DNA from: Sulfurimicrobium lacus
GTDB taxonomy: Bacteria > Pseudomonadota > Gammaproteobacteria > Burkholderiales > Sulfuricellaceae
Length of the DNA stretch: 64,000 bases
NCBI RefSeq assembly: GCF_011764585.1
Contig: NZ_AP022853.1
Location: forward strand, 541,501-605,500
Direction: 5' to 3'
Shown piece after piece: positions 1 through 64,000 of this stretch. A model generated the notes under the pieces. The model had not been told where the DNA came from. It did not search any database and saw only the letters and a program-made list of their open reading frames with translations. The stretch's first letter is position 1; the number at the start of each line of letters is the position of its first letter. Position numbers and translations under genes: made by a program.

Positions 1-1303
1 AACCTTCCAGCGTCAGGACGGCAAAAATGTCGGCTTCGATCAGGGGAGAAAACTGGCGCAACTCATCCAGCGGCAACTCGCTCAGATCGCATTTCCTGCT
101 TTCCGCATGTCGTACTGCCCGCGCCACTGCCTCGTGCGCGTCGCGGAAAGGCAACCCTTTCTTCACCAGGTAATCAGCCAGATCCGTGGCTGTGGCATAA
201 CCCTGGAACGCCGCCTGACGCATGGCGTCCTTGTTCACCGTGATGCCGCCGATCATGTCGGCGTAAATGCGCAGCGTGGCGTTGAGGGTGTCCACGGTGT
301 CGAACAGCGGTTCCTTGTCTTCCTGGTTGTCCTTGTTGTAGGCCAGCGGCTGGGATTTCATCAGGGTCAGCAGCGCCACCAGGTGGCCGTTGATGCGCCC
401 GGTCTTGCCGCGCACCAGTTCCGGTACGTCGGGGTTTTTCTTCTGCGGCATGATGGACGAGCCGGTGCAGAAGCGGTCGGCGATGTCGATGAAGCCGAAG
501 CGCGGGCTCATCCACAGGATCAGTTCTTCAGACAGGCGCGAAAGGTGGGTCATCACCAGCGCGGCGCTGGCGGTAAACTCGATGGCAAAGTCGCGGTCGG
601 ATACGGCGTCCAGGGAGTTCTCGCACACCCCGTCGAAGCCCAGTTCGCGCGCCACCATCTCCCGGTCGATGGGGTAGCTGGTCCCGGCCAGGGCGGCGGC
701 GCCCAGGGGCAGGCGGTTGACGCGCTTGCGGCAATCCTGCAGGCGCTCCCCGTCGCGCTTGAGCATTTCATAGTAAGCCATGAGATGATGGCCGAAGGCG
801 ACCGGCTGTGCCACCTGCAAGTGGGTGAAGCCGGGCATCACCGTGTCGGCATGCTGTTCGGCCAGATCGAGCAGGGCGCCTTGCAGGTTTTTGACCAGTG
901 CGACCAGTGCGTCGATCTCGGCGCGCAGCCACAGGCGCACGTCGGTCGCAACCTGGTCGTTGCGCGAACGCGCGGTGTGCAGCCGTTTGCCGGCGTCGCC
1001 TACCAGGCTGGTGAGGCGTTTTTCGATGTTGAGGTGTACGTCTTCCGCGTCGAGCGACCAGACGAACTGGTCGTTGCGAACCTCCGCCAGGATTTGCGCC
1101 ATGCCGCGCTGGATGGCGGAGAGGTCGTCCGCGTTGAGGATGCCTACGGCATTAAGCATGAGGGCGTGGGCGAGGGAACCCTGGATGTCGCATTCGGCCA
1201 GGCGGCGGTCGAATTCCACCGAGGCGGTGTAGCGTTTGACCAGTTCGGCGACTGGTTCGTTGAAGCGGCCGGACCAAGCCTGTGCCGGATTTTGATCTTG
1301 CAT
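1..1303 (-). CDS. argH: Argininosuccinate lyase, 3' end outside window
   Basis: Last step of arginine synthesis in the cytoplasm: argininosuccinate is split into arginine and fumarate. The frame reads leftward from ATG at 1303 ([14 protein letters not shown]) and is still open at base 1. About 434 codons are present, and some 25 of a usual ~460 residues lie outside. The fumarase/aspartase-superfamily signature [11 protein letters not shown] is near residue 278 and the HTARSRNDQ segment near residue 109, both as in ArgH. The start lies only 30 bp from the divergent sensor-kinase start at 1334, so its promoter must overlap that gene. No defect is seen in the visible part. Confidence 0.95.
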
Positions 1304-1333
1304 CGTGGGGGCGTCTTATTCAGAATTGGGAAC

Positions 1334-2356
1334 ATGGCAAGTATAAATCAAATTCCGCGCCCCCCGGCTGCACTACCCAATTTTTGCAATATGGGCGTCA
1401 GCCTGCGTATTCTCGTGATCGTCAATGGTATGAGTCTGGTGGCGGCGGCTGTGAAAGCGGAGACGCTCAAGGCTGCCTGGCAGGAATTGATGGCGCTGTC
1501 CGTGCTGGTGCAGCCGCTCCTGCTGTTGAGCCTGTTGTTGCTGTGCGCCGGGCGCCGCCTGTTCGCGCGCATGTCTTATTCTGGTGGCATCGCCGCCGTG
1601 GTGGGGCTGGAGTTGGTGCTGGTTACGCTGGTACACGGGCTGGTGCGCGATTTGATGGCTGCGGACGGGGCATTCCAGCTGCAGCGCAATTGGCTGTTCA
1701 CCTTGCTGGTGACCGCTGCTCTGCTGGGCTATTTCAATCTGCGAAGCCGCGCGCTGTCCCCGGCCTTGAGCGAAGCCCGCCTGCAGGCATTGCAGGCGCG
1801 CATCCGTCCGCATTTTCTCTTTAATAGCATCAACGCTGTATTAAGTCTGATTCGTAGCGACCCCCGGCGCGCCGAAACCGCACTGGAAGACATGGCTGAC
1901 CTGTTCCGCGTGTTGATGGCGGATAATCGCCAGTTGGTCCGGCTGGAGCAGGAAGTGGCCTTGTGCCGCCAGTATCTAGGTCTGGAGCAGCTGCGCCTGG
2001 GTGATCGCCTGCGGGTGGCATGGCGTATCGACAAAATGCCGCACGACGCCCTGATTCCGCCCCTGGTGCTTCAACCTTTGCTGGAGAACGCGGTGTACCA
2101 CGGCATCGAGCCTGCTGTGGAGCCTGGAGAGATCAGCGTCGATATATATAGTAGCCGTAACCAGGTTCACCTTCTGCTGCGCAATCCGTACCGCAGCGAG
2201 GGAAGGCACCATGGCGGCAATAAAATGGCTCTGAGCAACATCCGCGAGCGGCTGGCGCTGCATTTCGATGCCGAGGCAAGCCTGACGACCAAGGTGAGCG
2301 ACAACTCATACCAGGTTCACATCGTAATCCCTTATACCAGGGTCGAAGCGAAATGA
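1334..2356 (+). CDS. algZ: LytS/AlgZ-type membrane sensor histidine kinase
   Basis: Inner-membrane histidine kinase of the AlgZ/FimS (His_kinase) family, 340 aa, partner of the response regulator that follows. It has four hydrophobic segments (about residues 22-40, 55-73, 84-104, 120-136), then the His_kinase box with RPHFLFNS (phosphoacceptor His160) and a HATPase region with the N-box LLENAVYHG near residue 240. The ATG at 1334 (MASINQIPRPP) is chosen because the LPNFCNMG segment after it is typical of the AlgZ N-terminus. The frame is open much further upstream, but that part is antisense to argH. It overlaps the next gene by ATGA. The signal sensed is unknown; in Pseudomonas the pair controls alginate and type IV pili. 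Confidence 0.85.
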   Translation: MASINQIPRPPAALPNFCNMGVSLRILVIVNGMSLVAAAVKAETLKAAWQELMALSVLVQPLLLLSLLLLCAGRRLFARMSYSGGIAAVVGLELVLVTLVHGLVRDLMAADGAFQLQRNWLFTLLVTAALLGYFNLRSRALSPALSEARLQALQARIRPHFLFNSINAVLSLIRSDPRRAETALEDMADLFRVLMADNRQLVRLEQEVALCRQYLGLEQLRLGDRLRVAWRIDKMPHDALIPPLVLQPLLENAVYHGIEPAVEPGEISVDIYSSRNQVHLLLRNPYRSEGRHHGGNKMALSNIRERLALHFDAEASLTTKVSDNSYQVHIVIPYTRVEAK

Positions 2357-3114
2357 CGCCACTACTAAGAGTCTTGATCGTGGATGACGAAGCGCCGGCG
2401 CGCAATCGCCTGCGCGACGTGTTGGCGGACTGTGCGGGCGAAATGCCGGTTACGGTGGTTGGCGAGGCCGTGTCCGGGAGGGCTGCACTGCAATGGCTGG
2501 AAAATAATGCGGCCGACGTGGCGCTGCTCGATATCCACATGCCGCTGATGGATGGTATCGAGCTGGCGCGGCACATGCAGCGGTTGCCGGCGCCGCCCGC
2601 GATCGTGTTCAGCACCGCGTTCGATCAGCACGCTATCGAGGCTTTCGAAGTGAATGCCATAGATTATCTTCTCAAGCCAGTGCGCAAGGAGCGCCTGCTG
2701 GCCGCGCTGCGCAAGGCTCAGGCCTTCACCCCAGAGCGTCTTGGCGGGTTGGTGCATCAGGCGCGCCAGCACCTGAGTGTGACGGAGCGCGGCAAGATCA
2801 TCCTGATACCGTTGGAAGACATCGTCTATCTGCATGCGGAGCAGAAATATGTCACAATCAGAACGCGGGCGCGTGAATTTTTGAGCGAAGAATCCCTCAC
2901 GCATCTGGAGCAGGAGTTCGGCCCGCGCTTCTTGCGCATCCATCGCAACTGTATCGTTGCGAAGGAGTACGTTGCCGGCTTCGAAAAACAGAGTCATGGT
3001 GAAGACGTCGAAGCGGGTGCCGCCGCCTGGGTGGTAGTGCTTCGCGGCATGGAAGAGAGGCTGCCGATCAGTCGTCGCCATCGGCATGTCGTCAGGGATA
3101 TTGGCAAAGCCTGA
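2353..3114 (+). CDS. algR: LytTR-family response regulator (AlgR-like)
   Basis: Cytoplasmic response regulator of 253 aa, translationally coupled to the kinase by an ATGA overlap. The receiver domain covers about residues 5-120, with acidic pair DD at 11-12, phosphoacceptor Asp60 in LLDIHMP and a conserved Lys in YLLKPV near residue 108. A LytTR DNA-binding domain fills about residues 145-245. LytTR proteins bind direct repeats upstream of target genes; no target can be named from this window. The next downstream features are tRNA genes with their own promoter, so the pair probably forms a two-gene operon. Confidence 0.9.
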   Translation: MTPLLRVLIVDDEAPARNRLRDVLADCAGEMPVTVVGEAVSGRAALQWLENNAADVALLDIHMPLMDGIELARHMQRLPAPPAIVFSTAFDQHAIEAFEVNAIDYLLKPVRKERLLAALRKAQAFTPERLGGLVHQARQHLSVTERGKIILIPLEDIVYLHAEQKYVTIRTRAREFLSEESLTHLEQEFGPRFLRIHRNCIVAKEYVAGFEKQSHGEDVEAGAAAWVVVLRGMEERLPISRRHRHVVRDIGKA

Positions 3115-3146
3115 TGGGCGGATTTATAAATCTCTCCACATTGCAG

Positions 3147-3175
3147 TTGACATCCTGCGCGAAAAAACAGAGAAT
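3147..3175 (+). promoter_or_regulatory. Sigma-70 promoter of the tRNA-tuf operon
   Basis: A perfect -35 TTGACA (3147-3152) is followed by a 17-bp spacer and -10 GAGAAT (3170-3175). The bases after the -10 are AGCGCGC, a GC-rich discriminator typical of stable-RNA promoters under stringent (ppGpp) control. The predicted start (~3182) is 8 bases before tRNA-Tyr. The stringent-control reading is inference. Confidence 0.75.
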
Positions 3176-3189
3176 AGCGCGCTTCATTC

Positions 3190-3274
3190 GGTGGGGTTCC
3201 CGAGCGGTCAAAGGGATCAGACTGTAAATCTGACGGCTCTGCCTTCGAAGGTTCGAATCCTTCCCCCACCACCA
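3190..3274 (+). tRNA. tyrT: tRNA-Tyr (GTA)
   Basis: 85-nt class II tRNA with acceptor arms GGTGGGG/CCCCACC, anticodon GTA at 3224-3226, a long variable arm, the TTCGAAT T-loop and an encoded 3' ACCA. First gene of the tRNA-tuf operon. Confidence 0.95.
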
Positions 3275-3331
3275 AGGATAATTAGGGTGCTAAGACGGCC
3301 AAATGGCCGTTGTTGGTCGATAAGTAAAACT

Positions 3332-3405
3332 GCGGGTGTAGCTCAATGGTAGAGCAGAAGTTTTCCAAACTTACGACGAGGGTTCGATTCCCTTCACCCG
3401 CTCCA
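3332..3405 (+). tRNA. glyT: tRNA-Gly (TCC)
   Basis: 74-nt tRNA with acceptor arms GCGGGTG/CACCCGC, anticodon TCC at 3364-3366, T-loop TTCGATT and encoded CCA. Second gene of the tRNA-tuf operon, in the same order (Tyr, Gly, Thr, tuf) as E. coli tufB. Confidence 0.95.
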
Positions 3406-3412
3406 GGTTGCT

Positions 3413-3487
<75 letters not shown>

Positions 3488-3520
3488 TTTTAATTTCGCG
3501 CTAGAGAGGACGACTAGATC

Positions 3521-4711
3521 ATGGCAAAAGGTAAGTTTGAGCGTACCAAACCGCACGTAAACGTGGGGACGATTGGCCACGTGGATCATGGCAAGACGAC
3601 TTTGACGGCAGCGATCACGACGATCCTGTCGAAGAAGTTTGGTGGTGAAGCCAAAGGCTACGACCAGATCGACAGCGCGCCGGAAGAAAAGGCACGCGGT
3701 ATCACCATCAATACCGCCCACGTTGAATACGAAACCGCCGCACGTCACTACGCGCACGTTGACTGCCCGGGCCACGCCGACTATGTGAAAAACATGATCA
3801 CTGGCGCCGCGCAAATGGACGGCGCCATCCTGGTCGTGTCCGCTGCCGACGGCCCCATGCCCCAGACCCGCGAACACATCCTGCTCGCCCGTCAGGTCGG
3901 CGTACCGTACATCATCGTCTACATGAACAAAGCCGACATGGTCGACGACCCCGAGTTGCTCGAACTGGTCGAAATGGAAGTGCGCGAACTGCTCTCCAAG
4001 TACGACTTCCCCGGCGACGACACCCCGATCATCATCGGCAGTGCCCTAAAAGCACTGGAAGGCGACCAAAGCGACATCGGCGAACCCTCCATCTTCAAAC
4101 TGGCCGACGCCCTCGACAGCTACATCCCCCAACCGGAACGCGCCATCGACGGCACCTTCCTCATGCCGGTGGAAGACGTATTCTCCATCTCCGGTCGCGG
4201 CACCGTGGTAACGGGTCGTATCGAACGCGGCATCGTCAAGGTTGGTGAAGAAGTTGAAATCGTCGGCATCAAGCCCACCATCAAGACCACCTGCACCGGC
4301 GTCGAAATGTTCCGCAAACTGCTCGACCAAGGTCAGGCAGGCGACAACGTCGGCGTGCTGCTGCGCGGCACCAAGCGTGAAGAAGTCGAACGCGGCCAAG
4401 TGTTGGCCAAGCCCGGCTCCATCACCCCGCACACCAAGTTCTCCGCCGAGATCTACGTGCTGAGCAAGGACGAAGGTGGTCGTCACACCCCGTTCTTCCA
4501 AGGCTACCGTCCTCAGTTCTACTTCCGTACCACAGACGTGACCGGCGCGATCGAGCTGCCTGCCGGCACCGAAATGGTGATGCCTGGCGACAACGTCTCC
4601 ATCAACGTGGCGCTGATTCAGCCGATCGCCATGGAAGAAGGCCTGCGCTTCGCGATTCGCGAAGGTGGTCGTACCGTCGGCGCTGGTGTGGTTGCCAAGG
4701 TAATCGAGTAA
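3521..4711 (+). CDS. tufB: Elongation factor Tu, copy 1
   Basis: EF-Tu, 396 aa, a GTPase that carries aminoacyl-tRNA to the ribosome. GTP-binding motifs are in order: GHVDHGKT near residue 18, DCPGHADY near 80, NKAD near 135; beta-barrel domains 2 and 3 follow. It lies directly after the tRNA genes. The protein is identical to the second copy at 20076-21266. I count only six base differences between the two genes, all silent, which points to continuing gene conversion. The start is ATG with AGAGG upstream. Confidence 0.98.
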
Positions 4712-4727
4712 TCATTCTTGGTGATCG

Positions 4728-4763
4728 GCGATGGGTGATGGGGTAAGCCCCATTACCCATCGC
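4728..4763 (+). terminator. Hairpin terminator after tuf copy 1
   Basis: A 16-bp stem (4728-4743 with 4748-4763, one G-U pair) and a 4-base loop TAAG, followed by a T-rich stretch TGTTTACCATTTT. It lies between the tuf stop and tRNA-Trp, so it probably ends or attenuates the tRNA-tuf transcript. Confidence 0.65.
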
Positions 4764-4782
4764 TGTTTACCATTTTAAGAAT

Positions 4783-4858
4783 AGGCCAGTAGCTCAATTG
4801 GCAGAGTATCGGTCTCCAAAACCGAGGGTTGGGGGTTCGAGGCCCTCCTGGCCTGCCA
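4783..4858 (+). tRNA. trpT: tRNA-Trp (CCA)
   Basis: 76-nt tRNA with acceptor arms AGGCCAG/CTGGCCT, anticodon CCA at 4816-4818, T-loop TTCGAGG and encoded 3' GCCA. It precedes secE by 61 bases, the common tRNA-Trp-secE-nusG arrangement of proteobacteria. Confidence 0.95.
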
Positions 4859-4919
4859 TTCACAGCCGGCAATGCGGGTGTGGTAAATGATCCGCTTTGC
4901 AGTGGCAAAATAAATACAA

Positions 4920-5273
4920 ATGACGAAAACAGACAAAATAAAGTTGGCACTGGCGTTTCTTCTGCTCATGGCGGGTGTCGCTGGCTATTATTATTTTTCG
5001 GACTCTGCCCCTGTGGTGCGTTTGATAATAGTGCTGGCTGGCGTAGCAGCTGCTGCCGGAGTGGCCTGGACGGCGCAGCCGGGTAAGCAGTTTTTCGCTT
5101 TCAGCAAGGAGTCGGTGGCCGAAACCCGCAGGGTGGTGTGGCCGACCCGCAAGGAAACAGTACAGACTACTGGTGTGGTATTCATCCTGGTTGTCGTGGT
5201 GGCCTTGTTTTTGTGGGTGGTGGACGCCAGCCTGATGTGGCTGGTGCAGTTGCTGATAGGGCAGGGGGCTTAA
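4920..5273 (+). CDS. secE: Preprotein translocase subunit SecE
   Basis: Small essential membrane subunit of the SecYEG channel, 117 aa. Three hydrophobic helices are visible (about residues 8-27, 33-50, 85-112). The conserved cytoplasmic segment [14 protein letters not shown] before the last helix is the hallmark of SecE. The three-helix form is as in E. coli. The stop codon overlaps the nusG start (TAATG), so the two are coupled. Confidence 0.95.
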
Positions 5274-5806
5274 TGACAATGCGCTGGTATGTGATACACG
5301 CCTACTCGGGATTCGAGAAGAGCGTGCAGCGTGCATTGCTGGAGCGCATCGAGCGCGCCGGCATGCAGGATAAATTCGGCGAAATTCTGGTGCCGCAGGA
5401 AGAAGTGGTTGAGATGAAGGGCGGCCAGAAGTCCATCAGTGAGCGCAAGTTCTTTCCGGGCTATGTATTCGCCCAGATGGAGATGACCGACGAGACGTGG
5501 CACCTAGTGAAGAGCACGCCCAAGGTAACTGGCTTTGTCGGCGGTAGCGGCAACAAGCCCACGCCGATCAGCGACAAGGAAGTGGCGGCCATCCTGCAGC
5601 AGATCCAGGAAGGTGTTGAGAAGCCGAAGCCAAAAGTCCTGTTCGAAGTGGGCGAAGCGGTGCGCGTTACCGAAGGCCCGTTCAATGATTTTCATGGCAT
5701 GGTCGAAGAAGTCAATTACGACAAGAACAAGCTGCGCGTGTCGGTACTGATTTTTGGTCGTGCAACGCCGGTCGAGCTTGATTTCGGCCAGGTCGAGAAG
5801 GCATAA
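5273..5806 (+). CDS. nusG: Transcription antitermination factor NusG
   Basis: 177 aa. NusG binds the RNA polymerase clamp and links transcription to Rho and to ribosomes. The NGN domain begins at once ([14 protein letters not shown]) and the KOW motif lies near residues 125-150 ([18 protein letters not shown]). The start is the ATG overlapping the secE stop (TAATG); the frame is open upstream but that part lies inside secE. Normal length. Confidence 0.96.
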
Positions 5807-5985
5807 AAAAACAAGTTTAACGGCGGGCTGGAACGCGGGGTTCCAGGCATGCTGAAGTGTGTGCCGGCATAACCGGCACATGTATTACGGGAAGGGCATC
5901 GGCTTTTGGCGCGGTAATTTCAGTGCCGGAAAGCCCCGGTTTTCAGTCCGATGTCCGCTAGACCCATTCATAAGGAGTAGTTGAA
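5807..5985 (+). promoter_or_regulatory. rplK mRNA leader with two hairpins
   Basis: 179 bp between nusG and rplK. It holds two perfect hairpins: CTGGAAC/GTTCCAG (5828-5846) and TGTGCCGG/CCGGCACA (5860-5880). Neither is followed by a T tract. In E. coli, L1 represses the L11-L1 mRNA through a leader structure before rplK; this region is in the right place for that, but I did not identify the L1 site itself. Confidence 0.45.
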
Positions 5986-6417
5986 GTGGCAAAGAAAATT
6001 ATTGGCTACATCAAGCTGCAGGTGCCGGCTGGCAAAGCAAACCCCAGCCCCCCTATCGGCCCGGCTCTGGGTCAGCGCGGCTTGAATATCATGGAATTCT
6101 GCAAGGCGTTCAACGCCGCAACGCAGGGTGTCGAAGTCGGTCTGCCGATTCCGGTGGTGATTACCGCCTACGCGGACAAGAGCTTCACTTTCATCATGAA
6201 GACTCCGCCTGCCACCATTCTGATCAAGAAGGCGGCCGGCCTCCAGAAGGGTAGTCCGCGTCCTCATACCGACAAGGTCGGCAAGCTGACGCGTGCCCAG
6301 GCGGAAGAAATCGCCACGACCAAAATGCCCGATCTGACCGCAGCCGACATGGACGCGGCGGTGCGCACCATCGCTGGCAGCGCGCGCAGCATGGGTATCG
6401 AAGTTGAGGGGGTGTGA
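5986..6417 (+). CDS. rplK: 50S ribosomal protein L11
   Basis: 143 aa, part of the GTPase-associated centre; needed for RelA activation. The N-terminal [33 protein letters not shown] region (proline-rich, drug-binding face) and the C-terminal rRNA-binding domain are normal. The start codon is GTG with an AAGGAG ribosome-binding site. The stop is one base before the rplA start, so the genes are coupled. Confidence 0.97.
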
Positions 6418-6418
6418 C

Positions 6419-7114
6419 ATGGCAAAACTGTCCAAACGTATGAAAGCACTCAAGGGTTCGGTAGATCGTACCAAGCTGTATCCCTTGGGTGATGCGCTGA
6501 CGCTGGTGAAAAAGAACGCCAACGCCAAATTCGACGAATCCATCGACATCGCCGTGAACCTCGGCATCGATGCACGTAAATCCGACCAACTGGTGCGCGG
6601 CTCCGTCGTGCTGCCGCGTGGCACGGGTAAAAGTGTGCGTGTGGCCGTGTTCGCGCAGGGCGACAACGCCAAGGCGGCGAAAGACGCCGGTGCGGATATC
6701 GTTGGTTTCGACGACCTGGCTGCCGATGTCAAGGCCGGGAAAATGGATTTCGACGTGGTGATTGCCACGCCTGACGCGATGCGCGTAGTGGGCGCCCTGG
6801 GCCAGATTCTCGGTCCGCGCGGCCTGATGCCTAACCCCAAGGTTGGCACCGTGACTCCTAACGTGGCGGAAGCGGTCAAGAACGCCAAGGCTGGTCAGGT
6901 TCAATACCGCACCGACAAGGGCGGCATCGTGCAGTGCACGATCGGCCGCGCTTCGTTCGGCGAAGATGCACTCAAGGAAAACCTGCTGGCTCTGGTCGAT
7001 GCATTGAACAAAGCCCGCCCGGCTGCATCCAAAGGTGTGTATCTGAAGAAAATCGCTGTCTCCAGCACCATGGGGGCAGGCGTCAGGGTGGATCAGTCCA
7101 CGCTGGCTGCGTAA
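6419..7114 (+). CDS. rplA: 50S ribosomal protein L1
   Basis: 231 aa, L1-stalk protein and, in many bacteria, translational repressor of the rplK-rplA mRNA. The start at MAKLSKRMK (6419) is chosen over an upstream in-frame ATG at 6404 that lies inside rplK. The L1 signature [14 protein letters not shown] is at about residues 128-141. Usual length. Confidence 0.97.
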
Positions 7115-7387
7115 AAGTTTGGGGATGCCGGCGTTCGCGCCGGCTTCGGTCCAAGACCGTGGGGACGGAAAACGCGAGTTTGACGTTTAATTGCCTGGCG
7201 TTATACAGGCTCCCTACGCAGACGGTGTAGCCCCGAGAAAGAATGCCGGGAAACGCTCCATAACATGGAGCGGGTCCAAAGATGTTGCGCTGTAACAGGC
7301 AGAACACTGGAATTCTGATCAGGTCGCCGTAGGGTGGCATGTGCGCAAGCAGATGCCGTTTGTTGGCTTGATAGGAGAGAAAGACTC
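7115..7387 (+). ncRNA. rplJ (L10) leader
   Basis: 273-bp non-coding leader before rplJ. It contains the CCTACGCAGACGGTG segment (about 7213-7227) that I recognise from L10 leaders of beta/gammaproteobacteria, flanked by self-complementary sequence (for example CGCTCCATAACATGGAGCG at 7254-7272). In E. coli the L10-L7/L12 complex binds this leader and represses rplJL translation. Identification is by motif and position; a covariance-model search would settle it. Confidence 0.75.
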
Positions 7388-7879
7388 GTGAGTCTCAATC
7401 TGGAAGATAAAAAAGCCGTTGTTGCCGAGGTCGCAGAAGAGATCGCCAAGGCTCAGACCGTAGTTCTGGCTGAGTACAATGGCATCAAGGTCGCCGATCT
7501 GACCGTGTTGCGCAGCAAAGCCCGCGAATCGGGTGTGTTCCTTCGCGTCGTGAAGAACACCCTGGTGCGTCGTGCTGTCGCCGACACCCAGTTCGCACCT
7601 CTGGCTGAACAGATGACCGGTCCGCTGATTTATAGCGTTTCAGCTGATCCGGTTGCTGCCGCCAAGATCTTGAACGATTTTGCGAAGGGTAACGACAAGC
7701 TGGTGCTGAAGGCGGGTTCATACGCAGGCAAGGTGTTGGACAAGGCGGGCGTGCAAGCGCTGGCATCCATTCCGAGCCGTGATGAACTGCTGTCCAAACT
7801 GCTGGGCGTAATGAAGGCTCCTGTATCCGGTTTTGCCGGTGCAATGGCTGCCCTGGCCAAACAGCGCGAAACAGCTTAA
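7388..7879 (+). CDS. rplJ: 50S ribosomal protein L10
   Basis: 163 aa, anchors L7/L12 dimers at the stalk base and represses its own operon. The GTG at 7388 (MSLNLEDKK) fits family N-termini and is preceded by AGGAG at 7373-7377; the longer in-frame extension begins inside the leader. The C-terminal helix ([17 protein letters not shown]) that carries L7/L12 is present. Confidence 0.96.
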
Positions 7880-7932
7880 TCCGCGAAGCCGCGTAATCAA
7901 TTTGTCAAAAGATTTGAATTAGGAGTATTGAA

Positions 7933-8304
7933 ATGGCTGTTACTGCAGAAGACATTCTCGAAGCCGTAGGCGCGATGACTGTAATGGAACTGAATGACCT
8001 GGTTAAGGCATTTGAAGAAAAATTTGGCGTTTCTGCTGCTTCCATGGCTATGGCCGCACCGGGTGCTGGTGCTGCTGCCGCGGTTGAAGAAAAGACCGAA
8101 TTCGACGTCATCCTGACCGGTGCCGGCGACAACAAGGTCAACACCATCAAGGTAGTTCGCACCATCACCGGTCTCGGCCTGAAAGAAGCCAAAGACCTGG
8201 TTGACGGCGCTCCCAAAGCAGTTAAGGAAGGCGTGTCCAAGGCTGATGCCGATGCTGTTGCCAAGCAACTGATCGAAGCCGGCGCGACTTGCGAAGTCAA
8301 GTAA
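7933..8304 (+). CDS. rplL: 50S ribosomal protein L7/L12
   Basis: 123 aa, multi-copy stalk protein that recruits translational GTPases. It has an N-terminal dimerisation domain (residues 1-35), an alanine/glycine-rich hinge (about 38-55) and a C-terminal domain with [17 protein letters not shown] strong AGGAG ribosome-binding site precedes it, as expected for a protein made at four or more copies per ribosome. Confidence 0.97.
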
Positions 8305-8326
8305 GCGGTTTTTGAAGTGCGGAGTC

Positions 8327-8354
8327 AGGCTGGTGGGAAACCACCAGCCTTTTT
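8327..8354 (+). terminator. rplL-rpoB attenuator
   Basis: A perfect 10-bp stem AGGCTGGTGG/CCACCAGCCT with a GAAA loop, followed by five T (8350-8354). It lies 22 bases after the rplL stop and 100 bp before rpoB. In E. coli a leaky terminator at this point sets the ratio of ribosomal protein to RNA polymerase; the same role is inferred here. Confidence 0.85.
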
Positions 8355-8455
8355 CCGCTTCTCGCTTCATTTTATCTAGAAGCTAGAAGAAACGCGGCGA
8401 CAGCCGCTACGTTTCTTCTATCCTCTGCTGTAGCAGGTACTCCATGGAGATCTCA

Positions 8456-12589
<4,134 letters not shown>

Positions 12590-12594
12590 TAAAG

Positions 12595-12709
12595 TTGTCA
12601 GCCATCAGCCGTCAGCATTCGCAGGCTCAGTGCGAATGTTGGCGGGGAGTCTGAAGTAATTTTTGTATTTAAAGATTTTAGCTGACAGCTGCAAGCTGAT
12701 AGCGGAAAG
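12595..12709. repeat. Heptamer-phased inverted repeat, rpoB-rpoC spacer
   Basis: The left arm (12595-12615) is three heptamers ending in TCAG: TTGTCAG, CCATCAG, CCGTCAG. The right arm (12682-12709) is CTGACAG, CTGCAAG, CTGATAG, CGGAAAG. The arms are complementary. Between them is a perfect 8-bp inverted repeat CATTCGCA/TGCGAATG (12616-12638). The right arm ends 9 bases before the rpoC ribosome-binding site GGAGG (12718-12722). Same design as the cbbL-cbbS spacer. Confidence 0.8.
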
Positions 12710-12727
12710 CCAAAACTGGAGGTTTTC

Positions 12728-16923
<4,196 letters not shown>

Positions 16924-16927
<4 letters not shown>

Positions 16928-16952
16928 CAGCGGGGTGTTAACTCAATAAAAT
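16924..16952 (+). promoter_or_regulatory. Promoter of the str operon
   Basis: A perfect -35 TTGACA (16924-16929), 17-bp spacer and -10 TAAAAT (16947-16952). The -35 contains the rpoC stop codon. It drives rpsL-rpsG-fusA-tuf, with a ~90-base leader. Confidence 0.75.
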
Positions 16953-17004
16953 CCTGAGTCTTTTTACATCCGGGCGAATCTGCTCGGGCGCAGGATTGAA
17001 TTCA

Positions 17005-17034
17005 GGGGCGGCCTGGCCGTCCCGTCATTTTTAT
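17005..17034 (+). terminator. Hairpin before rpsL
   Basis: A 7-bp stem GGGGCGG/CCGTCCC (one G-U pair), loop CCTGG, then GTCATTTTTATTT. It resembles an intrinsic terminator but lies downstream of the str promoter and 15 bases before rpsL, so it could attenuate both rpoBC read-through and str transcripts. Confidence 0.45.
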
Positions 17035-17049
17035 TTAGGAATTTAACGC

Positions 17050-17427
17050 ATGCCAACCATCAACCAATTAGTGCGCAAGCCACGCACCCTGCAGAAAGAA
17101 AAGAGCAAGGTGCCTGCGTTGGAGAGCTGCCCGCAGCGTCGCGGTGTTTGCACTCGTGTTTACACCACCACGCCGAAAAAGCCGAACTCCGCTTTGCGTA
17201 AGGTTGCCAAGGTGCGCCTGACCAACGGGTTCGAGGTGATCAGCTACATCGGTGGCGAAGGTCACAACCTGCAGGAGCACTCGGTCGTGCTGATTCGTGG
17301 TGGTCGTGTAAAAGACTTGCCAGGTGTGCGTTACCACACGGTGCGCGGTAGCCTTGATACCGCGGGCGTGAAAGATCGTAAACAGAGCCGTTCCAAGTAC
17401 GGTGCGAAGCGTCCTAAAGCCGCTTAA
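17050..17427 (+). CDS. rpsL: 30S ribosomal protein S12
   Basis: 125 aa, decoding-centre protein. The [18 protein letters not shown] segment (about residues 38-55) carries the conserved Lys at the usual streptomycin-resistance position, and the [15 protein letters not shown] segment is intact, so the sequence looks streptomycin-sensitive. First gene of the str operon. Confidence 0.98.
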
Positions 17428-17447
17428 ATTGATTGATTGAGGTATAG

Positions 17448-17921
<474 letters not shown>

Positions 17922-17952
17922 TCAGTACCAGTCAAATTAAGGTTGCATAGCT

Positions 17953-20046
17953 GTGGCACGTAAAACTCCAATCGAACGTTACCGTAATATCGGCATTAGT
18001 GCCCATATTGACGCCGGCAAAACCACGACTACCGAGCGTATTCTTTTCTATACCGGGGTGTCTCATAAAATTGGCGAAGTGCATGACGGCGCTGCGACCA
18101 TGGACTGGATGGAACAGGAGCAGGAGCGCGGGATCACTATTACTTCCGCGGCTACAACCTGTTTCTGGAAGGGTATGGACAAGTCCTTCCCTGAGCACCG
18201 CATCAACATTATCGACACCCCTGGACACGTTGACTTCACGATCGAAGTCGAGCGCTCCATGCGTGTGCTCGATGGCGCGTGCATGGTTTACTGCGCGGTA
18301 GGTGGTGTGCAGCCTCAGTCTGAAACCGTTTGGCGTCAGGCAAACAAGTACAAGGTTCCGCGCCTCGCTTTCGTGAACAAGATGGACCGCTCGGGCGCCA
18401 ATTTCTTCAAGGTCTACGACCAGATGAAGAGCCGCCTGAAGGCTAACCCTGTGCCGTTGCAGGTGCCAATCGGTGCTGAAGATACCTTTGCCGGCGTGGT
18501 CGACCTGATCAAGATGAAGGCTATTTACTGGGATGAAGCATCCCAGGGTATGAAATTCGAAGAGCGCGAAATCCCTGCCGATCTGGTTGCATCTGCGAAG
18601 GAATGGCGCGAGAAGATGGTTGAGAGCGCGGCCGAGGCATCGGAAGATCTGATGAACAAATACCTTGAAGAAGGTGATTTGTCAGTTGCGGATATTAAAA
18701 AGGGCTTGCGTCAGCGTACCCTGGCAAGCGAAATCGTCCCGATGATGTGCGGTTCTGCATTCAAGAACAAGGGTGTCCAGGCGATGCTGGACGCCGTGAT
18801 CGAGTACATGCCTGCTCCTACCGACGTGAAGCCGGTTGAGGGAGAACTGGAAAATGGGGAAATCGGCACGCGTTCTGCGAGTGACGATGAGCCGTTCGCT
18901 GGCCTGGCTTTTAAGATCATGACCGATCCTTTCGTTGGCCAGCTGATTTTCTTCCGTGTTTACTCGGGTGTCGTCAATTCCGGCGATACGATCTACAACC
19001 CGGTGAAGGGCAAGAAAGAGCGTATTGGTCGTATTCTGCAGATGCACGCCAATCAGCGCGAAGAGCTCAAGGAAGTGCGCGCCGGTGACATCGCCGCAGC
19101 TGTCGGTCTGAAAGAAGCGACTACCGGCGACACGCTGTGCGACCTCAACAAGGTGATTACCCTTGAGCGCATGGTGTTCCCTGAGCCGGTTATTCACGTT
19201 GCTGTGGAGCCGAAAACCAAGGCTGACCAGGAAAAGATGGGTATTGCGCTTAACCGCCTGGCGCAAGAGGATCCTTCCTTCCGTGTTCGTACCGATGAGG
19301 AAACTAACCAGACAATTATTTCCGGTATGGGTGAATTGCACCTGGAAATTCTCGTCGATCGTATGCGTCGCGAGTTCGGTGTCGAGGCTAACGTGGGTGC
19401 TCCTCAGGTTGCGTACCGCGAAGCCATTCGCAAGGCAGTGGAAGTCGAAGGCAAGTTCGTCAAGCAGTCCGGCGGCCGTGGTCAGTACGGTCACGTATGG
19501 CTCAAGATGGAGCCGAATGAGGCTGGTAAGGGCTTCGAATTCGTTGACGCCATCAAGGGTGGTACCGTGCCGCGCGAATACATTCCCGCGGTGGAAAAAG
19601 GCTTGCGTGATACGCTGCCGAACGGTGTTCTGGCTGGCTTCCCGGTTGTTGACGTGAAGGTTACGTTGTTCGACGGTTCATACCACGATGTGGACTCCAA
19701 TGAAAACGCCTTCAAAATGGCGGCTTCAATGGGCTTCAAGGATGGTATGCGCAAAGCCAACCCGGTGCTGCTCGAGCCCATGATGGCGGTTGAGGTCGAA
19801 ACGCCGGAAGAAAAAATGGGCGACGTGATGGGTGACTTGTCTTCACGGCGCGGCATGATTCAGGGCATGGAAGACATGGCTGGTGGTGGCAAGGCTATCA
19901 AGGCCGAGGTTCCATTGGCGGAAATGTTCGGCTATTCCACGACGCTTCGTTCGCTGACCCAGGGTCGTGCGACTTATACGATGGAATTCAAGCACTACTC
20001 CGAAGCGCCGAAGAACGTCGCTGAAGCAGTAATGAACAAGAAATAA
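17953..20046 (+). CDS. fusA: Elongation factor G
   Basis: 697 aa GTPase that drives translocation and, with RRF, ribosome recycling. The start codon is GTG ([15 protein letters not shown]). G motifs: [13 protein letters not shown] near residue 17, DTPGHVDF near 88, NKMDRSGA near 142. Domains II-V follow, including [14 protein letters not shown] in domain IV. It lies between rpsG and the second tuf, the standard str order. Confidence 0.98.
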
Positions 20047-20075
20047 CCGTTTATCGAGATTGAGAGGAAACTGAC

Positions 20076-21266
<1,191 letters not shown>

Positions 21267-21276
21267 TTTAATTAAT

Positions 21277-21299
21277 GCGGCGGGACTTGTTCCCGCCGC
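21277..21299. promoter_or_regulatory. Hairpin between tuf and rpsJ
   Basis: A perfect 9-bp stem GCGGCGGGA/TCCCGCCGC with loop CTTGT, 10 bases after the tuf stop. No T tract follows (TACGCTCTTTGG), so this is either a weak attenuator or an RNA-processing/stability element between the str and S10 parts. Confidence 0.5.
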
Positions 21300-21318
21300 T
21301 ACGCTCTTTGGAAAAATT

Positions 21319-21627
21319 ATGCAAAGTCAAAAAATCCGTATTCGCCTCAAGGCATTCGACTATCGTTTGATCGATCAATCTGCCCTGGAAATCGTGGAAA
21401 CTGCCAAGCGCACCGGTGCCGTCGTACGTGGCCCAGTGCCGTTGCCAACTCGCATCGAACGCTTTGACGTGCTGCGTTCGCCGCACGTTAACAAGACTTC
21501 GCGTGACCAATTCGAAATTCGCACCCATCTTCGTTTGATGGATATCATCGATCCAACCGACAAAACTGTCGATGCTCTGATGAAGCTGGATCTGCCGGCA
21601 GGTGTGGATGTAGAGATCAAGTTGTAA
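21319..21627 (+). CDS. rpsJ: 30S ribosomal protein S10 (NusE)
   Basis: 102 aa. S10 is a 30S head protein that also acts as NusE in antitermination and contacts Nus[20 protein letters not shown] and [32 protein letters not shown] are the normal family segments. First gene of the S10 cluster, 52 bases after tuf; a hairpin lies in between and another with a promoter lies after it. Confidence 0.97.
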
Positions 21628-21642
21628 GCAATTCAAGCAAAT

Positions 21643-21690
21643 TTGTGGCGGCTGAAAAAACTGTGTATAATTCGCGGTTTTTTCAGCCGC
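21643..21690 (+). promoter_or_regulatory. Promoter inside a 14-bp hairpin, rpsJ-rplC
   Basis: A perfect 14-bp inverted repeat (21648-21661 with 21677-21690) has a 15-base loop that contains TATAAT at 21666-21671. A TTGTGG -35-like hexamer at 21643-21648 is 17 bp upstream of it. The right arm starts GTTTTTTC. As DNA this is a promoter for rplC onward; as RNA made from upstream it is a terminator-like hairpin. Confidence 0.65.
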
Positions 21691-21753
21691 ATAGTTCTTT
21701 TGCTGTATAAAACCGCCGGTCAATCGTAATCGGCATTGTTAAGGAAAATAATG

Positions 21754-22398
21754 ATGAGCCTCGGACTTATAGGTCGCAAGGTTGGCATGACGCGCATCTT
21801 TACTGACGACGGAACAAGCGTCCCGGTAAGCGTGGTCGATGTCTCTGGCAACCGTGTAACCCAGATCAAAACCCTCGAAATCGATGGGTATTCAGCTGTT
21901 CAATTGACGTGTGGCGAACGCCGCGTCGGTCGTGTTACCAAGGCTGCTGCCGGACACTTCGCCAAGGCGGGTGTGGAAGCGGGTCGTGCGCTTAAAGAAT
22001 TTGATGCAAGTGCCGATGATCTGGCTAAATTCGCAGTTGGTAGCGGCGTCAGTGCTGACCTGTTCCAGGTTGGGCAACTGGTTGATGTAACCGGTACCAC
22101 GCAGGGCAAGGGTTTTGCTGGTGCGATCAAGCGCCACCACTTCAGTTCTAACCGTGCCACGCACGGTAACTCCCGTTCCCATAACAGCGCTGGTTCTATC
22201 GGTATGGCGCAGGACCCCGGTCGCGTCTTCCCCGGTAAACGCATGGCCGGGCATCTCGGTGCTGTTCGTCGTACTACACAAAATCTCGAAATCGTGCGCG
22301 TTGATGCCGAGCGTCAACTGCTGCTGATCAAGGGCGCAATCCCCGGCTCTAAAGGTGGCGATGTACTTATTCGTCCCGGCGTGAAGGCAGGTGCATAA
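21754..22398 (+). CDS. rplC: 50S ribosomal protein L3
   Basis: 214 aa, early 23S rRNA-binding protein near the peptidyl-transferase centre. The start [16 protein letters not shown] at 21754 is chosen: AAGGA at 21741-21745 gives 8-base spacing; the ATG just before it at 21751 and one at 21736 are less likely. The [30 protein letters not shown] region is typical and contains the Gln that PrmB methylates. The stop overlaps rplD (TAATG). Confidence 0.96.
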
Positions 22399-23018
22399 TG
22401 GAACTGAAACTTATAAATAACGAAGGCCAGGCAACGGCAAGTGTGAGTGCTTCCGATGTGGCGTTTGGGCGTGAATTTAATGAAGACCTGGTGCATCAGG
22501 TCGTAATCGCATACATGGCCAATGCTCGTATGGCTACCCGTGCTCAAAAGGGTCGTAGTGAAGTCGCCAAGAGTACGCGCAAGCCGTTTCGTCAGAAAGG
22601 TACGGGTAATGCTCGTGCCGGTATGGCATCCAGCCCGTTGTGGCGCGGCGGTGGTAAAACTTTCCCGAATAGCCCGGATGAAAACTTCTCTCACAAAGTG
22701 AACAAGAAGATGCATCGCGCTGGAATGCAGGCCATTCTTTCTGAATTGGCTCGTCTGGGGCGCCTGCAGGTAGTGGAAGAGTTCAAGATCGATTCTCCCA
22801 AAACCAAGCAGATGGTGCAGAAGGTTAAAGCCTTGGGGTTTGACAGCGTCATGGTGGTAACGGATGACGTGGACGAAAATCTCTACCTGTCGTCACGCAA
22901 CCTGCCTCATGTTCTGATTGTTGAAGCGCAGCATGCCGACCCTGTCAACCTGGTGCGTTTTCCCAATGTGCTGATGACTCGCGCGGCAGTCAAGAAATTC
23001 GAGGAGATGCTGGGATGA
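22398..23018 (+). CDS. rplD: 50S ribosomal protein L4
   Basis: 206 aa, lines the peptide exit tunnel and, in E. coli, represses the S10 operon by attenuation and translation. The start overlaps the rplC stop by one base; its own stop overlaps the rplW start (ATGA). The extended loop with [25 protein letters not shown] is intact. Confidence 0.96.
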
Positions 23019-23326
23019 TTGCGAATACTTCCACACAAGAGCGCTTGATGCAAGTCATTCTGGCGCCACAGGTTTCCGAAAAAGCCACAATGGTGGCGGA
23101 TAAATATCAACAGGTGGTGCTGCGTGTTGTCGGAAGCGCTACCAAGCCCGAAGTTAAGGCCGCCGTTGAGATGTTGTTTAAAGTTGAAGTTGCCGGCGTA
23201 CAAATGGCCAACGTCAAGGGCAAGCAGAAGCGCTCTGGCAAAATGCAGGGCCGCCGCAAGGACTGGAAAAAGGCTTATGTATCTTTGAAGCCGGGCCAGG
23301 AACTTAATTTCATGGCTGGCGAGTAG
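23015..23326 (+). CDS. rplW: 50S ribosomal protein L23
   Basis: 103 aa, sits at the tunnel exit and docks trigger factor and SRP. The start ATG overlaps the rplD stop (ATGA). After a short N-terminal stretch the family core [18 protein letters not shown] begins, and [25 protein letters not shown] is the normal C-terminal part. A second in-frame ATG (MQVILAP) lies at codon 12, but coupling favours the first. Confidence 0.94.
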
Positions 23327-23336
23327 GAGAGAAGAT

Positions 23337-24170
23337 ATGGCACTGATTAAAGTTAAACCGACATCCCCCGGGCGTCGTTCGGTTGTCAAGGTGGTTAACC
23401 CTGACCTGCACAAGGGCGCGCCTTATGCTCCCCTGCTCGAGAGTCAGTCAAAAAATGCTGGACGTAACCACAATGGTCGCATCACGGTACGTCACCAAGG
23501 CGGCGGTCACAAGCAGCATTACCGCTTGGTGGATTTTCGTCGTAACAAGGATGGCATTCCTGCGAAGATTGAACGGCTTGAGTATGATCCAAACCGCAGC
23601 GCGCACCTGGCGTTGTTGTGCTACGCCGATGGCGAACGTCGCTATGTGATCGCCTTCAAGGGTGCAACCGTCGGTCAACAGCTGGTGAGTGGTTCGGATT
23701 CCCCGATTAAGGCGGGCAATACGCTGCCGCTGCGCAATATTCCTGTTGGAACGACGATCCACTGCGTGGAAATGATGCCCGGTAAAGGCGCGCAACTCGC
23801 CCGCTCAGCAGGGACATCGATCCAGTTGCTAGCGCGAGAAGGTGCATATGCGCAACTCCGCTTGCGCTCTGGTGAAATTCGCCGCGTTCATGTCGATTGC
23901 AAGGCGACGATCGGTGAAGTAGGCAATTCCGAGCACAGTCTGCGTTCGATCGGTAAAGCCGGTGCAATGCGTTGGCGCGGCGTGCGTCCTACCGTTCGCG
24001 GTGTGGTGATGAACCCGGTTGATCACCCGCACGGTGGTGGCGAGGGTAAGACCGCAGCTGGGCGCCATCCTGTGAGCCCATGGGGTCAACAGACCAAGGG
24101 TTACCGTACCCGCCGGAACAAACGCACCCAGAATATGGTTGTGCGCCGTCGTCCTTCGAATAAGAGGTAA
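23337..24170 (+). CDS. rplB: 50S ribosomal protein L2
   Basis: 277 aa, needed for subunit association and peptidyl transfer. Conserved [22 protein letters not shown] near residue 40 and the C-terminal [14 protein letters not shown] motif with its conserved His are present. It is preceded by AGGAGAG and followed 5 bases later by rpsS. Confidence 0.98.
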
Positions 24171-24175
24171 TAGCT

Positions 24176-24451
24176 ATGGCTCGTTCTATTAAAAAAGGCC
24201 CGTTTGTTGATGCGCATCTGATCAAGAAGATCGATGCCGCTCGTGCAACACACGACAAGCGCCCGATTAAAACCTGGTCGCGCCGTTCCACGGTTCTGCC
24301 TGACTTCGTTGGTTTGACGATTGCTGTTCATAACGGCAAGCAACATATCCCGGTTTTCGTAAATGAGAACATGGTGGGTCACAAGCTGGGTGAGTTTTCC
24401 TTGACGCGCACCTTCAAAGGGCATGCTGCGGACAAGAAGGCGAAGAAATAG
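24176..24451 (+). CDS. rpsS: 30S ribosomal protein S19
   Basis: 91 aa, 30S head protein that contacts S13 and the A-site finger. [19 protein letters not shown] and the core [30 protein letters not shown] are diagnostic. It lies between rplB and rplV in standard S10-operon order. Confidence 0.97.
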
Positions 24452-24460
24452 GAGAACATG

Positions 24461-24790
24461 ATGAGAGTTAGTGCAGTATTACGCGGTACACGCCTCTCGG
24501 CACAAAAAGGCCGTCTGGTTGCTGACCAGATTCGCGGTCTGCCGGTTGAACGTGCTCTGAACATCCTGGCCTTCAGCCCGAAAAAAGGTGCGGTTATTAT
24601 CAAGAAGGTGCTCGAATCGGCAATCGCCAATGCCGAGCACAATGAAGGTGCCGACATCGACGAGTTGAAAGTTTCAACCATCTGTGTGGACGAAGGTTCT
24701 ACGCTCAAGCGCTTCCGCGCTAGAGCAAAAGGCCGTGGTGCGCGCATCCTGAAACCGACTTGCCATATAACCGTTACGGTTGGCGATTAA
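24461..24790 (+). CDS. rplV: 50S ribosomal protein L22
   Basis: 109 aa, with a long beta-hairpin that lines the exit tunnel. Two adjacent ATGs (24458 and 24461) exist; GGAG at 24451-24454 gives better spacing to the second, [26 protein letters not shown]. The hairpin segment [23 protein letters not shown] is normal. Confidence 0.95.
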
Positions 24791-24814
24791 CCGCTAGGGC
24801 AGAAGAGGAATATT

Positions 24815-25528
24815 ATGGGACAAAAGATACATCCAACCGGCTTTCGCCTGAGCGTACTGAAAAACTGGTCGTCCAAGTGGTTCGCCAATAGCAAGAACTT
24901 CGCAGGCATGCTGCATGAAGACATCAAGGTGCGCGCATTTCTGAAGAAGAAGCTTGCTCACGCAGCGGTAGGTCGCATCATGATCGAGCGTCCGGCCCGC
25001 GATGCCAAGATTACGATCTACAGTGCGCGTCCAGGTGTGGTCATCGGCAAGAAGGGCGAAGATATCGAAGCCCTGAAAACCGAGCTGAAGAAAATGATGG
25101 GCGTACCTGTCCACCTGAATATTGAAGAAATCCGTAAGCCCGAAGTCGATGCGACGCTTATTGCAGAGAATATTGCTTCTCAGTTGGAAAAACGCGTGAT
25201 GTTTCGTCGTGCGATGAAGCGTTCGATGCAAAATGCCATGCGTCTCGGTGCTCAGGGTATCAAGATCATGAGTGCCGGGCGTCTCAACGGTATCGAGATC
25301 GCGCGTACTGAATGGTATCGCGAAGGCCGCGTGCCATTGCACACGCTGCGCGCCGACATCGATTACGGCGTCGCAGAAGCGAAAACCACTTATGGGGTTA
25401 TCGGTATTAAAGTTTGGGTGTTCAAGGGTGAGGCACTTGGCAAGGGCGAGCTGCCAGTGGCAGCACCTGCTGCTGAGCCGGTAAAGAGAGCGAGAAAGCC
25501 AGGAGCGAAACATGCTGCAGCCAGCTAG
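24815..25528 (+). CDS. rpsC: 30S ribosomal protein S3
   Basis: 237 aa, mRNA-entry protein with a KH domain ([17 protein letters not shown] near residues 70-86) and helicase-associated basic residues. [24 protein letters not shown] is the standard start. The C-terminus is a lysine/alanine-rich tail and overlaps the rplP start by 17 bases. Confidence 0.97.
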
Positions 25529-25928
25529 ACAAAAATTCCGCAAACAGCAAAAGGGCCGCAATACCGGCATCGCGACGCGCGGCAACAAGGTAAATTTCGG
25601 TGAATTCGGACTTAAGGCGATTGGCCGTGGTCGTTTGACTGCGCGCCAGATTGAAGCAGCGCGTCGTGCCATGACGCGTCATATCAAGCGCGGTGGCCGT
25701 ATCTGGATTCGTATTTTTCCGGACAAGCCGATTTCTTCCAAGCCTGCCGAAGTCCGGATGGGTAATGGTAAAGGTAATCCGGAGTACTTCGTGGCTGAAA
25801 TTCAGCCTGGCAAAGTGCTTTATGAAATGGATGGGGTAAGTGAAGAATTAGCACGCGAGGCTTTCCGCCTGGCGGCCGCCAAACTTCCGATTGCCACCAC
25901 TTTTGTCCTTCGACATGTAGGTAGCTAA
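25512..25928 (+). CDS. rplP: 50S ribosomal protein L16
   Basis: 138 aa, sits near the A-site tRNA elbow. [25 protein letters not shown] is the normal start; [17 protein letters not shown] and [25 protein letters not shown] are family segments. The ATG lies 17 bases before the rpsC stop, so translation is coupled. Confidence 0.97.
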
Positions 25929-25929
25929 T

Positions 25930-26124
25930 ATGAATGCCAGCGAATTGAGAGCCAAGTCGGCTGAAGAGCTGAATCAGGAGATGGTTGAATTGCTGCGGGC
26001 GCAATTTGGCCTGCGTATGCAGATTTCCACCCAACAGAGCAACAAGGTGGACCAGTTGGGCAAAGTGCGTAAGGATATTGCCCGAGTGCGTACCATTATG
26101 AGTGAGAAGGCGAGACAAGCATGA
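25930..26124 (+). CDS. rpmC: 50S ribosomal protein L29
   Basis: 64 aa two-helix protein near the tunnel exit. The [26 protein letters not shown] segment is typical. It starts 1 base after the rplP stop and its own stop overlaps the rpsQ start (ATGA). Confidence 0.95.
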
Positions 26125-26381
26125 GCGAGGTTAAAGCAACGACGCGCGCGCTCGTAGGGCGCGTGGTAAGCGACAAGATGGACAAGACTGTTACCGTGCT
26201 CGTCGAGCGTAAGGTAAAGCATCCTCTTTACGGCAAGATTATTCGCCGTTCGAAGAAATACCACGCTCACGACGAGAATAACGAGTTTCATGAAGGTGAT
26301 CTGGTAGAAATCCAGGAAAGTCGTCCGATGGCAAAAACCAAGGCATGGTGTGTCAGCAAGCTGGTTGAAAAGGCTGTTTGA
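26121..26381 (+). CDS. rpsQ: 30S ribosomal protein S17
   Basis: 86 aa OB-fold protein that binds 16S rRNA early in assembly. [42 protein letters not shown] is the family core. Last gene before a 165-bp gap that holds a promoter; the S10-type run ends here. Confidence 0.97.
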
Positions 26382-26391
26382 TCTCTTGTTC

Positions 26392-26546
26392 TTGCGTTAG
26401 CGCTAAAACCAATATACAATAGCCGTCTTTTGTTGGCGTCACCCCCTGAAGCGGCCGTCGCTGCCCATGGGGTCCAAAACTGACCGTTGGCGATGGCTTC
26501 GGTTCTGCAAGGAACCGGGCATTGACGGCTTAAGTTGGAGAAATAA
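26392..26546 (+). promoter_or_regulatory. Promoter and leader of the spc operon (rplN)
   Basis: TTGCGT (26392-26397), 17-bp spacer, TACAAT (26415-26420). The rest of the 165-bp rpsQ-rplN gap is self-complementary: CGGTTC/GAACCG at 26500-26517, and AGCCGTC (26421-26427) matches GACGGCT (26524-26530). It looks like a structured leader for the rplN transcript. No protein-coding sequence was seen in the gap. Confidence 0.6.
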
Positions 26547-26915
26547 ATGATTCAAATGCAAACTCGGCTGGATGTGGCAGACAATACCGGTGCGCGCTCC
26601 GTTATGTGCATCAAGGTATTGGGCGGATCCAAGCGTCGTTACGCCGGAATCGGCGATATCATCAAAGTCACCATCAAGGATGCTGCCCCCCGCGGTCGCG
26701 TCAAGAAGGGTGATGTCTACAATGCCGTGGTGGTTCGCACCGCCAAGGGCGTACGCCGTCCTGATGGCTCGTTGGTCAAGTTCGATGCCAATGCGGCGGT
26801 TCTCCTCAACAACAAGCTTGAGCCTATTGGGACGCGTATTTTTGGCCCCGTTACGCGCGAGTTGCGTGGCGAGAAGTTCATGAAAATCGTGTCTCTGGCA
26901 CCTGAAGTTCTGTAA
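26547..26915 (+). CDS. rplN: 50S ribosomal protein L14
   Basis: 122 aa, forms an intersubunit bridge with 16S rRNA and is the docking site of Rsf[40 protein letters not shown] is the diagnostic start. GGAG precedes the ATG. First gene of the spc cluster. Confidence 0.97.
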
Positions 26916-26924
26916 GGGGGCGAA

Positions 26925-27239
26925 ATGAATAAAATTCGCAAGGGTGATGACGTCATCGTTACCACCGGAAAAGATAAGGGCAAGCGTGGGGTGATTCTGC
27001 GCATGCTGGAAAATAAGGTTCTGGTTGAGGGTGCCAATAAGGTTAAAAAGCACCAGAAGCCAAACCCTGTAAAAGGTCAGGCTGGTGGTATCGTTGAGAT
27101 GGAGATGCCGCTGGATATTTCCAATGTGGCTCTGTTCAATCCCGCCACCAAGAAGGCTGATCGTGTCGGGGTTAAAGTGCTGGAAGACGGGCGAAAAGTG
27201 CGCTTCTTCAAGTCGAACGGCGAAGTGATTGACGCGTAA
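26925..27239 (+). CDS. rplX: 50S ribosomal protein L24
   Basis: 104 aa KOW-domain protein, assembly initiator of the 50S subunit. [45 protein letters not shown] shows the KOW motif (about residues 4-30). It follows rplN by 9 bases, with AGGGGG before the ATG. Confidence 0.97.
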
Positions 27240-27248
27240 GGATTAGAC

Positions 27249-27788
27249 ATGGCTCGTTTGCATGATTTTTATAGAGATACGGTAGCTAAACAGCTGATTG
27301 AGCAGTTTGGTTACAAGTCCGTGATGGAAGTGCCGCGCATCGAAAAGATCACTCTAAATATGGGTGTGGGTGAGGCTGTTGCGGATAAGAAGGTTATGGA
27401 GCATGCAGTTGGCGACATGCAGAAGATTGCTGGTCAGAAGCCGGTAGTTACCAATGCGAAAAAGTCTATTGCCGGGTTCAAGATCCGTGAGGGTTATCCG
27501 GTTGGCTGTAAGGTAACCTTGCGCAAGGAGCGTATGTACGAATTTTTGGATCGCCTGGTAAGTGTTGCGATTCCGCGTATTCGCGACTTCCGGGGAATTT
27601 CCGCAAAGTCCTTCGACGGTCGTGGTAACTACAACATGGGCGTGCGCGAACAAATCATTTTCCCGGAAATTGAGTACGAGAAAATTGATGCGTTGCGTGG
27701 CATGAACATTACTATTACTACTACTGCCAAAACAGACGAAGAAGCTCGTGCCTTGCTGGCTGCGTTTAGCTTCCCGTTCAAGAACTGA
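27249..27788 (+). CDS. rplE: 50S ribosomal protein L5
   Basis: 179 aa, binds 5S rRNA and contacts P-site t[46 protein letters not shown] is the family N-terminus; the C-terminal [21 protein letters not shown] is normal. It lies between rplX and rpsN. Confidence 0.97.
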
Positions 27789-27795
27789 GGTAGAT

Positions 27796-28101
27796 ATGGC
27801 GAAAACATCAGTAATCAATCGCGACCTTAAGCGTCGTGAAACGGTAAAGAAATACGCCGCCAAGCGCGCTGAGCTGCTGGCAGCCATCAACAATGTCAAA
27901 TTGAGTGATGAAGAGCGTTTTGCCGCGCGTCAGAAATTTCAGCAATTGCCGCGTGATGCAAGCCCGGTTCGCTTGCGCAATCGTTGCGCGCTAACGGGTC
28001 GCCCACGTGGTACTTACCGTAAATTCGGTCTGGGGCGCAGCAAACTGCGGGATTTGGCTATGCGTGGAGAGATTCCAGGCATGACCAAGGCTAGCTGGTA
28101 A
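27796..28101 (+). CDS. rpsN: 30S ribosomal protein S14 (zinc-independent type)
   Basis: 101 aa. The start [15 protein letters not shown] at 27796 is chosen because AGG lies just before it; the frame is open upstream inside rplE. The CxxC pairs of the zinc-binding form are absent, so this is the long zinc-independent type usual for betaproteobacteria. C-terminal core [23 protein letters not shown]. Confidence 0.96.
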
Positions 28102-28116
28102 CGGGAGAATACGACA

Positions 28117-28512
28117 ATGAGTATGAGTGATCCGATCGCCGATATGTTGACCCGTATCCGCAACGCGCAACGAGCCGACAAGGTCGTGGTGGCAATGCCT
28201 TCCTCTAAAGTGAAGGTGTCAATTGCAGGCGTACTGAAGGAAGAGGGCTACATCGAGGACTTCGGGGTTCGTGATGAGGCTGGAAAGCCGGTTCTTGAGG
28301 TGCAGCTGAAATACTATGCTGGACGCCCCGTAATTGAAAAAATTGAGCGCGTAAGCCGTCCCGGCCTGCGTATTTATAAAGGCAGTCAGGACTTGCCCAA
28401 GGTTATGAATGGCTTGGGTGTCGCTATTGTTTCCACCTCCCGGGGTGTGATGACGGACCGTAAGGCGCGAGCCAACGGTGTTGGCGGTGAAGTCTTGTGT
28501 GTCGTGGCATGA
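28117..28512 (+). CDS. rpsH: 30S ribosomal protein S8
   Basis: 131 aa, primary 16S rRNA binder of the central domain and, in E. coli, repressor of the spc operon. It starts [18 protein letters not shown]; a second ATG two codons on (28123) is also possible. The C-terminus [33 protein letters not shown] is typical. Confidence 0.96.
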
Positions 28513-28523
28513 TGAGGTGATGC

Positions 28524-29057
28524 ATGTCCAGAATTGCTAAATATCCTGTAGTTGTTCCTTCTGGCGTGGAAGTGACCTTGTCGGGTAATCAAATTACCGT
28601 CAAAGGCACGCTGGGAACCTTGAGCCAAGCTTTGACTTCCGATGTGACCGTTGTGCGTGAGGGGGATCATCTGCAGTGTGCTGCTGCGAATGACTCGCAA
28701 CAGGCCGGCGCGATGTCGGGAACTGTACGTGCCCTGATTGCCAATATGGTAAAGGGTGTCTCGCAAGGTTTTGAAAAGAAGCTAACTTTGGTGGGCGTTG
28801 GTTACCGAGCTCAGGCAAAGGGTGATGTTTTGAGTCTGGCTCTTGGCTTTTCTCATCCGGTAGAACACCCCATGCCTGCTGGCATCAAGGTCGAAACTCC
28901 GACGCAGACTGAAATCCTGATTAAGGGTATCAATAAGCAGCAAGTCGGGCAGGTTGCCGCTGAGGTGCGTGCTTATCGCAGTCCTGAGCCTTATAAAGGT
29001 AAGGGTGTTCGCTACTCTGATGAAGTGGTAGTGATCAAGGAAACCAAGAAGAAATAA
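28524..29057 (+). CDS. rplF: 50S ribosomal protein L6
   Basis: 177 aa, two repeated alpha/beta domains, binds near the sarcin-ricin loop. [28 protein letters not shown] and the C-terminal signature [18 protein letters not shown] are diagnostic. It lies 11 bases after rpsH. Confidence 0.97.
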
Positions 29058-29071
29058 TCGAGGCTAGAGTC

Positions 29072-29425
29072 ATGAATAAAAATCAAGCTCGTGTGCGCAG
29101 GGCACGCAAAACCCGTGCCAAACTCGCTGAGTTGAAAGTGGTTAGGCTTGCTGTGCACCGTACCAATTGCCATATGTATGCCCAGATCATCGATGCATCT
29201 GGCGGCAAAGTTCTGGCCAGTGCTTCTACGCTGGAAGTGGAAGTGCGCAAAGACCTTGCAAACGGCGGTAATGCTGCTGCAGCATCGATCGTGGGCAAGC
29301 GTATTGCTGAAAAGGCGAAAAGCCTTGGAATTGAAAAGGTTGCTTTTGACCGTTCTGGCTTCAGGTACCACGGCCGGGTTAAGTCATTGGCCGAAGCAGC
29401 ACGTGAAAATGGCTTGGTGTTCTAA
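29072..29425 (+). CDS. rplR: 50S ribosomal protein L18
   Basis: 117 aa, 5S rRNA-binding protein of the central protuberance. [33 protein letters not shown] and the C-terminal [24 protein letters not shown](V)F are family features. Between rplF and rpsE in spc order. Confidence 0.97.
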
Positions 29426-29437
29426 GCGGGGACGATG

Positions 29438-29944
29438 ATGGCAAAAATGGATATGGAAGATCGCGGCGACGGTTTGCGCGAAAAAATGATCTCGGTAAAC
29501 CGCGTCACCAAAGTGGTGAAGGGCGGCCGGATTATGGGATTTGCCGCGCTGACCGTCGTCGGTGATGGTGAAGGCGGTATCGGAATGGGTAAGGGTAAGG
29601 CCAAAGAAGTTCCGGTGGCCGTGCAGAAAGCGATGGATGAAGCTCGCCGTAACCTGGTGAAAGTAAATCTCAAAAATGGGACGTTGCATCATGCTGTTAC
29701 CGGAACGCACGGTGCTGCCAAGGTTTATATGCAGCCCGCGTCTGAGGGTACGGGAATTATTGCAGGCGGACCAATGCGTGCAATTTTCGAAGTCATGGGT
29801 GTGCACAACGTGCTGGCCAAGTGTATCGGTTCCACGAACCCTTACAACATGGTTCGTGCGACTATCAACGGTCTTCAGGCTATGAATACGCCATCCGAAG
29901 TCGCGGCAAAACGCGGCAAGTCGGTGGAAGAAATTCTGGGATAA
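29438..29944 (+). CDS. rpsE: 30S ribosomal protein S5
   Basis: 168 aa, decoding-fidelity protein with an N-terminal dsRBD-like domain. Two adjacent ATGs occur (29435 and 29438); GGGG at 29428-29431 gives better spacing to the second. [32 protein letters not shown] and [11 protein letters not shown] are normal; the spectinomycin loop (VTKVVKGG) is wild-type in appearance. Confidence 0.96.
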
Positions 29945-29947
29945 GCG

Positions 29948-30136
29948 ATGTCAAAATCAACTAAAACCTTGAAAGTGACGCTGGTGAAAAGCACCATCGG
30001 CACCATTGAGTCGCACCGTGCATGTGTGCGTGGTCTCGGTCTGCGCCGTATGAACCACACTGTCGAAGTAGAAGATACTCCGTCGGTGCGCGGCATGATC
30101 AACAAAGTCATTTACCTGTTGAAGTGCGAGGCATAA
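29948..30136 (+). CDS. rpmD: 50S ribosomal protein L30
   Basis: 62 aa. [47 protein letters not shown] matches the L30 fold with the conserved GLGLRRM segment. The stop is directly followed by the rplO ATG. Confidence 0.96.
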
Positions 30137-30577
30137 ATGCAGCTTAATAATCTTAAACCAGCTCAGGGTAGCAAGCACGCGAAGCGTCGCGTCGGTCGTG
30201 GCATAGGAAGCGGTCTGGGCAAGACTGCCGGACGCGGCCACAAGGGTCAAAAGTCCCGTGCAGGTGGTTTTCATAAAGTAGGTTTTGAAGGTGGTCAGAT
30301 GCCCCTGCAGCGTCGCCTTCCTAAGCGTGGATTCAAGTCGCTGACTAAGGGAAATGTCGTTCAAGTGCGTTTGTCCGCTCTTAATGACCTGCCTGTCGAC
30401 ACCATTGATTTACTGGTTCTCAAGCAAGCTGGTGTGGTTTCAGGAGAAGCCCTTGGTGCCAAGGTGTTTTTGACTGGTAAGCTGGAAAAAGCTGTAACGC
30501 TTAATGGTATTCTGGTAACCAAGGGTGCAAGAGCTGCGATTGAAGCGGCTGGCGGCAGCATTAAGGGTCTGGAGTAA
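30137..30577 (+). CDS. rplO: 50S ribosomal protein L15
   Basis: 146 aa late-assembly protein. [41 protein letters not shown] is the glycine/basic-rich family N-terminus. The secY ribosome-binding site GGAG lies in its last codons, so secY is coupled to it. Confidence 0.97.
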
Positions 30578-30579
30578 TT

Positions 30580-31905
30580 TTGGCGCAGGGCAAACAAGCC
30601 AGCGCAGGTGCTGGTAAATTCTCGGACCTGAAGCAGCGTTTGTTTTTTGTGCTTGGCGCTTTGGTTGTCTACCGTATCGGGGCTCACATCCCCGTGCCTG
30701 GTATTGACCCTGGCGTACTGGCACAGTTGTTTAAGTCCCAGCAAGGCGGCATTCTTGGAATGTTCAACATGTTTTCGGGTGGCGCACTGTCAAGATTTAC
30801 AGTGTTTGCCCTTGGGATCATGCCGTACATTTCTTCATCTATCATCATGCAGTTGATGACTGTGGTTTCGCCACAGATGGAACAGCTGAAGAAAGAGGGT
30901 GAAGCTGGACGAAAAAAGATTACACAATACACCCGCTACGGGACTGTCGCACTCGCCTTGTTTCAGGGTATTGGGATTGCCATTGCACTAGAAGCGCAGC
31001 AAGGTCTGGTTATTGATCCGGGTTTGATGTTTCGCGCTACAACCGTAATTACGTTGATGACCGGCACTTTGTTTCTCATGTGGCTGGGTGAGCAGATTAC
31101 CGAGCGTGGTATTGGTAACGGTATTTCGATAATTATTTTTTCGGGTATTGTTGCCGGTTTACCGCATGCAATCGGGGGTACGCTGGAATTGACTCGAACG
31201 GGTGCGTTCTCGATCCCCTTGGTCATCATGCTGTTTATGGCGGCTATTGCAGTGACAGGCTTCGTGGTGTTTGTCGAACGAGGCCAACGCAAGATTCTGG
31301 TTAATTACGCAAAGCGGCAGGTCGGTAAGCATGTCGTTGGCGGACAGAGCTCGCATTTGCCGTTGAAGCTTAATATGGCGGGTGTAATCCCTCCTATTTT
31401 TGCATCTAGTATTATTTTGTTTCCGGCAACGTTGGCGGGATGGTTTGGCAGCAGCGAAAAGATGACATGGTTGCGGGACATCGGATCCACTCTTTCGCCT
31501 GGCCAGCCGTTGTATGTAATGCTTTACGCGACAGCAATCATTTTTTTCTGTTTCTTTTATACGGCATTGGTTTTCAATCCCAAGGAAACTGCTGATAACT
31601 TGAAGAAAAGTGGCGCCTTTGTCCCAGGGATACGCCCTGGTGATCAAACGGCAAAGTATATTGACAAGATTATGGCGCGCTTAACGCTTGCTGGTGCCCT
31701 GTATATAACACTGGTGTGCTTGTTGCCCGAGTTCCTGATTGTTAAGTGGAATGTTCCATTTTATTTCGGTGGGACTTCGCTTCTGATTATTGTGGTCGTG
31801 ACGATGGACTTTATGGCACAGGTGCAGACTTACCTTATGTCGCACCAGTATGAAAGTTTATTGAAAAAAGCAAATTTTAAAGGCGGCGGCATATTGCCCC
31901 GCTGA
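30580..31905 (+). CDS. secY: Preprotein translocase subunit SecY
   Basis: 441 aa inner-membrane channel protein with ten predicted membrane helices. The start codon is TTG (30580), 2 bases after the rplO stop with GGAG at 30571-30574. The plug region ([13 protein letters not shown]-like, [29 protein letters not shown]) and the C-terminal segment [14 protein letters not shown]-like ([33 protein letters not shown]) are recognisable. Last spc gene before infA; the rare start probably tunes its level. Confidence 0.97.
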
Positions 31906-31928
31906 ACTTGAATAGAGCGAATTACTGA

Positions 31929-32147
31929 ATGGCAAAAGAAGACACGATTGAGATGCAAGGGGAGGTACTGGAAAATCTTCCCAATGCGACCTTTCGCGTC
32001 AAGCTTGAAAATGGCCATGTAGTACTGGGCTATATTTCGGGAAAAATGCGTATGCATTACATCCGCATCCTTCCCGGAGACAAGGTGACGGTTGAATTAA
32101 CACCTTACGATTTATCCAGGGCGCGCATAATTTTTCGCGCCAAGTAA
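31929..32147 (+). CDS. infA: Translation initiation factor IF-1
   Basis: 72 aa OB-fold protein that blocks the A site during initiation. [30 protein letters not shown] and [27 protein letters not shown] are the whole family core. Its place between secY and rpmJ is the usual betaproteobacterial order. Confidence 0.98.
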
Positions 32148-32194
32148 CAGATATGTCGGCAGTATGCCGACGACCAGCTCTAAGGAGATGCTAA

Positions 32195-32308
32195 ATGAGA
32201 GTACGTGCTTCGGTTAAAAAGATCTGCCGGAAATGCAAGATGGTGCGCCGGAAGGGTGTATTACGTGTTATTTGTGAAGAAGCACGCCATAAGCAACGTC
32301 AAGGTTGA
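32195..32308 (+). CDS. rpmJ: 50S ribosomal protein L36 (zinc type)
   Basis: 37 aa, starting [16 protein letters not shown]. Zinc ligands Cys11, Cys14, Cys27 and His32 are all present, so this is the zinc-binding form. AAGGAG lies at 32182-32187. The TGA stop (32306-32308) falls inside the -35 hexamer of the next promoter. Confidence 0.96.
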
Positions 32309-32333
32309 TTGTTGTTTCTGTTGGTGATAGAAT
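32305..32333 (+). promoter_or_regulatory. Promoter of the alpha operon (rpsM)
   Basis: TTGATT (32305-32310), 17-bp spacer, TAGAAT (32328-32333). The -35 contains the rpmJ stop codon. The predicted transcript starts near 32340, about 37 bases before rpsM. Confidence 0.65.
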
Positions 32334-32376
32334 CCGCGCTTTTTCAATTCTAATTTTTGCTGTTTGGAGTGACTGA

Positions 32377-32739
32377 ATGGCCCGCATTGCAGGGGTAAAT
32401 ATCCCGAACCATCAACACACCGAGATCGCACTGACTGCCATTTATGGCATCGGTCGTACCCGGTCCCAGCTGATTTGCGCCGCTGCCGGTGTTAATGCGT
32501 CAACCAAAATCAAGGACCTGAGCGACAGTGATGTTGAGCGGCTGCGAGATGAAGTTGGCAAGTTCACCGTCGAGGGTGATTTGCGCCGCGAAGTAACGAT
32601 GAGCATCAAGCGTCTTATGGACCTTGGCTGCTATCGTGGTTTGCGCCATCGTCGTGGTCTCCCGGTTCGTGGTCAGCGTACCCGTACCAATGCCCGGACA
32701 CGCAAAGGCCCGCGCAAGGCAATCCGCGCAACCAAATAA
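32377..32739 (+). CDS. rpsM: 30S ribosomal protein S13
   Basis: 120 aa head protein contacting P-site t[33 protein letters not shown] and the C-terminal [25 protein letters not shown] are diagnostic. First gene of the alpha operon. Confidence 0.98.
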
Positions 32740-32768
32740 TCTGACCGCGGAAAGTATAAGGAAAAGTT

Positions 32769-33158
32769 ATGGCTAAACCAAACGTACGGGTGCGCAAGAA
32801 AGTTAAAAAGAATGTAGCGGAAGGTATCGCGCACGTTCACGCATCCTTTAACAACACTATCGTGACGATCACTGATCGTCAGGGTAACGCATTGTCGTGG
32901 GCCACCTCCGGTGGTAGTGGTTTCCGCGGTTCGCGTAAAAGTACACCTTTCGCTGCGCAGATTGCAGCGGAGCATGCTGGTAAAGCAGCACAGGAATACG
33001 GTGTTAAAAACCTGGAAGTTCGTATCAAGGGACCTGGTCCAGGCCGTGAGTCTGCTGTGCGTGCTTTGAATGCAGTCGGGTTCAAGATTACCGGTATTAC
33101 CGATGTCACCCCGATTCCGCACAACGGTTGTCGTCCGCCCAAGAAGCGGCGTATCTAA
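32769..33158 (+). CDS. rpsK: 30S ribosomal protein S11
   Basis: 129 aa platform protein near the mRNA exit. [43 protein letters not shown] and the terminal [18 protein letters not shown] are the family signature. It follows rpsM by 29 bases. Confidence 0.98.
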
Positions 33159-33188
33159 CACGGCAAATATTTTTGCAGGAGAATTACT

Positions 33189-33818
33189 TTGGCTAGAAAT
33201 CTCGATCCTAAGTGCCGTCAGTGCCGCCGCGAGGGAGAAAAACTGTTTCTGAAGGGTGAGAAATGCTTTACCGACAAGTGCTCGGTTGAGCGTAGAGCTT
33301 ACGCACCTGGTCAGCACGGTCAGAAGCAAAACACCCGTCTTTCCGGTTATGGCGTTCAGTTGCGTGAAAAACAAAAACTGCGTCGCATTTACGGCATTCT
33401 GGAACGTCAGTTCCGTGGGTATTACAAGGAAGCCGACCGGGTGCGTGGTATTACCGGCGAAAACCTGCTTCTGTTGCTTGAGTGCCGCCTGGATAACGTT
33501 GCCTACCGCATGGGCTTCGGCGCTTCCCGTACCGAAGCGCGTCAGGTTGTACGTCACAACGGAATTCTGGTGAATGGTCGTCGCGTCAATATTCCTTCTT
33601 ACCAAGTGAAGCCGGGCGATGTGGTTGAAGTTACCGAGCGCGCAAAGAATCACTTGCGTGTAAAGGGAGCCCTGGCTGCTGCTGAACAACGCGGTTTCCC
33701 GGAATGGATCGAGGTGGACGCCAAGGCGTTCAAGGGTACTTACAAGGCTAAACCGCAACGTTCCGAACTGCCGTCGACAATTAACGAGCATCTCGTAGTC
33801 GAGTTGTACTCGAAGTAA
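33189..33818 (+). CDS. rpsD: 30S ribosomal protein S4
   Basis: 209 aa, primary 16S rRNA binder and, in E. coli, repressor of the alpha operon. The start codon is TTG (33189) with AGGAG upstream. It begins [36 protein letters not shown]: four cysteines (about residues 9, 12, 26 and 31) in the N-terminal zinc-type segment. The S4 RNA-binding domain [26 protein letters not shown] is at about residues 98-123. Confidence 0.97.
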
Positions 33819-33852
33819 TTGATCGAAGAACCAATTAGAGGAATTTCAATCC

Positions 33853-34836
33853 ATGCAAAGCAGCACCGCTGAGTTTCTCAAGCCTCGGATTGTTGATGTA
33901 CAAAGTCAATCCCCGAGTAAAGCCCGCGTGACTATGGAGCCGTTCGAGCGCGGCTATGGCCACACGCTTGGCAATGCTCTACGTCGTATTCTGTTGTCTT
34001 CCATGCCCGGGTACGCAATTACCCAGGTACAGATAGACGGTGTGGTGCATGAATATTCTTCAATTGAAGGCGTGCAGGAAGATGTGGTTGATATCCTTCT
34101 GAACCTGAAGGGTATTTCGTTAAAACTGCACAACAGTACCGTAACCACCTTGTCGCTTACGAAAAGCGGTGAAGGCCCGGTAACGGCTGGCGACATCGAG
34201 ACCTCGCATGATGTGGAAATCATCAACCCAGGACATGTGATTGCTCACCTGACCAAGGGTGGCAAAATCAACATGACGCTGAAGATTGAGCAAGGTCGCG
34301 GCTACTTGCCTGTGGCGGCTCGCCGTGTTGCCGATGAAGAGCGCCTGGTTGGAGCGATCATGCTTGATGCGTCCTTCAGTCCGGTGCGTCGTGTCAGCTA
34401 TGGCGTGGAAAGTGCTCGCGTTGAGCAGCGCACCGACCTTGACAAGCTGATCGTGGATATTGAAACCAACGGTGTGATTGATCCGGAAGAAGCGATTCGC
34501 TATGCAGCGCGCATTCTTGTCGATCAGTTGTCGGTTTTTGCCGAACTTAAGGGTACGCCGACGGAAGTTGAAGCGCCGCGCAGCCCGCAAGTCGACCCCA
34601 TTCTGCTGCGCCCGGTTGATGACCTTGAGCTGACAGTTCGCTCTGCCAACTGCCTTAAGGCTGAAAACATTTATTATATCGGCGACCTGATTCAACGCTC
34701 TGAGACCGAGTTGCTCAAGACCCCTAATCTGGGCCGTAAATCTTTGAACGAAATTAAGGATGTACTGGCTTCCAAGGGTCTGACCTTGGGCATGAAACTG
34801 GAAAACTGGCCGCCCGCTGGTTTAGAGAAGTCCTGA
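33853..34836 (+). CDS. rpoA: RNA polymerase alpha subunit
   Basis: 327 aa. The N-terminal dimerisation domain (about residues 1-235; [23 protein letters not shown]) and C-terminal domain (about 250-320; [24 protein letters not shown], then [13 protein letters not shown]) are complete. The CTD binds UP elements and regulators such as LysR proteins. Standard alpha-operon position. Confidence 0.98.
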
Positions 34837-34886
34837 TATCCGGTTAATACTGGGTACCTGGAAACTTTGTAAAAAAAGGATTTGTT

Positions 34887-35279
34887 ATGCGTCACCGTTT
34901 ATCTAACCGCAAACTGAACCGCACCACTAGCCATCGTCTGGCGATGCTGCGCAATATGGCTAATTCCCTGCTGCGTCACGAGGTCATCAAGACCACGTTG
35001 CCGAAAGCGAAGGAGCTTCGCCGTGTTGCCGAACCGCTGATCACGCTTGGCAAAAAGCCTTCGCTGGCTAATCGTCGTCTTGCTTTTGACCGTCTGCGTG
35101 ATCGTGAAATGGTGGTCAAGTTGTTCGATGAACTGGGCCCACGTTTTCAAACCCGCAATGGCGGCTACTTGCGCATCCTGAAATGCGGCTTCCGCTTGGG
35201 CGATAATGCGCCAATGGCGATTGTTGAATTGGTTGATCGCCCTGAAGGTGCAGAAGCAGTCGAAGAAAGCGCCGCTTAA
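34887..35279 (+). CDS. rplQ: 50S ribosomal protein L17
   Basis: 130 aa. [52 protein letters not shown] is the family core; the end [25 protein letters not shown] is normal. Last gene of the ribosomal block, directly followed by a strong terminator. Confidence 0.98.
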
Positions 35280-35289
35280 CTTCAGTTAA

Positions 35290-35335
35290 GCAGACGATAA
35301 AAAAGCCGAGCTTGCTCGGCTTTTTTATCGTCTGC
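35290..35335. terminator. Bidirectional terminator after rplQ
   Basis: A 22-bp perfect inverted repeat (35290-35311 with 35314-35335). The core GCCGAGC/GCTCGGC is flanked by A6 on the left and T6 on the right, so it can terminate in both directions. It ends the whole ribosomal-protein block. Confidence 0.92.
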
Positions 35336-35374
35336 AACTCTAGTTTGCTTCAGTAATGAGAATAAAATGCGATC

Positions 35375-36103
35375 ATGATTCTTCTTTTTACAGATTATGG
35401 CGCTGTAGATATATATTCCGGCCAGATGCGAGCGGCAATCTGGACGCACGCGCCGGGTGTGGAAATTGTCGATCTCTTGCACTCCGCGCCGAATTTCGAC
35501 ATTAAGGCTAGCGCGCACCTTCTCGCAGCGCTGGTGCCACAGTTTCAAATCGCCTGTGTGTGTTTGGCCGTTGTCGATCCAGGTGTCGGTACGCAACGTG
35601 ACGCGGTAGTGATGCTGGCCGACGAGAAATGGTATATCGGGCCGGACAACGGTTTGCTTTCTGTTGTCGCTGCTCGCGCCAGCAAAGTCGAGCTGTGGCG
35701 CATTATCTGGCGTCCTGAAAATTTATCGCGTTCATTTCACGGCCGGGATCTGTTCGCCCCGATTGCCGCACTGATTGAAAAGGGTGCTTTCCCGCACGGT
35801 AAACTGGCCGACACGGTAAGACTGCAGGTCGCTCTCGATGCCGGCGATCTGGGTGAAATCATTTACCTAGATCATTATGGCAACGCCATGACCGGCCTGC
35901 GTGCCGAGACGATGAAACACAGCGATAAACTCTTGCTGGGTTCTGCAGTGCTGCCCTATGCTGCGGTGTTTTCGGATGCTCCAAGCGGGCAGCCATTCTG
36001 GTATGAGAACAGTATCGGCCTGATCGAGATCGCACTTAATTGCGGCAATGCTGCAGCGCTGCTGGATATTAAAGTCGGCGACCCGGTCCGCTGCACTTCC
36101 TAG
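35375..36103 (+). CDS. S-adenosyl-L-methionine hydroxide adenosyltransferase family protein
   Basis: 242 aa member of the DUF62/SAM-hydrolase (chlorinase/fluorinase) superfamily. Characterised bacterial members split SAM with water to adenosine and methionine; halogenase members use a halide instead. Motifs seen: LLFTDYG at the start, VDPGVG near 68, YIGPDNGLL near 88, FHGRDLFAP near 120 and DHYGNAMT near 168. The start ATG at 35375 has no strong ribosome-binding site. Its TAG stop shares two bases with the convergent uvrA stop. The hydrolase reading is by family; substrate was not tested. Confidence 0.85.
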
Positions 36104-38916
36104 CGCAATACATGGGCCAGGTATTTGCCCGTATGGCTGTCCGGATTGGCGGCGATGTCTTCCGGGGTGCCTTCGGCAATGATTCGTCCTCCGCCGTTCC
36201 CGCCTTCAGGGCCGAGGTCCACTACCCAGTCGGCCGTCTTGATGACATCAAGATTGTGCTCGATGATTACAACTGTATTGCCGTGCTCGCGCAGCCGCTG
36301 CAGAACTGCCAGGAGCATCTCGATATCATGGAAATGCAGACCAGTGGTCGGTTCGTCCAGAATATATAGCGTCCTGCCCGTATCGCGTTTGGATAGCTCC
36401 AGAGATAGCTTTACGCGCTGCGCCTCGCCGCCGGAGAGGGTGGTGGCGCTCTGGCCCAGGGTAATGTAGCCCAGACCCACGTCCAGCAGGGTTTGCAACT
36501 TGCGCGCCACGACTGGTACGGGGCTGAAAAACTCGCGCGCCAGTTCCACTGTCATCTCAAGAATCTGATGAATATTCTTGCCTTTGTAGTTGATCTCCAG
36601 TGTTTCCCGATTGTAGCGGTGCCCGTGGCACACGTCGCAAGGTACGTATATATCAGGCAGGAAATGCATTTCCACCTTGATCACTCCGTCGCCCTGACAG
36701 GCTTCGCAGCGCCCCCCCTTGACGTTGAAAGAGAATCGACCTGGGCCATAACCACGGTTGCGTGATTCGGGTACGCCGGCAAAAAGCTCTCGGATCGGCG
36801 TGAAGAGTCCGGTATAGGTGGCCGGATTGGAACGCGGCGTGCGCCCGATCGGGCTCTGGTCAACATTGATTACTTTGTCGTAGAACTCCAGTCCGGTCAG
36901 TTCTTCATAGGGCGAAGGTTCGGCGTTGCTACCGTAGAGGTGGCGAGCCACGGCGTGATACAGCGTGTCGTTGATTAGTGTGGACTTGCCCGAACCCGAT
37001 ACGCCCGTAACGCAAACCAGCAGGCCAACCGGCAGGTTGAGCGTAACTTGCTTCAGGTTGTTGCCGCTGGCACCGATGATCTGCATCGTACGCTTGGGAT
37101 CGGGTGCCATGCGCTGCCCTGGCACGGCAATGCTGCGTTTCCCGCTCAAATATTGTCCGGTCAGAGAGGCTGGGTTGGCCTTGATTTCGTCGGGCGTGCC
37201 CTGGGCCACGATGGCGCCGCCATGTACGCCAGCAGCGGGTCCCATGTCGACTACATAGTCGGCGGTCTGGATGGCGTCCTCGTCATGTTCCACCACGATG
37301 ACGCTGTTACCCAGATCGCGCAATCTGATAAGGGTACCGAGCAGGCGGTCGTTGTCGCGCTGGTGCAGGCCGATGGAAGGCTCATCCAGCACATACATGA
37401 CACCGGTCAGGCCTGAACCGATCTGGCTGGCCAGGCGGATGCGCTGCGCCTCGCCGCCGGACAGGGTGTCGGCGGAGCGGTCGAGCGAGAGGTAGTCCAG
37501 CCCGACGTTGGTGAGAAATTGCAGTCTGCTGGCAATTTCCTTGACGATGCGTTCGGCGATGGCCTGTTTCTGCCCGGTGAGCGTCAGGCCCTGAAAAAAT
37601 TCCAGCGCCTGTTTCAGCGGTAGATGGCTGATTTCATATATCGGTTGGTCTGCAACCGTGACATGACGGGCTTCCTGGCGCAGTCGCGTGCCCTCGCAAC
37701 TCGGGCAGGTCTGGTGGTTGAGGTATTTCGCCAGTTCCTCGCGCACCGTGAGGGAATCGGTTTCGTGGTAGCGCCGCTCCAGGTTGCGAAGGATGCCCTC
37801 GAACGGGTGCGCGCGCACCTGAAAGCCGCCGCGTTCGCCCAGATACTTGAAGCCAACAGATTCAGTGCCGCTACCGTAAAGCAGGATTTCCTGCACCCGG
37901 GGCGGAAGTTCCTCGAAGGGTTGCTCGAGATCGAAGCCATAGTGCATGGCCAGCGCCTGCAGCATCTGGAAAAAAAACTGGTTGCGGCGGTCCCAGCCCT
38001 TGACGGCGCCGGATGCCAGCGACAGGTGCGGAAAGGCGACTACCCGCTTGGGGTCGAAGAAATTGATCTGTCCCAGGCCGTCGCACTTGGGGCAGGCGCC
38101 CATGGGGTTGTTGAAGGAAAACAGGCGCGGTTCCAGTTCTGCCAGGGAATAGCTGCACACCGGGCAGGCGAACTTGGCGGAGAATAGGTGCTCCTTGCCA
38201 GTTTCCATTTCGACCGCCAGGGCGCGGCCTTCCGAGTGGCGCAACGCGGTTTCGAAGGATTCCGCCAGGCGTTGCTTGAGGTCCGCGCGCACCTTGACGC
38301 GATCGACGACCACGTCGATGGTGTGCTTCTTGTTCTTTTCCAGCTTGGGCGGCTGGTCGATTTCGTATACCTCGCCATCCACCCTCAGGCGCACAAAACC
38401 CTGGGCACGCAGTTCGTCGAACAAGTCGACCTGCTCGCCCTTGCGACCAGCGACCAGCGGCGAGAGGATCATCAGTTTGGTATCTTCCGGCAGCGCCAGG
38501 ACGTGGTCCACCATCTGCGAAACGCTCTGGGATTCGAGTTTGGTATGGTGCTCCGGACAATGCGGGTCGCCCACGCGAGCGTAGAGCAGGCGCAGGTAGT
38601 CGTGAATTTCCGTGACCGTGCCCACGGTGGAGCGCGGGTTGTGGCTGGTGGCTTTCTGTTCGATGGAAATCGCGGGCGACAGACCTTCGATCAGGTCAAC
38701 GTCCGGCTTTTCCATCAACTGCAGGAACTGGCGCGCGTAAGCGGAAAGCGATTCCACATAGCGCCGCTGGCCTTCGGCGTAGAGGGTGTCGAAGGCGAGG
38801 GAGGATTTGCCCGAACCGGACAAGCCGGTGATGACGACCAGCTTGTTGCGCGGGATGTCGAGACTGATGTTTTTCAGGTTGTGGGTGCGCGCACCGCGAA
38901 TCTTGATATAGGACAT
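36100..38916 (-). CDS. uvrA: Excinuclease ABC subunit A
   Basis: 938 aa DNA-damage sensor of nucleotide excision repair. The start is the ATG at 38916 ([25 protein letters not shown]); the longer open frame upstream is spurious. Two ABC modules: Walker [10 protein letters not shown] near residue 31 and GVSGSGKST near 640; signatures [12 protein letters not shown] and [12 protein letters not shown]. Zinc modules CPVC...CPKC and CEAC...CDVC are intact. No SOS box was recognised in the 63-bp gap to the divergent transporter gene. Confidence 0.97.
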
Positions 38917-38979
38917 GGCCCACTGCAGAGTTAAACGTAACCTGCTAATATACTCAACTTTGCGTTCCAGACCAAACAA

Positions 38980-40359
38980 ATGCTTGAAACCGACAAGATG
39001 ACTTCTGTCGAATTGCGTGCCAGCGCGGGGCTGGCGGGCATTTTCGGCCTGCGCATGCTGGGCATGTTTCTCATTCTGCCGGTTTTTGCCATCTATGCCA
39101 GCACCCTGCCGGGCGGCCAGAATCATGCCTTGATCGGCCTGGCGCTGGGCGCTTACGGCTTGACCCAGGCGCTCTTGCAGTTGCCTTTCGGCATGGCGGC
39201 GGACCGCTTCGGCCGCAAGCCGGTGATTTATTTCGGCCTGGTGATCTTTGTCCTGGGCAGTTTTGTCGCCGCGTCGGTGCACGATCTCGTGTGGATCATA
39301 ATCGGCCGCTCGATCCAGGGCGCGGGCGCGATCTCCGCCGCAGTCACCGCGCTGCTTGCCGACCTGACGCGCGAAGAGCACCGCACCAAGGCCATGGCCA
39401 TGATCGGCTCCACCATCGGTCTCATGTTCGCGGCTTCAATGGTGCTCGGTCCCGCGCTGTACCAATCCATCGGCGTGCCCGGCATGTTCGCCCTGACAGG
39501 CGTGCTTGCATTGCTGGCGATCGTCGTGGTGGCTACCGTCATCCCCAATCCCGGTGTCAGCCATTTTCATTCCGATGCCGAGATGGCCCCGGCGCGGCTC
39601 AAGGACGTGTTGCGCGACAAGCAGTTGTTGCGCCTCAACTTCGGGATATTCGCCCTGCATGCCGCGCAAATGGCGATGTTCACCGTGGTGCCGCTGGCCT
39701 TGCGAGAAACCGGAAATTTCCCCGAAAGCCAGCACTGGAAAGTTTATCTGCCGGTGATGCTGATCGCTTTCGCATTCATGGTCCCGGCAATTATCGTCGG
39801 CGAGAAAAAAGCCAAGTTGAAACAGGTGTTCGTTTTTGCCGTGGCGCTGCTGTTTGCAACCCAGCTCCTGTTTACGGAATTGATCGGCAATTTCTGGGGC
39901 ATCGTGGCGATGTTGCTGACCTTCTTTATCGCCTTCAATATCCTCGAGGCCACGCTGCCCTCGCTGATTTCCAAGCTGGCGCCGGCCCAGGCAAAAGGTA
40001 CGGCGATGGGCGTGTATAATACTTCGCAGTCGCTGGGGCTGTTCGTCGGCGGCGCCATGGGCGGCTTGCTGGCCAACTACGTGGGCCATTTTGCGGTGTT
40101 TGCCTTCGGCGCGGTGCTGTCGGGTATCTGGCTGTGGCTGGCGATTTCCATGCGCACCCCGCCGGCGGTCAAGACCAAGATGTACCACCTTGAAATCATG
40201 GACAAAGCCAGGGCGCACAAACTGATGCGGCAACTGGCGGCAGTGTCGGGCGTGGCAGAGGTGGTCGTGTCGGCAGAGGAAAGCGTGGCCTATCTCAAGG
40301 TCAACATGGCGGGCTGGGATGAAGAACAAGTGCTGAAACTTATTGAGGGAGTGGTCTGA
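38980..40359 (+). CDS. MFS transporter with C-terminal YAM domain (YajR-like)
   Basis: 459 aa. Twelve hydrophobic helices fill residues ~15-400, with the MFS motif A segment [14 protein letters not shown] near residue 70. A soluble C-terminal domain (~residues 400-459, [42 protein letters not shown]) has the ferredoxin-like pattern of the YajR YAM domain. This is an inner-membrane drug/proton antiporter-type exporter; substrate unknown. The start is ATG 38980 or 38998; TATACT at 38949-38954 is a likely -10. The stop is 2 bases before ssb, so the two are probably co-transcribed. Confidence 0.85.
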
Positions 40360-40361
40360 AA

Positions 40362-40814
40362 ATGGCATCGGTAAACAAGGTTATTCTCGTAGGACGTCTG
40401 GGCAAGGATCCGGAAACGCGCTATATGCCCAATGGCGACGCGGTTACCAACATCACGTTGGCGACCAGCGAAACATGGAAAGACAAGAACGGCGAAAAGC
40501 AGGAAAAAACCGAGTGGCATCGGGTGACCTTCTACCGCAAGCTGGCGGAAATCGCCGGCGAATACCTCAAGAAAGGCAGCATGGCCTACGTCGAGGGGCG
40601 GCTGGAAACGCGCAAGTGGACGGACAAGGCCGGCGTCGAGAAATACACCACCGAGATCATCGCCAACGAGATGCAGATGCTGAGCAGCCGCGGTGGCAGC
40701 AGCAACTCCTTCGAAGTGGTGGACCGTGAGCCGACCGGAAGCAGCGCCTCGAAACCGGCTGCCAAGAAAACGGGCGGAGAGTTCGATGATTTCGAGGACG
40801 ACATTCCTTTCTAG
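40362..40814 (+). CDS. ssb: Single-stranded DNA-binding protein
   Basis: 150 aa. The OB fold (residues ~1-110; [35 protein letters not shown]) is followed by a flexible tail ending in the acidic tip DFEDDIPF that recruits replication and repair proteins. It follows the MFS gene by 2 bases and lies near uvrA, a common grouping of uvrA, MFS gene and ssb in betaproteobacteria. Confidence 0.97.
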
Positions 40815-40886
40815 AAACACCTTGAATCGGATGGGTATTGTCCCCATTTAGTATCTGTCCTTTTTCGATTTTGCAGGGAGTTTGTG

Positions 40887-41132
40887 ATGCCTATATACGA
40901 ATACCGTTGTACCGATTGCGGTTTCCAAAAGGAATTCATCCAGAAAATGAGCGATGCGCCGCTGACCACTTGCCCGGAATGCGGCAAGGAATCGCTCGCC
41001 AAAATGCTCAGTGCGGCAGGCTTCCAACTCAAGGGTAGCGGCTGGTACCAGACCGATTTCAAGGGCGGATCCAAGCCCAAGGAAGAGGCGAAGCCCGCCG
41101 GCGGTTGCGGCGGCAGCTGCGCCTGCCATTGA
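40887..41132 (+). CDS. FmdB-type zinc ribbon protein
   Basis: 81 aa small protein starting MPIYEYRCTDCGFQKEF, with CxxC pairs at C8/C11 and near residues 31/34, the FmdB/CxxC_CXXC_SSSS family. The GTG just before (40884) is not preferred. A glycine/cysteine-rich tail (GGCGGSCACH) is odd but seen in relatives. Function unknown; it precedes a DUF502 gene and aspS, a conserved neighbourhood in this group. Confidence 0.85.
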   Translation: MPIYEYRCTDCGFQKEFIQKMSDAPLTTCPECGKESLAKMLSAAGFQLKGSGWYQTDFKGGSKPKEEAKPAGGCGGSCACH

Positions 41133-41195
41133 AGTCGCCTGCCCGCAGCGCGGATTCGCCGGCCCGGCGGGTCCGCGTTTATTTTGCCTAGACCC

Positions 41196-41813
41196 ATGAG
41201 ACGCTATTTCATCACCGGATTGCTGATCTGGGTGCCGCTCGGTATCACCGTGTGGGTGCTCAATCTGCTCATCGGCACGCTGGACCAGAGCCTGCTCCTG
41301 GTACCGGAGTCGCTGCGCCCGCAAGCCATGCTGGGGCTCAATATTCCCGGCATCGGCGCGATTCTGACCCTGCTGGTGATTTTTCTCACCGGCGTGCTCG
41401 CCGCCAACATCATCGGACAGCGCCTGGTGCGCTTCTGGGAAGCCCTGCTGGCGCGCATTCCGGTGGTGAAGTCGATTTACTACAGCGTCAAGCAGGTCAG
41501 CGATACGCTGTTCTCGGGTAACGGGGACGCGTTCCGCAAGGTGCTGCTGGTGCGCTATCCCCATCCGCAGGCGTGGTCCCTGGCGTTCCAGACCAATGTG
41601 CCGAGCGATGTCGCCGCGCAGTTCGACGAGGAATACGTCGCCGTTTTCATTCCCACCACCCCCAGCCCGGTCAACGGCTTTTACTTCTACGTCAAGAAGA
41701 GCGAAACCATCGAACTCGACATGAGCGTGGACGATGCGCTCAAGTCCATCGTCTCCATGGGCGTGGTGGCGCCGAAAAAAGCCGCAGTTTCGGCCACTTA
41801 TCCCGGCGACTGA
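41196..41813 (+). CDS. DUF502 membrane protein
   Basis: 205 aa starting MRRYFITGLLIWVPLGITVW at ATG 41196 (a TTG four codons upstream is possible). Two membrane helices at about residues 6-28 and 50-75, then a soluble domain with RIPVVKSIYYSVKQVSDTLF and PSPVNGFYFYVKKSE that typifies DUF502. The biochemical role of the family is not established. It shares the gene order FmdB-DUF502-aspS. Confidence 0.85.
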   Translation: MRRYFITGLLIWVPLGITVWVLNLLIGTLDQSLLLVPESLRPQAMLGLNIPGIGAILTLLVIFLTGVLAANIIGQRLVRFWEALLARIPVVKSIYYSVKQVSDTLFSGNGDAFRKVLLVRYPHPQAWSLAFQTNVPSDVAAQFDEEYVAVFIPTTPSPVNGFYFYVKKSETIELDMSVDDALKSIVSMGVVAPKKAAVSATYPGD

Positions 41814-41888
41814 ACATTCGCAGCCTATCTGACTTAAAGGAAATCGGCTGCAAATCCGCCTGGGCGGTCCATATTTCGCCGCTTTCTT

Positions 41889-41911
41889 GGTCAATAGAAC
41901 GACTATTGACC
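41889..41911. promoter_or_regulatory. 23-bp perfect dyad upstream of aspS
   Basis: GGTCAATAG, five bases, CTATTGACC: a 9-bp perfect inverted repeat in the 238-bp gap between DUF502 and aspS, about 50 bp upstream of the aspS -35. The length and symmetry fit a dimeric transcription-factor operator; it is too short in RNA terms for a terminator and has no T tract. No known regulator was matched. Confidence 0.45.
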
Positions 41912-41963
41912 TGCAAAACCGGACAAAATCTGTCCTCGCCCAGCCGAATTTTCGCTTCGATTC

Positions 41964-41993
41964 TTCAAGTCAGACAGGCTGCTCGGGTATAAT
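41964..41993 (+). promoter_or_regulatory. Promoter of aspS
   Basis: A perfect -10 TATAAT (41988-41993) with a weak -35 TTCAAG (41964-41969) at 18 bp. It lies 58 bp before the aspS start. Confidence 0.6.
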
Positions 41994-42051
41994 TCTCCCT
42001 TTTTTGCTTCTGCCGTTTAGGCACTCGTAACAACTCGAATCGGATTCAGCC

Positions 42052-43851
42052 ATGATGCGTACTCACTATTGCGGCGCGGTAAATCGCGACCATTTGCAAC
42101 AAACCGTTACCCTGAGCGGCTGGGCGCACCGGCGCCGCGACCACGGCGGGGTGATTTTCATCGACCTGCGCGACCGTGAAGGCCTGGTGCAGGTGGTGTG
42201 CAATCCGGACAAGGTGGACACCTTCGCCATCGCCGAAAAAATCCGCAACGAGTTCGTGCTCAAGGTCACCGGTCGCGTCAACCCGCGCCCCGAGGGAACG
42301 GTCAACCCCAATCTGCCCACCGGCGAAATCGAAGTCATCGCCGACAGCATCGAAATCCTCAATGCCTCCCTGACGCCGCCGTTCCAGCTCGACGACGAAA
42401 ACCTGTCCGAGAACGTGCGCCTGACGCACCGCTACCTCGACCTGCGCCGTCCGGTCATGCAGGAAAACATGAAGCTGCGCTACCGCGTCTCCAAGACCCT
42501 GCGCGACTACCTCGACCAGCACGGTTTCATGGAAATCGAAACCCCCATGCTGACCCGCTCCACGCCGGAAGGCGCGCGCGACTACCTGGTGCCGAGCCGC
42601 GTGCACCCGGGGCAGTTCTTCGCCCTGCCTCAATCGCCGCAGCTGTTCAAGCAGCTGCTGATGGTGGCCGGCTTCGACCGCTATTTCCAGATCACCAAGT
42701 GCTTCCGCGACGAAGACCTGCGCGCCGACCGTCAGCCGGAATTCACCCAGGTCGACATCGAGACCTCGTTCATGAGCGAAAACGAGATCATGGACATCGT
42801 GGAAACCATGATCCGCGGCATGTTCAAGACCGTGATGAACGTCGACCTGCCCAACCCCTTCCCGCGCATGCCTTACGCCGAGGCCATGGGGCGCTACGGT
42901 TCCGACAAGCCCGACATGCGCGTCACGCTGGAACTGACCGAACTCAGCGACGTGATGAAGTCCGTCGAGTTCAAGGTGTTCCGCGCCGCGGCGGACATGG
43001 AAGGCGGCCGCGTGGCGGCGCTCAAGGTGCCGGGCGGCGGCACGCTGTCGCGCAAGGAAATCGACGACTACACCGCGTTCGTCGGGATCTACGGCGCCAA
43101 GGGCCTGGCTTACATCAAGGTCAACGAAGTGGCCAAGGGCCGCGACGGCCTGCAGTCGCCCATCGTCAAGAACCTCGATGACACCGCGCTGAAGGCGATC
43201 ATCGAGCGCACCGGCGCCACCGACGGCGACCTGATCTTCTTCGGCGCAGACAAGGCCAAGGTGGTGAACGAGGCCCTCGGCGCGCTGCGCGCCAAGGTCG
43301 GCCACGAGCGCGGTTTGGCCGAAAGCGGCTGGCGTCCGTTGTGGGTGGTGGATTTCCCCATGTTCGAGCGCGACGAGGAAAACAACCGCTGGGCGGCGCT
43401 GCATCACCCCTTCACCGCCCCTGCCGACGGCCACGAAGACCTGCTGCAGAGCGATCCCGGCAAGGCCCTGTCCAAAGCCTACGACATGGTGCTGAACGGC
43501 TGGGAAGTGGGTGGCGGCTCGGTGCGTATCCACCGCCAGGAAGTGCAGAGCAAAGTGTTCCAGGCGCTCAATATCAGCGCCGAGGAGGCCCAGGAAAAAT
43601 TCGGCTTCCTGCTCGACGCCCTGCAGTTCGGTGCGCCGCCCCACGGCGGCCTGGCCTTCGGGCTGGATCGGCTGGTCACGCTGATGGCCGGTGCCGAGTC
43701 GATCCGCGACGTGATCGCCTTCCCCAAGACCCAGCGCGCCGCCTGCCTCATGACGCAGGCGCCGAATACGGTGGACGAAAAACAGCTGCGTGAGTTGCAT
43801 ATCCGCTTGCGCCAGCAGGTGCAGACCCAGGTGGACGTCGCCAAGAACTAA
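42052..43851 (+). CDS. aspS: Aspartyl-tRNA synthetase
   Basis: 599 aa class II synthetase charging tRNA-Asp (bacterial-size type; in organisms without AsnRS also tRNA-Asn). N-terminal OB anticodon domain ([31 protein letters not shown]), class II motif 2 ([18 protein letters not shown] near residue 218), the bacterial insertion domain, and motif 3 [15 protein letters not shown] near residue 540. ATGs at 42052 and 42055 are both usable. No ribosome-binding site is obvious. Confidence 0.97.
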
Positions 43852-43899
43852 CTGCGAGGGCGTGTTTCACGCCCTGAATCAACAAATTGGAGAACTGAT

Positions 43900-44280
43900 A
43901 TGCCCATTACCCCTCACGACCTGGTGGTCGAAGCCAAATCCCAGATCAAGGAAGTCACCTGCGACGAAGCCATGTCGCTGCTCGGCAAGCGCGTGGTGCT
44001 GGACGTGCGCGAGTACGACGAGTTCGCTGCCGGCCACCTGCCCGGCGCCATCAACATTCCGCGCGGCGTGCTCGAATTCAAGATCGGCATGGTGCCGGAA
44101 GCTGCGCCACGCGACGCCTCGCTACTGATCTATTGCCGCACCAGCGGCCGCGCAGCGCTGTCCGCGGTGCAGTTGCACCGCCTCGGCTACGGCGACGTGG
44201 TTTCCATGTCCGGCGGCTTCGACCAGTGGAGCAGCGAGCAGCGGCCAACCGAGAAACCGGAACCGATCAATTTCGAGTAA
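43900..44280 (+). CDS. Rhodanese-domain protein
   Basis: 126 aa single-domain sulfurtransferase-type protein, cytoplasmic (no signal peptide). The rhodanese fold is shown by VVLDVREYDEFAAGHLPGAINIPRG (residues ~30-55). The active-site loop CRTSGR has its catalytic Cys near residue 82. Such proteins move persulfide sulfur; the actual donor and acceptor are unknown. It is co-directional with aspS and the Nudix gene (gap 9 bases). Confidence 0.88.
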   Translation: MPITPHDLVVEAKSQIKEVTCDEAMSLLGKRVVLDVREYDEFAAGHLPGAINIPRGVLEFKIGMVPEAAPRDASLLIYCRTSGRAALSAVQLHRLGYGDVVSMSGGFDQWSSEQRPTEKPEPINFE

Positions 44281-44289
44281 TTCCGGCAG

Positions 44290-44739
44290 ATGCCTTACAA
44301 AATACCCGTCTCCGTCCTGGTGGTGATCTACACCCCGGACCTGCGGGTATTGCTGCTGGAGCGTGCCGACCATCCCGGTTACTGGCAATCGGTAACCGGC
44401 AGCTGCGACCCGGGCGAAAGCCTGCGCCAGACCGCAGTGCGCGAAGTCGCGGAAGAAACTGGACTGGACGCCGAGCAATACAAGTTCAGCGACTGGAACG
44501 AGGAAAACGTCTTCGAGATTTACGCCGAGTGGCGCCACCGCTACGCGCCCGGCGTGACTCACAATGCCGAGCATGTCTTCGGGCTCGAAGTGCCGCAGCC
44601 TCTCCCCGTCAGGCTCGCCCCGCGCGAACACCTCAACCATGTCTGGCTACCGTGGCAGGAAGCGGCCCAAAAGGCTTTTTCCTGGACCAATGTGGCCGCT
44701 ATCGAGAAGCTGCCTGAGGTGGCTGGTCGTCCTGGCTAA
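44290..44739 (+). CDS. nudB: Dihydroneopterin triphosphate diphosphatase (NudB-type Nudix)
   Basis: 149 aa. The Nudix box is complete: GSCDPGESLRQTAVREVAEETGL (about residues 37-59), with Glu residues for metal binding. The overall sequence (KIPVSVLVVIYTPDLRVLLLERADHPGYWQSVTGS; NAEHVFGLEVP) resembles NudB of folate synthesis, and aspS is a common neighbour of nudB. Its last 41 bases overlap the 3' end of convergent cbbR. Confidence 0.85.
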   Translation: MPYKIPVSVLVVIYTPDLRVLLLERADHPGYWQSVTGSCDPGESLRQTAVREVAEETGLDAEQYKFSDWNEENVFEIYAEWRHRYAPGVTHNAEHVFGLEVPQPLPVRLAPREHLNHVWLPWQEAAQKAFSWTNVAAIEKLPEVAGRPG

Positions 44740-45673
44740 AACCGGGGAATACGGGAATGCCGCGCAAATAGTGTTCGCCCAGCAGTTTGCTCTCTTCGCG
44801 CAGAAAATCGAGAAAAGCCTGCGCGATTACGGATAGTCGCTTGTCCTTGGGATAGGCAAGATACCAGTGACGGCGGATCGGGAAGCCCTCGACCTTGAGT
44901 ATGGCCAGTTCGTCGCTGCTGTGATCCAGGGCGAGGGTGTGCGCCGATAGTACGGCAATCCCCAGGCCGCCCGCTACCGCGTGCTTGATCGCTTCGTTGC
45001 TGCCGAGTTCCATCCTGACTTTGAGTTTGAGCGCCCGCTCTGCGAAAAACTGTTCGGTGGCGAGACGAATGCCGGAACCGGGCTCGCGCATCAGGAACTG
45101 TTCTTCCACCAGGCGTTGCGGCGAAATGATCTTTTCCGCCGCCAGCGGATGGCTGCTCGAGGCAACCACCACCAGCGGGTTCTCCAGAAAAGGTTCGAAG
45201 ACCACCTCCAAACCCTCGGGGGGCTGGCCCAGCACGTACAGATCGTCCTCGTTGTCCGCCATGCGCTGCAGCACCCGCTCGCGGTTGGTCACCTTGAGCG
45301 ACACGTCGATGCCGGGGTAGCGCAGGCAGAACGGGCCGAGCAGTCGCGGCACGAAATACTTGGCGGTGGTGATCACCGCCAGCCGCAGCTTGCCTGCCTT
45401 CACCCCCTTCATGTCCGACACCAGCATCTCGAAACGCGACAGCCCCTCGAAGGTTTCGTGGCAGACCTTGAGCAGTTCGCGCCCGGTATCGGTCAGGTGG
45501 ATGCGCTTGCCGATCTGTTCCAGCAAGGGCAGCCCGACGATGTCGCTCAACTGCTTGAGCTGGATGGAAACGGTCGGCTGGGTCAGGTGCAGCTCCTCGG
45601 CTGCGCGGGTGAAGCTGAGGTTGCGCGCGACCGATTCGAACACCTTGAGCTGGCGCAAAGTGGCGTGTTTCAT
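44699..45673 (-). CDS. cbbR: LysR-type regulator of the cbb operon (CbbR)
   Basis: 324 aa LysR-family activator, divergent from cbbL. The N-terminal winged helix (residues 1-60; MKHATLRQLKVFESVARNLSFTRAAEELHLTQPTVSIQLKQL) and the effector domain (~90-295; AVITTAKYFVPRLLGPFCLRYPGIDVSL) are typical of CbbR/RbcR, which sense Calvin-cycle metabolites. It ends inside the nudB 3' end (41-base tail-to-tail overlap). The start at 45673 is next to a dyad that it probably binds. Confidence 0.92.
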   Translation of the reverse strand: MKHATLRQLKVFESVARNLSFTRAAEELHLTQPTVSIQLKQLSDIVGLPLLEQIGKRIHLTDTGRELLKVCHETFEGLSRFEMLVSDMKGVKAGKLRLAVITTAKYFVPRLLGPFCLRYPGIDVSLKVTNRERVLQRMADNEDDLYVLGQPPEGLEVVFEPFLENPLVVVASSSHPLAAEKIISPQRLVEEQFLMREPGSGIRLATEQFFAERALKLKVRMELGSNEAIKHAVAGGLGIAVLSAHTLALDHSSDELAILKVEGFPIRRHWYLAYPKDKRLSVIAQAFLDFLREESKLLGEHYLRGIPVFPGFSQDDQPPQAASR

Positions 45674-45691
45674 GACTGTCTTCCTGTACGA

Positions 45692-45840
45692 CTTAACATA
45701 GATGATTATCTATGGTTATCCTTGAAAAATACAATTATTTTAAATCTCTAAATGTATTTATAGTTTCTCCACGCTCTACGGAGTCACAGTTCTTCCCCCG
45801 CGGAAGTTGCGTGTTTAAACCTGAAATCAAGGAGCCTGCC
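45692..45840 (+). promoter_or_regulatory. cbb control region with CbbR-type dyad
   Basis: The dyad CATAGAT-GATT-ATCTATG (45697-45714) contains the T-N11-A pattern expected of LysR operators and lies 24 bp from the cbbR start. The next ~60 bp are strongly AT-rich (for example AATTATTTTAAATC) in contrast to the GC-rich genes, with TTGAAA at 45723; I could not fix a single -35/-10 pair for cbbL. AAGGAG at 45828-45833 serves cbbL. Confidence 0.65.
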
Positions 45841-47262
45841 ATGGCAGTCAAGACCTACAACGCCGGTGTGAAAGAATACCGGCAAACCTACTGGACGCCG
45901 GAATACACCCCGCTGGATACCGACATCCTTGCCTGTTTCAAAATCACCCCACAGCCTGGCGTGGACCGCGAAGAAGTGGCTGCTGCCGTCGCCGCCGAAT
46001 CGTCGACCGGCACCTGGACCACGGTGTGGACCGACCTGCTGACCGACCTCGACTATTACAAGGGCCGCGCCTATCGCATCGAAGACGTGCCGGGCGATGA
46101 TACCTGCTTCTACGCTTTCGTGGCTTACCCGATCGACCTGTTCGAGGAAGGCTCCGTCGTCAACGTGCTGACTTCCCTGGTGGGCAACGTGTTCGGCTTC
46201 AAGGCCCTGCGCGCACTGCGCCTGGAAGACGTGCGCTTCCCCATCGCCTATGTGAAAACCTGCGGCGGACCGCCCCAGGGTATCCAGGTCGAGCGCGACA
46301 AGATGAACAAGTACGGCCGTCCGCTGCTGGGCTGCACCATCAAGCCGAAATTGGGTCTGTCCGCCAAGAACTACGGCCGTGCGGTGTACGAGTGCCTGCG
46401 CGGTGGCCTGGACTTCACCAAGGACGACGAAAACGTCAACAGCCAGCCGTTCATGCGTTGGCGCGACCGTTTCGAGTTCGTGCAGGAAGCCACCCTGAAG
46501 GCGCAGCGCGAAACCGGCGAGCGCAAGGGTCACTACCTGAACGTGACGGCTCCAACGCCTGAAATGATGTACGAGCGTGCCGAGTTCGCCAAGGAAATCG
46601 GCGCACCGATCATCATGCACGATTACCTCACCGGCGGTCTGACCGCAAACACCGGCCTGGCCAACTGGTGCCGTAAAAACGGCATGCTGCTGCACATCCA
46701 CCGCGCCATGCACGCCGTGCTGGACCGCAACCCGCACCACGGCATCCACTTCCGCGTGCTGACCAAGGTGCTGCGCCTGTCCGGTGGCGATCACCTGCAC
46801 TCCGGCACCGTGGTGGGCAAGCTGGAAGGCGACCGCGAAGCGACGCTGGGCTGGATCGACACCATGCGCGACGAGTTCATCAAGGAAGACCGCAGCCGCG
46901 GCCTGTTCTTCGACCAGGATTGGGGCTCCATGCCCGGCGTGATGCCGGTCGCCTCCGGCGGTATTCACGTGTGGCACATGCCGGCGCTGGTGAACATCTT
47001 CGGCGATGACTCGGTGCTGCAGTTCGGCGGCGGCACGCTGGGCCACCCCTGGGGCAACGCGGCCGGCGCAGCAGCCAACCGCGTCGCGCTGGAAGCCTGC
47101 GTGGCAGCGCGCAACCAGGGTGTCGCCATCGAGAAGGAAGGCAAGGACATCCTGACCAAGGCCGCAGCCAGCAGCCCGGAATTGAAGATCGCCATGGAAA
47201 CCTGGAAGGAAATCAAGTTCGAGTTCGACACCGTCGACAAGCTGGACGTGGCACATAAATAA
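45841..47262 (+). CDS. cbbL: RuBisCO large subunit, form I (IA-type)
   Basis: 473 aa catalytic subunit; carboxylates ribulose-1,5-bisphosphate to two 3-phosphoglycerates. The start is ATG 45841 ([24 protein letters not shown]). Active-site segments: [21 protein letters not shown] near residue 167, [13 protein letters not shown] near 190 with the carbamylated Lys, and loop 6 with [10 protein letters not shown] near 322. Form I is shown by length and by the adjacent small subunit; cbbQ/cbbO downstream and no carboxysome genes indicate the non-carboxysomal IA(q) type. Confidence 0.98.
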
Positions 47263-47263
47263 G

Positions 47264-47354
47264 TTATCAGTCTTCAGCGATCAGCCGTCAGCACACGATG
47301 TGCGGCGCTTGCGCCTTAACTGACGGCTGAATGCTGACAGCTAACAGCTAAAAG
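47264..47354. repeat. Heptamer-phased inverted repeat, cbbL-cbbS spacer
   Basis: Left arm 47264-47291: TTATCAG, TCTTCAG, CGATCAG, CCGTCAG. Right arm 47320-47354: CTGACGG, CTGAATG, CTGACAG, CTAACAG, CTAAAAG. The arms are complementary and unbroken in 7-base phase. Short stems (CACA/TGTG, GGCGC/GCGCC) fill the centre. The last heptamer runs into the cbbS ribosome-binding site AAGGAG (47352-47357). It begins 2 bases after the cbbL stop. Confidence 0.85.
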
Positions 47355-47364
47355 GAGTTTCAAA

Positions 47365-47721
47365 ATGAGTGAAGTAATGGATTACAAATCGCGCGTCAGC
47401 GATCCAGCCAGCCGCAAGTTCGAGACCTTCTCCTACCTGCCGGCCTTGACCGCGGACGAGATCAAGAAGCAGGTGGAATACCTGGTTTCCAAAGGCTGGA
47501 ACCCGGCCATCGAGCATACCGAGCCGGAATACCTGATGGATTCCTACTGGTACATGTGGAAGCTGCCGATGTTCGGCGAAACCGACGTGAACAAGGTGCT
47601 GGCGGAAGCCGAAGCCTGTCACAAGGCCAACCCCGACAACCACGTGCGCCTGATCGGTTACAACAACTTCAACCAGTCGCAGGGCGCGGCCATGGTGATT
47701 TTCCGCGGCAAGACCGTGTGA
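47365..47721 (+). CDS. cbbS: RuBisCO small subunit
   Basis: 118 aa structural subunit of the L8S8 enzyme. [41 protein letters not shown] and [18 protein letters not shown] are form I small-subunit segments. It is separated from cbbL by the heptamer repeat and followed by two terminator-like hairpins, which would favour cbbLS over the activase genes. Confidence 0.97.
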
Positions 47722-47730
47722 TGTTCTGAC

Positions 47731-47769
47731 TTCCCCGCCGCAGTGTCATCGACTGCGGCAGGGAATTTT
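47731..47769 (+). terminator. Hairpin after cbbS
   Basis: A 14-base stem (47731-47744 with 47752-47765, one mismatch), loop GTCATCG, then TTTT. Nine bases after the cbbS stop: an intrinsic terminator or 3'-stabilising hairpin of the cbbLS mRNA. Confidence 0.65.
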
Positions 47770-47791
47770 CGATGCATGGACGAAAGCGGCT

Positions 47792-47815
47792 GCCGCAATA
47801 AAGCGCGGCTTTTTT
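47792..47815 (+). terminator. Second hairpin, cbbS-cbbQ gap
   Basis: GCCGC/GCGGC stem (47792-47796, 47805-47809) followed directly by six T (47810-47815). It lies 34 bases before cbbQ, so transcription of cbbQO probably depends on read-through. Confidence 0.55.
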
Positions 47816-47848
47816 CGCCCCTGTGTTTAGCGCCAGATGGAGACGATC

Positions 47849-48652
47849 ATGAACGACATCATCCAGCAGTACCGAATCGAGAAAGAACCCTATTACCGCC
47901 CCGTGTCGGACGAGGTGGAACTGTACGAGGCCGCCTATAGCGTGCGCATGCCGATGATGCTCAAAGGCCCGACCGGCTGCGGCAAGACCCGCTTCGTCGA
48001 GCACATGGCCTGGAAACTGGGCAAGCCGCTGATCACCGTGGCGTGCAACGAGGACATGACGGCCTCCGACTTGGTCGGACGCTTCCTGCTCGACGCCAAC
48101 GGCACGCGCTGGCAGGACGGTCCGCTGGCCATCGCCGCGCGCTATGGCGCGATCTGCTACCTGGACGAAGTGGTGGAAGCGCGCCAGGACACCACGGTGG
48201 TGATCCACCCGCTGACCGACAATCGCCGCGTGCTGCCGCTGGAAAAGAAGGGCGAGCTGCTTCATGCCCACGCCGATTTCCAGCTGGTGATTTCCTACAA
48301 CCCCGGCTACCAAAGCCTGATGAAGGATTTGAAGCAATCCACCAAGCAGCGCTTCGGCGGCCTCGATTTCAACTATCCGGATCACGCCATCGAAACCGAA
48401 ATCGTCGCCCACGAGACCGGCGTCGTCGCGGAAGTGGCCGGCAAGCTGGTGTCCATCGCCGAACGTGCGCGCAACCTCAAGGGCCACGGCCTGGACGAGG
48501 GCATCTCGACGCGCATGCTGACCTACGCCGGCAGCCTCATCGCCACCGGCGTCGATCCGGTCAAGGCATGTCGCGTCGCCCTGGTGCGCCCGATCACCGA
48601 CGACCCGGACATGCGCGATGCGCTGGACGCAGCGGTGACAACGTTCTTTTAG
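47849..48652 (+). CDS. cbbQ: RuBisCO activation protein CbbQ (AAA+ ATPase)
   Basis: 267 aa MoxR-type AAA+ ATPase that, with CbbO, removes inhibitory sugar phosphates from RuBisCO. The start [18 protein letters not shown] at 47849 is chosen because TGGAGA lies 5 bases upstream; an ATG at 47837 is the alternative. Walker A GPTGCGKT is at residues 40-47, Walker B AICYLDEV near 105, and a C-terminal helical domain follows. It is followed by a heptamer repeat and cbbO. Confidence 0.95.
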
Positions 48653-48728
48653 GTGAGGCGAGAGGCGTGAGGGGTGAGGCGAGAAAGAAACCTGGCTCTT
48701 CGCCTCACCCCTACCCCCTCACCCCTTA
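48653..48728. repeat. Heptamer-phased inverted repeat, cbbQ-cbbO spacer
   Basis: Left arm 48653-48687: GTGAGGC, GAGAGGC, GTGAGGG, GTGAGGC, GAGAAAG. Right arm 48701-48728: CGCCTCA, CCCCTAC, CCCCTCA, CCCCTTA. The arms are complementary. It starts on the base after the cbbQ stop and ends next to the cbbO ribosome-binding site CGGAGG (48729-48734). Same design as the other two spacers but a different base sequence. Confidence 0.85.
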
Positions 48729-48738
48729 CGGAGGTTCC

Positions 48739-51111
48739 ATGAGCATCAATCTCGAAGACTACCAGGAACTGACCAGCTCGCTCTCCCCGGAGCTGCAGGA
48801 AAGCCTGCAGGCCGCGTGGCTGGAAGCGGGCAAGGTTTTCAGTGCGCGCGGCCTGGACAATTACCTCAAGGGTGCCGCGGCGCTGAAGAGCCTGGGCAAG
48901 GGCGACGAGCTGATCGCCACCTGGATCGACCACGCGCCGCTGGTGGCCAAGGAAATCGGCGAGGACGCCGTGCCGGACCTGGTGCAGACCGCGCTCTCCC
49001 TGGCCTCCAAGACCTCCGGCGCGGTGATCGAACTGGTACTCAGTACCGCGCCCACGGCGGCCAGCCGCCTCGGCGACGAGGTGCTGTTCCGCGCCTATCT
49101 GCAATTCCTGAACACGCTGCTGTCGCAGGCGCCGCGCGGCGTGCGCCCGATGCTGGAAAATCTGGAGACGCTGTTCAGCCAGCTCACTCTGGGCGGTTTG
49201 CGCCGCTGGGCGCTGTGGGGCGCGCACGCCCACCGTACCGATTACCCGGAACAGGCCAGTTACTTCAGCCTGCAATCCAGGGAATCCCAGGCCATGCTGC
49301 AGAAGGAGCGCAAGGGCACGCTGTTCGTCGACGTGCAGCGCCGCATCAACATGTATTTGCGTGCCCTGTGGGCGCGGGATTTCTTCATGAAACCGACTTC
49401 CGGAGACTTCGAGACGCGCGAAGGCTACCGGCCTTATGTGGAAGGCTATTTCATCCACCTGCCCGATGCCTATGATGATTTTTCTCTCCCCTCCCCCGCA
49501 AGCGGGGGAGGGGCTGGGGGAGAGGGTAACAAGCTGCCGGGACTGGAAATGTACCGCGCCGCGGCAGCGCACAGTGCCGCGCATATCGTTTACACCCGCG
49601 ACCCGATCTCGGCCGAGGCGCTCAATCCCTGGCAGATGGCGGTGATCAGCGTGATCGAGGACGCCCGCGTGGAAACCCTGGCGGTGAACAAGTTTCCCGG
49701 CCTGAAGAAGCTGTGGGTGCAGTTGCACGGCATCCGCGCGGAGCAGGGCAATACGGCTGGCGATTACCTCAACCGCATGGCGCGCGCCCTGCTGGATGAC
49801 AGCTACCAGGACGACGACCCGTGGATCGCGCAGGGCCGCGTGCTGTTCAGGCAGGCGGCGGCGCGCCTCGACAGCAATCAGGTTTCCTGGGATATCGGCG
49901 TGCAACTGGCGCACGAATTTATGGAGAAGCGCATTCCCTTCAACCCGCGCTCGGATGTGCTCACCGCCCCCTATCGCGACGACAACCGCTATTTCTGGGA
50001 ATTCGAGGAATTCGATTTCGAACAGGCCATGGCGGCGGGTTACGAAGCGCCCAGGCAGGTGCGCAAGCACGTCAGCCTGATGGAGCTCGCCAACGAAATC
50101 GAGGTCGAAACCGCCGGCGACGATGCGGAAGAAATCTGGGTGCTGGGTACCGAACTCTTTCCCTACGAGGACATGGGCAAGTCCTTCAACGAGCTGGAAG
50201 GCAGGGAACCGGTTTCCGAGCCCTACCATTACGCGGAGTGGGATTACCAGATCCAGCTCGAACGCCCGGCCTGGGCCACGGTGCTGGAGAAGCGTCCGAA
50301 GGGCGGCGATCTGCAGCTGATCGACGATATCGCCGCGCAGCACAAGCGCACTATCGGCCGCCTCAAATTCCTGCTCGATGCTCTGCAGCCCCAGGGCGTG
50401 ACGCGCATCCGCAAGCTCGAAGACGGCGACGAGGTGGACGTCAACGCCGCCATCCGCGCCATGATCGACATTCGCATGGGGCAGCAACCGGACCCGCGCA
50501 TCATGATGCGTTCGGTACGCAAGGTGCGCGACATTTCGGTGATGGTGCTGCTGGACCTGTCGGAGTCCACCAACGAGAAGGTGAGCGGGCAGGACTACAG
50601 CGTGCTCGACCTGCAGCGTCAGGCCACGGTGCTGCTGGCCGACGCCATCCACAAGATCGGCGATCCCTTCGCGATTCACGGTTTCTGCTCGGACGGGCGC
50701 CACAACGTCGAATACTTCCGTTACAAGGATTTCGACCAGCCCTACAGCGAATTGCCGAAGTCCCGCCTGGCGGGCATGAGCGGGCAGCTCTCGACGCGCA
50801 TGGGCGCGGCCATCCGCCACGCCGGGCACTACCTGAAACTGCAGAAATCGGCGAAAAAGCTGCTGCTGGTGATCACCGACGGCGAGCCGGCCGACATCGA
50901 TGTGCGCGACCCGCAGTACCTGCGTTACGATACCAAGAAAGCGGTGGAGGAGATGGCGCGTAGCGGCGTGACCACTTTCTGCATGTCGCTCGACCCGAAG
51001 GCGGATCAATACGTTTCCCGGATTTTCGGGGCCAGGAACTACATGGTCGTGGACCATGTAGAACGCTTGCCTGAAAAGCTGCCAGTTCTCTACGCCGGAT
51101 TAACGCGATGA
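48739..51111 (+). CDS. cbbO: RuBisCO activation protein CbbO (vWA protein)
   Basis: 790 aa adaptor that binds RuBisCO and couples it to CbbQ. The start MSINLEDYQELTSSLSPEL at 48739 has CGGAGG 4 bases upstream. The C-terminal von Willebrand A domain (~residues 595-780) carries the metal site DLSESTNE near residue 602 and ITDGEPAD near 713. Residues ~249-263 (SLPSPASGGGAGGEG) are encoded by an in-frame GC-rich palindromic repeat. Its last codons KLPVLYAGLTR are repeated, with different codons, just before orf100. Confidence 0.95.
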   Translation: MSINLEDYQELTSSLSPELQESLQAAWLEAGKVFSARGLDNYLKGAAALKSLGKGDELIATWIDHAPLVAKEIGEDAVPDLVQTALSLASKTSGAVIELVLSTAPTAASRLGDEVLFRAYLQFLNTLLSQAPRGVRPMLENLETLFSQLTLGGLRRWALWGAHAHRTDYPEQASYFSLQSRESQAMLQKERKGTLFVDVQRRINMYLRALWARDFFMKPTSGDFETREGYRPYVEGYFIHLPDAYDDFSLPSPASGGGAGGEGNKLPGLEMYRAAAAHSAAHIVYTRDPISAEALNPWQMAVISVIEDARVETLAVNKFPGLKKLWVQLHGIRAEQGNTAGDYLNRMARALLDDSYQDDDPWIAQGRVLFRQAAARLDSNQVSWDIGVQLAHEFMEKRIPFNPRSDVLTAPYRDDNRYFWEFEEFDFEQAMAAGYEAPRQVRKHVSLMELANEIEVETAGDDAEEIWVLGTELFPYEDMGKSFNELEGREPVSEPYHYAEWDYQIQLERPAWATVLEKRPKGGDLQLIDDIAAQHKRTIGRLKFLLDALQPQGVTRIRKLEDGDEVDVNAAIRAMIDIRMGQQPDPRIMMRSVRKVRDISVMVLLDLSESTNEKVSGQDYSVLDLQRQATVLLADAIHKIGDPFAIHGFCSDGRHNVEYFRYKDFDQPYSELPKSRLAGMSGQLSTRMGAAIRHAGHYLKLQKSAKKLLLVITDGEPADIDVRDPQYLRYDTKKAVEEMARSGVTTFCMSLDPKADQYVSRIFGARNYMVVDHVERLPEKLPVLYAGLTR
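49484..49526 (+). repeat. GC-rich palindromic repeat inside cbbO
   Basis: A perfect 12-bp stem CCCCTCCCCCGC (49488-49499), AA, GCGGGGGAGGGG (49502-49513), flanked by CTCT and by CTGGGGGAGAGGG. This CTCTCCCC...GGGGAGAGGG form is that of widespread intergenic REP-type repeats of proteobacteria. Here it lies in frame within coding sequence. Confidence 0.85.
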
Positions 51112-51140
51112 CGAAAGAACTTGGCAAATATGATGCTTGA
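51108..51140 (+). other. 10-codon mini-ORF overlapping the cbbO stop
   Basis: ATG at 51108 overlaps the cbbO TGA (ATGA) and reads MTKELGKYDA before TGA at 51138-51140. It copies the ATGA coupling used by orf100 after the second cbbO tail. It could be the truncated start of a gene once downstream of this cbbO; too short to prove coding. Confidence 0.35.
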
Positions 51141-51151
51141 ATCCCGGAGCG

Positions 51152-51207
51152 GCAGCTTTCGGCGCAGGCTAACTTCGCACAGCGAAGTTAAGCGTAGCGG
51201 CCGAAGC
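51152..51207. repeat. Imperfect cruciform between cbbO and its tail copy
   Basis: Core stem GCTAACTTCGC (51168-51178), ACA, GCGAAGTTA-A-GC (51182-51193), extended by partly complementary CTTTCGGCGC and GCGGCCGAAG flanks. No T tract. REP-like; it lies within the 99-bp stretch that separates the two copies of the cbbO 3' end. Confidence 0.6.
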
Positions 51208-51210
51208 CAC

Positions 51211-51246
51211 AAGTTGCCACTCCTTTATGCAGGGCTTACACGATGA
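51211..51246 (+). pseudogene. Remnant second copy of the cbbO 3' end
   Basis: The frame reads KLPLLYAGLTR and stops at TGA 51244-51246. The true cbbO end (51076-51111) reads KLPVLYAGLTR and stop. Ten of eleven residues match although 10 of 36 bases differ, nearly all at silent positions. The remnant keeps the ATGA overlap with the start of orf100. It is best read as the tail of an older cbbO. Confidence 0.75.
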
Positions 51247-51545
51247 CACAGCAAACTTATGTCGGTATCGACCAGGATACCAATGCCGGGCTGACCCACC
51301 TCGGGCGCATGGTGCGCGATGCCTGGGTATTCGGCATCCTGCCCGAAACGGAAACCTGCGCGGGCTGGGATTCCGCGCGAATGCAGAACCTGTACGAGCA
51401 GGTTTACGCTGCCTGGGAGCCTTACGCCCACTTGCCAAGCCGCTTGCCGCCGGAACTGGGCGAACGACACGCGCAGTTTTATGCGCAGGCTATCACGGCC
51501 GCGCGCGGCGAGGGCTGGGACCCGGAACTGGGCGAGGACGAATAG
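51243..51545 (+). CDS. Conserved-looking protein of unknown function in the cbb cluster (orf100)
   Basis: 100 aa, acidic, no signal peptide or membrane segment. I do not recognise a domain. It begins MTQQTYVGIDQDTNAGLTHLGRMV and is rich in Trp/Tyr (DAWVFG, AGWDSAR, YAAWEPY, GWDPELGEDE). The ATG overlaps the stop of the cbbO-tail remnant, showing it was once translationally coupled to cbbO. The position between cbbO and a carbonic anhydrase suggests a role in RuBisCO maturation or CO2 supply, but this is inference. Confidence 0.75.
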   Translation: MTQQTYVGIDQDTNAGLTHLGRMVRDAWVFGILPETETCAGWDSARMQNLYEQVYAAWEPYAHLPSRLPPELGERHAQFYAQAITAARGEGWDPELGEDE

Positions 51546-51646
51546 GTGCGCAGAAATCAGGGACGCTCCGGCGCCGGGAACTTGAGTACCCGCGCCGCTC
51601 CGTCGAAGCGCGCCTTCGCGGCCAGATCTTCAAGGAAGAATCGAAC

Positions 51647-52285
51647 ATGAACCACATTGAAAAACTTGTCGAAGGTTTCAAGCGCTTCCGCCGCCACAAT
51701 TACGAGGAAAATCGCGCCTTGTTCGACCGTCTCACCAGGCAGGGGCAGTCGCCCAAGACGATTGTGGTGGGGTGTTGCGATTCCAGGGTGGATCCCGCCA
51801 TCGTGACGGACAGCGACCCGGGCGACCTGTTCATCATCCGCAATGTCGCCAACCTGGTTCCGCCCTTCGAGACCAGCGGCAATTATCACGGCACCAGCGC
51901 CGCCCTGGAATTCGGGGTGCGCCACCTGGAAGTGGAGAACATCGTGGTGCTGGGGCACGCCCACTGCGGCGGCATCAGGGCGTTGCTGGACGAGGCGCCG
52001 GGGGATAAACCCGGGGAAGGATTCATTGCGGAGTGGATGAAAGTCGCCAGCAATGCGCGCAACCGCGTGTTGTCGCGGATGCATGGAGAACCGCTGGAAA
52101 AGCAGGTACGCGCCTGCGAGCAGGAGGCCATCCTGGTGTCCCTGGACAACTTGCTGACTTTCCCCTGGATACTGGAGCGTGTCGCGCAAAGGAAACTGGC
52201 GCTGCATGGCTGGTATTTCGATATGGAACACGGCGAGCTATTGGCCTACAACCCCGGCAGCAATCGTTTCGAGGCGCTTTCCTGA
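51647..52285 (+). CDS. can: Beta-class carbonic anhydrase
   Basis: 212 aa cytoplasmic zinc enzyme interconverting CO2 and bicarbonate. Zinc ligands and catalytic dyad: CCDSR (Cys43, Asp45, Arg47) and HAHC (His104, Cys107). The start MNHIEKLVEGFKRFRRHNYEENR at 51647 has AAGGA ~10 bases upstream; the longer open frame upstream overlaps orf100 and is spurious. In a cbb cluster it probably supplies CO2 to RuBisCO or bicarbonate to carboxylases. Confidence 0.95.
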   Translation: MNHIEKLVEGFKRFRRHNYEENRALFDRLTRQGQSPKTIVVGCCDSRVDPAIVTDSDPGDLFIIRNVANLVPPFETSGNYHGTSAALEFGVRHLEVENIVVLGHAHCGGIRALLDEAPGDKPGEGFIAEWMKVASNARNRVLSRMHGEPLEKQVRACEQEAILVSLDNLLTFPWILERVAQRKLALHGWYFDMEHGELLAYNPGSNRFEALS

Positions 52286-52328
52286 TCCTGCCGTGTGCCC
52301 CTCAGACTTTCAACCCAAGGAAAAATGT

Positions 52329-52874
52329 ATGAAGAAGTCCGCCGTTGCAAAGAAATTCGCCGGGCATGCCGGCAGCAAGATTCTGGTCGGTATTCTGACC
52401 GGCAGTCCCAATGACCTGCCCACCGTGGTCAAGGTGCGCGACACCCTGAGCGAACTGGGCATCCCCAGCGAAATCGTGGTGGCCTCGGCCCACCGCACGC
52501 CGGACAAGGTGCTGGCCTATCTCGAACGCGCGCACCGGGAAGACGTGCAGGTGCTGATCGGCTGTGCCGGCGTGGCCGCGCACCTGGCCGGCGTCATCGC
52601 GGGCCATACCCGCCTGCCGGTGATCGGCCTGCCGCTTTCCGGCGGCATCATGTCCGGCCTCGACGCCCTGCTTTCGACCGTGCAGATGCCGCCCGGGGTG
52701 CCGGTTGCCACCGTGGCGGTGGATGGCGCGAAAAACGCCGCCATGCTGGCGGCCCGTATCCTTGCGCTCAAATTCCCGGAAATCAACCTGGCCCTGGAGG
52801 CGGCAGGGAAAAAGGAACGCGCCCGCTACGACCAGAGCGCCGACGAGGCATTGGCGAAACTGGCAGGAAAGTAG
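52329..52874 (+). CDS. purE: N5-carboxyaminoimidazole ribonucleotide mutase (PurE)
   Basis: 181 aa class I PurE, purine synthesis: moves the carboxyl of N5-CAIR to make CAIR. The phosphate/active-site loop reads TGSPNDLPT (E. coli form MGSKSDWAT), keeping the Ser and Asp but with Asn for the second Ser. [11 protein letters not shown] near residue 60 holds the catalytic His; [17 protein letters not shown] and [14 protein letters not shown] are normal. purK is not next to it. Its place between carbonic anhydrase and aldolase links a carboxyl-handling enzyme to the CO2-fixing cluster; the aldolase gene follows after 1 base. Confidence 0.85.
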
Positions 52875-52875
52875 G

Positions 52876-53760
52876 ATGGCACTCGTCAACATGGCCGACA
52901 TGCTGGGCCACGCCTACCGTCACGCCTATGCCGTGGGCGCGTTCGGCGTGGTCACGCTGGATTTTCTCGAAGCCGTCATCCAGGCGGCGGAAAACTATCG
53001 TGCGCCGGTGATCCTCAACCTGACCGAATCGCATTTCGACTATTACGATTTCGATCTGCTGGCGCCGGCGGTGGTGGCCGCGGCGCGGCGCGCCAAGGTT
53101 CCGGTGGCGATCCACCTCGACCACGGCCACAGCCTCGAATCGGCCGAACGCGCGATTCGCTGCGGTTTCAGCGGGGTGATGGTGGACTACTCGGATCAGC
53201 CTTTCGAGGATAACCTGCGCCTGACGCGTGCCGTGGTCGGTCTGGCGCACGCCAGCGGCGTGACGGTGGAAGCCGAGCTGGGTTATGTGCCGGGCGGCGA
53301 GGGCGAGAACGCGGAAAATCTGTCGCACGAATTCGACTACACCTCGCATGCCGAAGCCAGGGTGTTCGTGGCGCGCAGCGGGGTGGACTGCCTGGCGGTG
53401 TCCATCGGCACCGTGCACGGGCGCATGAAGGGCGCGCCCAAGCTGGACTATGCGCGCCTGGCGAAGATCAACGAGGCAGTCGGCATCCCGCTGGTGATCC
53501 ACGGCGGCACGGGCTTGTCCGACGAGCAGTTCCGCAAGCTGATCGCCAACGGCGTGGCCAAGATCAACTACTACACCGGGCTCTCCGACCTCGCCGTGCG
53601 GCATATCCGCGACAACCCGGCGATCGGCGACAGCGGCTACATGGCGCTCAAGCGCAGCACCCGGGAAGCGGTACGGGGCGAGGTGGAGCGCTGCATTCGC
53701 CTGTGGGGCAGCGGCGGACGCGCGGCGGAAGTGCTGGAACAATGCCGCGCTCTGCCTTGA
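52876..53760 (+). CDS. Class II aldolase (fructose/tagatose-bisphosphate family)
   Basis: 294 aa zinc aldolase of the Fba/GatY/KbaY family; most likely cleaves or forms fructose- or sedoheptulose-bisphosphate in the Calvin cycle (CbbA role). Asp82-His83 in IHLDHGHS are the catalytic acid and a zinc ligand; VEAELGYVPGGEGEN and IHGGTGLSDEQ carry further ligands. The start is ATG 52876, with TAGGATGG around it, right after purE. Substrate is inferred from context; tagatose-bisphosphate specificity cannot be excluded. Confidence 0.85.
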   Translation: MALVNMADMLGHAYRHAYAVGAFGVVTLDFLEAVIQAAENYRAPVILNLTESHFDYYDFDLLAPAVVAAARRAKVPVAIHLDHGHSLESAERAIRCGFSGVMVDYSDQPFEDNLRLTRAVVGLAHASGVTVEAELGYVPGGEGENAENLSHEFDYTSHAEARVFVARSGVDCLAVSIGTVHGRMKGAPKLDYARLAKINEAVGIPLVIHGGTGLSDEQFRKLIANGVAKINYYTGLSDLAVRHIRDNPAIGDSGYMALKRSTREAVRGEVERCIRLWGSGGRAAEVLEQCRALP

Positions 53761-53830
53761 CCCAAATTCGCGCGGGCGGCTGATTTTTCCTTCATATTCT
53801 GGTAACTTTAGCGTTTGCTAATTTTCCCGG

Positions 53831-54961
53831 ATGCGCAGCCCCGCCATGCAAGTCAGTCCCGCCATGCAAGTCAGCCCCATCACCTTCGACACGTTCAGCC
53901 AGATGCAGGACGACGCCTGCCAGGAGCGCATCGTTGCCGCCAAGGCCAAGCTGGGCAAGCGCCTGGTGATTCTGGGGCACCACTACCAGCGCGACGACGT
54001 GATCCGCCACGCCGATTTCACCGGCGATTCGCTCAAGCTGTCGCGCCAGGCGGCGGACTCGGAGGCGGAATACATCGTGTTTTGCGGCGTGCATTTCATG
54101 GCCGAGGTGGCGGATATCCTGTCGCGCCCGGAACAGATTTCCATCCTGCCCGACCTCTCCGCCGGCTGCTCCATGGCGGACATGGCCTCGCTGGCCAAGG
54201 TGGAGCGCGCCTGGCGCGAGCTGAAAACGGTGCTCGACCCGGACCAGAGCGTCACGCCGGTCACCTACATCAATTCCGCCGCCGACCTGAAAGCCTTCTG
54301 CGGCGAGCACGGCGGCATCGTCTGCACCTCCAGCAACGCCACCAGGATTCTCGATTGGTCGTTCGCCCAGCGCGAGAAGGTGCTGTTCTTCCCCGACCAG
54401 AACCTGGGCCGCTGGAGCGGCTTCAAGATGGGCATTCCGCTCGACGAAATGGTGCTGTGGGACTACGACCAGCCGATGGGCGGCCTGACGCCGGAGCAGA
54501 TCAGGAAGGCCAGAATCATCCTGTGGAAAGGCCTGTGCTCGGTGCACCAGATGTTCCAGCCGCAGCACATCGAGAATTTCCGCGCGCAGCACCCGGACGG
54601 CCTGGTGATTTCCCACCCCGAGTGCAGCTTCGAGGTGTGCCAGCTGTCCGACTATGTCGGCTCCACCGAATACATCATCAAGACCATCGCCGAATCCAAG
54701 CCCGGCACGCACTGGCTGGTGGGCACCGAGCTGAACCTGGTCAACCGCCTGGCCAACCGCTTCAAGCCGGAGGGCAAGACCGTGCAGTTCATGTCCTCGA
54801 CGGTGTGCATGTGCTCGACCATGGCGCGCATCGACCCGCAGCACCTGGCCTGGGTACTGGAAAACCTGGTGGCCGGCAAAGTGGTGAACCGCACCACGGT
54901 GCCGCCGCAGGAAGCCGAACTGGCGCGCCTGTCGCTGCAGCGCATGCTCGACGCGTCTTGA
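53831..54961 (+). CDS. nadA: Quinolinate synthase
   Basis: 376 aa [4Fe-4S] enzyme that condenses iminoaspartate with dihydroxyacetone phosphate in NAD synthesis. Cluster cysteines are visible in VFCGVHFMAE, IVCTSSNAT and SHPECSFEV; a further pair is in VCMCSTMARID. The start is unclear: ATG 53831, 53846 and 53864 are in frame, and 53840-53875 is an 18-bp tandem duplication (AMQVSP twice) that doubles one start. Any of the three gives a full catalytic domain. Confidence 0.95.
   Translation: MRSPAMQVSPAMQVSPITFDTFSQMQDDACQERIVAAKAKLGKRLVILGHHYQRDDVIRHADFTGDSLKLSRQAADSEAEYIVFCGVHFMAEVADILSRPEQISILPDLSAGCSMADMASLAKVERAWRELKTVLDPDQSVTPVTYINSAADLKAFCGEHGGIVCTSSNATRILDWSFAQREKVLFFPDQNLGRWSGFKMGIPLDEMVLWDYDQPMGGLTPEQIRKARIILWKGLCSVHQMFQPQHIENFRAQHPDGLVISHPECSFEVCQLSDYVGSTEYIIKTIAESKPGTHWLVGTELNLVNRLANRFKPEGKTVQFMSSTVCMCSTMARIDPQHLAWVLENLVAGKVVNRTTVPPQEAELARLSLQRMLDAS
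53840..53875 (+). repeat. 18-bp tandem duplication at the nadA start
   Basis: CCCGCCATGCAAGTCAGT followed by CCCGCCATGCAAGTCAGC, differing only in the last base. Each unit holds an in-frame ATG, so nadA has two copies of the same start context. Confidence 0.9.
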
Positions 54962-54980
54962 TTTTAAAAAATCAGTTAGC

Positions 54981-55102
54981 CACAGAGAACACAGAGTTCA
55001 CAGAGGAAATGCAATTTCTTTGCCGTAAATTTTCGCGTTACCCATCAGGTGAGCCCAAAGATGTGGAATCCGTTTTTCTCTGTGTCCTCTGTGATCTCTG
55101 TG
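54981..55102. repeat. 9-bp-phased inverted repeat, nadA-rlhA gap
   Basis: Left arm 54981-55007: CACAGAGAA, CACAGAGTT, CACAGAGGA. Right arm 55076-55102: TTCTCTGTG, TCCTCTGTG, ATCTCTGTG. The outer flanks TAGC/GGCTT extend the symmetry. The ~68 bp between the arms holds no gene I can see. Translated, such repeats give the familiar spurious HRDHRGHRE and TENTEFTEE peptides. Confidence 0.85.
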
Positions 55103-55153
55103 GCTTGAATTGCGGCTTTTAGATTGAACGAACATCGCAGCACCCGGCATGCA

Positions 55154-57067
55154 ATGCCCGGAAACCTCATCTCCAACACCCTCGAACTGCTCGCCCCGGC
55201 GAAGACCGCCGCGATCGGCCGCGAGGCCGTCCTGCACGGCGCGGACGCGGTGTATATCGGCGGGCCGTCGTTCGGCGCGCGCCACAACGCGGTCAACAGC
55301 GTCAGCGAGATCGCCGCGCTGGTGGAGTTCGCGCACCGCTACCGCGCGCGCATCTACGTCACGCTCAACACCATCCTGCACGACAGCGAGCTGGAAGCGG
55401 CGCGCCGCCTGGTCCACGAGTTCTACGACGCCGGCGTCGACGCGCTGATCGTCCAGGACATGGGCCTGCTGGAGCTGGACCTGCCGCCCATCGACCTGCA
55501 CGCCTCGACCCAGTGCGACATTCGCACGCCGGAAAAGGCGCGCTTCCTCGCCGATTCCGGGTTTTCGCAAATCGTCCTGGCGCGCGAACTGACGCTGGCG
55601 GAAATCGCCGCCGTGCGCGCCGCCGTGCCGGCCGACACCGTGCTCGAACACTTCATCCACGGCGCGCTGTGCGTGGCCTTCTCCGGCCAGTGCTACATAA
55701 GCCACGCGCAGACCGGGCGCAGCGCCAACCGCGGCGACTGCTCCCAGGCCTGCCGCCTGCCCTATACCCTGCAGGACGGCAAGGGCAGGGTGGTGGCCTT
55801 CGACAAGCACCTGCTGTCGGTGAAGGACAACAACCAGAGCGCGAACCTGCGCGCACTGGTCGACGCCGGGGTGCGCAGCTTCAAGATCGAGGGGCGCTAC
55901 AAGGAAGCCGCCTACGTCAAGAACATCACCGGCCACTACCGCCAGTTGCTCGATGCGATCCTCGCCGAGCGGCCCGAACTGGCGCCAGCTTCGAGCGGCC
56001 GCACGCAACTGCTGTTCACGCCCAACCCGGACAAGACCTTCCACCGCGGCGCCACCGACTATTTCTCCAACGGGCGCAAGGCCGACATCGGCGCCTTCGA
56101 CACCCCGGCCTTCGTCGGCGTGCCGCTCGGCACGGTGACGTGCGTCGGGCCTGACTGGATCGAACTGGAAGCCAACGAGCCGCTGGCCAACGGCGACGGG
56201 CTGACCTACCTGCACAAGCGCGAGGTGGTCGGCCTGCAGGCCAACCGCGCCGAACGCGTGGGGAAGGGCAAGCTGTGGCGCGTGTGGCCGAACGAGCCGG
56301 TCGGCAGCTTGCCGGGCCTGAAAACAGGCACGGCGCTCTCCCGCAACCGCGACCACGCCTGGGACCAGGCGCTGACCAAAAAATCCGCCGAGCGTCGCAT
56401 CGATGTGAGCGCACGCTTCGGCGAGAGTGCAGACGGCTTCACCCTGACGCTGCAGGACAGCGACGGCGTCAGCGCAACTGCCGCCATCTCTTTCGACAAG
56501 CAGCCGGCGCAGAACCCGGCGGAGGCCGAGGCATCATTGCGCGAGCAGCTGGCGCGCTTCGGCAACACCATTTTCGCGCTGCAGCAGCTCGACATCGGCT
56601 GGTGGAGCCAGCCCTGGTTCGTGCCGTCGTCGGTCGCCAACAAGCTGCGCCGCGACGCGGTCGAGCAACTGGAAACCGCGCGGCTCAAGGCGTACCGGCG
56701 CCCGATGCGCAAACCCGCGCTGGAGCCGCCCGTGGCCTACCCGGAAGAAACGCTGTCCTATCTGGCCAACGTCTACAACCAGGCGGCGCGCGCGTTCTAC
56801 GCGCGGCACGGCGTCAAGCTGATCGAGGCGGCCTACGAGGCGCACCAGGAGAAGGGCGAGGTGTCGCTGATGATCACCAAGCACTGCCTGCGCTATTCGT
56901 TCAGCCTGTGCCCCAAGCAGGCCAAGGGCGTGATCGGCGTCCAGGGCCAGGTGCGCGCCGAACCGATGGTGCTGCTGAACGGCAAGGAGCGCCTGACGCT
57001 GACGTTCGACTGCAAGGCGTGCGAGATGCACGTGGTGGGCAAGATCAAGAAGCACGTCCTGAGCTGA
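55154..57067 (+). CDS. rlhA: U32-family 23S rRNA hydroxylase RlhA (YdcP)
   Basis: 637 aa, close to E. coli YdcP/RlhA along its length; that protein hydroxylates C2501 of 23S rRNA. N-terminal TIM-barrel part LELLAPAKTAAIGREAVLHGADAVYIGGPSFGARHNA; the U32 signature region EHFIHGALCVAFSGQCYISHAQTGRSANRGDCSQACRLPY (residues ~172-210) is cysteine-rich. A second cysteine-containing segment CLRYSFSLCPKQ and TFDCKACEMHVVGKIK close the protein. The start MPGNLISNTLELLAPA at 55154 fits the family; a TTG at 55124 is possible. It is slightly shorter than the E. coli protein (lacks its C-terminal tail). Confidence 0.9.
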   Translation: MPGNLISNTLELLAPAKTAAIGREAVLHGADAVYIGGPSFGARHNAVNSVSEIAALVEFAHRYRARIYVTLNTILHDSELEAARRLVHEFYDAGVDALIVQDMGLLELDLPPIDLHASTQCDIRTPEKARFLADSGFSQIVLARELTLAEIAAVRAAVPADTVLEHFIHGALCVAFSGQCYISHAQTGRSANRGDCSQACRLPYTLQDGKGRVVAFDKHLLSVKDNNQSANLRALVDAGVRSFKIEGRYKEAAYVKNITGHYRQLLDAILAERPELAPASSGRTQLLFTPNPDKTFHRGATDYFSNGRKADIGAFDTPAFVGVPLGTVTCVGPDWIELEANEPLANGDGLTYLHKREVVGLQANRAERVGKGKLWRVWPNEPVGSLPGLKTGTALSRNRDHAWDQALTKKSAERRIDVSARFGESADGFTLTLQDSDGVSATAAISFDKQPAQNPAEAEASLREQLARFGNTIFALQQLDIGWWSQPWFVPSSVANKLRRDAVEQLETARLKAYRRPMRKPALEPPVAYPEETLSYLANVYNQAARAFYARHGVKLIEAAYEAHQEKGEVSLMITKHCLRYSFSLCPKQAKGVIGVQGQVRAEPMVLLNGKERLTLTFDCKACEMHVVGKIKKHVLS

Positions 57068-57103
57068 CTCCCCCCCGCAGGAGTTGTACGAAAGCTCCCG
57101 AAA

Positions 57104-58903
57104 TCAGGCGACTTCCTCTTCCGCCTGCTGCTGCAGCGCCCACATGTGCGCATAGACGCCGTCTCTCGCCAGCAGCTCGGGGTGGCGTCCGCGCTCGATA
57201 ATGCGGCCTGTGTCCATCACCAGGATCTCGTCGGCTTCCACCACGGTGGAGAGGCGGTGGGCGATGATCAGGCTGGTGCGGCTGCGGGCGATTTCCAGCA
57301 GCTCGGCCTGGATGGCTTTCTCGGTCCTGGTGTCGAGCGCGGAGGTGGCTTCGTCGAGGATCAGGATCGCCGGGTTTTTCAGCAGGGTGCGGGCGATGGC
57401 GACGCGCTGCTTCTCGCCGCCGGAGAGCTTCAGGCCGCGTTCGCCGACCACGCTGTCCCAAGACTGCGGCAGGGATTCGATGAAGTCGAGGATGTGCGCG
57501 GCGCGGGCCGCCTCGATCACTTCTTCGCGCGTGGCGTCGGGGCGGCCGTAGGCGATGTTGTAGTAGATGCTGTCGTTGAACAGCACGGTGTCCTGCGGCA
57601 CCACGCCGATGGCCGCGCGCAGGCTGTCCTGGCTGAGCTGGCGGATGTCCTGGCCGTCGATGCGGATGCTGCCCTGGTTCGCGTCGTAGAAGCGGAACAA
57701 TAACCTTGCCAGCGTGGATTTGCCCGCGCCGCTGGCGCCCACCGCGGCTACCGTTTTCCCGGCCGGGATGGTGAAGCTGACGTCGTGCAGGATCGGGCGG
57801 TCGGGGTTGTAGGCGAAGCTGACCTGCTCGAACTTCACCTCGCCGCCCAGCACGGCCAGCGTGCGCGCATCCGGCGCGTCTTCCACTTCCTTGGGGCGGT
57901 GCATGAGGGTGAACATGCGTTCCACGTCGGTCATGGACTGCTTGATCTCGCGGTACATCACGCCCAGAAAGCTCAAGGGCTGGAACATCTGCAGCAGGAA
58001 GGCGTTGACCATCACCAGGTCGCCCAGCGTGAGCGTGCCCGCCACCACGCCGTTGGCCGCGCGCAGCACCATGAGCGTGACGCCGACGGCGATGGTGCCG
58101 GCCTGCGCCGCATTGAGCAGGCCGAGCGAACGCTGCGATTGCAGTGCCACGCGCTCCCATTCCGCCAGGCTGCTGTCGTAGCGCGCCGCCTCGTAGCGCT
58201 CGTTGCCGAAATACTTCACCGTTTCGTAGTTCAGCAGGCTGTCGATGGCGCGGCCGTAGGCTTCCGAATCCAGCGTGTTGGCGCGGCGCACGAACTGGGT
58301 GCGCCAGTCGGTGATGGTCACGGTAAAGCCGATGTACGCCGCCAGCGTCACCAGCGTGATCAGCCCGAACACCCAGTCCAGCTTGACGAACAGGATCACC
58401 GCCACCATCAGGATTTCCAGCACGGTGGGCGTGATGCGGAACAGCAAATAGCCCACCAGGCTGGAGATCGCCTTGGAGCCGCGCTCGATGTCGCGCGTGA
58501 TGCCGCCGGTCTGGCGCTCGAGGTGGAAGCGCAGCGACAGCGCGTGCAAGTGCTGGAACACCGCCATGCTCACCCGCCGCATGGCGCGTTGCGTGACCTT
58601 GCCGAACACCACGTCGCGCAGGTCGGAAAAAGTGGTGCTGGCGAAGCGCAGCAAGCCGTAGCCGACGATCAGCGCCAGCGGCAGAACCAGGTCGGCGTGC
58701 GATTTGTCCAGCGAATCGATGATCTCCTTCAGCACCAGCGGCACCATCACCGCGGCCAGCTTCGCGCCGATCAGCAAGGCCAGCGCCAGCAGCACGCGGC
58801 CGCGGAACTCCCACAGGTAGGGGAACAGGCGGCTGATGGAGCGCAGATCGGCTTTGCCGGGCTGGGGCGGGCTGCGGTAATGGGCGTGTTCGAATCGGGA
58901 CAT
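57104..58903 (-). CDS. Atm1-type ABC exporter (heavy-metal/thiol family)
   Basis: 599 aa half-transporter. Six membrane helices in residues ~35-310 with GGITRDIERGSKAISSLVGYLLF and NYETVKYFGNERYEAARYD, segments typical of the Atm1/HMT1 (ABCB7) family. ATPase domain: Walker A GASGAGKST near residue 390, signature LSGGEKQRVAIARTL near 495, Walker B AILILDEATSALD, H-loop IIAHRLST. The family exports glutathione-linked metal or sulfur species; substrate here is unknown. Likely promoter on the same strand: TTGAGC (58987-58982) and AATAAT (58963-58958), 18 bp apart. Confidence 0.93.
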   Translation of the reverse strand: MSRFEHAHYRSPPQPGKADLRSISRLFPYLWEFRGRVLLALALLIGAKLAAVMVPLVLKEIIDSLDKSHADLVLPLALIVGYGLLRFASTTFSDLRDVVFGKVTQRAMRRVSMAVFQHLHALSLRFHLERQTGGITRDIERGSKAISSLVGYLLFRITPTVLEILMVAVILFVKLDWVFGLITLVTLAAYIGFTVTITDWRTQFVRRANTLDSEAYGRAIDSLLNYETVKYFGNERYEAARYDSSLAEWERVALQSQRSLGLLNAAQAGTIAVGVTLMVLRAANGVVAGTLTLGDLVMVNAFLLQMFQPLSFLGVMYREIKQSMTDVERMFTLMHRPKEVEDAPDARTLAVLGGEVKFEQVSFAYNPDRPILHDVSFTIPAGKTVAAVGASGAGKSTLARLLFRFYDANQGSIRIDGQDIRQLSQDSLRAAIGVVPQDTVLFNDSIYYNIAYGRPDATREEVIEAARAAHILDFIESLPQSWDSVVGERGLKLSGGEKQRVAIARTLLKNPAILILDEATSALDTRTEKAIQAELLEIARSRTSLIIAHRLSTVVEADEILVMDTGRIIERGRHPELLARDGVYAHMWALQQQAEEEVA

Positions 58904-58957
58904 CGGGTTTTGTTAATCTCGCTTGGGGAATCTTGGTTGGCCAGCTTTGAGAGGGCC

Positions 58958-58987
58958 ATTATTTCACAGCGCGCAAAATCTGCTCAA
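58958..58987 (-). promoter_or_regulatory. Promoter of the Atm1-type exporter gene
   Basis: Reading leftward: -35 TTGAGC (58987-58982), 18-bp spacer, -10 AATAAT (58963-58958), about 55 bases before the start codon at 58903. Confidence 0.5.
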
Positions 58988-59053
58988 CTTTGCTTTACCG
59001 CGCCGCGTCAGGGGATAATAATTCACGCAAGGTCGTACATGAGGAGCTTCTCC

Positions 59054-59326
59054 ATGAGTCACAAGCATAGCAGCCTGTTGCGCGCCATCTTTCATGACCC
59101 GGTCAGCGGCAACATCCACTGGCGCGAAGTCGAATCCCTGCTGCATCACCTGGGTGCCGACGTCATTCCCGCGCATGGCGCGCGCTTTCACGTGATGCTC
59201 AACGGCGCCGAGGAATTCCTGCACCATCCCCACCAAAGCAACGTGTGCGACAGGAACCTGATCAAGCAACTGCGCGAATACCTCGCCCGTGCCGGGGTCA
59301 CGCCGTCGAGTTACGAGTGCGACTAA
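59054..59326 (+). CDS. Orphan HicA-like protein
   Basis: 90 aa, MSHKHSSLLRAIFHDPVSGNIHWREVESLLHHLGADVIPAHGARFHVMLNG... It matches the pattern of short proteins annotated as HicA-family toxins (dsRBD-like fold), including the C-terminal RNLIKQLREYLARAGVTP helix. No HicB antitoxin gene is beside it, and the SxHH catalytic segment is altered (AHGARFHVML), so it may not be a toxin. GAGGAG lies 7 bases before the ATG. The TAA stop overlaps the first bases of repeat copy R1. Confidence 0.7.
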   Translation: MSHKHSSLLRAIFHDPVSGNIHWREVESLLHHLGADVIPAHGARFHVMLNGAEEFLHHPHQSNVCDRNLIKQLREYLARAGVTPSSYECD

Positions 59327-59487
59327 ATCCCCCTCGATCCCCCTTTTTCAAAGGGGGAAGACAAGCAGTCCCACTGCACTGCTTTTTGTTCGCCCTCATT
59401 CCCCGAGGAGGTGGTGCGTTATAGCAGTAAATGCTGAGGCGACAGCTGTTGTTCCCCCCTTTGAAAAAGGGGGGCTAGGGGGGATTT
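59325..59487. mobile_element. MITE-like inverted repeat, copy R1 (163 bp)
   Basis: Ends are inverted: AAATCCCCCTCGATCCCCC TTTTTCAAAGGGGG on the left and CCCCCCTTTGAAAAAGGGGGG CTAGGGGGGATTT on the right. The interior shares GTGCGTT, AAAT, GAGGCGAC and GTTGTT with R2, so the two are copies of one element (R1 is longer by ~56 bp on its left interior). No ORF inside. The right end supplies the last codons and TAG stop of the DUF559 gene; the left end touches the stop of the HicA-like gene. Confidence 0.8.
59363..59387 (+). terminator. Terminator-like hairpin inside R1
   Basis: AAGCAGT (59363-59369), 8-base loop, ACTGCTT (59378-59384), then TTT. It could end transcripts of the HicA-like gene. Not present in R2. 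Confidence 0.45.
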
Positions 59488-59837
59488 CCCTTCACAATCA
59501 TATCTATCACTTCCAGCACCGCATCCGTCTCCAATAGCACCTGCCGATTATCAAATCGCAATACGCGCAATCCTAACTCCGCCAGCGCGTCATCGCGCGC
59601 TTGGTCTTTGGCCTGATGTTCCTCTTCAAAATGTTGGCTACCGTCAAGCTCGATCACTAGTTTTGCAGCCGGGCAATAAAAATCCACAATGAATGCGAGC
59701 AACGGTTTTTGCCGGTAGAACTGCACGCCTTGTATTTGCTTGCGTCGGAGACGATGCCACAGAACTTGCTCGGCATCCGTCATGTTGGTTCTGAGCGCGC
59801 GCGAGTTTTCCTTGAGTTTTGGGTTGTAGCGTTCCAT
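59475..59837 (-). CDS. DUF559 (VSR-like) endonuclease-domain protein
   Basis: 120 aa. DUF559 proteins have the restriction-endonuclease-like fold of Vsr. Seen here: ALRTNMTDAEQVLWHRLRRKQIQGVQFYRQKPLL, then the putative catalytic strand FIVDFYCPAAKLVIELDGSQH (Asp and E-x-D-G), and ALAELGLRVLRFDNRQVL. The ATG at 59837 lies one base from repeat R2, whose GAGGGGG end is the only ribosome-binding site. The last codons (NPP and TAG) lie in repeat R1. Nuclease activity is inferred from fold, not shown. Confidence 0.85.
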   Translation of the reverse strand: MERYNPKLKENSRALRTNMTDAEQVLWHRLRRKQIQGVQFYRQKPLLAFIVDFYCPAAKLVIELDGSQHFEEEHQAKDQARDDALAELGLRVLRFDNRQVLLETDAVLEVIDMIVKGNPP

Positions 59838-59838
59838 T

Positions 59839-59945
59839 AAATCCCCCTCGATCCCCCTTTTTCAAAGGGGGAGGTCAGTGCGTTAAATACCGAGGCGACA
59901 CGCAGTTGTTTCCCCACTTTGAAAAAGGGGGGCCAGGGGGGATTT
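59839..59945. mobile_element. MITE-like inverted repeat, copy R2 (107 bp)
   Basis: Same inverted ends as R1: AAATCCCCCTCGATCCCCC...CAAAGGGGG on the left and TTTGAAAAAGGGGGG CCAGGGGGGATTT on the right, with GTGCGTTAAATACCGAGGCGAC inside. It fills the gap between the SUI1 stop (59952) and the DUF559 start (59837). Confidence 0.8.
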
Positions 59946-59951
59946 GCAAGC

Positions 59952-60314
59952 CTAGCCCCCCGCCCTTTTGACGACCCAGCCCTGCTTCTTGAGCGCCTCG
60001 ATCACGCGCTCGCAGTGATCGCCCTGGATTTCGATCACGCCGTCCTTCACCGTCCCGCCCGAGCCGCACGCCGTCTTGATCTGCTTGCCCAGTTGCGCGA
60101 GGGCCGGCGCGTCCAGCGCAAGGCCCTTGACCAGGGTGACGCCCTTGCCCTTGCGGCCCTTGGTCTCCCTGGAGACGCGCACGATGCCGTCGGACGCAGG
60201 GGTGGCCGTATTCTTGCTGCAGACGCACTCGGCAACGGGTTTGCGGCACGCCGGGCACATTCTGCCGTGCTCGGTGGAATAGACCAGCCCGCCGTTTGTT
60301 TTAGTATTTTTCAT
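59952..60314 (-). CDS. yciH: SUI1/YciH-type translation initiation factor homologue
   Basis: 120 aa. The N-terminal zinc-ribbon-like part CPACRKPVAECVC (residues ~20-33) is followed by the SUI1 domain (~residues 42-116; VRVSRETKGRKGKGVTLVKGL, TACGSGGTVKDGVIEIQGDH). E. coli YciH and archaeal/eukaryotic eIF1 help reject incorrect initiation; the bacterial role is not well settled. The stop is 6 bases from repeat R2. Confidence 0.88.
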   Translation of the reverse strand: MKNTKTNGGLVYSTEHGRMCPACRKPVAECVCSKNTATPASDGIVRVSRETKGRKGKGVTLVKGLALDAPALAQLGKQIKTACGSGGTVKDGVIEIQGDHCERVIEALKKQGWVVKRAGG

Positions 60315-60333
60315 GACTGTTCCAGTGTGGCCT

Positions 60334-62253
60334 TTACACGTGCTTCAGGCTTTCGTATATCTCCATCACGCGCGGCAGCGCTCGGTGCAGAGCGGCCACC
60401 ACGGCCGGGTCGAAGTGCTTGCCGCTGTCATTGTCGATGGTCTCCAGCGCTTTGGCCATCGGCCACGCTTCCTTGTAGGGGCGCTTCGAGGTGAGGGCAT
60501 CCAGCACGTCGGCCACGGCGATGATGCGGGCCGAAAGCGGAATGGCGTCGCCCTTGAGGCCGGCGGGATAGCCGCTGCCGTCGAACTTCTCGTGGTGGCC
60601 TTCGGCGATCTCGATGCCAGTGCGGAAGATGCTGTGGCCGAGGGCCTTCATCTGTTCCTCGCTGCGGCGCAATACCTGTCCGCCGATGACCGGGTGACGT
60701 TCCATTTCGGTACGTTCTTCGGGGTCCAGGCGGCCCGGCTTGAGCAGGATGCCGTCACGGATGCCGACCTTGCCGATGTCGTGCATGGGGGCGAAGCGGA
60801 ACAAGTCCCGCACGTAAGCCGGCGTGATGCGCCCGCGGTGCGCTTCATCCTTGCCCAGTTCGTCGGCGAGGATGGCGGAATACAGGCTCATGCGCACGAG
60901 GTGGTCGCCGGTTTCCGGGTCGCGGCTTTCCGCCAGCTTTGCCAGGCCCTCCACCGCCGCCACGACCAAGCCTTCCATGACGATGGTCTTTTCCAGGATG
61001 TGGGCGAGTTGGGCGGCCAGGTTGCTGAGGAATTCCACGTGCTCCGGGGTGTAGGCGCGCGCCTGGGACGAGGCGAACACCAGCACCGCTTCGCCCCCAC
61101 CGCCGTGCGTGAGAGGGACGAACAGGGCCGAGCGCTTGCCGTCGCGCGCCAGTCGCGCGGACAGGAAATCGGGGTTCTTGTCGCGGGAAAATGCTTCGAG
61201 GTCGTCGATAGCCAAGGCGTTTCCCTTGTCCAGCGCGGCTTCGGGAGCACCGAGCGCGAATTCGAACAGGTCGTTTTCCTGCAGGTTGCTGGGGGTCTCG
61301 CTGTACAGTCGCTCCAGCGCGACCCGGCCGCGGTCTGGCGTGATGAGTAGCACGCCTACCCATTCCACCGGCAGGAAAGTGCTGAACTCTTCGCACACGA
61401 ATTTGAGCGCGTCGTGCAGGTTGGTGCCCCGGTTGATGCGGTCGGTGAGTCGGAACAGGGCGCGCATGCGCTCCGAAAGCCGGTTGAAGGCCTGCGTCAT
61501 GCGGCCGATTTCGTTATCTACCACCAGCGGCACCTGGTAGCCCAGGTCGCCGTTGGCCACGCGGGAGAACCCGTCCAGGGTGAGGGTGAGCGGGCGCAAA
61601 ACCTTGCGGTACAGCAGGACGGCAATCAGTGCTGTCAGCAAAGCGGTGGCAAAGAGAGCGATCTGGTTGAACAGGCGGATCGTGGCGAGCTTGCCTTCCA
61701 TCATGAGTTGGAAGGCACGGCTCAGATTGTCCGAGGAACGCGCCAGTTGATCTCCGCGTTGTTCTGCATAGCGTGCCGCGGCAATGTCGGGATGCGACGG
61801 ATTGGCGCTGAGCGCACGCTGCATGCCGCCGCGAAAGTCTTCCCATGCCGCCGCGCTGACATCAAGCTGATTGCGGGACTGCTTGTCCCAGCTGCACGTC
61901 AGTGGCTCGTCGCGTCCGGTAATCTCCGGGTCGAGGCGGCGGTTGCGGAAGCTGGTGATGATTTTTCCGTAGAGCGTCATGCTCTGCTGCAGGTTCCGGG
62001 TATAGAACCCGCTGTCGTGCTGTCCGGTGAAGACAGTCTGCTCGTTTTCTTTCAGGTAGTTGCGCGACTCGTGTGCCATGGTGTGGCTGATGACTCGCAA
62101 CTGTCCGGCGAGATTGAGAATCTCATAGTCATGCTTGCGCAGGTCCACCTCATACAGGGTGAAGCCAACCGTGCCCGCCTGGAAGGCAAAGAGAACGAAC
62201 AGGGCGAGGCCGACGCGGAAACGGATGGTGTTGTACCAGGGAAACTGCGGCAT
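60334..62253 (-). CDS. Membrane HD-GYP c-di-GMP phosphodiesterase with HAMP and GAF
   Basis: 639 aa sensor enzyme. Membrane helices at ~residues 11-33 and ~197-220 enclose a periplasmic helical domain (with GQLRVISHTMAHESRNYLKE, type IV pili/PilJ-like). A HAMP region (~220-270), a GAF domain (~285-425) and a C-terminal HD-GYP domain follow. The latter keeps the metal-site HD in FAPMHDIGKVGIRDGILLKPG and the GYP motif in FDGSGYPAGLKGD. It probably degrades c-di-GMP in response to a periplasmic or small-molecule signal. ATG at 62253 with a purine-rich GGAAG upstream. Confidence 0.92.
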   Translation of the reverse strand: MPQFPWYNTIRFRVGLALFVLFAFQAGTVGFTLYEVDLRKHDYEILNLAGQLRVISHTMAHESRNYLKENEQTVFTGQHDSGFYTRNLQQSMTLYGKIITSFRNRRLDPEITGRDEPLTCSWDKQSRNQLDVSAAAWEDFRGGMQRALSANPSHPDIAAARYAEQRGDQLARSSDNLSRAFQLMMEGKLATIRLFNQIALFATALLTALIAVLLYRKVLRPLTLTLDGFSRVANGDLGYQVPLVVDNEIGRMTQAFNRLSERMRALFRLTDRINRGTNLHDALKFVCEEFSTFLPVEWVGVLLITPDRGRVALERLYSETPSNLQENDLFEFALGAPEAALDKGNALAIDDLEAFSRDKNPDFLSARLARDGKRSALFVPLTHGGGGEAVLVFASSQARAYTPEHVEFLSNLAAQLAHILEKTIVMEGLVVAAVEGLAKLAESRDPETGDHLVRMSLYSAILADELGKDEAHRGRITPAYVRDLFRFAPMHDIGKVGIRDGILLKPGRLDPEERTEMERHPVIGGQVLRRSEEQMKALGHSIFRTGIEIAEGHHEKFDGSGYPAGLKGDAIPLSARIIAVADVLDALTSKRPYKEAWPMAKALETIDNDSGKHFDPAVVAALHRALPRVMEIYESLKHV

Positions 62254-62358
62254 AAATCTTCCTTCCTGTTCTTCATGTCCGGCAGGCGGTTGGATTGTGG
62301 CAAGCCTGTCGCCATGATAGCAGAGCCGTTTCCCCTCTCTCCCGCTCCTGATCGGGCT

Positions 62359-62985
62359 TTATCGATACAGCGCCGGAAACACTTTGCGCAGCTGCTCCAG
62401 CTTGGGCATGTCGTTGATGACGATATACGGCTGGTAGGGGTGCAATGCCAGGTAGTTCTGGTGGTATCCCTCGGCAGGAAAGAACTGTTTCAGCGGCACG
62501 ATCTGGGTAACGATGGGTGCAGGGAAAGTGTGCGCGGCGCTGAGTTGCTGGATATAGCCTTGGGCCATTTTCTGCTGTTCCGGGCTGGTGTAGAAAACAG
62601 CCGAGCGGTACTGGCTGCCGGTGTCCGGTCCCTGCCGGTTGAGCTGGGTGGGGTCGTGCGCCACGCTGAAGAATACTTGCAGCAGCTGTTGATAGGAAAC
62701 CTGCGCCGGATCGAAACGGACGCGCACCGCTTCGGCGTGCCCGGTATCGCCGTCGCTGACCTGTTCGTAATGCGCCGTTGTCGCGTTGCCGCCCGCATAG
62801 CCGGACACCACTTCGGACACGCCCTTGACGTGCTTGAACACCGCATCCACGCCCCAGAAACAACCGCCGGCAAATACCGCCGTTTGCTCGGCTGGCGCCG
62901 CCGCGGCGTTTGAAAGTGCAGTCAGGCCGAGCGTGAGGTACACGCCGCCGAGTAATAAGCCGCACAAGCGTTTGATGGTTAGCAT
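62359..62985 (-). CDS. msrA: Secreted peptide-methionine (S)-S-oxide reductase MsrA
   Basis: 208 aa. The start at 62985 (MLTIKRLCGLLLGGVYLTLG) has AGGAG 7 bases upstream and encodes a signal peptide (~residues 1-29, ending NAAAAPA), so the enzyme acts in the periplasm. The catalytic motif AGGCFWGVDAVF holds the active Cys; GYAGGNATTAHYEQVSDGDTGHAEAVRVRFDP and GTDTGSQYRSA-like GPDTGSQYRSAVFY are typical. It faces an ECF sigma gene and has a SigF-like promoter upstream. Confidence 0.95.
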   Translation of the reverse strand: MLTIKRLCGLLLGGVYLTLGLTALSNAAAAPAEQTAVFAGGCFWGVDAVFKHVKGVSEVVSGYAGGNATTAHYEQVSDGDTGHAEAVRVRFDPAQVSYQQLLQVFFSVAHDPTQLNRQGPDTGSQYRSAVFYTSPEQQKMAQGYIQQLSAAHTFPAPIVTQIVPLKQFFPAEGYHQNYLALHPYQPYIVINDMPKLEQLRKVFPALYR

Positions 62986-63155
62986 GATGGCACTCCTGAT
63001 GTTTGATGTGAAACTCGCACAGTGTGGCCTGGGCCGCGATGCGGAAGAATTAAATTTCCTTTTTCCAAAAAATGGCATCATTGCAACGATTTTGATGTCG
63101 AAAGATGGAAATCAAGGGCATCGTGGTTGCAGTCGCCGCTCCGTGTACTGTTTCA

Positions 63156-63181
63156 TTCGGAGCAGCCCGGAAAAAAGTTAC
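63156..63181 (-). promoter_or_regulatory. Candidate SigF-type ECF promoter toward msrA
   Basis: Read leftward: GTAACT (63181-63176), 16 bases, CGAA (63159-63156). This equals, apart from one base, the GTAACC-N16-CGAA motif I recall for Caulobacter SigF targets, which include msrA. It points at msrA with a ~165-base leader. The match and spacing were read by eye. Confidence 0.5.
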
Positions 63182-63202
63182 ATTGAACTCCAAGGAACGC
63201 GG

Positions 63203-63742
63203 TTGGCGGATCACACGGAAAATCTGGAAGCGCTGATGAAGCTGTCCCTCGAGGGGGACAAGCGAGCCTACGCGTTGCTGCTGCAGGAAACCGCACGCTT
63301 TCTGCGCCTGTTCCTGGCCAAGCGCCTCAATTCCGGCGGCGAGGTGGACGACGTGCTGCAGGAAATCCTGATTTCCATCCACAAAGCGCGTCATACCTAC
63401 GACGGAGAGCGGCCATACAAGCCGTGGGCCTACGCGATTGCCAAGTTCCGCCTGCAGGACCATTTGCGTGCGCATTATGCCGACCACCTGCGTCACGCCG
63501 TCGAGTTGTCCGAGGTGGAAAACGATTTGCAGGCGTCTGTAACCAAATCCGACACGGGCTACGAATCTATAAGAGGGGAAATCGAGAAGCTGCCGCCCAA
63601 GCAGGCCACCATCCTGCAGATGATGCACGAGGAAGGCTATACCGCCAAAGAGGTCGCCGAAAAGACTGGCATGAAAGAGTCCGCGGTCAAGGTGGCGGCG
63701 CACCGCGCCTACAAGATTTTGCGAAAGGTACTGGAACGGTAA
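63203..63742 (+). CDS. ECF sigma factor (SigF-like, NrsF-linked)
   Basis: 179 aa. The start is TTG at 63203 (MADHTENLEALMKLSLEGDKRAY) with AAGGA 7 bases upstream; the much longer open frame starts antisense to msrA and is spurious. Region 2 (~residues 10-80; DVLQEILISIHKARHTYDGERPYKPWAYAIAKFRLQDHLR) and region 4 (~120-178; LPPKQATILQMMHEEGYTAKEVAEKTGMKESAVKVAAHRAYKILRK) are complete. Its stop overlaps the start of the anti-sigma gene (TAATG). Confidence 0.92.
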   Translation: MADHTENLEALMKLSLEGDKRAYALLLQETARFLRLFLAKRLNSGGEVDDVLQEILISIHKARHTYDGERPYKPWAYAIAKFRLQDHLRAHYADHLRHAVELSEVENDLQASVTKSDTGYESIRGEIEKLPPKQATILQMMHEEGYTAKEVAEKTGMKESAVKVAAHRAYKILRKVLER

Positions 63743-64000
63743 TGAATATTGAAGAACTGGTCGGTCGCCTGGCGCAAGATGCCGCCCCGGTAAAGCCGGC
63801 GCCGCATCCGTTCATGCTCAGCCTCGCATGGGTCGGGGGTGCCGCGCTCTATCTCGCGCTCTCGTTGTGGATTACCGGCCTGCGCCCGGATGTGGCGCAA
63901 AAACTCCATGAACCGTGGTTCGTCGCCGAGCTGGTCTTGCTGCTCCTCATCTTCGTCGCCACGTCCCTCAGCGCCGCCGTGCTGGCCTTTCCCGACCTGC
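63742..64000 (+). CDS. nrsF: NrsF-type anti-sigma factor (DUF1109), 3' end outside window
   Basis: 86 codons are visible. It begins MNIEELVGRLAQDAAPVKPAPHPF, then hydrophobic segments SLAWVGGAALYLALSLWI and LVLLLLIFVATSLSAAVLAF: a multi-pass inner-membrane protein of the DUF1109/NrsF type that holds its ECF sigma at the membrane until stress. Translationally coupled to the sigma gene by TAATG. The remaining helices and the conserved cysteines lie outside the window. Confidence 0.85.
   Translation, partial: MNIEELVGRLAQDAAPVKPAPHPFMLSLAWVGGAALYLALSLWITGLRPDVAQKLHEPWFVAELVLLLLIFVATSLSAAVLAFPDL

Follow-up and report, generated by a model that had tools for sequence, protein, structure and literature searches.

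Repeats of the BoxC type have been known since the 1990s, and the accessible text of PMC4666352 names no enzyme for them. According to the same text, the E. coli motif forms a triplex in vitro, a result reported for that motif and not for the AAATCCCCC family treated here, and the authors of the survey of E. coli copies report having found no mobility genes near these (Holder et al. 2015, PMC4666352). The DUF559 protein family has been described separately. In the excerpts available, its E. coli member YcjD was assigned earlier to the PD-(D/E)XK superfamily, near Vsr (PMC1189080), and one genome paper places a DUF559 gene in the EDxHD homing family (PMC9403480). The parts of the literature at hand on YcjD and the N. 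gonorrhoeae protein NGO0050 yielded no experimental function and no link to repeats, and among the accessible open-access texts, a scope that largely leaves out subscription journals and preprints, none was found to connect these repeats with DUF559, YcjD or COG2852. Here, a DUF559 gene enclosed by three-block repeats is analyzed in a window of 64,000 nucleotides (the whole stretch of DNA under study) from Sulfurimicrobium lacus.

A DUF559 gene between two copies of one repeat

The sequence-only reading placed a single DUF559 gene between two copies, R1 and R2, of one repeat, and both points hold (Table 1). Each copy starts with AAATCCCCCTCGATCCCCCTTTTTCAAAGGGGGA and ends with TTTGAAAAAGGGGGGC(T/C)AGGGGGGATTT; each is a doublet running from a box AAATCCCCC through spacer, hairpin, core, hairpin and spacer to a box GGGGGATTT, with both boxes pointing outward. 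The two repeats are direct copies of a single element: their global alignment scores 134 direct and 74.5 inverted, and their cores align at 39.5 direct and 12 inverted, as against at most 25 in 500 core shuffles. Approximately 56 bp of the R1 core is absent from R2.

Table 1. Features of the DUF559 locus (positions in the window)
Feature	Position	Strand	Remarks
DUF559 gene	59475-59837	minus	120 aa; predicted PD-(D/E)XK, Vsr/EDxHD-like nuclease; PF04480 E 6e-36
Repeat element R1	59325-59487	no strand	163 bp; third boxes outward; contains the gene's stop codon
Repeat element R2	59839-59945	no strand	107 bp; direct copy of R1 with a shorter core
R1 triplex motif 1 (hairpin, spacer, third box)	59325-59358	minus	motif scan
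R1 triplex motif 2, third box toward gene	59454-59487	plus	motif scan
R2 triplex motif 1, third box toward gene	59839-59872	minus	motif scan
R2 triplex motif 2	59912-59945	plus	motif scan
GAGGGGG inside R2	59843-59849	minus	likely ribosome-binding sequence, function judged from sequence
R1 core word common with R2	59428-59444	plus	repeat listing and R1/R2 alignment
R2 core word common with R1	59884-59900	plus	repeat listing and R1/R2 alignment

The fit between gene and repeats is close to what had been proposed. The last codons and the TAG stop (59475-59477) do lie within R1. The putative ribosome-binding GAGGGGG is correctly placed in R2, with a different spacing: it is the end of R2 that lies one base before the ATG, and GAGGGGG lies 5 nt before it. 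The outer ends, said to touch the stop codons of both neighbors, do so only on the left, where R1 shares two bases with the TAA (59324-59326) that ends the upstream ORF; on the right, a gap of 6 bp separates R2 from the SUI1 stop codon (59952-59954).

When the 64-kb window is scanned with a loose form of the motif, 11 matches are returned. Because a G-rich third box is present in only five of them, the four at this locus and one at 49488-49526, the R1 and R2 motifs are not attributable to chance. The lone motif at 49488-49526, about 10 kb from the DUF559 gene, belongs to another family (CCCCTCCCCC hairpin, box GGGGGAGAGGG). Elsewhere in the window, positions 48653-48729 hold an imperfect 30-nt inverted repeat with GTGAGG words (80% complementary, 17-nt gap), and a 300-nt stretch is duplicated without mismatch at 3520-3819 and 20075-20374, 16.5 kb apart, and may represent duplicated tuf genes.

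The window protein scores 123.1 bits against PF04480 (DUF559), above the curated cut-off of 20.6. Pfam finds DUF559, MTES_1575 and DUF2726 in it, and no HUH/Y1 or other transposase domain. The AlphaFold2 model (pLDDT 88.6) has 3hrl and 3r3p as its nearest PDB folds, followed by PvuRts1I and Vsr (1cw0), and E23, D52, E63, D65, Q68 and H69 are invariant over 34 sequences. The protein is thus predicted, from model and profile, to be a PD-(D/E)XK nuclease of the Vsr/EDxHD-like kind. The sequence profile matches 3hrl (N. gonorrhoeae NGO0050) at E 4.7e-39 and 3r3p (I-Bth0305I) at E 2.9e-4, with a Foldseek E of 6.3e-4 for the latter; by sequence and fold, the EDxHD homing endonuclease I-Bth0305I is the closest solved functional relative. 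PADLOC matches were weak (DpdF 1.1e-9, mREase_II 2e-7, PDC-S69 0.0049) and were taken as shared nuclease fold. Several Toxoplasma mitoribosome proteins also give partial fold matches to the model (9i05, 9g6k).

Three-block architecture and its association with DUF559 genes

The motif was defined as a hairpin, a spacer and an 8-nt box mirroring the purine arm (7/8 match, A or T facing A), the spacer being at most 7 nt, or 8-32 nt with a stem of its own. In the motifs of the window, the box could align with the purine arm in antiparallel orientation (G on G, A or T on A). An intrastrand triplex of class II, with G.GC and T.AT or A.AT triads, follows this mirror rule, as given in the accessible text of PMC4666352. 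Judged by sequence, the DUF559-flanking repeats have the architecture of BoxC/PIT/intrastrand-triplex motifs. When 283 distinct flank hairpins were chosen blind to the box, the mirror fitted better than a direct repeat in 88 and worse in 29. At a score of at least 8 of 9, with T allowed on A, the ratio is 64 to 3; when T on A is disallowed (strict identity), the counts are 77 to 40 overall and 30 to 7 at the same score. A third box that directly repeats the arm was rejected as the poorer fit on these counts.

The three-block architecture is general, and the exact AAATCCCCC sequence, which the earlier reading had taken as the shared repeat, is just one of several families. These pair arm and box as AAAGGGGGG/GGGGGATTT, GGGAGAGGG/GGTGAGGG and GGGGGAAGG/GGATGGGGG; in a further family (loci such as L249 and L256), GGGAGAAGG is paired with GGATGAGGG across a spacer hairpin. 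Third box and hairpin arm vary together between families, as would be expected if selection acted on the geometry of a triplex or on a protein recognizing that geometry.

Loci were drawn from 100 relatives (56 with a match), 80 named GTDB loci and 299 phylum genomes (108 with a match). From 140 matches, 12 without full 300-bp flanks were dropped, and 40 further loci were hand-picked down the 299-genome match list, one with a cut flank being skipped. Weak matches, for example in proteins of 1,500-1,900 aa, were left out, and the window's own locus is uncounted. Under the final rule, a motif lies within 300 bp of the gene on at least one side at 162 of 168 loci and on both sides at 102 of 168 (relatives 30/30, named GTDB loci 70/70, first phylum loci 26/28, further loci 36/40); the six loci without a motif are L137, L140, L231, L255, L259 and L263. 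Control windows 900 bp away at the same loci contain one in 11/157 cases, and on both sides in 0/157. Beside Vsr genes of the same 100 relatives, the count is 0/25 (25 of 30 loci used, weak or incomplete ones being dropped).

The rule was fixed after loci had been inspected, and its spacer-hairpin extension was added after alphaproteobacterial misses, with the controls rerun under the final rule. The first rule (spacer at most 7 nt) gives 117/128 and, in the further loci, 21/40. A stricter G-rich rule gives 92/128 DUF559 loci against 5/118 controls and 0/28 Vsr genes, and shuffled flanks contain a motif in 7/128 under the loosest rule. The DUF559-repeat association is secure. The sequence-only reading had suggested that repeat plus PD-(D/E)XK nuclease is a small mobile cassette, in which the nuclease may move or copy the repeats or the repeats capture the gene, an idea to be abandoned if DUF559 genes elsewhere usually lacked repeats. 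The opposite is the case, and this supports repeat plus nuclease as a real unit, which is one part of that reading.

The placement of the motifs is also regular. The third box points toward the gene in 173 of the 200 nearest motifs, and a gene-facing motif was found for 168 of 182 DUF559 proteins. Motif pairs spanning the gene face inward in 84 of 110 cases, and among neighboring pairs beside it, 90 of 146 have the outward arrangement seen within R1 and R2. The DUF559 reading frame reaches into or beyond the downstream third box before its stop in 98 of 133 genes. The full layout, in which the gene lies between two outward doublets, was recognized in just 11 loci, the window locus included. 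Direct orientation of the two flanking elements is weak as a general rule, 7 of these 11 loci aligning better directly, 3 better inverted and 1 equally well. In N. gonorrhoeae (L188, 2504-3198), pairs of triplex motifs recur about every 280 bp downstream of the DUF559 gene, forming a tandem array.

Repeat families, nuclease lineages and possible movement

The S. lacus genome contains two DUF559 genes besides that of the window. One (L002) has CCTTCCCCTTGAAGGGGAAGG hairpins in the repeats on its two sides, one of which also has a CCATCCCCATCC box; the other (L001) lies in frame within YgiQ, between CCCTCTCCC-type repeats. The three loci have three repeat sequences and one architecture, and different families at the DUF559 genes of one genome were found in four other genomes whose flanks were read. 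A search with R1 finds the AAATCCCCC family at just two other places in the S. lacus genome. At L040 (639-673; 3459638-3459672 of that genome), a single AAATCCCCC motif sits just after the start codon of an ORF, in frame as read by eye.

Repeat sequence follows nuclease lineage. On the DUF559 tree, repeat class changes 42 times, against a mean of 93.7 and a minimum of 85 in 200 shuffles. Protein distance correlates with arm distance at 0.40 overall (500 permutations, maximum 0.10) and at r 0.49 over 1,598 cross-phylum pairs (1,000 permutations, maximum 0.10). All eight nearest relatives of the window protein, Chlorobiota and Thermodesulfobacteriota among them, have AAA-type repeats; for the second and third DUF559 proteins of the genome, 6/8 and just 4/8 nearest relatives share the repeat class.

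Physical linkage alone could yield such a co-phylogeny, and dispersed copies elsewhere in the genomes were therefore examined, in 25 AAA-type and 15 G-only-type genomes of our own choice among the named loci. AAA-type motifs (search model R2) occur in 25/25 genomes with an AAA-flanked DUF559 (2-150 matches, median 24, more than four in 23/25) and in 3/15 with a G-only-flanked one, one of the three having a further DUF559 amid AAA-type repeats. CCCTC-type motifs (search model R1) occur in 14/25 AAA-type and 15/15 G-only-type genomes. Dispersed copies thus mostly match the resident nuclease type. A renewed DUF559 search in 27 of these 40 genomes found at least two matches in 8 of 12 genomes with both repeat families (G392, G393, G395, G401, G409, G413, G414 and G422) and in 3 of 15 with one (G412, G418 and G420). 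Where the flanks of further copies were read, they were of the CCCTC type, as expected, in G413, G401, G395 and G393, and of other types, against expectation, in G392 and G409. Mismatches also occur: no matching DUF559 was found for the AAA-type motifs of G424 (one DUF559) and G422 (both read copies CCCTC-flanked), or for the CCCTC-type motifs of G398, G390 and G402.

In a scan of 299 genomes in which the best 23 candidates per genome were scored, CCCTC-type motifs are present in 59 of 80 genomes with a strong DUF559 (best E at most 1e-10) and in 26 of 219 without (Fisher p 2e-24 without phylogenetic correction; both draws of 299 genomes treated as identical). Some of these 26 have at least 23 repeat matches. 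Per genome, DUF559 matches number 1-10 and repeats up to at least 150, the latter in the AAA-type Lysobacter genome G401. A metagenome-assembled genome labelled Euryarchaeota (L065) has an AAA-type DUF559 and 35 matching motifs; misbinning is possible.

DUF559 also interrupts host genes in frame, namely those for asparagine synthase/AsnB (L025), a Type ISP protein (L026) and an MmeI-like protein (L033). At L021, it shares its frame with the second half of YgiQ, whose first half is found on a separate contig. Among matches in the relatives with E at most 1e-20, 13 of 63 lie in open frames of at least 400 aa, one of which, L023, is by eye no fusion. Eight congeneric ygiQ genes, whose proteins are 87-94% identical to the YgiQ of the S. 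lacus genome over the query, were compared at the linker. DUF559 and motifs are present in the S. lacus genome and G001, and motifs in open frame in G002, G005 and G006; in G003, a motif is visible by eye and missed by the rule, and G007 has none. Insertion differences between close relatives were seen in this linker only, and no exact target could be read from the empty G007 and its filled relatives. In G004 (L197), the linker carries an unrelated long palindrome of the GGTGCGTGGGACGCACC type where relatives carry triplex motifs; other repeat families therefore use the same site.

Inspection by eye of the window locus and of ygiQ revealed no target-site duplication, with no exact empty site for comparison. 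At the window locus, no clean empty site was found; SUI1 is present in five congeners and the S. lacus genome, and the three congeners read downstream of it (L044, L045 and L046) look different there. Plasmid or phage copies were considered as a source of recent insertions and are too few: tblastn with the window protein matches 41 of 72,556 plasmid and 10 of 50,697 phage records. TnpA-REP is likewise described as rare on plasmids and phages in the accessible text of PMC8266576.

In E. coli, the DUF559 gene is ycjD, located between sapF and fabI and annotated as DUF559. It is present in 3,362 of 5,426 complete E. coli genomes (at least 80% query coverage), laboratory K-12 derivatives included. 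It was reached via a DUF559 match in chromosome-sized records filed as plasmids; the PF04480 profile search of the control E. coli genome gave no match. In one strain (L186), a BoxC-type motif contains the ycjD stop. In a K-12-type sequence (L187), the adjacent motif is so degenerate that the rule misses it, with the next one about 170 bp further on. Motifs were found on the downstream side only, with none upstream in L186 or L187. In four genomes without ycjD that were opened, sapF is followed by efflux-pump genes, identified in the available text of PMC12817139 as the eef operon; this is therefore a replacement, and a clean empty site in E. coli was discarded.

Interpretation and comparison with known systems

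Taken together, the data make it probable that DUF559 and its repeats form a two-part selfish element, REPtron-like, with a nuclease specific for its cognate three-block repeats. The observed basis is the near-universal association in the samples, the tight geometry, the matching of lineage and family across phyla, the presence of the matching family in dispersed copies across the same genomes, and the in-frame insertion of gene and repeat into host genes. In the proposed mechanism, a low-copy chromosomal PD-(D/E)XK nuclease, bounded by its cognate repeats, would recognize hairpin and third box, the blocks probably forming an intrastrand triplex where the DNA is single-stranded. It would cut at or beside the folded repeat, probably when replication exposes single strands, and host repair would copy the repeat, and now and then the gene too, into new sites. 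Mobilization of the repeats by DUF559 is what we infer from sequence comparison, the mobility evidence being comparative, with no cleavage or movement observed. Against this reading stand the absence of a target-site duplication (by eye) and of a clean empty site, the CCCTC-type repeats in 26/219 genomes without a strong DUF559, and the five genomes (G424, G422, G398, G390 and G402) with repeats for which no matching DUF559 was found. The downstream-only motifs at ycjD, degenerate next to the gene in the K-12-type sequence, and the presence of the AAATCCCCC family at just two other places in the S. lacus genome also count against it.

The main rival is a homing endonuclease living in the repeats; a repair role and passive terminators fit less. 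If DUF559 were a free-standing homing endonuclease whose gene is copied into repeats that something else spread, its kinship with I-Bth0305I, the direct copies R1 and R2 around the gene, and the CCCTC-bearing genomes without strong DUF559 would all be expected. We nevertheless regard this as rather unlikely, since genomes have 1-10 DUF559 matches while repeat numbers reach at least 150, and the DUF559 genes of one genome, in S. lacus and four others, sit in different repeat families. The near-absence of the AAATCCCCC family elsewhere leaves no evident target pool, which argues against homing at the window locus.

A housekeeping repair nuclease for triplexes or hairpins, with the repeats as substrate or regulator and nothing mobile, would find a precedent in Vsr, a repair nuclease of similar fold (1cw0), and in the motif itself, which is reported to form a stable triplex in vitro and to mark unstable E. 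coli loci (accessible text of PMC4666352). It would predict neither repeat sequences that follow nuclease lineage, nor in-frame insertions into host genes, nor absence from most genomes (108/299 with a match), and is accordingly improbable. Least probable is that the repeats are ordinary terminators or mRNA-stability elements, common by happenstance and passive neighbors of the gene. Such repeats are presumed terminators in Enterobacter sp. 638, according to the portion of PMC2869309 available, but 30/30 DUF559 loci against 0/25 Vsr genes of the same 100 relatives, the frequent presence on both sides in a preferred orientation, and PIT elements described in the text at hand as without terminator activity (PMC4666352) all speak against this.

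The near-universal association and the tendency of related nucleases to have matching repeats suggest DUF559 as the missing enzyme that spreads triplex-type repeats. A dedicated nuclease partner, such as ycjD in laboratory K-12, would make the origin of BoxC-type repeats directly testable. If true, a common DUF family would also gain a function, and proline-rich stretches (PSPPTPLPAGEG and similar) within conserved proteins would be explained. There would, moreover, be a natural case of three-stranded DNA geometry maintained by selection, given that the third box changes with the hairpin arm between families. There is an even chance, in our estimate, that DUF559 and triplex repeats constitute a class of their own, separate from every known kind of mobile element, in which a minimal nuclease recognizes and spreads a three-stranded fold, with many private pairs from E. 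coli K-12 to Chloroflexota and an archaeal-labelled metagenome-assembled genome, BoxC included.

Among known systems, a classical insertion sequence or transposon differs by its transposase gene; here, a lone DUF559 without a transposase domain lies between repeats. NGO0050 (3hrl) and E. coli YcjD belong to the same family as the window protein. I-Bth0305I (PDB 3r3p) shares fold and sequence profile with DUF559, and differs by extra DNA-binding regions and a long target, as described in the accessible text of PMC3943268, whereas DUF559 has about 110 aa and lies between repeats; no Rfam intron was found in the 64-kb window. BoxC/PIT/TM repeats share the consecutive pyrimidine arm, purine arm and third box, a CCCTCTCCC-type sequence, and dispersal in many bacteria including E. 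coli. In the accessible text they are known as orphan repeats (PMC4666352), whereas the families described here accompany DUF559 genes and include one form whose spacer contains a hairpin.

The REPtron (TnpA-REP/RAYT with REP/REPIN) differs in its enzyme, an HUH tyrosine transposase as opposed to PD-(D/E)XK, and in its palindromes, which carry a tetranucleotide tag where the DUF559 repeats have a third box. Among the 168 nearest gene-facing motifs, GTAG occurs anywhere in 7 and CGTC/GACG in 12, so that neither tag characterizes them. The likeness lies in organization: a low-copy chromosomal gene flanked by palindromic repeats, housekeeping-like instead of plasmid-borne, with doublets and with cognate copies dispersed in the genome of the enzyme, as found for the AAA-type repeats in 25/25 genomes.
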